Shown here one piece after another: positions 1-42,493 of a stretch of 42,493 nt of DNA. Each line of letters begins with the position of its first letter. Within the stretch, counting starts at the first letter, position 1. This DNA comes from Parcubacteria group bacterium GW2011_GWA2_43_13 (lineage in GTDB: Bacteria > Patescibacteriota > Patescibacteriia > UBA9629 > GWA2-43-13): contig LCFM01000012.1 of assembly GCA_000999025.1 (NCBI GenBank), forward strand, positions 1-42,493, given 5' to 3'. The notes beneath the pieces are model-generated. The model was not told where the DNA came from. It saw only the letters and a list, made by a program, of their open reading frames with translations, and made no database searches. Both the position numbers and the translations under genes were made by a program.

Positions 1-111
1 GCTGGCACGAATGACTCCGCAACGATTGTGTATACCCCTGAAACGGATTACGCAGGAGCTGATATCACGTTTAAATTCAAAGCAAATGATACTAATATTT
101 TAGAAGATTAA
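1..111 (+). CDS. 3' end of a partial ORF (window-truncated) ending ...FKFKANDTNILED*
   Basis: Frame 1 is open from base 1 to TAA at 109-111. Bases 1-95 are identical to 2847-2941 in the 2792-aa ORF, in the same reading frame. Confidence 0.5.
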   Translation, partial: AGTNDSATIVYTPETDYAGADITFKFKANDTNILED

Positions 112-176
112 AAGGGTATGAGAAAGGTATTTTTTTGCTTATATTAGATTAAAAAAATTGAGAAGGAGAAGGGAAT

Positions 177-215
177 ACCTCACCCCAACCCTCTCCTTCT
201 AAAGGAGAGGGGGCG
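177..215 (-). repeat. Family-2 palindromic repeat (acctcacccc..ccctctcctt-ctaa-aggagaggg)
   Basis: Same CCCTCTCCTT/AAGGAGAGGG hairpin plus GGTGAGGT tail (here inverted) as copies near 9.7, 15.25, 38.8, 38.97 and 39.25 kb. Confidence 0.6.
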
Positions 216-299
216 AAAAACGAAATAAAAAAAAAGAGGGCGGGGGAAGGGAAAATGGGGGTGAAACCAAATTCCTTTCCTCTCCGCCTCTTGAGGGAG

Positions 300-1121
300 T
301 CATTCGCGGTTTACGCGTTTGAGTTCCCCCCACGTCGTCGCCGTCCGCCCCGCCGGTGCGACGGGGAGCGCCGACAGCGGGAACGCGTCAGGGTCTGAGT
401 AGACAGACCCATCTGTTGTGTTTGTGATTTGCCGCCAGCCGGATCCGTCCGGTTTAACGGCACACAGATCAACGAATTTGTGGTTGATCGTGTTGGTGTA
501 TGCAAACACGATTTCACTCCCATCCGTTGACCATGTGAGACCGAAGTAGCTCCCTTTTTGAAAGGTAACTTGCCGTTGGTTGTCACCATCGGCAGTCATG
601 ATGAAGATATCGCTACCTCCACCACGATCAGAGCTGAAGGCAATCTTGGTTCCATCGGGAGACCAGACGGGGCCACCATTACTTCCTTGGTTGGTTAATT
701 GCCTGATTCTTTTTGTCGCAATAGTCAAGGTATAGACCTGGAATGTTCCATTGCGGTAGGATCCGAAGGCGATCCTCGTACCATCCGGCGACCAATCTGG
801 GTACCAATTGAGATCGCCTTCTTTCGTGAGGAGGACTTCCTCTCCAGATGCGATATCAATTGCCCAGATTTCGTTGATGATGTCCTCCCCTGTTGCCTTG
901 GTGGCAACGATTTTGGTTCCGTCCGGTGACCAATCGATGTGAGCCCATGCGTTGCTTTGCGTCACCTGGCGCTTGTTTTTGCCGTCCGGATCCATCTGCA
1001 TGATTACTCCGAAGTCGCCGGAGTAACCGATGGCTTTTCCGTTCGGTGCCCATTTCGGAGATTGCCCCTCCTCTCCCTTTTTGGGGAGCAGGTTGACCTC
1101 ATTCCCTGTGGTATCGATCAT
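300..1121 (-). CDS. TolB/PD40-like beta-propeller protein
   Basis: 273-aa ORF with repeated WSPDGTKIAF/WSPDGTRIAFGS motifs. No obvious signal peptide, so it may be 5'-truncated. Confidence 0.8.
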   Translation of the reverse strand: MIDTTGNEVNLLPKKGEEGQSPKWAPNGKAIGYSGDFGVIMQMDPDGKNKRQVTQSNAWAHIDWSPDGTKIVATKATGEDIINEIWAIDIASGEEVLLTKEGDLNWYPDWSPDGTRIAFGSYRNGTFQVYTLTIATKRIRQLTNQGSNGGPVWSPDGTKIAFSSDRGGGSDIFIMTADGDNQRQVTFQKGSYFGLTWSTDGSEIVFAYTNTINHKFVDLCAVKPDGSGWRQITNTTDGSVYSDPDAFPLSALPVAPAGRTATTWGELKRVNRE

Positions 1122-1235
1122 GACGATTTTCGCGACTTAGATGCGTATATTATGATGTGTTATTGAAAGTTTGTCAATAGCTTAGAGCGGGGGCATATCC
1201 ACATGTTAATTTTGTAGTGTTAAGTCGCATATGTG

Positions 1236-1244
1236 TGGTATAAT
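1236..1244 (+). promoter_or_regulatory. Candidate extended -10 (TGGTATAAT) for the giant ORF at 1326
   Basis: TGnTATAAT match about 80 nt upstream of the ATG; no clean -35. Confidence 0.45.
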
Positions 1245-1277
1245 TTTGAATACAGAGAACATGGTTTAGATTTTGAG

Positions 1278-1306
1278 ATCCTTCTCCACCGGAGGTGGAG
1301 AAGGAT
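1278..1306 (+). promoter_or_regulatory. Perfect 13-bp hairpin in the presumed 5' UTR
   Basis: ATCCTTCTCCACC-GGA-GGTGGAGAAGGAT, ending 20 nt before the ATG at 1326. Confidence 0.5.
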
Positions 1307-1325
1307 GACGTGATGGGTAGATTAT

Positions 1326-4300
1326 ATGATACAAAGACGAATACAAAGATATCAAAATAAATATTTTTTATCACGATTTTGGTTGTTAACGGTGCTTGTC
1401 GTTAGTGTTGTTGTTTTTGCTTTTTATTCAAGCAATAAAGTTTCTGCTGTTGATGGGTATGAGGCATGTAATCCTTCAGGAGCCCTTTGGGATCCTGCAT
1501 TGGTTGCGTATTGTATAGGCGCTTCAGATGGGACATCTTCTGCGATTAAGGTGTATTACAAACAAACAGGGGATGGTGATGAAGGGTTGATTATAGAGAA
1601 AAAACGGCAGGGTGATCCTTTGGGGTTTAAATTTTTTGATAAAATTACAACTAAAACAGGAGTTAAGATTGATAGTGATGTAATCTCTGGCCAATGGTAT
1701 GAATACAGAATGGCGCGCCCGCCAGATAGGGATACTCCTATAGATATAAAAGTTGGCCCTGTTACAGGATACGCGGACACCACCCCACCAGTGATTAGTA
1801 TGAGCCCTGATAGTGGTGAGTGGAGTAATCAGGCGAGGGAAGTGACGGTGGTGGCAACGGATGATGTAAAGTTGAGTCAATTGAGATATGTTTGGGATGC
1901 TGGTAGTAACGTATATGTTAATTTGTCGAGTGGGTGTATTGGCGACACCAATGAAGGCAAGAGGTGTGAGTTCAAGACATATTCACCAACCATCAAGCCG
2001 CCGGATCACCATGCTTTAACAGTTACAGCATCTGACGCAGCTCCTAACACAACAACACGACTCGGCGGACCGTATAAATACAACACTTGTCCGATTGCGT
2101 ATAACCATACATGGATAGTGGATCAAGATTCAGAGAATAATCGGCTGGATTTTATGAATCCAATGATTTCTCTGGATGGGGATAGTGACGCGCGCATATT
2201 TACGGTGGCGGCAGACAGCGTAACAAACGGGATATTTAAAAAGAATGAGTTACCGTATATCTACTTTACCCCGAATAGCACTTACTATGGAGCTGCGGGC
2301 ACATTTGTGTTTCAAGTAAGCGATGGGATTTGTCCTGCATCGCAAACTCCGCCATCAAATCCTGATCAGGATGTGCAAGGGACAGTGACTATTCAGGTAA
2401 GAAAAGTGAACAGAGCGCCGACCTGCGGGACCAAATTAGTAAGCACACCGCAAAATATCGCGGTTTCCATTGCTCTTCCCGGAGCAGATAGTGACACCCC
2501 GGTGCTCACCTGGACAGCCACGCCAGACAGTGGATTTTATCACGGGACGTTAGGTACAGTAACAGGGAATACAGTTACCTATACTCCAGGCACTAATGAC
2601 ACAAGAACAGTAAGCTTTGCGTATACCGTAAGCGACGGCGATCTTTCATGTACTTCATCAGTGGTGGTGAGTATAACAGCGGATAATCCACCTGTGGCAA
2701 TAGGGCAGACGATTAATATTAAAGAAGATGATCCTCCCAAAACCATTACACTGCAAGCCACTGACACTGACAGCGATGAACTGACATTCAGCACAATCGC
2801 TCCGCCAGCAAGGGGATCATTAAGCGCCTTGACCCAAAATGCGCGCGCTGGCACGAATGACTCCGCAACGATTGTGTATACCCCTGAAACGGATTACGCA
2901 GGAGCTGATATCACGTTTAAATTCAAAGCAAATGATACTAAAGCGGATTCAAACGAAGCAACGATTACATTGCATTTTACCTCAGAAAACGATGCTCCAT
3001 CATGTTTCAATACATCAATCATTGCGCAAGAAGATGTGCGCTATGACGGAAGAGTGAGCGCGACAGATATTGATACCCCACTTACATCGCTAATATTTTC
3101 AATAGTAACCGCTCCGTCAAAAGGCAGTGCAACTATTAGCGCGGGTGGTTCATTTAGCTATACCTATACACACGAAGAAACAACCCCTCAAACTGATTCA
3201 TTTACTTATCGCGTATATGACGGCGAGTGGTATTCTCCATGCACTGTCAATATCAGTGGCAATCCAGTAGATGATTTGTCTCTACCGCCGACAAGCGCAA
3301 CAATTACATCTGACACTTCACCGGCAACAGTCGGATCAAAATTAACCTGTTCCGCAACCCCTGTCACGCCTGCAGACCCTGACGGGCCTAGTCCAGTGAT
3401 CTATCAGTATAGTTTTGAAAAAAATTTTTTCGGTAGTTGGGTTTTGTTGCGCGGATGGACTGCTGGGGCAGTATATACCTGCAGTTCGCCGGATTGCGCA
3501 AAGACAGCGCAAGTGCGGTGCGGAGCGCGCGGGGTTGCTAATAACGGCGCAGGAGTGCCAGGATCTGCGACATATTCATCAACTGTAACAATTGAAAACT
3601 CTCCGCCAACCGCGCCTGTGCTTATCTCTCCTCCTAACGCGTTTCCAAACGCAGGCACAACCGTAACTCACACATGGACTGGCTCTCTTGACCTTGATGG
3701 CGATGATGTTACATACAGAGTGTACCGATGCAAAAACGTGGGGTGTTCATTAACGAGTGTCGCCGCTCTTAAAGACACATCAATTACCTCCAGCGGATTA
3801 GACGCGCCATCAACGTATTATTGGAAAGTGGATGCGTATGACGGATCATCTCTTGTTCCGAGCGAGACATGGTCATTTGATACTGCGAGCGCTGCTGATT
3901 TTATTGTTACCCTCGCGCCTCAAAGCGGAGCATTAACAACAGTGCCAAAAGACAAAACAGTGCCTTTTATAGCAACAGTTACGGCAAAAAACGGCTGGGC
4001 TAAGGATGTTATTCTTTCGTTTATATCAGTTGATGGATCGCCTGCGCTTGAAGCCGGGGTTTCATTGCCAACCTGCGCATCGTATCCGGGCGGGAAATGC
4101 GAAGTGAATTTTAATGTAAAATCATCAGCATTTGGCGTTCATAGTTTTAAGATACGGGGAACATATAGCACAACGCCTTTTAGAGAAAGCGCGCCTGCGA
4201 GTTTTACTGTATTGCCGTGGTTTCAACCAAAGTGTTCACCTTCAAACGCAAGTATTTCAACAGAGGCGTCCGCAGACATTAGCGTGTATCCTCCTGGATT

Positions 4301-7300
4301 TTTACTTACCAAGGGTTCAACATTTACTTATAAAGTAAAACCGCAAGACGGGTACTATGTGTCTGCGTGGAGTGAATCATGCGCAGGAATCGGAGAGACG
4401 GATTCGTCAAAATCAGGCGCTGAAAAATCATGCACCCTTATCATGAGCGAGGATCGTTTCACCTGCCCGACAGTGAAAGCAAAAGAAGGCGTGTCATTGA
4501 TTATAGACCCTTCATTAAAAGAAGCGCCGGTTACCACAGCAGAGATAGATGGCAAGGCGCTGTTTACAATAACAGCCCGAGGCGAAGGCGCATTTACCGG
4601 ACCGGTTGATTTTACAATTGAAGACATCCCTGCGGGATTAATAGCAAGCATGGGCTCGTCGCGGTGTTCTATCGCGACCAAGGGTGGGACATGTTCTTTT
4701 ACGCTAACATCATGGGCAAGAACAGTAGGAGACCATTCTTTTACTGTGCGCGCAAAAAATACAACAAGCGGGATTGATACCACAGCAAGCGGAAATCTTA
4801 TTGGTAGATGGCAATTGGCGCTGTCTGCGAATCCGGCAGACGGTAATGGCGATGGCATTGTTGATAATACAGTTACCGCGAATCCGGTAAAAGTATTCTA
4901 TACTGATAGCGATAGTGTGACAGTGCGGGCGAATCCGGGCGCCGGTTATGCTGTTCAGCAGTTTAGCGGATCATGTACAGGCGTGGGGACAGTTGTTTCC
5001 GGATCATCAGCCCGCACCTGCGCAGTTGTGATGAATGGTCATAAAAAAGTGATTGCCGATTTTATCCGCGATAGCGCGCCACGGTTTGCGGTGTCGTTAC
5101 GGACACCCACTATTCCGTATGATGGTATTGGCGCAAGCATATCAGGATTTTTCGCAGATGTTATAAAAGCAGAAGGATTTTCCGGCGATGTTACAGTGCA
5201 AGGTGAAGTCGCAAGTATGTTGGTGTCAGATGGGACAGCCGGAGAGATTGGAATAAAATTTCCTGACACATCATCAAAAATATGCAGAGGTGCGGAAAAC
5301 TGTTCATATCCAATGATTGTGTATGACGCTCGGCCAGGCGCGGTTTCTATGATGAGCGGGTATGTGAGAATTGCAGGGGTAAGCGGATCAGAAAGCGGAT
5401 CAAAACGGGAAGAGAGCGCCACGCAAGCAGTCGGATTTTTGCCGGTTGTAACAGTAACAGCAAATCCGGCAGACGCGGGCGATATTGTAAGTGTTTCGCA
5501 ATTAGCCGGCCAGATTGTTAAAAAAATCGGCACAAGCGGATATTTGGTCACTCCTTTGACTATCCTTTCTATTTCAGCCCAGCCACGCGCAGGATACCTT
5601 ATGACTTCTGCCAGATATACCGTTTCTCCTGGCAGTTGCGAAACAGCGCCTATCAGCGGGACGCGCGGATATTCATGCGTGTATAAAGATAGCGCCAGAA
5701 CATTTCCCATTGACCGCAATGGAATAGTTACAGCCCAGTTTACGCGCGATACTGCGTCATTGTCCGTATCCATTGCGCGCGATGCGACGCGGGTTCAAAG
5801 ATTGGAAACAGATGGAAATATTATTGTGCCTATCGGAGGGATTGCGTATTACACTGTTACAGTTAAAAAAGATCCCACAGTTACAGAGCAGGTGAGTTTG
5901 AATGCTTTTTTAGTGTCTGGCCCTGGAACACCCGGGTTTGTGGGATCATTAAACTGCGCCACAGCAGAGTTTGATTCAAACGGCGAATGTAAAAAATCAC
6001 TTATCGTGAATGCTAATACTTCCGGAGATATTCAGTCAAAAGTGCAGATAACCACAGCCAGCGGAACGCCAGGCCCTCAACCAGTAAACAGTAATACCGT
6101 GCTGACCCATGCGTATGAATTATTAACACTGACGCGCGATGGCGTTGACGGATGCTCAATTTCGCAAGGCGCGACCCAATTGCTTGGGCCTACGGAAACA
6201 AATCGCTGGTATTTGGTGCCGCGCGGGACAGTCGCATTGAGCGCAAGCGCTTTATCAGGAGTGGTATTTGGCGGATGGACAGAAGGATGCGCAGGAATAA
6301 GCTCAAGTTGTTGGCTTACTATTCCGCCAAACACGCGGGCAAGAATTCAGTGCGCAAATACATCCGCACCGAGTTTTAATGTGAGCATTACTGGTGGGAA
6401 GCGAGTACCTAAAGGAGGGACTGCCAGATATACAGTAAATGCAATACGATCCGGTGGAAGCACATTTACCGGCACAGTGAATTTTTCATTCACATATACT
6501 TATCGTGACTTCGGCGGACCTGAGGCAAGTGATCCGACATATACCATTAGTTGGTCGCCTGCTGGAAGTTGCGAAATGACTGTAACATCATCAACATGCT
6601 CTACAGAACTTGCCATTACCAGTGTTAACGGATTTGGGAAAAAGAATTTTATTGTGTCAGCTACAGTAACAAAAAGCGGGACAACGTATGCAGGCACTTG
6701 CGCCTCATGCGTTTCGTATATTGACGTAACACCAACGATTACTCTTGCGATAAATAATCCGGCATACGGGTATATTAACACAGATAATCCCAAGTTTTTT
6801 GGATATAACGCATCTCCATGGACAACTTTGGTGAATCGGTCATGGTTTGTTGGCTTTTCAGGGTACAAGCAAAAAGCAGGAAACGCCGGTTGGATGGGCT
6901 GTACCTTTATCACTGGAGATTCTTGCTATATAGCATCGGATAAAGATTACACAGTTATAGCTCTCTTTGAACCTGCGCCTGGTGATTTGTGTAGCGCTAA
7001 TCCTTCTGCAAGATGCAATGAAGAAATAGGCACTGTGAGTGACTTTGCGCGGTGTTTGACCATTCCATATAAAGGCGAGGCAAATACATCATTGGGAGCA
7101 TTCATCCCTGCGAGTCATCCGGCAGGCCATGGTGATCATCGCACTTTTTGGCACCAAGAAGGTTTTTTTTCTCGTGATTCAGCAGGATATACAAACTGCA
7201 ACGAGTCATCGCCGTTCAACTGCACATATCGTCGTTTGTGGAGTCAGGGCCCAACGTCAACGAATCCATCCATGAATCTTTATTATGATAATACCACTGC

Positions 7301-9704
7301 CACATGTACAGAATCTGAGAATAAAATTTATAACTATGTCAATGGTGGTTTCATTTCCGCATCACCATGGACATCAATTACAGGCACTTATTGGCCAACG
7401 CCTGATCGGCATTTGGATGCCAGCCCGAGTGAATGGATCATTGATAATACCGAGAGCGTTGCAAAAGCGACGGCAGATACCACGTGTCCTGTAGGTAGTG
7501 GAATGTGTAGTTATAATGCACAGATGAGACATCGATCATTTTCTTGCCATACATGGGATTATGATGGAACCCTATATCCACCTCCCTTATGTACAGTTAA
7601 TAGGACAGAAACTCCCTATGATTCTTACCCTGCGATAACATTCCGTTGCGCGCCATATCCTACTTTTTCTCTTGTTGCTAGTAGGGTTCACTATCAAGAT
7701 ACTTCACCATATGCGTATGTTGGGCTGTATACCAATATCGGGACAGAGAGCGGAGCGTGGCCTGTTCTTGGAGGATGTGTCGTGTCTATGGGGCTATGGA
7801 GGAGTGTTGATGGCGGGGTATGGGAAACAGTAACTGTGGGGAATAGTCAAGCAGTAGGATCGGAATATCAAGAGAAAAGGGTAAAATTCAAACTGCGCGC
7901 GTGTTCAAGCGGCGGGTGTGCTGAAGCGGTATCAAACGAGTTATTGGTGAATAATCCGCCTTTGTGTCCGAGTTCGTTTGGAACATCTCCTGTAACATCT
8001 GAGTCAAGTCCGCTCTCGCCTTTTTCTTCCGCAACTGTTGAATTTGCCTATTCTCCTATCGCGATTGTTGATCCTGTTGTTGATCCTGACGGAGTGGGTG
8101 TAACCTCGCAGATTAAATTAGTTGATCCTGTTGGCGTTGCAAAAAATATTGCATGCTCATCAGTAGGAAGCAGAACATTCAACTGTTCTATCAATCCTTC
8201 TAAATACGCTGATTTAAAATATCGCAATTCAAGCGGCACCGGACCGTATGGGGTATATGTTGATCCTGCTGACAGATTGGGCATGACCCGAACCGCGGCT
8301 GGTATGAGCACCTGCAAGGTCGGGGATATTTACACGAAAATAGCGGCTAATCCGACATTGAGCATACGCGCGCAAAAACCGGGTACAACCGAAGTAAAAG
8401 ATATTGCGTTTTTTGGAGACACCGACGCTGTTGAATATGTGATGAATTATTCATTCGCATCCGGCACCGGTATAGACACTGCCCAGAATACTCAAATATA
8501 TGTTGATTTGCCTGTGCCTGCATCAAATATCAGTTCTGTTTTTGGCGGAAGCCCTACGTATGTGGGAAACCGCATGACGCTCTCGCTTGGGAATGTCGTG
8601 CCGGGAGCAGTAGGAGAAGTGAAATTTACGCTTTCTATCCCGGTTATTTCAACTGATGTTACAACGCTTACAACTCAATCAACTCTGACCTTTGACGCTG
8701 ATTGCGTGCCAGGTGGGACATCATGCAGTATCCGCGTCGCGGCGGCATCTGTGGGGTTATACCGCAGAACAGGCGCGTATTTTACCACAACCGGCGGAAG
8801 CATTTACAGCAAGTCGAGCATTATGAATTTAGAAGATCCTTCAGCGATTCGGAAACCGATAGGGTTGTATTATATTATTTCTGACGGGCAGATTGCTAAT
8901 GTTCCGGTTGATCCTAAAGCCCGCGTGAGGCAGTACGCAGGCCAGCAATTCGGCGTGCCCACAGATACCAGTTCAATCACAAAATTGGGCAAACTTCCGA
9001 TTGATGATATGATCAATAATACTGGCGGAAAATATGATGTAACAACAGTTGCGTGCGGCGCTTCTACTTCTAATGAAGGAGTAAATTGTTCGGCAAGCGA
9101 ATTGTTTTCATCCGCAGGTATGACAGTTTCCTCCACTGCGGACAGTGATACAGTTACATTAAATAGCGCGAAGGGGAAAGTCATTGTGGTGCCTGACGGG
9201 TTGAATTTTATTGTTCGCAAACATCTTGTATTGGCAAACGCGCTATCAGGGAAATCTGGCGCTGTTACTGTTATTGTGCGTCGCGGGAATATGAATATTT
9301 ATCATGATATTACATATTCAGGAGCAATGATTGATGCTGACCCAAAACGCGTGGCATCTGTCGCTTGGATTGTCAAAAACGGGAATGTAGTTGTGTACGC
9401 GGAACCGACAGCGTGGAATAGCGCACTTGCTCCGTGCCCCGGGTACAAGGGATCGCGATGGTGCGCTTTGCCTGACGGCTGGCCCGAGGTTCGGTATTTG
9501 GTGCAGACAAAAGCGCGCTCCATTACTGCCGCTCCGGTTATTGTGTCAGGATTGTTTTATGTGGCAGGCACTACTCCGAATGGCGTCTTCTTTACCGGCA
9601 CAGCGCAAGGAACCGGTTCATTAAGCGATGTTCCTCTGAAAGTGCAAGGAGCTGTGATATCGCGGGAGATTCAGTTTCAGCGCAAAAAGTTTCCGTTTGA
9701 TTAA
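1326..9704 (+). CDS. Giant secreted/surface protein (2792 aa) with Ig/cadherin/VCBS-like and InlB B-repeat-like domains
   Basis: N-terminal hydrophobic signal (FWLLTVLVVSVVVFAFYSS); VCBS/cadherin-like motifs (e.g. TDTDSDELTFSTIAPPARGSLSAL); cysteine-paired YAVQQFSGSCTGVG..CAVVMNGHKKVIADF modules. Confidence 0.85.
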   Translation: MIQRRIQRYQNKYFLSRFWLLTVLVVSVVVFAFYSSNKVSAVDGYEACNPSGALWDPALVAYCIGASDGTSSAIKVYYKQTGDGDEGLIIEKKRQGDPLGFKFFDKITTKTGVKIDSDVISGQWYEYRMARPPDRDTPIDIKVGPVTGYADTTPPVISMSPDSGEWSNQAREVTVVATDDVKLSQLRYVWDAGSNVYVNLSSGCIGDTNEGKRCEFKTYSPTIKPPDHHALTVTASDAAPNTTTRLGGPYKYNTCPIAYNHTWIVDQDSENNRLDFMNPMISLDGDSDARIFTVAADSVTNGIFKKNELPYIYFTPNSTYYGAAGTFVFQVSDGICPASQTPPSNPDQDVQGTVTIQVRKVNRAPTCGTKLVSTPQNIAVSIALPGADSDTPVLTWTATPDSGFYHGTLGTVTGNTVTYTPGTNDTRTVSFAYTVSDGDLSCTSSVVVSITADNPPVAIGQTINIKEDDPPKTITLQATDTDSDELTFSTIAPPARGSLSALTQNARAGTNDSATIVYTPETDYAGADITFKFKANDTKADSNEATITLHFTSENDAPSCFNTSIIAQEDVRYDGRVSATDIDTPLTSLIFSIVTAPSKGSATISAGGSFSYTYTHEETTPQTDSFTYRVYDGEWYSPCTVNISGNPVDDLSLPPTSATITSDTSPATVGSKLTCSATPVTPADPDGPSPVIYQYSFEKNFFGSWVLLRGWTAGAVYTCSSPDCAKTAQVRCGARGVANNGAGVPGSATYSSTVTIENSPPTAPVLISPPNAFPNAGTTVTHTWTGSLDLDGDDVTYRVYRCKNVGCSLTSVAALKDTSITSSGLDAPSTYYWKVDAYDGSSLVPSETWSFDTASAADFIVTLAPQSGALTTVPKDKTVPFIATVTAKNGWAKDVILSFISVDGSPALEAGVSLPTCASYPGGKCEVNFNVKSSAFGVHSFKIRGTYSTTPFRESAPASFTVLPWFQPKCSPSNASISTEASADISVYPPGFLLTKGSTFTYKVKPQDGYYVSAWSESCAGIGETDSSKSGAEKSCTLIMSEDRFTCPTVKAKEGVSLIIDPSLKEAPVTTAEIDGKALFTITARGEGAFTGPVDFTIEDIPAGLIASMGSSRCSIATKGGTCSFTLTSWARTVGDHSFTVRAKNTTSGIDTTASGNLIGRWQLALSANPADGNGDGIVDNTVTANPVKVFYTDSDSVTVRANPGAGYAVQQFSGSCTGVGTVVSGSSARTCAVVMNGHKKVIADFIRDSAPRFAVSLRTPTIPYDGIGASISGFFADVIKAEGFSGDVTVQGEVASMLVSDGTAGEIGIKFPDTSSKICRGAENCSYPMIVYDARPGAVSMMSGYVRIAGVSGSESGSKREESATQAVGFLPVVTVTANPADAGDIVSVSQLAGQIVKKIGTSGYLVTPLTILSISAQPRAGYLMTSARYTVSPGSCETAPISGTRGYSCVYKDSARTFPIDRNGIVTAQFTRDTASLSVSIARDATRVQRLETDGNIIVPIGGIAYYTVTVKKDPTVTEQVSLNAFLVSGPGTPGFVGSLNCATAEFDSNGECKKSLIVNANTSGDIQSKVQITTASGTPGPQPVNSNTVLTHAYELLTLTRDGVDGCSISQGATQLLGPTETNRWYLVPRGTVALSASALSGVVFGGWTEGCAGISSSCWLTIPPNTRARIQCANTSAPSFNVSITGGKRVPKGGTARYTVNAIRSGGSTFTGTVNFSFTYTYRDFGGPEASDPTYTISWSPAGSCEMTVTSSTCSTELAITSVNGFGKKNFIVSATVTKSGTTYAGTCASCVSYIDVTPTITLAINNPAYGYINTDNPKFFGYNASPWTTLVNRSWFVGFSGYKQKAGNAGWMGCTFITGDSCYIASDKDYTVIALFEPAPGDLCSANPSARCNEEIGTVSDFARCLTIPYKGEANTSLGAFIPASHPAGHGDHRTFWHQEGFFSRDSAGYTNCNESSPFNCTYRRLWSQGPTSTNPSMNLYYDNTTATCTESENKIYNYVNGGFISASPWTSITGTYWPTPDRHLDASPSEWIIDNTESVAKATADTTCPVGSGMCSYNAQMRHRSFSCHTWDYDGTLYPPPLCTVNRTETPYDSYPAITFRCAPYPTFSLVASRVHYQDTSPYAYVGLYTNIGTESGAWPVLGGCVVSMGLWRSVDGGVWETVTVGNSQAVGSEYQEKRVKFKLRACSSGGCAEAVSNELLVNNPPLCPSSFGTSPVTSESSPLSPFSSATVEFAYSPIAIVDPVVDPDGVGVTSQIKLVDPVGVAKNIACSSVGSRTFNCSINPSKYADLKYRNSSGTGPYGVYVDPADRLGMTRTAAGMSTCKVGDIYTKIAANPTLSIRAQKPGTTEVKDIAFFGDTDAVEYVMNYSFASGTGIDTAQNTQIYVDLPVPASNISSVFGGSPTYVGNRMTLSLGNVVPGAVGEVKFTLSIPVISTDVTTLTTQSTLTFDADCVPGGTSCSIRVAAASVGLYRRTGAYFTTTGGSIYSKSSIMNLEDPSAIRKPIGLYYIISDGQIANVPVDPKARVRQYAGQQFGVPTDTSSITKLGKLPIDDMINNTGGKYDVTTVACGASTSNEGVNCSASELFSSAGMTVSSTADSDTVTLNSAKGKVIVVPDGLNFIVRKHLVLANALSGKSGAVTVIVRRGNMNIYHDITYSGAMIDADPKRVASVAWIVKNGNVVVYAEPTAWNSALAPCPGYKGSRWCALPDGWPEVRYLVQTKARSITAAPVIVSGLFYVAGTTPNGVFFTGTAQGTGSLSDVPLKVQGAVISREIQFQRKKFPFD

Positions 9705-9705
9705 C

Positions 9706-9786
9706 CGCCCCCTAACCCCCTCCTTATAAAGGAGGGGGGAGTGGCGTATCCTCTCCTTTAATAAGGAGAGGGGAGGGTGAGGTATA
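9706..9786 (+). repeat. Two family-2 palindromic repeats in tandem
   Basis: cccctccttataaaggagggg and cctctcctttaataaggagagg followed by gagggtgaggtat. Confidence 0.6.
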
Positions 9787-9787
9787 T

Positions 9788-10744
9788 ATGATACAAAAAA
9801 AACACACACATCATCTGTCATCAAGAAAAATCATACATCTTGCAATGCGATTGTTTATTGTAATTGCCCTATTTGTGGTGGTGTATTTCTTTTTTGCATC
9901 AGTCGCGGCGCAACCAACTTCAATTCGCATTTCAGAAACAGTCGCTGATATGGGATCTGCGCGCGTGACTACTACTCCTGCCACAGAATTTAAAGAGAAA
10001 AAAATAGACATAACGCGTCAAATAGCAGGGGATGTGCCAATTACTTTATCGCTTTCAAATGTGAGCGATTATACAGTTGTGGCAGGCGGGGTGATAAATT
10101 CCGGTACAGCCACATTGCCTGCGGTTCAAAATGCGCTTTCTGTTTCAATTCATTTCCATCCGGCCACAGAAGGGGTAAAAACGGCAACGCTTACTATTAC
10201 TCAAGGCGCAAGCATTTCTGTAAAATTAACAGGCAGGGGGGTGAAGTCAGGAACATCGCCTGTGTGTCCGTCATCATATTTCCCCTCGGCAGGGCAGAGG
10301 GACATGCCGAGTTCTCTCACTGTGCAGTGGTCCGGAGCGTATGACCCTGACGGCGGATCGGTCGGGTATACCGTGTATCTTGATGATGATAAAAATGTAA
10401 CAACGCACAGTGATGGAGTTGGAATCCCAAATGTGGTAAAATCAGGAACAGCGATTGGCGTTTCTTCTTCTTCATATACTGCGACAGTGTCGGACCTTGC
10501 TGTGAATACGATCTATTACTGGATTGTTGAAGTGAGTGATGATGAAGGATCAGTGATACAGTGCCCGCGAGGAGCGTTGCTTTCGTTTATGACGCAATCC
10601 GGGACTACGGCGCGTGCAGGAATAAAATATGAATTTCCCACAGAAACGATTCAGTTTGATCCGCGTATTATTACAAATCCTCCGCCCGGGTTTACAGACG
10701 AAAGGTTCCGTCTACCGCAAACAACAGAGGTGATTGCGAATTAA
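9788..10744 (+). CDS. Membrane-anchored Ig/FN3-like protein (318 aa)
   Basis: N-terminal TM (LFIVIALFVVVYFFFAS); FN3-like motif (SLTVQWSGAYDPDGGSVGYTVYLDD); SD-like GAGG 5 nt before the ATG. Confidence 0.7.
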   Translation: MIQKKHTHHLSSRKIIHLAMRLFIVIALFVVVYFFFASVAAQPTSIRISETVADMGSARVTTTPATEFKEKKIDITRQIAGDVPITLSLSNVSDYTVVAGGVINSGTATLPAVQNALSVSIHFHPATEGVKTATLTITQGASISVKLTGRGVKSGTSPVCPSSYFPSAGQRDMPSSLTVQWSGAYDPDGGSVGYTVYLDDDKNVTTHSDGVGIPNVVKSGTAIGVSSSSYTATVSDLAVNTIYYWIVEVSDDEGSVIQCPRGALLSFMTQSGTTARAGIKYEFPTETIQFDPRIITNPPPGFTDERFRLPQTTEVIAN

Positions 10745-10764
10745 TGTTATTTGATGGTTTCCGT

Positions 10765-10834
10765 GTAGAGACGTCCCGTTGGGACGTCTCGGTGAGAGGT
10801 GTCTCAATGAGACGCTCTAACAGAGCGTCTCTAC
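10765..10834. repeat. REP pair (BIME-like)
   Basis: Starts gtagagacgtcccgttgggacgtctc and ends gagacgctctaacagagcgtctctac. Confidence 0.8.
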
Positions 10835-10850
10835 ACGGGAGTGGTACGTT

Positions 10851-10881
10851 GTAGAGACGGGGCGAAAACCTCCATCTTTAC
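10851..10881. repeat. REP variant with gaaaacctcc centre
   Basis: gtagagacggggcgaaaacctccatctttac; resembles the inverted copy at 25484-25513. Confidence 0.6.
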
Positions 10882-10897
10882 AAGAATAGTGTTTCGT

Positions 10898-12013
10898 ATG
10901 GTCAATCTTTTGCCAGAAGAATTCCGGCGACAAGAAGAACGTGAACACAACGCCACTCTTGCTGAAAAACAACAGCAAGAGGGTGGTGTTATGTATACGC
11001 AGGCAAAAGGAATGCATACAACGCCACCGCACAAGGGAGAGGAATCTGTAGAGACGTCCCGTTGGGACGTCTCCGATAATCGTGGTGTCTCCGATAAGAC
11101 GCCCCCCTCTTCTACGGTGGGCAAGCAATGGGGTGTCTCTACAACGAACAAGCTCCCTGCGTTTGTCCAGCATGGGGCGATAAAAAAAACATCACTGTTT
11201 TCTGGGCTGAAAAAAAAGATACGCGCATTATTTAAAAAATCATCTGATATAACTCCAACAGTCCATGCTCAACCAAAACCGCAAACGCAGGCATTAAAAA
11301 CCATTGATTTTGGAGAAAAAGGAAAAGAAGAATACAAAAAACTCCGCCTTCAGCAGGAAAAAACAAAAAACAAAAAACATCTCTTGCCACGCATGAGAGT
11401 AAACTTGATTTCAGAAGATGTGTTAATGGAACGGAGCGAGCATATCGCCATTATTCGTTTGGGAGTGATTGCGGTATGTTGTGTATGTGTGGTTGGCGCA
11501 ATGTGGTTTTTTTTACAGATAGTTGTTACGCAAAAGCAAACTCGCGTTGATCAGCTTGTATCTACTAAAGATCTTGTAGAAAAAGAAGTCAGCCGCATCG
11601 CGCTTCAAACCACTGCTGGCCGGAAAGTTCAACTGCGGATCGGCGCGGCGCAAGCATTGGCAAGCGAGCATATTTCATGGCTGAAATTATTATCTTTTTT
11701 TGAAGAAAACACGCTTGCGTCAGTTACGTTTGACGGGATTTCACTTGATAAAAATGATGCGTATACCTATTCGTTAACTGCGACAGCTCCGTCTGTTGAG
11801 GATATGCTTGCCCAGTGGCAGGTTTTTGAGGACTCCGCGTATGTGGAGTCGGCAACTATTTCAGGATATTCCCGCGAAGATGATACGGAAATAACGTCAA
11901 CCAAAAGCGAGATCGCACAGCAAGAAGGAGAAGAGCAAAAGCCACAGTCAGCGCCGCGGGAGCATGTTTCATTTATCCTTGATTTGGTGGTTAAAAAATC
12001 ATTATTTGAGTAG
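10898..12013 (+). CDS. PilN-like type IV pilus assembly protein with an N-terminal insert
   Basis: MVNLLPEEFR N-terminus; a second NLISED motif before the TM helix (LGVIAVCCVCVVGAMWFFLQIVV) and a coiled-coil ectodomain. Start placed at 10898 because the tracked start at 10841 runs through a REP. Confidence 0.65.
   Translation: MVNLLPEEFRRQEEREHNATLAEKQQQEGGVMYTQAKGMHTTPPHKGEESVETSRWDVSDNRGVSDKTPPSSTVGKQWGVSTTNKLPAFVQHGAIKKTSLFSGLKKKIRALFKKSSDITPTVHAQPKPQTQALKTIDFGEKGKEEYKKLRLQQEKTKNKKHLLPRMRVNLISEDVLMERSEHIAIIRLGVIAVCCVCVVGAMWFFLQIVVTQKQTRVDQLVSTKDLVEKEVSRIALQTTAGRKVQLRIGAAQALASEHISWLKLLSFFEENTLASVTFDGISLDKNDAYTYSLTATAPSVEDMLAQWQVFEDSAYVESATISGYSREDDTEITSTKSEIAQQEGEEQKPQSAPREHVSFILDLVVKKSLFE
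11048..11142. repeat. Degenerate REP composite inside the PilN-like CDS
   Basis: gtagagacgtcccgttgggacgtctcc....ggggtgtctctac, translated in frame as VETSRWDVSDNRGVSDKT...WGVSTT. Confidence 0.8.
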
Positions 12014-12127
12014 CACGCGCCTCTTTTTTTCTGATCAAGGTTTGAGGGATTGTAAAGACGCTCCCTTGCCTACGCCCTCCTTTGGAGAGGGGCGTCTCCG
12101 CACTAAAGGAGTAAACAAACATCGCAT

Positions 12128-12910
12128 ATGAAACCGGTGATAAAAGAAAAAGAATCAGCTCGCAAGCAAATAGTCATTACTATAGGGAAGTTTTTAACCC
12201 GGTATTTTTTGTTTGTGTCTCTTGGAGTTGTTGCGACTGTTTTGTTTATTGGATATTTTTTTCTTATTAAGAGTCCGCTTGCGTATGTGAGATCAAATAC
12301 AGAGACCGCGCTGAAACAAGAATTGGAAAGTCAAGAACAGAGGCGCGATGTCTTGCGCGAGGAATTGAAAAAATTACAAAATCAGCCAAAGGAAATTTTA
12401 TACGCCGCTCTTCCTCAAACAGCCGAGAGCGCAGTGCTGTTTGGTCAAATGGAGCAATTATTCAACGATGTGGGCGTTCAAGTGCGTTCAATGAATATTA
12501 CAGAAGAAACAGTGAAAGAGTCGCCACGATCCCAACCCCAGTCAACTGGTGTTGGAGATGAAATAAACGCCTCTCCCCAACCTCCTGATCAATCCGGATA
12601 TCAGCAACCCACGGCTCCTGAAGGCGTTCAACCATCGGACAGCTCGCAAAAATCCGCACGCGATCCGCGCTTGAATCAAGTCAAAAAAGTGACGATTGAT
12701 TTGGAATTGAGTGGTACGGATTATAACGGGTTTAAAAAAATACTTGAGCATATAGAAAATTTTGAACGGATCGTTGAAGTTGAATCAACCCAGTATAGCG
12801 CCAGCGATTCCACTGGCGCGGGGAAAGAAAAAAATAAAGAAAACGCCCGGTCAGAATTGTCATCTGCATTTTCTTTGGCATTAGTAACCTATTATTTGCC
12901 TGATCTATAA
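12128..12910 (+). CDS. PilO-like type IV pilus assembly protein
   Basis: TM at the N-terminus, coiled coil, then an LFNDVGVQVRSMNI...VTIDLELSGTDYNGFKKILEHIENFERIVEV PilO-like pattern; follows the PilN-like gene. Confidence 0.65.
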   Translation: MKPVIKEKESARKQIVITIGKFLTRYFLFVSLGVVATVLFIGYFFLIKSPLAYVRSNTETALKQELESQEQRRDVLREELKKLQNQPKEILYAALPQTAESAVLFGQMEQLFNDVGVQVRSMNITEETVKESPRSQPQSTGVGDEINASPQPPDQSGYQQPTAPEGVQPSDSSQKSARDPRLNQVKKVTIDLELSGTDYNGFKKILEHIENFERIVEVESTQYSASDSTGAGKEKNKENARSELSSAFSLALVTYYLPDL

Positions 12911-12916
12911 TAAATC

Positions 12917-12987
12917 GTAGAGACGCACCGTTGGTGCGTCTCCGATGAGAGATGTCTCGATGAGACGCTCTAACAGAGCGTCTCTAC
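12917..12987. repeat. REP pair (BIME-like) between the pilO-like and FN3 genes
   Basis: gtagagacgcaccgttggtgcgtctcc...gagacgctctaacagagcgtctctac. Confidence 0.8.
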
Positions 12988-13004
12988 GATATCCTTATAA
13001 AAAT

Positions 13005-13916
13005 ATGATCCGCAGACGAATACCAAAAAAGAAACTGATGATATACGCTATTTTCATGAGCGTTATGTTTGGCTCTGCCGGTATTATTTTTTACCGAACC
13101 TATGTACCGCCTTCAGGCGGGACCGTCCCGAGTTCACCTGTTATTCAAAATTCAATTTCTGGAGCGCCGTCACCTGCCGGAACAATTCAGCAACCGACAC
13201 AAATCAATCAGCAAAAGCCGAGCGTTGAGTTGTTGGAAGATCCTTTTTTCGCCGGCAGAGTCGCTGTGCCGGGATTTGGCAAGTTGGAACAAGGTTCTTT
13301 AGATGTGGTTGATAGTACGCAGGCCCTGCCTGTGAGAAATGTAACAGTGTATGACATTGGGACAGGCGCTGATGTATTGGTAACATGGGAACATCCCAAA
13401 GATTCGCGCGTGCAGGAAATTTCCATCTATCGCTCGGAAGATGCAACATCACTTGGATCGTCTATTGCGGTTATAAAAAACACCAAACAAACCTATCGAG
13501 ACAGCGATGTCCAATTGGGAAAGACCTATACCTATACAGTAGGTTCGCGGGCTGAAGATATTCAAGAGGGATTATCTGAATCAATCTCAATCACAGTCAC
13601 GGACACGGTTGTCCCGCCGTCTCCAAAAGATATTACAGTAACGGCGACTGATTCCCGAAGCGTGCGCGTGAAATGGACAGGTGTTGATGATTCTTCTGTT
13701 GTGCTGTACCGCGTATATCGTTCCCAGACAAGTGGTGTGTTAGGAGATGAAATCGCGACAGTCGGAGCGGATAAGCCGCTGTGGTATGATGATACATTAG
13801 TTGTTCCGGGGAACAGCTATTATTATACAGTCATTGCGGTTGATGTAGGCGGCAATAGTTCCGCTCCCCGCCAAATGCGCCCAAATATCGGCAATCCGTA
13901 TCCGTTTGGACGATGA
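13005..13916 (+). CDS. Membrane-anchored protein with FN3-like domains
   Basis: MIRRRIPKKKLMIYAIFMSVMFGSAGIIF anchor; two FN3-like modules (VRVKWTGVDDSSVVLYRVYRS). Start moved from 12945, which lies in the REP. Confidence 0.65.
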   Translation: MIRRRIPKKKLMIYAIFMSVMFGSAGIIFYRTYVPPSGGTVPSSPVIQNSISGAPSPAGTIQQPTQINQQKPSVELLEDPFFAGRVAVPGFGKLEQGSLDVVDSTQALPVRNVTVYDIGTGADVLVTWEHPKDSRVQEISIYRSEDATSLGSSIAVIKNTKQTYRDSDVQLGKTYTYTVGSRAEDIQEGLSESISITVTDTVVPPSPKDITVTATDSRSVRVKWTGVDDSSVVLYRVYRSQTSGVLGDEIATVGADKPLWYDDTLVVPGNSYYYTVIAVDVGGNSSAPRQMRPNIGNPYPFGR

Positions 13917-13945
13917 CCGCGTACCCCCTTAGGGGAGGGTGAGGT

Positions 13946-14791
13946 ATGGATGATTACAGATATTCTATGATTCAGCCCTCCCGCTCCTATATTCATAGGG
14001 GGGGTATAATGTGTTCTCGTATGTCTTCATTAATCGTTAGTATCCTCAACGGCACCTCAATAATCATTTTCTTTGAAATAGCTCGCGCTATGCCACGCTT
14101 GTTTTGGTTTATTGCGCTTCTATCTTGCGCCATTACGCTGTATATCCATTGGGTGTGTTGGAAAAAAAAACGTGGCATATCATTTATGCACGCGTCTGTT
14201 CTCCAACTATTGACGATTGCGTCTTTGTGGCTTTTTTTTATCTTTATTGATCACACATTTCTTCAACATATCTGGATTATAGTATCAGGGTGTATTGTCA
14301 TGCTTGTAACGTCTGCTCTGACCTTTCGGTTTCGGATTTCATCCTCAATCAAGAGTACGCGCAAGCTCCGTCTTGCGTTTCGATCTCTGCTGTTAGTGGC
14401 GTTGTTATACATGATAGCAGTCGTTTGTTTTGCAGGGATTGCTATTTTGGGATACTCGCCGCTTGTGGTCGGCGGTTTTTTAATAGCATGTTCGATGTAT
14501 ATTTCATGGATGTGGTTTGAGGGCTATCATGTGCTATTACAGCATCGCATTGGCGCAACAGCAATCGCGACTATCATTGGCATTGAGGCATTTGCATTGA
14601 TTGTGTTGTGGCCTACAACGATCTATGCCATGGGATGCGTGTGGCTGATTGTCATGCATATGACATTGGGAGTTGTACGGCAGTATATTATATTTGGCAA
14701 AGAGGGCTTTACTCCAAGAGTGTTGTTTCGCTATCTTTCTTCATTTGTTATTGGGTTGCTTGGCGTGTTGATTACCGCGCGGTGGAGATAG
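13946..14791 (+). CDS. Multi-pass membrane protein of unknown function
   Basis: 281-aa ORF, mostly hydrophobic with several predicted TM segments. The start codon is uncertain. Confidence 0.6.
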   Translation: MDDYRYSMIQPSRSYIHRGGIMCSRMSSLIVSILNGTSIIIFFEIARAMPRLFWFIALLSCAITLYIHWVCWKKKRGISFMHASVLQLLTIASLWLFFIFIDHTFLQHIWIIVSGCIVMLVTSALTFRFRISSSIKSTRKLRLAFRSLLLVALLYMIAVVCFAGIAILGYSPLVVGGFLIACSMYISWMWFEGYHVLLQHRIGATAIATIIGIEAFALIVLWPTTIYAMGCVWLIVMHMTLGVVRQYIIFGKEGFTPRVLFRYLSSFVIGLLGVLITARWR

Positions 14792-14796
14792 AATGT

Positions 14797-14822
14797 GTAG
14801 AGACGCGGCGATGCCGCGTCTT
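14797..14822. repeat. Single REP hairpin
   Basis: gtagagacgcggcgatgccgcgtctt. Confidence 0.7.
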
Positions 14823-14839
14823 AATTGTTGCGAGGTTAT

Positions 14840-14966
14840 CCCCGCACCTATTATGAGGAAAGCTAACGCTTTTTTAAAGAGATGTAGCTGAAATAAGGTG
14901 AGATAACTTTCAATCTATAGTTCTATTGTACCCATCAGAGTAATATACCTAATAATAGGTGCGGGG
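14840..14966. repeat. 127-bp inverted-arm element, copy 1 (MITE-like or structured RNA)
   Basis: Perfect 15-bp arms ccccgcacctattat / ataataggtgcgggg; homologous to 33612-33749. Confidence 0.7.
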
Positions 14967-15020
14967 TTATCCACAGAATGTGCTTGTGCATAAAATGTGT
15001 ATTGATTGTATACTATAGAT

Positions 15021-15242
15021 ATGAGTCATGAAGGAATTGAAAAGAAATCGCATACACAGCGAAGAGTATTCGCTGTCATTGTTGGAGGATTTTTTTTACT
15101 GCTTGTTTTTATGAACACAGTACTTGTTGTTCAGATGGCGTTTTTTAAGATTCCCCAAATCCAAAAAAGTATTCAAGAAGTACGAGATGTAACAGAGCAA
15201 ACGCTGTATCGCGTAAGCGCGCAAGCGCAAAGAAGTCGTTAG
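15021..15242 (+). CDS. Small single-TM protein
   Basis: MSHEGIEKKSHTQRRVFAVIVGGFFLLLVFMNTVLVVQMAFF. ATG at 15021 preferred over the tracked TTG at 15006. Confidence 0.5.
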   Translation: MSHEGIEKKSHTQRRVFAVIVGGFFLLLVFMNTVLVVQMAFFKIPQIQKSIQEVRDVTEQTLYRVSAQAQRSR

Positions 15243-15246
15243 TGTT

Positions 15247-15289
15247 GTTCCCCCCTCTCCTTTACAAGGAGAGGGTAAGGGTGAGGTAG
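15247..15289 (+). repeat. Family-2 palindromic repeat
   Basis: cccccctctcctttacaaggagagggtaagggtgaggtag. Confidence 0.65.
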
Positions 15290-15346
15290 TCGTTAAAACA
15301 TAGGCCTACGCAAAAAAAAGATATAAATAATAATAAGTATATATTT

Positions 15347-15398
15347 CATAAGCCTTGCATCAGGGGTTTGGTTCTTGATGCGAGGTTTATGTTTTTTT
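15347..15398 (+). terminator. Terminator/attenuator-like hairpin just upstream of the 3340-aa ORF
   Basis: cataagccttgcatca / tgatgcgaggtttatg: 16-bp stem with two G-U wobbles, then T7, ending 7 nt before the ATG at 15406. Confidence 0.65.
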
Positions 15399-15405
15399 AC
15401 GCTCT

Positions 15406-18400
15406 ATGAAACAGCGCACCTTCGTGCTTTCGCGGATCAAATCTGCGAGAATCATTTATTCATTCTTACTCGTAACCACACTTTTGTGGGCTATTGGGTT
15501 GCCAATTTTGCCAATAGGCAATTGGGTTGACACAGCGCGAGCCGCGGCTCCGACCTTTACATTAAAATGGAAAACCGCATCCACAAAAGCGGTGCTGACC
15601 TTTGACCAATGGGTGTTTAATACTTCGTCAAGCCAGCAATGGGGTCCATCGGGTGGGCTTGAAGCGGCTGATTTTGCGCTTGGAGGGAGTGGCGCGCCTA
15701 CAATCACCGCAGTGCAAGCGGATGGCGGAACAAAAACCGTTATTTTAACGCTTTCTGCGGCTCCCACTTCTGGCACTACAACCTTTGCCTGCGCCGCTAC
15801 TTCGGTCTATAACCAAGCCGGAGAAGCGTGCAACTCTGGGACAACAGTAACTGCGGCTGGAGGAAATGCCGATTCAACCGGACCAACCATTACCGCAACT
15901 CGGCCATCTGGCAATAACTCTGTAGAAGTAGAATTTAGTGAACCAGTTGATCAGACAACTGGTGAAAACATTACTTTTTATACGCTCGTAACTGCAAATA
16001 GCACTGATACAACAGCTATCAGCCGCGCAGTTCGTCAGCCATGGGATCCTAAAATTATCCGCGTAGAGGCAGACGGAGCTCAAATAGACAATAGCGTTAC
16101 TGGCGCGGATACCATTACCGTAACTGCCGGAGATAATATGGATAAAGACGGTGGTGTTGATGCAAGCAAAAGCCGAGTTACGTTGGTGTTTAGTAAAAAC
16201 ATGGATACAACCACATCTCAAGTCGGGGCGCATTATATTATTAAAAGCCCGGATTGCAGTAGTAATGCCGAAATTTCATTAACAGCGTTAGGGGCTGGGG
16301 ATATTGTGGTTTCTGCAAATAAAGTGCGAATTGGTGTGCCTGAAGCGACATGTGATCTTGATCCAACAGATTTTGATATGAGCAGTTTTGATCCAACTGC
16401 TGTTATGGATTCCATCAGGGTTAAAAATTCCATGAACGGCGGAGGGCCAAAAGATACAGATGGCAATATCCAAATGTCTGATTGGTTTCGGCCATTAGAA
16501 AAATCAGCCGCGCCGATTGTAAAAGGAATCGGCATTGACGCGACTGCAAAAAAAGCAACAGTCAGATTTGATAAAAATTTGGATAGAAACACGGTTGCCG
16601 TTGGCGGATTTACCGTCAATACAACAGCCGAGGGAGATACGCCAACTATCAGCGCCGCGGCATTGGATTGGGATCAGCGTTCTGTTGTGTTGGTACTGCA
16701 TTCCAGCACTAATTTTACAAGCGGCGGCAGTATTGATATTAAAAAGACCGCAGGCGCAGGCGCTTTGACCGATATATTGGGTAACTATGTCGCCGTAACC
16801 GGTTGTAGTGATAATACTCCGGACGCGGATCATATCCAATGTACAATTGATAGCACAGCGCCAACGATTACAAAAATAAAAGCAACTGATACCAATGGTA
16901 ATAAACTACTTGAGGTGGGTGAAACAGTTGCTATAGAGTTTAGTGAAGAAATGGATCGCCAGTCAGCATGGGATCAATGGGCATTTAATGTGTTATATGG
17001 TTCAACCTGTACAGTTACCACACCAATAAGTTCTAAAGATGGATGCCAGTGGGGTTCTTGGGGAGATGGCGCAACGTCAGTATGGGGTGTCAACGGCGCT
17101 TCAGTGGCAAATAGCAAAATTACCATTACTTTAGGAACAGCGCCGAATGTTAAATCAGGGTATAAAATCGTGCCATGGGCTGATACTTCGGGCTTTGGTG
17201 GCGCTTCTGATAAATCAGGAAATAAAGTCGCCAATGTCGGCGCCATCAGTTTAGGCGCGCCGACTATCCAGTCAGTTAAATATACAGATGTCAATACGAG
17301 TTCTTCGGTGAACCTAACAGATACAGTCAAGTTTATATTCACTAAATCAATGGACACCGCAACAGTGACCAATGGAAATGTCAACACGCGCATGGTGCTG
17401 TCAAGCTCGCACATTTGGGGCACTTCTCCCACAATTGCATGGACAACAACCACGCTTACAAACGATACGTTAACAGTAACACTTACCAGTGGCGTTGATG
17501 CGGCAAATAACGACACTATTACTCCCAATGCCGCGGTTGTGGATATTAATGGTCTTTCAGTCAGTGGTACCGGACTCTTGAAAACAGCTGGTCCGACTGT
17601 CTCCAGTGTTACCGGTCTTTCCACCCTCAAACTTGTATTTACTGAAGCGGTTTTAAACACAGGCGGATTGGAATATCCGTCGCAAACCGCAACAGTTATG
17701 TCGTATGATGCAACGCCAGTGAATTTGACTGACGGAACATCAGACACGACCCAGTTGCAAGTATTATTCGCATTTGGCGGCGGTGGAACCGCGCTCGCGG
17801 CACAGGCGATTAATTATGTATCCGCAGACGGCAAGACCGTGGTGGTAGTATTAAATAGAAACGCGGCAGGGACTGACACATTAAGTGTTACCGGAACCAA
17901 GGGTGTTTCTGGCATTGCGGCGGCAAATACTGGAGACGGGACATTGGGAGCTGGTGGATTTAATGCAACGCTTGGCGCAGGAGCGACACCAACACTTCAA
18001 CGGATTGAAATTATGAAACCCGGAGGCGGAACAGGAACCGGTCCAAGTGGAGGATCTTCTGCCATTAATGCGGGAGATGTGATTCGTGTTCGGTTTAGTG
18101 GAGCAATGAATCCGGCAACTATTACTGCGGCAAATGTAGGAACCGCGCTCCGGCTCTGTGCTATTGGAACATTGAATGCAACAAACACCTGCGCAGGCCC
18201 TCATAGCTGGGGCACGGTCGCATCCGGATTAGCTGTGAGCTGGTTTACTGAAACCTATCTTAATGACACGGTTGAGATTATCCCCGGATTTGATCATACC
18301 ATTGCAAATGGCGATGTGATTGATCCGGCAACAACCGTTACCACTGATGCCGGAACCGCGATTACAGCGGTGGGCGATGCCGGGTCTCCGACAGAAGGAA

Positions 18401-21400
18401 GTATTGGCACGCTTGACGCAAGCATTGCGCGGGTATTGGCGGTTAAATATAGTGATACAAATCCGAGTGGCATCGGTGTTGCCGATGTTGTTACCTTTGT
18501 ATTCAGCAAAACAATGAATACCAGCTTTGACGGCAACTCGGCAGACGGATGCGCGAATGCAGGGTTGGCGGCAAATAATTTAGAAACAAAAGTGGGGGTT
18601 CCGAGTTATCAAGGATTTTTTGTTGACAGCGCAAGTGGATCATTTACCCAACGCACAAATCCGTGGGGTACCGGTGCCGCGCCGACCATGGCATGGAAAA
18701 AGACAACAATGGCCTGCGATACTTTGGAAATTATTCTGGGAGGCACCCCGACTATTGTTGCAGGAGCAACGCCGGATAATATCTGGATTGATGGCGGGTT
18801 GATTCAAGCCGCAGGCGGAACCATGATTCAATCCTTTGCAGCATTGCATATTGATAACCAACAACCAACCCTTACATCTGTACTTGTGATTAATGACGGC
18901 GCAACGGCAAACACAGCTGAAGGCGGAGATGAGATTGCGTTTGTTTTCTCCGAGTCAATGGATCAGTCAACTGTTACTAATGGCAATGTCGCAACAGTTC
19001 TTGATTCCAATACTGTTGGAACTGATTACGGCACCAGCCCAACAGTGGTATGGCTATCTCCGAATATGGTGAAAGTAACCTTGGGCGCGACTCCGACTGT
19101 TGTGTACGCAACCAGCACGGTAAATCCAACCAATGCGGTCAAAGACAGCGCAGGCAATATTGATAATACTTCAACAGCTCCAACGGTGACGGTTTCAACA
19201 GTTCGGCCGGTATCTTCGGTGGTGCTTACTGATCCTGATACAGCAAATCCCGGACTTGATAAAAATGATATTCGGGTTACATGGACAGATAGTAGCGCAA
19301 CAACAGGCCAAGGATATAACCTCTATATTTTGCCAGATAATGTGCCATTGAATTTGGCAACGCATAAACCGTTTAACAGTGTGGCGGTAAACGCGATTAC
19401 CGGAACTGCAAGTTATACATATAATGCCTCAATATCCACGTTCGCGCTTTACGATGACAGCCGGTTTACCTATCTTGCGTCAGGAACCAATCCTGCGCCT
19501 GGGGCTATGTTTTATCCATTGATGCCGGGTAGTAACTATATTGCGTATGTCGTAACATGCGATGCGGTTGTGTACGCGTGCACCAGTGGCACTCCTTCGA
19601 TGCCCTCTGCAAGCGCCAATACTCAGCTTATCGGTGAGTTTCAAGCATTTGATTCGACAATGCTTGGCACTATGCAAGGAACAGGCGGGACAGGTGGCGG
19701 AATTTTTGCAGGACCGATGATGGCAGGCGGCAACTTTATGGTAGAAGGGACTATGCCGTTCCAAGGGTCTATTGAGGTTCCAACCAATATCAAACTCATT
19801 GGAATTAAATTTTCTGGTCCGCTTGATCAATCAACCATGACAAGCAGTAATATTACGTTGAAAAATATTACTGATACGCCGAATGTTACAGTAACCGGAA
19901 CCTTGGCATATAACTCATCGCAAAATGCTATTACTCTGACGCCGGCGTCAGTGCTTACGGCAAGTAAAAAATATCGCTTAACAATAACGAGAGATGTTAA
20001 AAATTCATTCGGCGTGCCGATTGCCGGAATGCCACAACCAGGGAGCACTGAGCCAGGGCCGTTTATCACTGATTTTAAAACCGGTTCAGGCGCGGACAGC
20101 ACCGCCCCGCAAGTGCAAGATAACAAAGTTCAGGCAGAGGGGATGACTGTAAGCGCGGTGAACATTAACATTCCGGAAATGAGTGTTCGGTTTAGTGAAG
20201 ATATGGATCCGACAACATTCACAACATCAAGTTTCTTACTGCAATATGATGCAACAGCGAATGCATCGTTTAGCGCGAGTGAAACGCCATTAACTACGGT
20301 AAGCGGAACAGTGGAATATGATCCATTCGGCCGTATTGCCCATATTTGGCTGAACGGCGCGCTCCCGACAGAAAAGGATTTCCGCATCAAATTAGTGGGA
20401 ACCGTGGTAAAAGATATAGCGGGAAATTTTGTTGATGGCGATTATGATGGTACTGCTGGTGGGGATTACACCTTTACCTTTACCACCCGCGCTACAGCCG
20501 AAGGTGATAACGCGGCTCCGCGGATTTCGTGGTCTGATACTGATGGATTCCATCTTGGAGTTGGCTTTAATGCCGGAATGCAAAAATCAGCCGTAACCAC
20601 TGCTTCAAACTGGACATTGTTGGTAGCCGGCGCAAGTGTGAGTTTATCCGGCGCAAATATCAATTATGATGCGTTTGATAATTCTGTGCACTTTGACGGA
20701 CTCACGCTTACTGCGGATGCAACATATGTCATTACCGCCGGAACAAATATCAAAGGTCTGAACAATGTTCCTGTTGATGGTAGCTATGATGAAAGCACTG
20801 GCACAGTCCATGGCTTCCAAGGCGCGGGATCAAAAGGATGTTCTGCGACAACCTTTGATTTTGGATGCGGAACAAATGACGTGTTTAACCCGAACGTGAT
20901 GACATTCATGCCGATTAATGTGTGGCCCATGAACCAGTTTGCAAACCAGACATCGCGGTACATGATCAACTTCCCAACAACGCAAGCAGTGCCTCTTGGC
21001 GGGAAAATCGAGCTTGAATTCCCAGTCGGGTTTGATGTTTCAAGCGCTGATAAATCAAGCGCGACAACAGAAGCGTTTATGAACGCGGATATCAATGGTC
21101 CAGGCACTGGAACCGTTACCATGGCAAGCGTTACGCCGAATAGCACAACCAGAAAGATTGTTATTGTTACTGGCGGAGCCGCAACGCAAGCAAATGATTA
21201 TCTGAACTTTGAGCTGAAAAATATCGTCAACGGCGCGTCGAGCACCATGGACTGGACAAACAACAGTGGCGGACATACGGTTTCTATTACTACAAAGGAC
21301 TCAACCGGAAAAACCATAGAAGGCCCATTAACCTCTATGCCATTCCCGCTTGATAAAGGAGGATCAGGATCAATATCAGGCAAAGTTACAAAAGAAGACG

Positions 21401-24400
21401 GAACAACCGGTGTCGCAAGCGCGAAAATTTGGCTCTCTACTCCACGTGGTGGCGGGTTTGAAAAAACCACAGGATCAGACGGATCATTCACCTTTACTGG
21501 GTTGCCGACGCCGGATGCCTCTGGTATTAATTTCTCGTACTGGTTGAATGTAGAGCCGCCCAAGAGCGCGGGCTATCTTGCTGGTAGTTCTGTTGAAATG
21601 GTTCTTACCTCAACAACAACATCAGTAACTGGAAAAACAATTAAGATCAAACAGGGGACATCTACGGTTACTGGTAAATTCAGTTATACCGCCGCGACTC
21701 TCAACACAAAACAAATCCGCGTGTGGGCATCTGGCCCTGATGGCTGGTTGGAATATAACTTTACCTTAAACGGGAAAACAGCAGGCAACGATGGCGCATC
21801 TGCCTGTACTGGCATGGCAAGCGGGTTTGACGCATGCACAAACTACACAATTACAATTTCTGACGGGCAATGGAATATTGGCGCAGATCCGTTTATGCCA
21901 ATGAATATGGGCTTTGTATCAGGTCCACCGCCAGAACCGGACTTTATGCCGCCGGCATCGCAAAATATCTCGGTGTCAGGGACTGGGACAGCGAACTTCT
22001 CCTTATCAACTGCGTCAAAAACCATTACCGGAACAGTAACAGATCAAAGCAGTACTGGACTCTCGGGTGTACAGGTGTGGGCGTATGATCCATCTGGTAC
22101 AAATGGATTCGGAGCAAACACGCAAACAAAAACAGATGGCACCTTTACCTTAAAGGTTGTGCCAGGCGTGTACAAAGTTGGAGCAGGAAAACCGGGATTG
22201 CCACCATTGCAAGATCAGCAAGTAACAGTTCCTGCAACCGGCACCAATACTCCGTCTTCACTCACCTTCAAATTTGTCAAATCCAATAATTCAGTAAAGG
22301 GGTCGGTATTGGATGAATCAGGAAATCCGATTCAATTTGCCGGAGTGAATGCGTATAACGCAACAAATCAGCAGTTTGTCCCGTCATCAACTAATAGCTC
22401 TGGCTACTTTACGTTGTTTTTGCCAGAAGGCACATGGACATTAGAAGTAAATGCGCCGGGCTATGGTCGGTTGAAGACAAATCCTTCAGGAGCTGAACCG
22501 ACAGCGGCGGCGGCAGTTGGTGGGTTTAGTTATTCAGTCGTTATTGGGTCAACTGCTTCTGATAAATCAGGATATGACTTTAAGGCAGGCGCCGGGAGTG
22601 TAACGTATCGCACGATTGCCGGAACAGTGAAGGATTCAAATAGCACTGGCATTTCGGGCGCAATGGTTTGGGCAGATGAATTAAACGCCTCTGGCGCGTT
22701 TACCGGCAATGGGAATGGTACGCAAACAGATAGCAGTGGTGCGTTTTCAATCAAAGTCCCGGCAAATTGTACTGGAGCGGATAACAGCGCGTGTACGACA
22801 ACATATCGTTTAGGCGCGCATGTCAAAGGCGTGGGGCCTTTGCCGGAAAAGACCGGATTAAAGATATCTGCAACAGGAGCTGATCTTGTAAGTCAGGATT
22901 GGTCATTGGCGGCAACAAGAACAGTTACTATTAAGATTTACAAAGGCGCGATTGCAGAAGAAAATTTATACGCTCCCAAGGAGGTGTTTATTGATGCCTT
23001 TAATCAATCATCAAACATCGGCAATCATACCCAGTTGAAAGATGCGTCAAGTGGAACAATGCAATTACAAGAAGCAAGTTATGATGTTCGGGCCTACATT
23101 CCGGGGTATGGAGAGGTAACGCCGGATTCAACTGCGTTAACCGCGGTTGGCAGTGAAAATAAATTCGTGGTTTCCGGCAATAGCACAAAGATACTGGTTT
23201 TTGCGGTATCTAATAGTACGATTACGATTTCCGGAACAGCGACAAGTGGCGGAACTCCGCTGACAAGCGCGTGGGCGCATGCCTTTAATCGCGATACCGG
23301 GCTTGGGAACGGCATTGAAATCAAATCATCAGACAGCGGTGTCTTCTCAATCACAGTCCCAACCCCAAGTACCGGAAGTTATGAATTAAATGTTGATGCA
23401 CCCGGCTATACCGCGTTTAAGCAGTCAACTATTTCCACAACAACAGCAGGTATTGCCGCGGCGCTCACTCAAGCAAGCGCGGTGATTAGTGGGACTGTGT
23501 ATCAATCAGATGGGACCACGGTTGCTCAATTTGCGCATGTGTGGGCAGAAGAAGTAAATGGCACAGGGTTTGCAACATCGCCTGTAACGCCCACCGGCAC
23601 TTATTCACTCGCTGTTGAAACAGGCAAGAAATATAATGTCTACGCAGGCAATAAAGAAGGCAAAAAGGCGTCTTCGTCCGCTGTGAATGCCGGGTCCGGG
23701 GCAACTCTGACATTAAGCTCAACTGCCAATATCCCGGGAGCCGCGCTTTCCACTGCAACCTCTCCTATCGTTGACACTGTTGTACCGGCAAATGGAAAAT
23801 TGGTTGATGATAGCGAGAATAATGACATAAAACTCAATATCGAACCCCAGGATTTGGGCTCATCAAGTAACTCGTACTCTCTTGAGATAGAGAGCACACC
23901 TGCGTTGCATTCAACGCAAACGACAGAACCATTTGGGAAAGAAGTAGATGTTTCGATTACAGATGACAGTGGCAAGTCGGTCGGGTTATTGAACAATACG
24001 ATTGATTTAACCTTGCAGATTGAAAAATCCGACATGACAACCATGATCACCGATGATCCGCAGATTACAACTGCAAATGCAGGCGATCAGTTCGATAAAA
24101 TGGAACTTGGGTATTGGGATGAAACCAAAGGCAATGGCACATGGGTAACTGCTTCTACCAGCAGAAAAGTGGAAGTGAAGGACGAGTCAGGTGATGCATT
24201 TACCGTAGTGGATTATGATACCTTTGTTACCAACTTGCAGAGTGGGTCAGATAATCCTTCAGCAACCGGCACGAATACTAATTCCGATTACTACGCGGAT
24301 TACAAAATTACCATGACAACCTCGACAGATCACTTAACCACATGGGCCGCTATTATTCAGGGTAATTCCGATACTACCGCGCCTTCTGCTCCTGGGAGCT

Positions 24401-25428
24401 TGGCTGTTTCAAGTAATACTGCGAATTCTGTTGTGCTTACATGGACCGCGGGTACGGATGATGTTGCTCTTCATGCCACGCAACCATACTTAGTGTATCG
24501 TGGCACCTCGACCGGATTTACCCCTGGCGATGCGCTGGCATCGGTTAACGCGCTTACTTATACAGATACTACAGTCGGTTCGCAAGTGTACGAATATTAT
24601 TATCGCGTTCGCGCTCAAGACACTTCAAATAATCAATCTGTTTCATCAGGTGAAGTAAGAGTTATATATGTGCCGACAACCAGCTCGTCAAATACCGGAA
24701 GCGTTGTCAGTACTCCCGGATCTTCAGGAGATACAACACAGCAACAGGCGCCGGCTGATTCGAGTACTACGAAAAAAACCGCTGATCCGGTAACGTCATC
24801 AAACCCTGTAACCTCATCAACGCCATCAGGTGATACAAATCTTGTGAGCGTGAAAGCAGACGCCGCTACTATTGCCAAAGAGACAGTTGAAAAAATTATT
24901 CAATTGGTTGGCAAGGTGCGCGATCTGAAGCAAGAGACATCATACGAAAAATCAGTGGTCAATAAAATCATTGCCACAGTGAAGTCAATTAAAACAGAGT
25001 TAAAGCAAAAGCTGATTGCCTTTGTAACATACGGCACTTCATCAACGCTTTCACTCGGCGCGGGAGAACGCGGTGGGGTGATCAACTCGTTTAAGGAGGC
25101 GTTTGGCAAACTGCCGGAAACCGAGGCGGATTGGGAAGATGTGGTAAAGATTGGCAATGGCAGATGGCCGACTCAAACCAGCACAGCGAGAGAAGATCAG
25201 GCGGAAAAGACATTTAAAAAGATTTATCTCCGCGCGCCTGATCGGGATAATCCGAAAGATGATGCCTCAGTGGTTGTGATAGCGTACGGCTTGCGGCCCA
25301 AGATGCGTAAGATTGAAAGCGAACGTGCGGCAATCAAATCCTTCAGAGCAATTTTTGGAAAGAATCCAACAACAGCAAGTGATTGGGATACAGTCCGTGC
25401 CATCGCCTATTCCGGCGCAAAGAGATAA
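15406..25428 (+). CDS. Giant surface protein (3340 aa): SbsA-type Ig domains, carboxypeptidase regulatory-like domains, FN3, C-terminal triplicate repeat
   Basis: Signal-like N-terminus; repeated FSEEMD/FSKTMNT/FSGAMNPATITAANV motifs; ISGKVTKEDGTTGVASAKIWLSTPRGGGFEKTTGSDGSFTFTGL modules; FN3 TAPSAPGSLAVSSNTANSVVLTWTAGTDD. Confidence 0.85.
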   Translation: MKQRTFVLSRIKSARIIYSFLLVTTLLWAIGLPILPIGNWVDTARAAAPTFTLKWKTASTKAVLTFDQWVFNTSSSQQWGPSGGLEAADFALGGSGAPTITAVQADGGTKTVILTLSAAPTSGTTTFACAATSVYNQAGEACNSGTTVTAAGGNADSTGPTITATRPSGNNSVEVEFSEPVDQTTGENITFYTLVTANSTDTTAISRAVRQPWDPKIIRVEADGAQIDNSVTGADTITVTAGDNMDKDGGVDASKSRVTLVFSKNMDTTTSQVGAHYIIKSPDCSSNAEISLTALGAGDIVVSANKVRIGVPEATCDLDPTDFDMSSFDPTAVMDSIRVKNSMNGGGPKDTDGNIQMSDWFRPLEKSAAPIVKGIGIDATAKKATVRFDKNLDRNTVAVGGFTVNTTAEGDTPTISAAALDWDQRSVVLVLHSSTNFTSGGSIDIKKTAGAGALTDILGNYVAVTGCSDNTPDADHIQCTIDSTAPTITKIKATDTNGNKLLEVGETVAIEFSEEMDRQSAWDQWAFNVLYGSTCTVTTPISSKDGCQWGSWGDGATSVWGVNGASVANSKITITLGTAPNVKSGYKIVPWADTSGFGGASDKSGNKVANVGAISLGAPTIQSVKYTDVNTSSSVNLTDTVKFIFTKSMDTATVTNGNVNTRMVLSSSHIWGTSPTIAWTTTTLTNDTLTVTLTSGVDAANNDTITPNAAVVDINGLSVSGTGLLKTAGPTVSSVTGLSTLKLVFTEAVLNTGGLEYPSQTATVMSYDATPVNLTDGTSDTTQLQVLFAFGGGGTALAAQAINYVSADGKTVVVVLNRNAAGTDTLSVTGTKGVSGIAAANTGDGTLGAGGFNATLGAGATPTLQRIEIMKPGGGTGTGPSGGSSAINAGDVIRVRFSGAMNPATITAANVGTALRLCAIGTLNATNTCAGPHSWGTVASGLAVSWFTETYLNDTVEIIPGFDHTIANGDVIDPATTVTTDAGTAITAVGDAGSPTEGSIGTLDASIARVLAVKYSDTNPSGIGVADVVTFVFSKTMNTSFDGNSADGCANAGLAANNLETKVGVPSYQGFFVDSASGSFTQRTNPWGTGAAPTMAWKKTTMACDTLEIILGGTPTIVAGATPDNIWIDGGLIQAAGGTMIQSFAALHIDNQQPTLTSVLVINDGATANTAEGGDEIAFVFSESMDQSTVTNGNVATVLDSNTVGTDYGTSPTVVWLSPNMVKVTLGATPTVVYATSTVNPTNAVKDSAGNIDNTSTAPTVTVSTVRPVSSVVLTDPDTANPGLDKNDIRVTWTDSSATTGQGYNLYILPDNVPLNLATHKPFNSVAVNAITGTASYTYNASISTFALYDDSRFTYLASGTNPAPGAMFYPLMPGSNYIAYVVTCDAVVYACTSGTPSMPSASANTQLIGEFQAFDSTMLGTMQGTGGTGGGIFAGPMMAGGNFMVEGTMPFQGSIEVPTNIKLIGIKFSGPLDQSTMTSSNITLKNITDTPNVTVTGTLAYNSSQNAITLTPASVLTASKKYRLTITRDVKNSFGVPIAGMPQPGSTEPGPFITDFKTGSGADSTAPQVQDNKVQAEGMTVSAVNINIPEMSVRFSEDMDPTTFTTSSFLLQYDATANASFSASETPLTTVSGTVEYDPFGRIAHIWLNGALPTEKDFRIKLVGTVVKDIAGNFVDGDYDGTAGGDYTFTFTTRATAEGDNAAPRISWSDTDGFHLGVGFNAGMQKSAVTTASNWTLLVAGASVSLSGANINYDAFDNSVHFDGLTLTADATYVITAGTNIKGLNNVPVDGSYDESTGTVHGFQGAGSKGCSATTFDFGCGTNDVFNPNVMTFMPINVWPMNQFANQTSRYMINFPTTQAVPLGGKIELEFPVGFDVSSADKSSATTEAFMNADINGPGTGTVTMASVTPNSTTRKIVIVTGGAATQANDYLNFELKNIVNGASSTMDWTNNSGGHTVSITTKDSTGKTIEGPLTSMPFPLDKGGSGSISGKVTKEDGTTGVASAKIWLSTPRGGGFEKTTGSDGSFTFTGLPTPDASGINFSYWLNVEPPKSAGYLAGSSVEMVLTSTTTSVTGKTIKIKQGTSTVTGKFSYTAATLNTKQIRVWASGPDGWLEYNFTLNGKTAGNDGASACTGMASGFDACTNYTITISDGQWNIGADPFMPMNMGFVSGPPPEPDFMPPASQNISVSGTGTANFSLSTASKTITGTVTDQSSTGLSGVQVWAYDPSGTNGFGANTQTKTDGTFTLKVVPGVYKVGAGKPGLPPLQDQQVTVPATGTNTPSSLTFKFVKSNNSVKGSVLDESGNPIQFAGVNAYNATNQQFVPSSTNSSGYFTLFLPEGTWTLEVNAPGYGRLKTNPSGAEPTAAAAVGGFSYSVVIGSTASDKSGYDFKAGAGSVTYRTIAGTVKDSNSTGISGAMVWADELNASGAFTGNGNGTQTDSSGAFSIKVPANCTGADNSACTTTYRLGAHVKGVGPLPEKTGLKISATGADLVSQDWSLAATRTVTIKIYKGAIAEENLYAPKEVFIDAFNQSSNIGNHTQLKDASSGTMQLQEASYDVRAYIPGYGEVTPDSTALTAVGSENKFVVSGNSTKILVFAVSNSTITISGTATSGGTPLTSAWAHAFNRDTGLGNGIEIKSSDSGVFSITVPTPSTGSYELNVDAPGYTAFKQSTISTTTAGIAAALTQASAVISGTVYQSDGTTVAQFAHVWAEEVNGTGFATSPVTPTGTYSLAVETGKKYNVYAGNKEGKKASSSAVNAGSGATLTLSSTANIPGAALSTATSPIVDTVVPANGKLVDDSENNDIKLNIEPQDLGSSSNSYSLEIESTPALHSTQTTEPFGKEVDVSITDDSGKSVGLLNNTIDLTLQIEKSDMTTMITDDPQITTANAGDQFDKMELGYWDETKGNGTWVTASTSRKVEVKDESGDAFTVVDYDTFVTNLQSGSDNPSATGTNTNSDYYADYKITMTTSTDHLTTWAAIIQGNSDTTAPSAPGSLAVSSNTANSVVLTWTAGTDDVALHATQPYLVYRGTSTGFTPGDALASVNALTYTDTTVGSQVYEYYYRVRAQDTSNNQSVSSGEVRVIYVPTTSSSNTGSVVSTPGSSGDTTQQQAPADSSTTKKTADPVTSSNPVTSSTPSGDTNLVSVKADAATIAKETVEKIIQLVGKVRDLKQETSYEKSVVNKIIATVKSIKTELKQKLIAFVTYGTSSTLSLGAGERGGVINSFKEAFGKLPETEADWEDVVKIGNGRWPTQTSTAREDQAEKTFKKIYLRAPDRDNPKDDASVVVIAYGLRPKMRKIESERAAIKSFRAIFGKNPTTASDWDTVRAIAYSGAKR

Positions 25429-25436
25429 TTACGTTT

Positions 25437-25660
25437 GTAGAGACGCCCCGTTGGGGCGTCTCTACGGACATCTCACGACCGTTGTAGAGACGGAGGTTTT
25501 CCCCCGTCTTTACAAACACTCTGTCACAATTCGTGTAGAGACGCCCCGTTGGGGCGTCTTCGTGAAAGAAAGTTTGTAGAGACGTGCCCCTGGCGCGTCT
25601 CTGTGAAAGAAAGTTTGTAGAGACGTGCTGTTGGCACGTCTCCGTTGGGGGCGTCTCTAC
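25437..25660. repeat. Cluster of about five REP hairpins
   Basis: Repeated gtagagacg...cgtctctac units, including 25484-25513 (gtagagacggaggttttcccccgtctttac). Confidence 0.8.
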
Positions 25661-25705
25661 ACCTGTGCTTTATGCACAGCTCTTATGTTGGAAATGATTA
25701 AAATA

Positions 25706-25714
25706 TGATATACT
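25706..25714 (+). promoter_or_regulatory. Candidate extended -10 promoter (TTGGAA-N15-TATACT, TGA upstream)
   Basis: ATATGATATACT, shared with 31172-31183; upstream of the ORF at 25759. Confidence 0.45.
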
Positions 25715-25758
25715 ATTCTCAACTTAAAATAATAGAGTTCATTTAATATTTAAAAACT

Positions 25759-28700
25759 ATGTTCAGACATTCTTTTTATTCATTCAGGGATACTATGTCA
25801 CAATGGATGGCATATTTCCTTTTACTTACATTATTTGTAAGTTTATTTGTGTTTCTACCGATTACGGTAAAAGCGGTAAATGAGCCATCGACACTTGCGT
25901 TGTTAAACGGAAGTGCAGCTGCGCTTACGACTGCAACTGTTGGCACGGAAATAACGGGGGATGCGTATGTTTTGGTGTATACGCAACTTCATGCAGCTGG
26001 AACAGGTGCGCAGGTGTGGGCTAATGCTGATAATTTTTCTGTTACAATTCCCGCAAATATGCCGGCTCCGTTAAGTACTGATGGTGCAGGAACATCTCAA
26101 GTAGCAAAGGTGTGTTATGGTGCGGCTACTTCTACTATTGTAACGACTGATTGTACGAATGGTACGGAGATCCCCTATGCAGCGGCTCTCACTGCCGGAA
26201 GCTGGGATGATGATAGTGACGCTCGGATAATACATATTGAGGTAAGTGCGGACATGGCAACGGTGCTGAATGGAGATAATGCTGGAATTACAATACTGCT
26301 TCAAAAAGGAGCAAGCGGAACAACAGCTCCTACATATGCAGACGCAACCACTGATATTACCGTTGTTGTCGCTACAGTAGCAGTAGACAGTGAAGATTTG
26401 GCAGCAGATGTGGATGCTCCAGATGGTGAAGAATTTGCTGTTGCCGCCGGAGCATTGACAAATGGCGATGTAATAGCAGGTGATGCAACAGCCGCGCCAA
26501 CAGGCACTGAAGTAGGTGAGGCGCCAACATCGTATAAATTTGTCATGCAAACACCAGTTGCGCTTGTGAGCGGTGATAAGATTGTATTGACATTTGGCAC
26601 CGGCTTTACCGTGACGAATGCGATTTCAAATACAGCGAAAGTAAGTTCACTCACACCGACAACTGCAAATGTAAGCAAGGCAAATGATGCCGCTGGAGCT
26701 GGCGCGGCAAATGTTGCTGTTACGACATACGCAACATTATCAGCAGGAAGAACAGCTACTATCACATTGGGCGCGACAGTTGAGGCAACCAAATATATTA
26801 TCTTTACGATCGTTACAGGTGCGAGTGAAACAGTCACCGCAAACCCTCGTTCTGTTGGAGCCGCGGCATCAGTGAATGCTGTTGATTTTGATATCCAAGA
26901 AACAGGCGGAGCAAGCAGAGTTGTTTTGGCAGATGTTGCAGAAACCTATACGTCTGGCGCGCTTGTTTCACCAATAGTGAATGCAACCACTGATGAGGTT
27001 TCAGAGGCATCTGTATATACACTCACATTCACTGCTGATCATGCTCTTATCAATACGGAGCAATCGCTCTTGCATCAAAAGTGATTACTCTTAACATAGA
27101 CGCAGATACTACAGTTGGCGCTGGGCAAGCGGTGGTTATTACATTTGATAACACGGTTGTGGATAATAACCCGCGGGCAGTGAAAACAAATGCCACATCA
27201 GCGGTTGATATTACAACCAAAGATACAAATAATGCTATTATTGATGATCTCGCAACTCCGGCACAGGATACCTATACAACAGGCGCGTTAACAGCAAGCG
27301 ACAGCGCAGTGCCGGACACTGCATATTCCGCATCTGCTCATACTCTCACATTTACCGCTGATCATGCGCTTATCAGTACAGATAAAATTAAATATACATT
27401 TGGTTCTGATTTTACCATGGATAATGATACCGATCTTGTGGCAAATACCACGGCATTCACGATCGGTGTAGACAATAAATTAGCAAGTATCGGAGCCATT
27501 GCTCTTGCATCAAAGGTAATAACTCTTAATATAGATGCTGATACAACAGTCGGAGCTGGGCAGGCAGTGGTTATTACGTTTGATACTACTGTTGTTGATA
27601 ATAATCCGGCAGTTGTAAAGACCGCCACTACTTCTGCTGTTGATGTTGCAACAACGGATTCCAGCGACAGTGGTATAGATGATCTCGCAACACCGGTTCA
27701 GGATACCTATACTGCGGCATCGCTCACATCAACGAATGTAGAGCCGGGCGCGCTGACATCAAGTACCAATACAACAGCAACAGTTACCTTTACCACGCCG
27801 ATTGCAATTGCGGCAACAGATAAAATTAAAGTAACATTCGGGTCCGGGTATAACTTGGCGTATGTTAGCGCAACCAGTGGAACGTGTTCCTCAATGGATG
27901 GTACATTTTCAACCGGCGTTTCCGGACAAATAGTTACCATCACCCGAGCCGCAGGATCCGAGCAAGCGGCAACAAGCGCGGAAACCTGTACTATTACAAA
28001 TGTCATTACCCCTCCGCCGGGGAGCAGTGGAACCTACACGATTAGCATTACGGATTCCAGTAGTAACACACGCACCACAAATGCGGCAGTTACCGCAGAT
28101 ACATTAGTTGATTGGCAACCGGTAACCGGTCCCGGTACTATTTCGGTGGTTATTAATAATGGTGATGCAACAACATTAAATCGTAATGCAACTCTAAAGA
28201 TTTCTGCAAGTAATGCCACGATGATGAAAATATCCGAATCGTTTAATTTTTCATCCGTTGCATGGGAGACCTACGCAGTATCAAAGGCCTTTACCTTTTC
28301 CTCGGATCTCGGTCAAAAGTTTGTGTATGTTATATTTAAGAGTGCCAGTGGCATTGAATCAAATCCTGCAAGCGATTATATTACCCTGACAGCGGCTACA
28401 TCAACCTCAACAGATGCTACAACTACCACTCAAACACCGGCAACGCCAGCCACTCCGGCAACGCAGGCAACAGATCAAGCCACTCAAACACAGCCATCAA
28501 CCACTACCGATACCAAGCAATCGTCAGAGCAACCTGCAAAGGCATCAGTGCCGGCAGATACGCAGTTGATAAACATTCGGAATGATGTTGGAAGAATAAT
28601 ATCAACTACAATAGATGCATTGCTGATAGAATTGGGCATTAAACGCAATACGGCTAAAGAGTCATCAGTGGAAAAAGGATTGGTTGCTAAAATCAGTGTT

Positions 28701-29150
28701 GGTAAATCAGTATCACAGGCAGTCAAATCAACGCTTACAAACTTTATCGCTTATGGAACATCAACTACAAGGGTGCTTGGAGATGGAGAACGCGCTGGTG
28801 TGGTGAATTCATTTAAATCAGCATTTGGCAAATTACCAGAATCAAGTACTGATTGGGAAGATGTGGTTAAAATTGCAAATGGCAGATGGCCAAGCCAAAT
28901 AAGTGTGGATAAAGAATCCTCTGCCGAAACGGCATTTGAAAAGATTTATCTTCGAACGCCGGATCGGGATAATCCCAAAGACGATGCCGCAGTGGTTGTG
29001 ATGGCGTATGGCTTGCGACCGGGCCAGCGAAACTTAAATAGTGAAAAAGCCGCTATCAAGAGTTTTCGCGCCATTTACGGAAAATCGCCAGTATCTGCAA
29101 CTGATTGGGATACAGTCCGCGCCATCGCCTATTCCGGCGCAAAGAGATAA
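25759..29150 (+). pseudogene. Large surface protein split by frameshift (25759-27084 and 27081-29150)
   Basis: Both ORFs carry the same LTFTADHALI...VITLNIDADTTVGAGQAVVITF module; the junction copy lacks 112 bp relative to the next copy. The fragment encodes a shared C-terminal domain. Could also be an assembly collapse. Confidence 0.65.
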
Positions 29151-29158
29151 TTACGTTT

Positions 29159-29244
29159 GTAGAGACGCCCCGTTGGGGCGTCTCTTTTGTTGTAGAGACG
29201 TGCCGTTGGCACGTCTCTCGCGTTCCGTTGGGGCGCGTCTCTAC
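29159..29244. repeat. REP cluster upstream of the RAYT gene
   Basis: gtagagacgccccgttggggcgtctc...gtagagacgtgccgttggcacgtctc...gcgcgtctctac. Confidence 0.85.
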
Positions 29245-29270
29245 AACGGATATGTGGTAACATAATACAT

Positions 29271-29840
29271 ATGGATGACTTGTATTACAATACATATCGA
29301 ATCCAATCATCGCGATACCCTGGATACAACTATGCATCCGAGGGCTTTTATTTTGTCACATGGTGCGTAAAGGAGATGACGTGTGTGTTGTCGAAGATAG
29401 TTAATGATGAGGTGAAGTTATTTTCGATGGGGAGTATTGTGGAAGAAGAAATTTTGAAAACAGAAAAGGTGAGAAGAGGGGTTCTTATTGATTCTCATGT
29501 TATTATGCCGAATCATGTGCATTGTATTTTTCATATTGCGTGTAGAGACGCCCCGTTGGGGCGTCTTGAGTCAACGGAGCGAGAAGAAAACGAGAATACG
29601 CCATTACAAAAAGAAGACGCGCCAACGGCGCGTCTCTACAGGAGTTCTATTGGATCAATAGTAAACCAGATAAAATCTCAATCAACAAAGCGTATTTGTC
29701 AGAGCCATGACAATGCTTTTCAATGGCAATCACGCTTTTACGACCATATTATCCGCAACGACGATGACCTTGAAAAACATCGCTTGTATATAGGTATCAA
29801 TTCCGTAAAATGGCCACAAGACGAGTATTTTATCGTGTAG
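29271..29840 (+). CDS. IS200-like Y1 (HUH) transposase, REP-associated tyrosine transposase (RAYT)
   Basis: GFYFVTWCVKE, HVIMPNHVHCIFHI (HxH) and FQWQSRFYDHIIRNDDDLEKHRLYIGINSVKWPQDE family motifs; flanked by REPs on both sides and contains a REP pair. Confidence 0.85.
   Translation: MDDLYYNTYRIQSSRYPGYNYASEGFYFVTWCVKEMTCVLSKIVNDEVKLFSMGSIVEEEILKTEKVRRGVLIDSHVIMPNHVHCIFHIACRDAPLGRLESTEREENENTPLQKEDAPTARLYRSSIGSIVNQIKSQSTKRICQSHDNAFQWQSRFYDHIIRNDDDLEKHRLYIGINSVKWPQDEYFIV
29542..29639. repeat. REP pair inside the RAYT CDS
   Basis: gtagagacgccccgttggggcgtctt...gacgcgccaacggcgcgtctctac, translated as CRDAPLGRL...EDAPTARLYR. Confidence 0.85.
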
Positions 29841-29892
29841 AGACGTCCCGATGGGACGTCTCACCGGAGACGCGGCACCGCCACGTCTCTAC
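29837..29892. repeat. REP pair downstream of RAYT, providing its TAG stop
   Basis: gtagagacgtcccgatgggacgtctc...gagacgcggcaccgccacgtctctac. Confidence 0.85.
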
Positions 29893-30338
29893 AATTTCGT
29901 CACCGGTTCAAAGCAAATAAAATATCCTTTTTCAAGTGTGCGAGTTTTAAGGCACTGGGAAAAATTCGTAAAAATAACAGGATACTGATCTGGTTCATCA
30001 TGGATTTTTTGATAAATAGATACAAATTCATCTTTGGGAAAATAAATCGCAACAGCAGGAGTGCCTTTATCTGTTGTTGTTTTTTTAGCGGAAAATCCCC
30101 CCCATGTTTTAAATGGTTTAAATGTTCCGTTGTTAGGCAAGCGGAGGGCAACAGTGCCAAGGTTTTGTTTTATCTCTCTGCCGCCAACTAATTCCCATTG
30201 CTCTGTTGTATATTGAAAAGGAGGTAAATATGACGATTGAATTAATACCGTAATGATTGCGATGATGATGGAGCCAATATATGCGGATTGGCGCGGATAT
30301 AACCTGATGATTTGGTGTGTGATATGAGGTATATTCAT
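29889..30338 (-). CDS. Hypothetical membrane-anchored protein (149 aa)
   Basis: One TM near the N-terminus (YIGSIIIAIITVLIQSSYL); divergent from lexA. Confidence 0.55.
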   Translation of the reverse strand: MNIPHITHQIIRLYPRQSAYIGSIIIAIITVLIQSSYLPPFQYTTEQWELVGGREIKQNLGTVALRLPNNGTFKPFKTWGGFSAKKTTTDKGTPAVAIYFPKDEFVSIYQKIHDEPDQYPVIFTNFSQCLKTRTLEKGYFICFEPVTKL

Positions 30339-30341
30339 AGT

Positions 30342-30358
30342 TTGTTCGTTACGAACAA
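30342..30358. promoter_or_regulatory. Palindromic operator candidate TTGTTCG-TTA-CGAACAA
   Basis: Perfect 7-bp half sites in the divergent lexA intergenic region. Confidence 0.5.
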
Positions 30359-30376
30359 TTTATCCACAGGCGTTTG

Positions 30377-30405
30377 TTGATTGTATGTATTCTGTTTGGT
30401 ATAAT
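30377..30405 (+). promoter_or_regulatory. lexA promoter: TTGATT-N17-TATAAT, extended -10
   Basis: ttgatt at 30377-30382, tataat at 30400-30405, spacer 17, TGG just upstream of the -10. Confidence 0.65.
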
Positions 30406-30479
30406 AATAAAGTAAAAATTAAAGAGCAAAAAGCAAAATGTCATTTTACTTTTTACTCTTTAATCTTTACTTTTATCGT

Positions 30480-31088
30480 ATGAAACCACTTACACCAAAA
30501 CAAAAACGGATTATTGATTTTTTGCGTGATTTTATCAACGAACACGGCTACTCGCCGTCGTATCGCGAAATCGCGACTGAATTCGGGTTTTCTTCAGTTG
30601 CGACCATTGCTCAATACATTAAAGCGCTGGAAAGCAAAGGGCATCTTTCGATTGAGTCGCGCGCGCGTTCAATTGAACTTGAGCCGGTGGATGCAGGAGA
30701 CGGTCTTTCTATAGAATTGCCTTTGGTAGGCATTATTGCCGCGGGAGAGCCGATTGAGGCGATTCAGGATAAAGAAACCATTGCCGTTCCTGCGTCTTTA
30801 GCAGGTGATCCAAACGCATTTGTGCTGAAAGTGCGCGGTGATTCAATGATTGATGATGGCATTTTAGACGGCGATTATGTGATTATAGAACGCAATTATT
30901 TTCCCCAAAATGGAGATGTGGTTGTAGCGTTATTGGACAATGCCTATGCCACGCTTAAGCGATTTTATCGTACATCAGAAGGAATCAAACTTCAACCTGC
31001 CAATAAAACCATGCAACCGATTATAGTAAAGAATCCGGCAATTCAAGGCATTGTGCGGGGTGTGTTCCGTAGGTTCAGGCCAGTGTAG
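30480..31088 (+). CDS. lexA: LexA repressor (HTH + S24 peptidase)
   Basis: MKPLTPKQKRIIDFLRDFINEHGYSPSYREIATEFGFSS N-terminus; GDSMIDDGILDGDYVIIERN catalytic region. Confidence 0.93.
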   Translation: MKPLTPKQKRIIDFLRDFINEHGYSPSYREIATEFGFSSVATIAQYIKALESKGHLSIESRARSIELEPVDAGDGLSIELPLVGIIAAGEPIEAIQDKETIAVPASLAGDPNAFVLKVRGDSMIDDGILDGDYVIIERNYFPQNGDVVVALLDNAYATLKRFYRTSEGIKLQPANKTMQPIIVKNPAIQGIVRGVFRRFRPV

Positions 31089-31098
31089 TTGGTAGCTT

Positions 31099-31158
31099 GT
31101 AGAGACGTGGCGTTGCCACGTCTTATTGTATTGAGACGTGCCAACGGCACGTCTCTAC
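31099..31158. repeat. REP pair
   Basis: gtagagacgtggcgttgccacgtctt...gagacgtgccaacggcacgtctctac. Confidence 0.8.
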
Positions 31159-31189
31159 AATTTTATGGACGATATGATATACTTTTTTT

Positions 31190-31216
31190 GTAGAGACGCC
31201 CCCCTGGGGCGTCTCC
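31190..31216. repeat. Single REP hairpin
   Basis: gtagagacgcccccctggggcgtctcc. Confidence 0.75.
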
Positions 31217-31262
31217 AGTGTCGTGCAACTGTAACATAATACCCTGATGTTCGTCTTATTTT

Positions 31263-31814
31263 ATGATACCTGCGATAAAGAACAAACTATTAGTGTCTAA
31301 AATTCAGGCAGGCGACAGTGACGCCTTTGCTCATGTGTACGATACCAATGTGGATGCCATTTATCGCTTTGTTTTTTACAAGGTGTCTCATAAGGCAGAA
31401 GCCGAGGATATTACCAGTGAGGTTTTTTTAAAAACATGGATGTATATTAAAGAAGGCAATCAGGTTCAGAACATGAAAGCGTTGTTGTTTCGTATAGCTC
31501 GCAATTTAGTGATTGATTATTACAGAGCAAATAAAAACAAAGCAGATGTGGGGTATGAGGACTTGGCTGATGTGTTGATTTCGGATACAACCAACGCGGA
31601 TGAACAATTGTACCAAAAGCAGATTCAGGAATTTTTGAAAAAAGGATTAAAAGAATTAAAAGATGAATATCGTGATGTGTTACTGTTAAGGTATGTTGAA
31701 GGGTTATCGCTTTCTGAAATAGCGCAGGTAATGGATCGAACAAATGGCGCGTGCCGGATTTTACTCCACCGCGCAACAGCATCCCTTAAAAAAATAAAAA
31801 AAGATTTTAATTGA
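31263..31814 (+). CDS. RNA polymerase sigma-70 family (ECF-type) sigma factor
   Basis: Region 2 (YRFVFYKVSHKAEAEDITSEVFLKTW) and region 4 (YRDVLLLRYVEGLSLSEIAQVMDRTNGACRILLHRA). Confidence 0.9.
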   Translation: MIPAIKNKLLVSKIQAGDSDAFAHVYDTNVDAIYRFVFYKVSHKAEAEDITSEVFLKTWMYIKEGNQVQNMKALLFRIARNLVIDYYRANKNKADVGYEDLADVLISDTTNADEQLYQKQIQEFLKKGLKELKDEYRDVLLLRYVEGLSLSEIAQVMDRTNGACRILLHRATASLKKIKKDFN

Positions 31815-31821
31815 CGATCGT

Positions 31822-31917
31822 GTAGAGACGCGCCCCTGGCGCGTCTCAATGATCGTTGTAGAGACGTACCGTTGGTACGTCTCAATACAATGAGACGCGG
31901 CAACGCCGCGTCTCTAC
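31822..31917. repeat. Three-hairpin REP cluster between the sigma factor and its neighbour
   Basis: gtagagacgcgcccctggcgcgtctc...gtagagacgtaccgttggtacgtctc...gagacgcggcaacgccgcgtctctac. Confidence 0.85.
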
Positions 31918-31928
31918 ACAACATACTA

Positions 31929-33377
31929 ATGAACACGCTAAAACGACAATTCGCTGTCCTCTCGCGCGTCAAAGCAAGCGAGTCATGGAAACAAGATGCC
32001 CGCAATCGGTTGATTGCGGATATTCGGTTTTATTCGTTTAATAAACCGTCATCTTTGCGTTTCTTTAAAATGAGATCTGTGGCACAAATGGTAACAACAA
32101 TAGTCAATCCATTCGCGTGGATGCAATCAGGCGCGGCTCTTGTGTTGGTTGTTATGATAGCTCTGGGAGGGTCAGTGGCATCAGTCGGCGCGACACTTGG
32201 CAGTTTGCCCGGAGATACGTTGTATCCTGTAAAACGCACTATTGAAAATGTTCAAATCGTATTTTCGCCGTCAGATGAAGGAAAAGCGCGGATTCATCTG
32301 GCTCTTGCTTCCCGAAGAGCTGATGAGTTTTACGCGCTTACCGAACGTATTCAAAATAGTCCAGATGAATCGAAAACATCTCAAAAAGCGGAAAAGGCGC
32401 TGGAAGAAGTTGAAAGACAGGTGAAGATCGCTCAAAGCGCAGTGCTCAAAGTAACAGAGAGTGAATTAGATCAAAAGAAAAAAGACACCATTGCAAAAGA
32501 ATTGTCTTTAAAAACAGCTCATATTGAAGGTGTCATTGATCAGGCAGTGAATGCGTTATCGCAAAATATATCAGGCATTTTAGAAGAAAAAGCAGTACAA
32601 GTTCAGCAAGATGTTCGCCGTTCAGAGCTTTATCGAATAGAGACCATGGCTTCGTTAGTGGAAGATCCCGAGCTGTTATCAAGTATGCTTGCGCCAAAGA
32701 AGGAATTACTTCACAGGAAAATAGAAGAGGCAGTACTTGAATTGCAACAAGGATTACTGCCATCTGAAAATATTCAGGAATTAACAGCAGAAGCGCGCGC
32801 GCTTTCCGCATTTAAATCAGGTGAATCATCAGGATCGGTTGCGTTAAGAAAATCCTTTGGCTTGCCGGAAAAGCCCCTTGATATAGATTCAACAGTTCCG
32901 GCGTCTTTTATATTGGAGCGCCAAGAACGAGCCATATCATTAGTAAAAGAATTAGAGCAGTTAAAAGAGGCGCTTGCTCAAGAAGGGAGTGTTGATGTAT
33001 TTATTTCGATTGAAGAAAAAATTGAACAAGGAATGAATCAGGCCGATGAGATAGTAGCTGATTTGACTCGTTTTGCTTCTATCTTGGGAGTTGAGGATCC
33101 TGCTGTCCAAGGAACAACGCCACCGGAAGATCAGCAACCATTGTCTGCTCCGACCACTGACAAAGGTGTGGTTAAGGGGATAACCCTTCCATCTAATGAC
33201 CAAGGCAAGAGTGTTTCTCAACAAGATCAACCGCAGACAGATACTGATAAAATGCTTCAAGATAGCAAAAAAACAGATAAAGAAACAGGAAATACCGAGC
33301 AAACTGATCCAGAAAAAGATACTAATGAACAAGTTCAACAAGAACCACCACAAGATCCGATTCCCCCTGCGATTTAG
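31929..33377 (+). CDS. DUF5667-like membrane protein, putative anti-sigma or sigma-linked partner
   Basis: TM segment (QSGAALVLVVMIALGGSVASVGATLGSLPGDTLYPVKRTIENVQIVFSPSDEGKARIHLALASRRADEF). Start moved from GTG 31872, inside the REP, to ATG 31929. Confidence 0.7.
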   Translation: MNTLKRQFAVLSRVKASESWKQDARNRLIADIRFYSFNKPSSLRFFKMRSVAQMVTTIVNPFAWMQSGAALVLVVMIALGGSVASVGATLGSLPGDTLYPVKRTIENVQIVFSPSDEGKARIHLALASRRADEFYALTERIQNSPDESKTSQKAEKALEEVERQVKIAQSAVLKVTESELDQKKKDTIAKELSLKTAHIEGVIDQAVNALSQNISGILEEKAVQVQQDVRRSELYRIETMASLVEDPELLSSMLAPKKELLHRKIEEAVLELQQGLLPSENIQELTAEARALSAFKSGESSGSVALRKSFGLPEKPLDIDSTVPASFILERQERAISLVKELEQLKEALAQEGSVDVFISIEEKIEQGMNQADEIVADLTRFASILGVEDPAVQGTTPPEDQQPLSAPTTDKGVVKGITLPSNDQGKSVSQQDQPQTDTDKMLQDSKKTDKETGNTEQTDPEKDTNEQVQQEPPQDPIPPAI

Positions 33378-33437
33378 GTATTGATTTTTTTATATTTTTG
33401 TGTTCTTTTAAATTGCTCATAACAAAGGCAAAAAGAG

Positions 33438-33466
33438 TTGACGAAGTAAGATAAATATAGTATCTT
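33438..33466 (+). promoter_or_regulatory. Candidate promoter TTGACG-N17-TATCTT with no ORF immediately downstream
   Basis: ttgacg at 33438-33443, tatctt at 33461-33466. Confidence 0.35.
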
Positions 33467-33499
33467 AATTTGCATGTAATTTAATGGGTAGCGAATAGT

Positions 33500-33526
33500 G
33501 TAGAGACGCCCCCCTGGGGCGTCTCC
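33500..33526. repeat. Single REP hairpin
   Basis: gtagagacgcccccctggggcgtctcc. Confidence 0.75.
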
Positions 33527-33557
33527 AAGCCATTGCTCAAGAATTGAAGATATATTA

Positions 33558-33591
33558 TTTTTTTGAGAAAATGATCATTTTCTCAAAAAAA
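33558..33591. repeat. 34-bp perfect palindrome
   Basis: TTTTTTTGAGAAAATGATCATTTTCTCAAAAAAA. Confidence 0.85.
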
Positions 33592-33611
33592 GAGTATCAT
33601 CTTTGGTGCTC

Positions 33612-33749
33612 GTCCCGCACCTATTCTTGGGAAGCATGATGTCTTTTTAAGATATGGCTTTGAGAGGGGATGCAACAGGCAAACCTATTCATAACAGAAG
33701 TTGCATTTTTACTCGTCAGGGTAAAAATACCCAAGAATAGGTGCGGGAC
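33612..33749. repeat. 138-bp inverted-arm element, copy 2
   Basis: 20-bp perfect arms gtcccgcacctattcttggg / cccaagaataggtgcgggac; homologous to 14840-14966. Confidence 0.75.
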
Positions 33750-33766
33750 TCGTTCATTCAGTCGTT

Positions 33767-33822
33767 GTAGAGACGTCCCGATGGGGCGTCTCAAATGAGA
33801 CGCTCCATCGGATCGTCTCTAC
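33767..33822. repeat. REP pair
   Basis: gtagagacgtcccgatggggcgtctc...gagacgctccatcggatcgtctctac. Confidence 0.75.
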
Positions 33823-33843
33823 ACAAGAGTATTTTAGTCACAG

Positions 33844-34006
33844 ATAAGACATAGGCAAAAAGTCCTATGCTGTGGAGTAAATATGTCGAAACATTTATAT
33901 ATTTAAATATTGATGTATTTACTCCCAAGCATAGGGCAACTAAGGATTGCAATCCATATGAATAACACTCGTGTTATTCATGAGGCATGCCTCTGTGCTT
34001 ATCTAA
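33844..34006 (+). ncRNA. Candidate structured 5' leader of the S-layer-like gene
   Basis: Outer stem agataag/cttatct; inner 8+10-bp stem; ggattgcaatcc; atgaataacac/gtgttattcat; gaggcatgcctc. Confidence 0.45.
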
Positions 34007-34154
34007 AAACCCCTCTTTTATAAAGTAACAAGGAGCGCAAATACCGAACCTTTTGGCAGAAAAGTCGAGTCCGAGTTTTCTCGGGCGCACAAAGGCACCG
34101 GATCCTCGTTTGCTTTATAGAGTGAGGCGGAATTAATTCAAGACCAATTGTTTT

Positions 34155-37100
34155 ATGAGTAACGTTCTCAAACGTTCAAAAAAACTTCTCTCGGTTGGTC
34201 TTACCATTTCCACTATTGTGTGGTCAGTCGGTTTATTTAGCTTTTTGGGCGTACCTTTGGTCGCTCAAGCGGCTACAGCCGGCGATTTGGTAAAATCACC
34301 GAGTAGTTCAGCGGTCTATCTTGTGGGTACTGGTGGCACAACCATCCATGTATTTCCACACTTGAATGTCTATATGTCATGGGGTTACCCTGCTGACTTT
34401 AGCACAGTCAAGACCATGGACCTTGCAGGATTGACTCCTGGAAATCCTGTCGCATTTCGTGATGGCGCTCTCTTTAGAGGCACCGCAACCGGAATAAGTG
34501 GCAAGGATAAAACAGCTGTGTTTGTTGTAGAAAATGGTAAGTTGAGGGACATTGTTTCCGAGACCGTGTACCAAACAATCTACAGCGATGCAAGCTGGTC
34601 GCGCGTAACCTGGGTGCCGGATGATTTACTTTCCAAATTCACCTATCCATCTGGTGATCAATGGACAGCAGTAGACAAGCTCCCGGGCGGAACACTGTTT
34701 AAAACAGGAAGCGATGATACCATTTATCTTTCTGTTAATAACAACGGTGTTTACACAAAACGCGCATTCTCAAGCACAACTGCGGCAACAGCAAATCGCT
34801 TCAACGCATCAACTGCGTTAACTGTTTCCGGTACGCTTGGCACCAGCCAAACGACAGGAACACAGGTAACCGGTGCTGATAGCGCGCTGTCAACTCCGTC
34901 AGTTGCGCAATTGAGTGATACAACTCCGCAGGCCGCAACCGGCATTTCCGTATCTCTTGCTTCAACGTCTCCAGTATCTGGAACATTGGTGCAGGCGCAG
35001 GCAACTGCTGATCTCGCGCACTTTACATTGACAAACAATGGCAGTGATGCGGCAAAGATCACAAAGTTGGTGTTAAAACGCCTTGGCGTTTCCGCAGACA
35101 CAACTCTTTCTGCAGTATATGTGTATGACGGAGCAAGTCGGTTGTCTGACTCTGCTACTGTATCAAGTGGTGTTATTACGTTTAATAACTCTGCTGGTAT
35201 CGTGGAAATCGCGGCAGGCGCGAGCAAGAAACTTTCTGTTCGCTCAAATATTGCCGGTGATACTTCAGGGCAGACCGTTGGTGTTGGCGTTCTTGATGCC
35301 GCAAGCATCGGAACAGACAATGCAAGCGATACTGTTTCCGGTTCATTTCCGGTAAATGGCAATATCCACAGCATTGCGTCTGCAACGCTTGCGACTGTGA
35401 GCTTTGAGAATACCGCAGGCACAAGCCCAACCGCAAATGGCGCTCTTGATCCTCAAGAAGGGTTTACCGCATGGGATAACACTGTGACCATTGGTACTCG
35501 CAAAGTATCATTAAAATCAATTCGCTTCCGTGAAATCGGTTCAATCGAATTCAAGGATCTTGCGAATTTGAAATTAATGGTTGATGGCGTGCAAGTTGGT
35601 ACAACTATTCCTGCATTGGATAGCACTGGATATGTAACCTTTGATTTCACAGCAACTCCTATCGAATTGAAAACAGGAAGCCGTGTGATTAAAGTTGTGT
35701 TGGATGTGATTGGCGGATCAAGCCGTGATTTCACAATATCCTTACGCGATGCCGGTGATGTATCAGTTACTGACAGCGAATACAATGCAAATATCTTGGT
35801 ACAAACAGCAAGCGCGGCATTTACAAATGTTGATGCCGGAAAACAGACCGTTTCAACAGGGTCATTGACCATTACTCGCAAGAGTGATTCGCCTTCTGGC
35901 AATGTTGTCATCGGCGCATCTGCCGTTACCTTGGCAAAATATGAAGTCAAGGCATTCGGTGAAAAGATGAAAGTAGAAAGCTTGTATGTCAGTATCACCT
36001 CTTCTGATGGTGCTATTGATAAATATCGCAATGGCGCTCTCTTCTTTGATGGCGTGCAAATCGGAAGCACAGCAGATATCTACGAAACAGCAGGCACTGC
36101 GGCAACCTATACTAAGTTCAATCTTGGATCAGCCATGATTGTAACTCCGGGGACACCGAAAGTGCTTGAAGTTAAATCAGACATCTTTGACAGTGATGGT
36201 ACTGATCATGTTTCTGCCGGTGATACATTGTCAGCAAGAATTCAAATTCCTGCCGCGACAAATACCCAGAGAGTGGTAACTGGAAGCTATATTTCAGCCC
36301 CTGCGGCAAATCAAGACGGTAATACGTTGACTGTTGCAGTAGGATCACTCGCCGTTTCAAAGAGTCAGTCGTATGGTGATCAGACCGTTGTGATTCCTGC
36401 ATCAGCAGTCAAGATCGGTCAGTATTCTGTAACATGCGGAAGCAATGAAGCAGTAAACTTGACAACCATTACACTTGTAACAAACGTTGCAGATGAAATG
36501 GATCTTGCTGATCTGAACAATGTGTATGTAAAATACGGCACAAAGACAACTTCAATCTTGTCAACAGCTCAAGCAACCTACTCATGGAGTATTAGCGAGG
36601 CATGTGCCGCAAATGCAACTCTTGGGATAGAGGCCTATTCAGATATCGCGGCAGGAGCGGTGGTGACTAACGGTGGCGACACTGTTATCACAACCCTCGT
36701 TGTTTCAGGTACTGCGGCTTCTGGAACAGCTGTTACGAGTGGAACTGCGGTAACCGGTCAGACCATTACCGGATCAACCGGTGGTACATTGACTGTGTCT
36801 AAAGCAAATGACACTCCAGTGGCTTCTGTCGTTATTGCGGGAGACACGCCTATAGCAGGCGCGTTGAAAGTGAAATTCACTGCCGCAAGCGAAGATATCT
36901 ATATCACAGAGCTTACCTTCCGCCAAAATATCACTGCAGACGACCTTGCAATCGCATCGTTGTCTCTGTATAAGGCAGAAGGAAGCGGCGCCTCTACCCA
37001 AATCGGCACAGCAAAGGACTTTAACATAGACGGAACAAATCCGGGCTATGTCTCATGGTCGCTTACTGGCGCGGATCAAGTAAAGGTTGTAAAGAATGGT

Positions 37101-38807
37101 TCCAGCTATGTGTTGGTAAAACCAACATACGTCTCAAGCGGACAAACAGCAGTAACCGGGCTTACTCCGCAAATCGCATTGACTCATGTCAAAGCGCAAG
37201 GCGCATCAGTTATCACTGCAACCATCTCTCCAGATGGATCGGATGATGTTACAACAACCTTGCTGGGAGCAAATCTTGATTCAACCATGAACGTGAACGA
37301 AGCGGCCTCTCCTTTCAGTATTTCTGATACCACCCTCACGGTTGATACCTTAGATGCTACAACTAATCTGGCTATTGGAACTATTATTGTTATTGAGGAT
37401 GAAGAGATGTTGGTTACTGGAGTCACCAACGCAACAACGATTACAGTAACGCGCGCGTACAACAGTACAATGGCAGTTACTCACGCTAATACCAGTAATA
37501 TCTCGTACAAAGCTGCATTGATTGCAAGTACTGCAAATACCAGCTTTATCTCTGGTATCAGCGAGGCAACCATTGCAGTCGGTGATGTGATTGTTGTCGG
37601 TGATGCGACCGGAACCACAAACCAAGAGCTCATGATTGTAACCGCGGTTCTGGCAAACGTTGGCGGTGGTACCAATGAGTTGATTACTGTGATTCGTGAC
37701 GATACCGTTGCCGCACACGCAATTTCAGCATTGATTAGTGAAGCATTTGAAGGCAATGCAATGACTGTCATGAACACCAAACCAACCATTACGGTTGCAA
37801 GTGATTCCCCAGTTGGTTCTACTGGTGGTGGAACGCAAAAAGTGGTGTTTAAGTTCAATGTCGCGGCTACAAACAATGCAAGCGATCCGGCAGAGAACAA
37901 AGTGGTGATCACGTCAGTTGACATCACAAACAACAGGACCAGCGCGACTGTTAAGAACCTCAAGCTGTATCCTGCTGAGTCAACGTATGATCAGAATTCC
38001 ACTTATGCCACCACTTGTGTTGGCCTTTCCAGCACAAAATGGCGCTGTACTTTAAGTACTGTCGGAGGCACCAATGAAGTAGTGGAAGGAATTACAAAGG
38101 TCTTTGTAGCCCGCGCTGATGTTGGGTACTCTGCGGCAGGTAGTATTGAATTCAGCGTTGCGGCTCTTGGTTCTTCAAACGCGACAGGCACTGTTACAGC
38201 AGGAGACTTTGTTTGGACTGATGGCACAACCTCAAAATCATGGGTTGACCAATCTCCAAGCTATGTCCAGTCATCCTCTGCCCAGACAACAACTGCGGCG
38301 GCTGGTGTTGCTGATAGCGTAGCGCCGACGATTACTGCAATTGCAGTTGTCGATGCGGCCGAGAATAATCTCTTAGCGGCGAACGGTACCATCGTGATTA
38401 CCTTCAGCGAGATGATTGATCCAAGTACGGTTGCTGCTGATCTTGTTCCTGACGGTACCTATACCGCTACAGTAGCAAACGGTGCGACAGGCGACATTAG
38501 CTTGGTTGATGCTGGCGCAGCTGATACCATTGTGATCGCAAACATCATTACCCTCTCTGTCGGAAACGACACTTGGGTAGAAGCAGGTGGTACGCCGGAT
38601 AATGCCGGGTCTACCAAGCTTTCACTTGATGCGACTGGTACTATTCTTACCGTGACCATCGTTGATGGTGTTGGTGAAAACCTTGAAGCAGGTGCTACAC
38701 AAACCGTTGTAGCATCCTCTGGCGGAACGACAGTGAAGGATCTTAACGGAACCGCAATGACTGCCGCGGGCAGCGATGCAGCAACCATGACATCCGACGC
38801 TATCTAA
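34155..38807 (+). CDS. S-layer-like surface protein (1550 aa)
   Basis: Signal peptide (LLSVGLTISTIVWSVGLFSFLGVPLVAQA), then AGDLVKSPSSSAVYLVGTGGTTIHVFPHLNVYMSWG; many Ig-like beta modules. Confidence 0.75.
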   Translation: MSNVLKRSKKLLSVGLTISTIVWSVGLFSFLGVPLVAQAATAGDLVKSPSSSAVYLVGTGGTTIHVFPHLNVYMSWGYPADFSTVKTMDLAGLTPGNPVAFRDGALFRGTATGISGKDKTAVFVVENGKLRDIVSETVYQTIYSDASWSRVTWVPDDLLSKFTYPSGDQWTAVDKLPGGTLFKTGSDDTIYLSVNNNGVYTKRAFSSTTAATANRFNASTALTVSGTLGTSQTTGTQVTGADSALSTPSVAQLSDTTPQAATGISVSLASTSPVSGTLVQAQATADLAHFTLTNNGSDAAKITKLVLKRLGVSADTTLSAVYVYDGASRLSDSATVSSGVITFNNSAGIVEIAAGASKKLSVRSNIAGDTSGQTVGVGVLDAASIGTDNASDTVSGSFPVNGNIHSIASATLATVSFENTAGTSPTANGALDPQEGFTAWDNTVTIGTRKVSLKSIRFREIGSIEFKDLANLKLMVDGVQVGTTIPALDSTGYVTFDFTATPIELKTGSRVIKVVLDVIGGSSRDFTISLRDAGDVSVTDSEYNANILVQTASAAFTNVDAGKQTVSTGSLTITRKSDSPSGNVVIGASAVTLAKYEVKAFGEKMKVESLYVSITSSDGAIDKYRNGALFFDGVQIGSTADIYETAGTAATYTKFNLGSAMIVTPGTPKVLEVKSDIFDSDGTDHVSAGDTLSARIQIPAATNTQRVVTGSYISAPAANQDGNTLTVAVGSLAVSKSQSYGDQTVVIPASAVKIGQYSVTCGSNEAVNLTTITLVTNVADEMDLADLNNVYVKYGTKTTSILSTAQATYSWSISEACAANATLGIEAYSDIAAGAVVTNGGDTVITTLVVSGTAASGTAVTSGTAVTGQTITGSTGGTLTVSKANDTPVASVVIAGDTPIAGALKVKFTAASEDIYITELTFRQNITADDLAIASLSLYKAEGSGASTQIGTAKDFNIDGTNPGYVSWSLTGADQVKVVKNGSSYVLVKPTYVSSGQTAVTGLTPQIALTHVKAQGASVITATISPDGSDDVTTTLLGANLDSTMNVNEAASPFSISDTTLTVDTLDATTNLAIGTIIVIEDEEMLVTGVTNATTITVTRAYNSTMAVTHANTSNISYKAALIASTANTSFISGISEATIAVGDVIVVGDATGTTNQELMIVTAVLANVGGGTNELITVIRDDTVAAHAISALISEAFEGNAMTVMNTKPTITVASDSPVGSTGGGTQKVVFKFNVAATNNASDPAENKVVITSVDITNNRTSATVKNLKLYPAESTYDQNSTYATTCVGLSSTKWRCTLSTVGGTNEVVEGITKVFVARADVGYSAAGSIEFSVAALGSSNATGTVTAGDFVWTDGTTSKSWVDQSPSYVQSSSAQTTTAAAGVADSVAPTITAIAVVDAAENNLLAANGTIVITFSEMIDPSTVAADLVPDGTYTATVANGATGDISLVDAGAADTIVIANIITLSVGNDTWVEAGGTPDNAGSTKLSLDATGTILTVTIVDGVGENLEAGATQTVVASSGGTTVKDLNGTAMTAAGSDAATMTSDAI

Positions 38808-38821
38808 TCCGTTTTTCTCTC

Positions 38822-38863
38822 TTCCCCTCCTTATCAAGGAGGGGGTAAGGGGGGAGGTATAGC
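38822..38863 (+). repeat. Family-2 palindromic repeat
   Basis: cccctccttatcaaggagggggtaaggggggaggtat. Confidence 0.6.
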
Positions 38864-38886
38864 ATTGCGGTGAGACCGCAGAAATT

Positions 38887-38919
38887 CCAGCCCCGACATC
38901 CAGTCGGGGCTGGTTTTGT
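38887..38919 (+). terminator. Rho-independent terminator after the S-layer-like gene
   Basis: ccagccccgac-atcca-gtcggggctgg + ttttgtt. Confidence 0.8.
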
Positions 38920-38920
38920 T

Positions 38921-38947
38921 GTAGAGACGTGCCCCTGGCACGTCTCT
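38921..38947. repeat. Single REP hairpin
   Basis: gtagagacgtgcccctggcacgtctct. Confidence 0.75.
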
Positions 38948-38964
38948 GGAGTCGTCGCCGTTCT

Positions 38965-39047
38965 CCCTCTCCTTTATAAGGAGAGGGTAGGCCTGCCCTG
39001 TCCGAAGGATGCCCGATGGCAGACGAAGTGACAGGGGGTGAGGTATT
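38965..39047 (+). repeat. Family-2 repeat with nested palindromic insert, copy 1
   Basis: 83 bp identical to 39245-39327. Confidence 0.85.
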
Positions 39048-39099
39048 CAACCGCTTGCCGACATTCTAAAGAGTTGATAATCTGGATGAGATAGGGACT

Positions 39100-39212
39100 G
39101 TAGAGACGCACCGTTGGTGCGTCTAAAATACAGGTCGTATTGGATGGAGACGTGCCCCTGGCGCGTCTCTGGATAACGTATGGAAAAAGACGCCCCAGGG
39201 GGGCGTCTCTAC
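39100..39212. repeat. REP cluster (three hairpins)
   Basis: gtagagacgcaccgttggtgcgtct...gagacgtgcccctggcgcgtctct...gacgccccaggggggcgtctctac. Confidence 0.8.
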
Positions 39213-39244
39213 ACACTTACATAATAGGGAGTCGTCGTCGTCCC

Positions 39245-39327
39245 CCCTCTCCTTTATAAGGAGAGGGTAGGCCTGCCCTGTCCGAAGGATGCCCGATGGC
39301 AGACGAAGTGACAGGGGGTGAGGTATT
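39245..39327 (+). repeat. Family-2 repeat with nested palindromic insert, copy 2
   Basis: 83 bp identical to 38965-39047. Confidence 0.85.
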
Positions 39328-39339
39328 TACATTAATAGT

Positions 39340-39981
39340 ATGACTATGAACAAAAAATCACTCATTATTATTTTCATTCTCGCGATACTCATCGCGCTAT
39401 CCCTCATCGGCTGGGGAATGAGAGATCGCATTATTTCGATTTTTATTAAAACGCAAGAGCAGAAAGATGAAGGACTTTTAAAAGATATTCGTTTAGCAAC
39501 GCAAAAAGAGGACTGGGATGAGTTTGGAAAGTTGATGGCGCAGGTTTATGAACAACGTCTCATTGAAACAAACAAAGAATATAATAAAGTCGAAAGCGAG
39601 GCGTATGTAAAAGCAACAACCTATCTTGATCAAGAAAAAGATCCACAAAAAGCATTAGACGTGGCAACAAAGGTGTACGAACTTTCCCCTTACGGCTGGC
39701 GGTTTAATTATCTAAAAGTGCGGGCATTGGAAACATTAGGCAAGCAGGCGTTTGCAGAAGAGAATGCCCAACTTGCCGAATCCTATGCCATGCAAATTCT
39801 TACAATCCAATATCGTCTTGAAGGAGCGAATTTATTGGCTGATATTTATATTAAAAAAATTGAAGAAGCATTAAAGGCAGGGGGAAAAGATCAGGCATTG
39901 CAAGCGTACCTTGCGATTAAGGATTATGAAGTGTCGCAGGATCGGAAAGATAAACTCAACCAATTAGCCCGGCAGTTGTAG
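39340..39981 (+). CDS. Membrane-anchored, TPR-like helical protein (213 aa)
   Basis: N-terminal TM (SLIIIFILAILIALSLIGWGM), then alpha-helical repeats; TAG stop lies in a REP. Confidence 0.6.
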   Translation: MTMNKKSLIIIFILAILIALSLIGWGMRDRIISIFIKTQEQKDEGLLKDIRLATQKEDWDEFGKLMAQVYEQRLIETNKEYNKVESEAYVKATTYLDQEKDPQKALDVATKVYELSPYGWRFNYLKVRALETLGKQAFAEENAQLAESYAMQILTIQYRLEGANLLADIYIKKIEEALKAGGKDQALQAYLAIKDYEVSQDRKDKLNQLARQL

Positions 39982-40005
39982 AGACGCATGGCAATACGTC
40001 TCTAC
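39978..40005. repeat. Single REP hairpin overlapping the stop codon
   Basis: gtagagacgcatggcaatacgtctctac. Confidence 0.75.
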
Positions 40006-40021
40006 AAAATATTGCGTCCGT

Positions 40022-40091
40022 GTAGAGACGTGCCGTTGGCACGTCTCCGATCAACGCGCGGATTGAGAACTCCCTATCGGGATGTCTCTAC
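40022..40091. repeat. REP pair
   Basis: gtagagacgtgccgttggcacgtctcc...ccctatcgggatgtctctac. Confidence 0.75.
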
Positions 40092-40146
40092 AACGGCTCT
40101 CATGAGCAATACGTCCAATTTGAAAAATGTGCTATACTTTTACTAT

Positions 40147-42493
40147 ATGAAACGCATAGCGATTTTTTTGACTGCTTTTGTCATGATAATCTTTCCTTTA
40201 GAAAGTGCATTTTCGTATACTGTAGAGACGCCCCGTTGGGGCGTCTCCGCACCGGACGCGACGAGACGCACCAACGGTGCGTCTCTACAGATCCCGGGCC
40301 AAGTGCTTGTTCAAAAAAAGGGTGAAGCCGTGCCAGAATTATATTTGTTCGATCCCGCACAACAAACACTCGATGATGTGATCAATCAATTAAAACACGC
40401 GTCTGATGTTATTCATGTTCAGCCGAATTTTGATTATGACGCTGTAGAGACGCGCCCCTGGCGCGTCTCGATCGATGAGACGCCACAGGGTGGCGTCTCT
40501 ACTGTAATGTATGGCGATAACACTTCATTTCACACTGTCGCCACAGCAGTGTCCAATGATCAATTCATTTCTGATCAAACATACCTTGATCAAATTCATG
40601 TCGGCCCGGTGTGGGATCATGCCACCCGCGGAAGTCATGAGGTAGTGGTAGCAGTTATTGATACCGGATTAGACATAGATCATCCTGATTTGATTGACAA
40701 TATTTGGACAAACAAAGATGAAATAGAAAATAATGGGATAGATGATGATAACAACGGGTTTATTGACGATCGTCATGGCTGGGATTTTAACCATAACACC
40801 TATCAGCCAGAAGCAAAATTAGACAGCAAAGGATACACAGTAGAGGCGTTAACTCATGGCACGGTTGTGGCAGGCATTATCGGCGCTCGGGGTAATAACG
40901 GTATTGGCGTTACTGGTATTGCTCAAACAGTACAACTCATGGGCTTGAAAGCGCTTAACGGGCTTGGGCACGGCAATACGCTTGATGTTGTCAAGGCAAT
41001 TATGTATGCAAAAGAAAATGGCGCTGATGTTATTAATATGAGTTTTGTCGGTCATTTAAAAGATGATATTTTAAAAGACGCAATCCGCGATGCGTATGAA
41101 TCAGGCATTATCATTGTTGCGGCAGTAGGGAATGACGGCGCGTCTGACACAAGCGACGACGTTGGCGATCTTGACATCAATCCTTTGTACCCCGGGTGTA
41201 TTGATGAAAAAGTTGCAGGAAAAAATTGGATTCTTGGAGTTGCGTCAGTTGATCAAAAAGATCGGCGTTCGCGGTTTTCGAGTTTTGGCACAACATGCGT
41301 TGACTTGGTTGCTCCGGGAGAAGGAATTTTTAATACCCAAATTTGGAATGCCAGCATTGGCGGCCTTGAAAAAGCGTATCGCGGAAACTGGAACGGCACC
41401 TCATTTGCCGCGCCAATGGTTGCCGGCGCCGCCGCGCTTATTAAAAGTTATGCTCCCGGGTTATCAGCAAAAGAGGTGTATGATTATCTTGTTTATAATG
41501 CCGATGATATCGTTGGAAAAAATTCGGAATTGACTGGAAAGTTAGGATTCGGTCGCTTGAGTATTGAGAAGGCATTTACTTCAATTGATACCTATGCGCC
41601 TGCGTCTGCTTTTGTGTCTGCTTATGTATCTCGGCAAAAAAAAGTGATTGAACGATCGTTTTTTGTGGCAGGAGCAGGTCAGGGCATGGATCCTTGGGTG
41701 CGCCTATGGTCGTATGATGGCATTTTGCAACATGAATTTTTAGCATATGATAAAACCATGAAAGCAGGGGTCTCTGTTGCATTGGGAGATGTGAATAATG
41801 ATAATGAACTGGAAATTATCACCGGCCCGGCAACTCCTGCTGTGTCTCCAGTCCGCGTATTTAATCTTAAAGGTGTTCTTTTAAAAGAATTTCAAGCTTT
41901 TCCTTCTCACATCAAAATAGGTATACACATTGCCAGTGGTGATGTGTTGGGAAATAGTAAAGATGCCATTGTCATCGGAGCCGGCAATGGTGGCGGTCCT
42001 ATGATCCGCGTGTTTAACGGAGATGGGGAAATGGTCTCGCAATTTTTTGCAGGAGACAGGGCTGGCAGGCAAGGGATTTCGTTTGCATTGGGAGATACGG
42101 ACGGCAATGGCATTGATGAAATAGGTGCCATTACAAGCATTGCTAAAAAAAATACTATTACTTTTTATAATGCATACGGCGGAGTTGAAAGAGTAACATC
42201 AGTGCAAGAGGGCGCGCTCCCGCTTGGCAGGGATATTGTGATTGCCGAAAATGCTGTTGATACAGGTGAAGCGCGAATTATTACCGGGTCAGCTCAAGGA
42301 GAGCAAGCAGATGTGAAGATTTTTTCACTTGATGGTAGAATGGTAAAAACAATTCCGTTATTCAATCGGTTGTTAAAAAGCGGAATAACACTCACTCTTG
42401 CGGACGCGAATGCTGATGGTAAAAAAGATATTATCGCAACTCCCCGCAGAGGAGGTGGCCCGCAGGCGCAGATGTTCGATTTGGATGGAAAAG
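40147..42493 (+). CDS. S8 subtilisin-like protease with signal peptide, propeptide and FG-GAP-like repeats (truncated by window end)
   Basis: Not in the ORF track because it runs off the window. Frame 1 is open from ATG 40147 to the end. Signal MKRIAIFLTAFVMIIFPLESAFS; catalytic VVVAVIDTGLDIDHPDL (Asp), THGTVVAGIIGA (His), GTSFAAPMVAGAAAL (Ser); C-terminal GDVNNDNELEIITGP / GNSKDAIVIGAGNGGGPMIRVFNGDGE repeats. Confidence 0.92.
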   Translation, partial: MKRIAIFLTAFVMIIFPLESAFSYTVETPRWGVSAPDATRRTNGASLQIPGQVLVQKKGEAVPELYLFDPAQQTLDDVINQLKHASDVIHVQPNFDYDAVETRPWRVSIDETPQGGVSTVMYGDNTSFHTVATAVSNDQFISDQTYLDQIHVGPVWDHATRGSHEVVVAVIDTGLDIDHPDLIDNIWTNKDEIENNGIDDDNNGFIDDRHGWDFNHNTYQPEAKLDSKGYTVEALTHGTVVAGIIGARGNNGIGVTGIAQTVQLMGLKALNGLGHGNTLDVVKAIMYAKENGADVINMSFVGHLKDDILKDAIRDAYESGIIIVAAVGNDGASDTSDDVGDLDINPLYPGCIDEKVAGKNWILGVASVDQKDRRSRFSSFGTTCVDLVAPGEGIFNTQIWNASIGGLEKAYRGNWNGTSFAAPMVAGAAALIKSYAPGLSAKEVYDYLVYNADDIVGKNSELTGKLGFGRLSIEKAFTSIDTYAPASAFVSAYVSRQKKVIERSFFVAGAGQGMDPWVRLWSYDGILQHEFLAYDKTMKAGVSVALGDVNNDNELEIITGPATPAVSPVRVFNLKGVLLKEFQAFPSHIKIGIHIASGDVLGNSKDAIVIGAGNGGGPMIRVFNGDGEMVSQFFAGDRAGRQGISFALGDTDGNGIDEIGAITSIAKKNTITFYNAYGGVERVTSVQEGALPLGRDIVIAENAVDTGEARIITGSAQGEQADVKIFSLDGRMVKTIPLFNRLLKSGITLTLADANADGKKDIIATPRRGGGPQAQMFDLDGK
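40222..40288. repeat. REP pair in frame inside the subtilase, directly after the signal peptide
   Basis: gtagagacgccccgttggggcgtctcc...gagacgcaccaacggtgcgtctctac, translated as VETPRWGVSAPDATRRTNGASLQ. Confidence 0.9.
40444..40502. repeat. REP pair in frame inside the subtilase, between propeptide and catalytic domain
   Basis: gtagagacgcgcccctggcgcgtctcg...gagacgccacagggtggcgtctctac, translated as VETRPWRVSIDETPQGGVST. Confidence 0.9.

Follow-up and report, generated by a model that had tools for sequence, protein, structure and literature searches.

The locus analysed here raises the question of why a RAYT gene (REP-associated tyrosine transposase, TnpA_REP) carries REP sequences inside its own reading frame, and whether these are merely tolerated there or retained as an element acting in cis. 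The gene is located in the window, i.e. the whole stretch of 42,493 nucleotides that was analysed, which is contig C12 of the 971-kb draft genome of Parcubacteria group bacterium GW2011_GWA2_43_13 (27 contigs, 93.5% complete, 970.5 kb scanned). The following features were identified in and around the gene:

29159..29184, plus strand: upstream flanking REP
29192..29217, plus strand: second upstream flanking REP
29271..29840, plus strand: RAYT/TnpA_REP coding sequence, 189 aa (open reading frame, NF047646, PF01797, AlphaFold core, Foldseek match to 4er8)
29505..29522, plus strand: HUH motif MPNHVH (H82, H84), neither histidine varying among 31 aligned homologues
29542..29567, plus strand: REP 1 within the coding sequence, GTAG foot at 29542-29545, read as (C)RDAPLGRL
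29568..29613, plus strand: in-frame 46-nt linker from REP 1 to REP 2, differing in length and sequence in the relatives L116 and L143
29614..29639, minus strand: REP 2 within the coding sequence, inverted, CTAC foot at 29636-29639, read as EDAPTARLY
29724..29756, plus strand: WQSRFYDHIIR (W152-R162), by alignment the counterparts of the GTAG-recognition residues of E. coli TnpA_REP
29787..29789, plus strand: predicted catalytic tyrosine Y173 (HRLYIGIN), invariant in 31 homologues
29837..29862, plus strand: REP overlapping the 3' end of the RAYT gene, its GTAG giving the TAG stop codon (29838-29840)
29867..29893, minus strand: second downstream REP, inverted and pairing with the REP at 29837..29862

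REP 1 (GTAGAGACGCCCCGTTGGGGCGTCTT, 29542-29567) and REP 2 (AAGACGCGCCAACGGCGCGTCTCTAC, 29614-29639) are both in frame in the 189-aa open reading frame, immediately C-terminal to MPNHVHCIFHIA, and encode the peptides CRDAPLGRL and EDAPTARLYR. A preliminary description had proposed a REP target in frame at 29542-29639, consisting of two hairpins between the HUH motif and the Tyr-containing region; the coordinates proved exact, both hairpins were confirmed and the pair was found at that place in an apparently intact RAYT. The two REPs are 93% complementary across 27 nt, i.e. an inverted pair (REPIN), and form a single long hairpin with a computed folding energy of -51.2 kcal/mol as RNA (z -5.5, 0/200 shuffles) and -30.2 as DNA (z -5.6). 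Chance resemblance to REPs was excluded by this complementarity, by the genome-wide family and by the folding of both RNA and DNA compared with shuffles. The gene is flanked by two REPs upstream and two downstream, and further REPs are dispersed elsewhere in the genome.

The protein matches NF047646 (REP-associated tyrosine transposase) with an E-value of 3e-16 but with 59.6 bits, compared with a curated cut-off of 80, and PF01797 (Y1_Tnp) just above the cut-off (23.5 and 23 bits, respectively), while all 31 aligned members match NF047646 with E-values up to 1e-3. The score below the NCBIfam cut-off, together with this being the sole RAYT found in the genome, could be taken to mean that the insertion broke the gene and left the open reading frame as a relic. 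Such a degeneration is very improbable, as the HUH, Tyr and GTAG-recognition residues are intact, there are no stops, the core fold is confident and the reading frame is likewise open in homologues of the same architecture. H82, H84, Y173 and N177 are invariant in the 31 homologues, representing the HUH motif and a single catalytic Tyr followed by N, and the GTAG-recognition positions are filled by W152, Q153, D158, H159 and R162 with the E. coli spacing kept. The Y motif is YIGINS in the window gene, YIGMNP or YIGINP in near relatives and YIxxNP in most homologues. In the AlphaFold model the core has pLDDT >90 while residues about 90-122, the REP-encoded loop, fall below about 60, and the predicted loop (90-126) separates a strand (82-89) from a helix (127-146). 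The top Foldseek match was 4er8, TnpA_REP bound to a REP hairpin (E 1.2e-7, TM 0.54/0.62). From residues and model together the RAYT gene looks functional, with the REP-encoded segment predicted to be a disordered loop, and it does not resemble the inactive or degenerate RAYT that the preliminary description had considered.

When the complete genome was scanned, 154 REP hairpins were identified across 970.5 kb, 62 of them within open reading frames of at least 150 aa, corresponding to about 30 genes, and 41 genomic places have a 14-mer in common with the RAYT loop of the window. No second RAYT was found in this genome; one further RAYT-like match, at C1:31405, turned out to be merely the common REP peptide within a UvrD-like helicase gene. 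In-frame REPs as a phenomenon of RAYTs only could be rejected, since about 30 other genes contain them, on contigs C1, C2, C3, C4, C5, C7, C8, C17 and C23 (e.g. L028:9119-12292, minus strand), including the UvrD-like helicase and, with names assigned by eye from motifs, a DNA ligase, a tRNA-guanine transglycosylase and a leucyl-tRNA synthetase. In the UvrD-like helicase two REP sites, the first with clean flanks in the alignment, are lineage-specific in-frame insertions because they are absent from three relatives; a third site (about aa 758) was left unscored, as it lies in a poorly aligned stretch. For 28 other intragenic REP sites compared with G453, the nearest relative, many matches are shorter by about the size of a REP, as judged from coordinates (only UvrD was aligned).

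Several other observations were made during the scan. A gene resembling a UDP-sugar dehydrogenase (name read by eye) contains six REPs, and an open reading frame in the window, 39988-42492, which runs off the end of the contig, has five REPs in its N-terminal 170 aa. A second element, GAGACGGGGTTAACCCCGTCTC, is perfectly self-complementary and distinct from the REPs with their 3-nt loops; it is present in 16 exact copies (e.g. C1:22937-22958 and C1:30000-30021), several of them intragenic and read as VETGLTPSLQ or RRDGVNPVST.

One account of the RAYT insertion, which follows the reading of Quentin et al. (2018), is that in-frame REPs are nearly harmless in a peripheral, flexible loop and accumulate there neutrally. 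The region is called peripheral in that study (PMC6006769), the loop is predicted by AlphaFold to be disordered, about 30 other genes in the genome have in-frame REPs and at least two such sites, those in the UvrD-like helicase, are plainly insertions that are empty in relatives. We nevertheless consider a purely neutral origin rather unlikely, for reasons found in the relatives of the RAYT itself. While the UvrD sites are empty in three relatives, the REPIN of the RAYT is common to both RAYTs of G453 (58% identity), which carry it with the same 3' junction and with stems that have changed yet are still paired. Of the self-insertion that had been proposed for the window gene, the derivation of the pair from REPs stands, but in this nearest relative the pair is shared and not newly inserted.

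To compare the loop more widely, 66 distinct homologous RAYTs with available DNA were retrieved by similarity to the window protein; they are mutually related, so that the counts below are not independent events, and the loop boundaries are heuristic. A REP-like peptide was found at the same position in nearly all 66, derived from differing REPs (VETPRRGVST, VETHCNASLQ, CRDEALPRLY and VEKIHEFSLQ are examples), within an insertion of variable length (18 to 294 nt) that separates the HUH strand from helix C. A REP is not obligatory there, as the short loops of a few relatives, L102 and L022 among them, lack one. REP-encoded peptides at this place were what the preliminary description had suggested looking for in homologues. 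The opposite outcome, an ancient conserved loop unrelated to REP, was rejected on the REP peptides, hairpins and palindromes across the homologues, the loop being REP-derived in nearly all of them. The arrangement is also not peculiar to this gene.

The loops contain hairpins with a stem score of at least 8 in 58 of the 66 homologues (mean 12.6 compared with 6.2 in control windows from the same genes). A complete 28/29-nt GTAG...CTAC palindrome is present in 46 loops, and 565 of the 567 stem pairs in these loops are Watson-Crick, with stems that differ. All four stop-free combinations of frame and length are used (21, 9, 10 and 6 loops) and the TAG-reading frame never; the four encode unrelated peptides, VET..SLQ, VET..VST, CRD..VST and CRD..RLY. 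Since frame, length and stem sequence vary while the pairing persists, the common feature is the palindrome and not the peptide, and in these alignments it is the DNA hairpin that is conserved. A function of the encoded peptide itself, for example as part of DNA binding, could be imagined because the peptides are often Arg-rich and close to the HUH domain, yet peptides so unrelated, in a segment predicted to be disordered, make it hardly credible. Wobble pairs, compared in sense and antisense orientation as a sign of selection on RNA or DNA, amounted to just one of each.

Two further features were seen among the homologous proteins. L012, L113 and L132 have a second, earlier insertion (alignment columns 61-71), representing a second permissive site, which is REP-like in two of them (VGADGCRPDNN in L012 and VGADQCVCPNP in L113). 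In the Bacteroidetes members L011, L013, L014 and L015 GTAGAGAAAATTCATGAATTTTCTCTAC (VEKIHEFSLQ) is present in the loop in one to three copies, tandem or truncated, which suggests that the internal REP was duplicated locally.

As the homologue loops nearly always hold a REP, the RAYT case is not just another accident. Neutral tolerance explains that the loop accepts REPs but not the near-universal perfect palindrome, the occupancy being too high and the palindromes too perfect (46/66 loops, 565/567 pairs); the account is probably incomplete and the REP looks like a retained cis element.

Retention was also indicated by comparing the internal REPs with one another. Identical REPs of 28-31 nt occur in RAYT pairs of only 48-55% core identity (L090/L091, 31/31 nt; L132/L138, 29/29; L109/L125, 29/29; L117/L118/L119/L126, 28/28), and among pairs at 40-60% core identity, where four-fold sites match at 29% and are saturated, 17 have identical 9-nt arms. 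Persistence of identical REPs between RAYTs with saturated synonymous sites again speaks against mere tolerance. REP similarity follows similarity of the RAYT core (Mantel r 0.40, p 0.0005, n=46) and an arm is common to a RAYT and its nearest relative in 19 of 46 cases compared with 2.3 expected; by these measures the REP sequence tracks RAYT ancestry. The genome G417, with several RAYT paralogues (L118, L159, L160 and L162) carrying three different internal REPs, would be suited to a test of cognacy.

When 33 whole genomes were searched for perfect GTAGAGAC...GTCTCTAC palindromes, 1 to 30 were found per genome. Of the 66 perfect palindromes in the ten genomes that were listed in full, 9 are located inside RAYT genes, against an expectation of about 0.07 (a hand count from RAYT length and genome size), an excess difficult to reconcile with neutral accumulation. 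Searches with the internal REP gave no other detectable copy in the whole genomes G556, G409 and G277, and nothing beyond weak partial matches next to the same gene in G305; REP copies in draft genomes may be lost at contig ends. Such genomes have no other copy from which a tolerated REP could be inserted. A k-mer comparison of loop REPs with distant stretches gave 1.5 matches per 100 kb in the own genome and 0.30 in other genomes, with 8 of 22 loop REPs lacking a match in about 50-80 kb; the whole-genome searches are preferred because paralogous RAYTs inflate the gene controls of the k-mer test.

Selection might also act without any regulatory role, on the selfish pair alone, if RAYT lineages carrying their substrate were able to establish REPs anew following a loss or a horizontal transfer. 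The patchy distribution of RAYTs (present in 43 of the 380 genomes sampled from the phylum), the inheritance of REP type with RAYT type and the single-copy genomes, which resemble pairs yet to spread, agree with such a seed. We regard the seed as sole explanation as improbable: flanking REPs could do the same job without a burden on the protein, and selection at the level of lineages is a weak force for maintaining 13/13 perfect pairs.

We thus lean towards reading the window gene as a RAYT of the subclass 2.4 (group 4) kind with an embedded REPIN of cognate type, whose palindrome is retained as a cis site. For group 4 as a whole we hold the chances to be evenly balanced that the internal REP is a selected cis element, an embedded substrate copy evolving together with the enzyme and persisting even without any other genomic copy, serving self-control or as a linked seed. 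The REPIN occupies, in frame, the loop that follows the HUH strand and precedes the next helix, and the palindrome would be kept because the RAYT itself binds or cleaves it, with either single-stranded DNA of the RAYT gene or a hairpin in the RAYT mRNA as candidate substrate. The outcome would be a self-limiting control site, a target seed copy permanently linked to the transposase gene, or both; these two are inseparable by sequence data, and autoregulation via the internal REP, as the preliminary description had it, is plausible. Against retention, a RAYT recently arrived with its REP by horizontal transfer could also appear single-copy, and the window gene has many genomic REP copies, which makes renewal of its loop from elsewhere possible.

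The arrangement bears on what holds RAYTs and REPs in association and on the persistence of these non-mobile transposases. A substrate that lies within the enzyme's reading frame and is conserved at the DNA level, with a drifting peptide, offers a clean experiment: synonymous recoding could remove the palindrome with the protein unchanged, so that any effects in cis on expression, on binding of the REP and on the spread of REPs become separable. The internal REP also labels the probable target of each enzyme, giving a natural list of cognate RAYT-REP pairs for specificity studies.

The retention evidence (a palindrome that is kept, identical REPs at saturation and single-copy genomes) could be new, as it was not found in the literature searched, although it may exist elsewhere; subclass 2.4 goes unmentioned in a later paper on REP recognition (PMC8266576). 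GTAG REPs within unrelated genes are known, for example in Opitutus terrae (Di Nocera et al. 2013, PMC3733652), and resemble those described here in being in frame in many genes, UvrD-type helicases and DNA ligase among them, and in giving a TAG stop. They differ in that the UvrD-like helicase sites of the present genome are empty in relatives while the RAYT loop is not. Rickettsia palindromic elements (RPE) are likewise palindromic repeats spread in frame within protein-coding genes, but their host genes are not RAYTs and their sequences are other, RPE-4 and RPE-6 being grouped with CGTC REPs (PMC3733652). E. coli TnpA_REP (PDB 4er8) shares the fold, the HUH-Tyr core and the GTAG-recognition positions (W94, Q95, E100, H101 and R104 in E. 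coli; PMC6006769), with E100 replaced by D in the window gene; the E. coli enzyme belongs to subclass 2.2, whereas internal REPs are, by the published description, a feature unique to subclass 2.4. The closest counterpart is TnpA_REP subclass 2.4 (RAYT group 4), in which a REP in frame within the tnpA_REP gene, between HuH and Y, is a unique and predominant feature, judged by Quentin et al. (2018, PMC6006769) to be of possibly little impact. The window gene has two single-foot REPs as an inverted pair where the subclass has one double-foot REP, and its Y motif is YIGINS compared with YIxNNP. The in-frame arrangement is in this respect known, and the window gene joins the subclass 2.4 kind as a new member.
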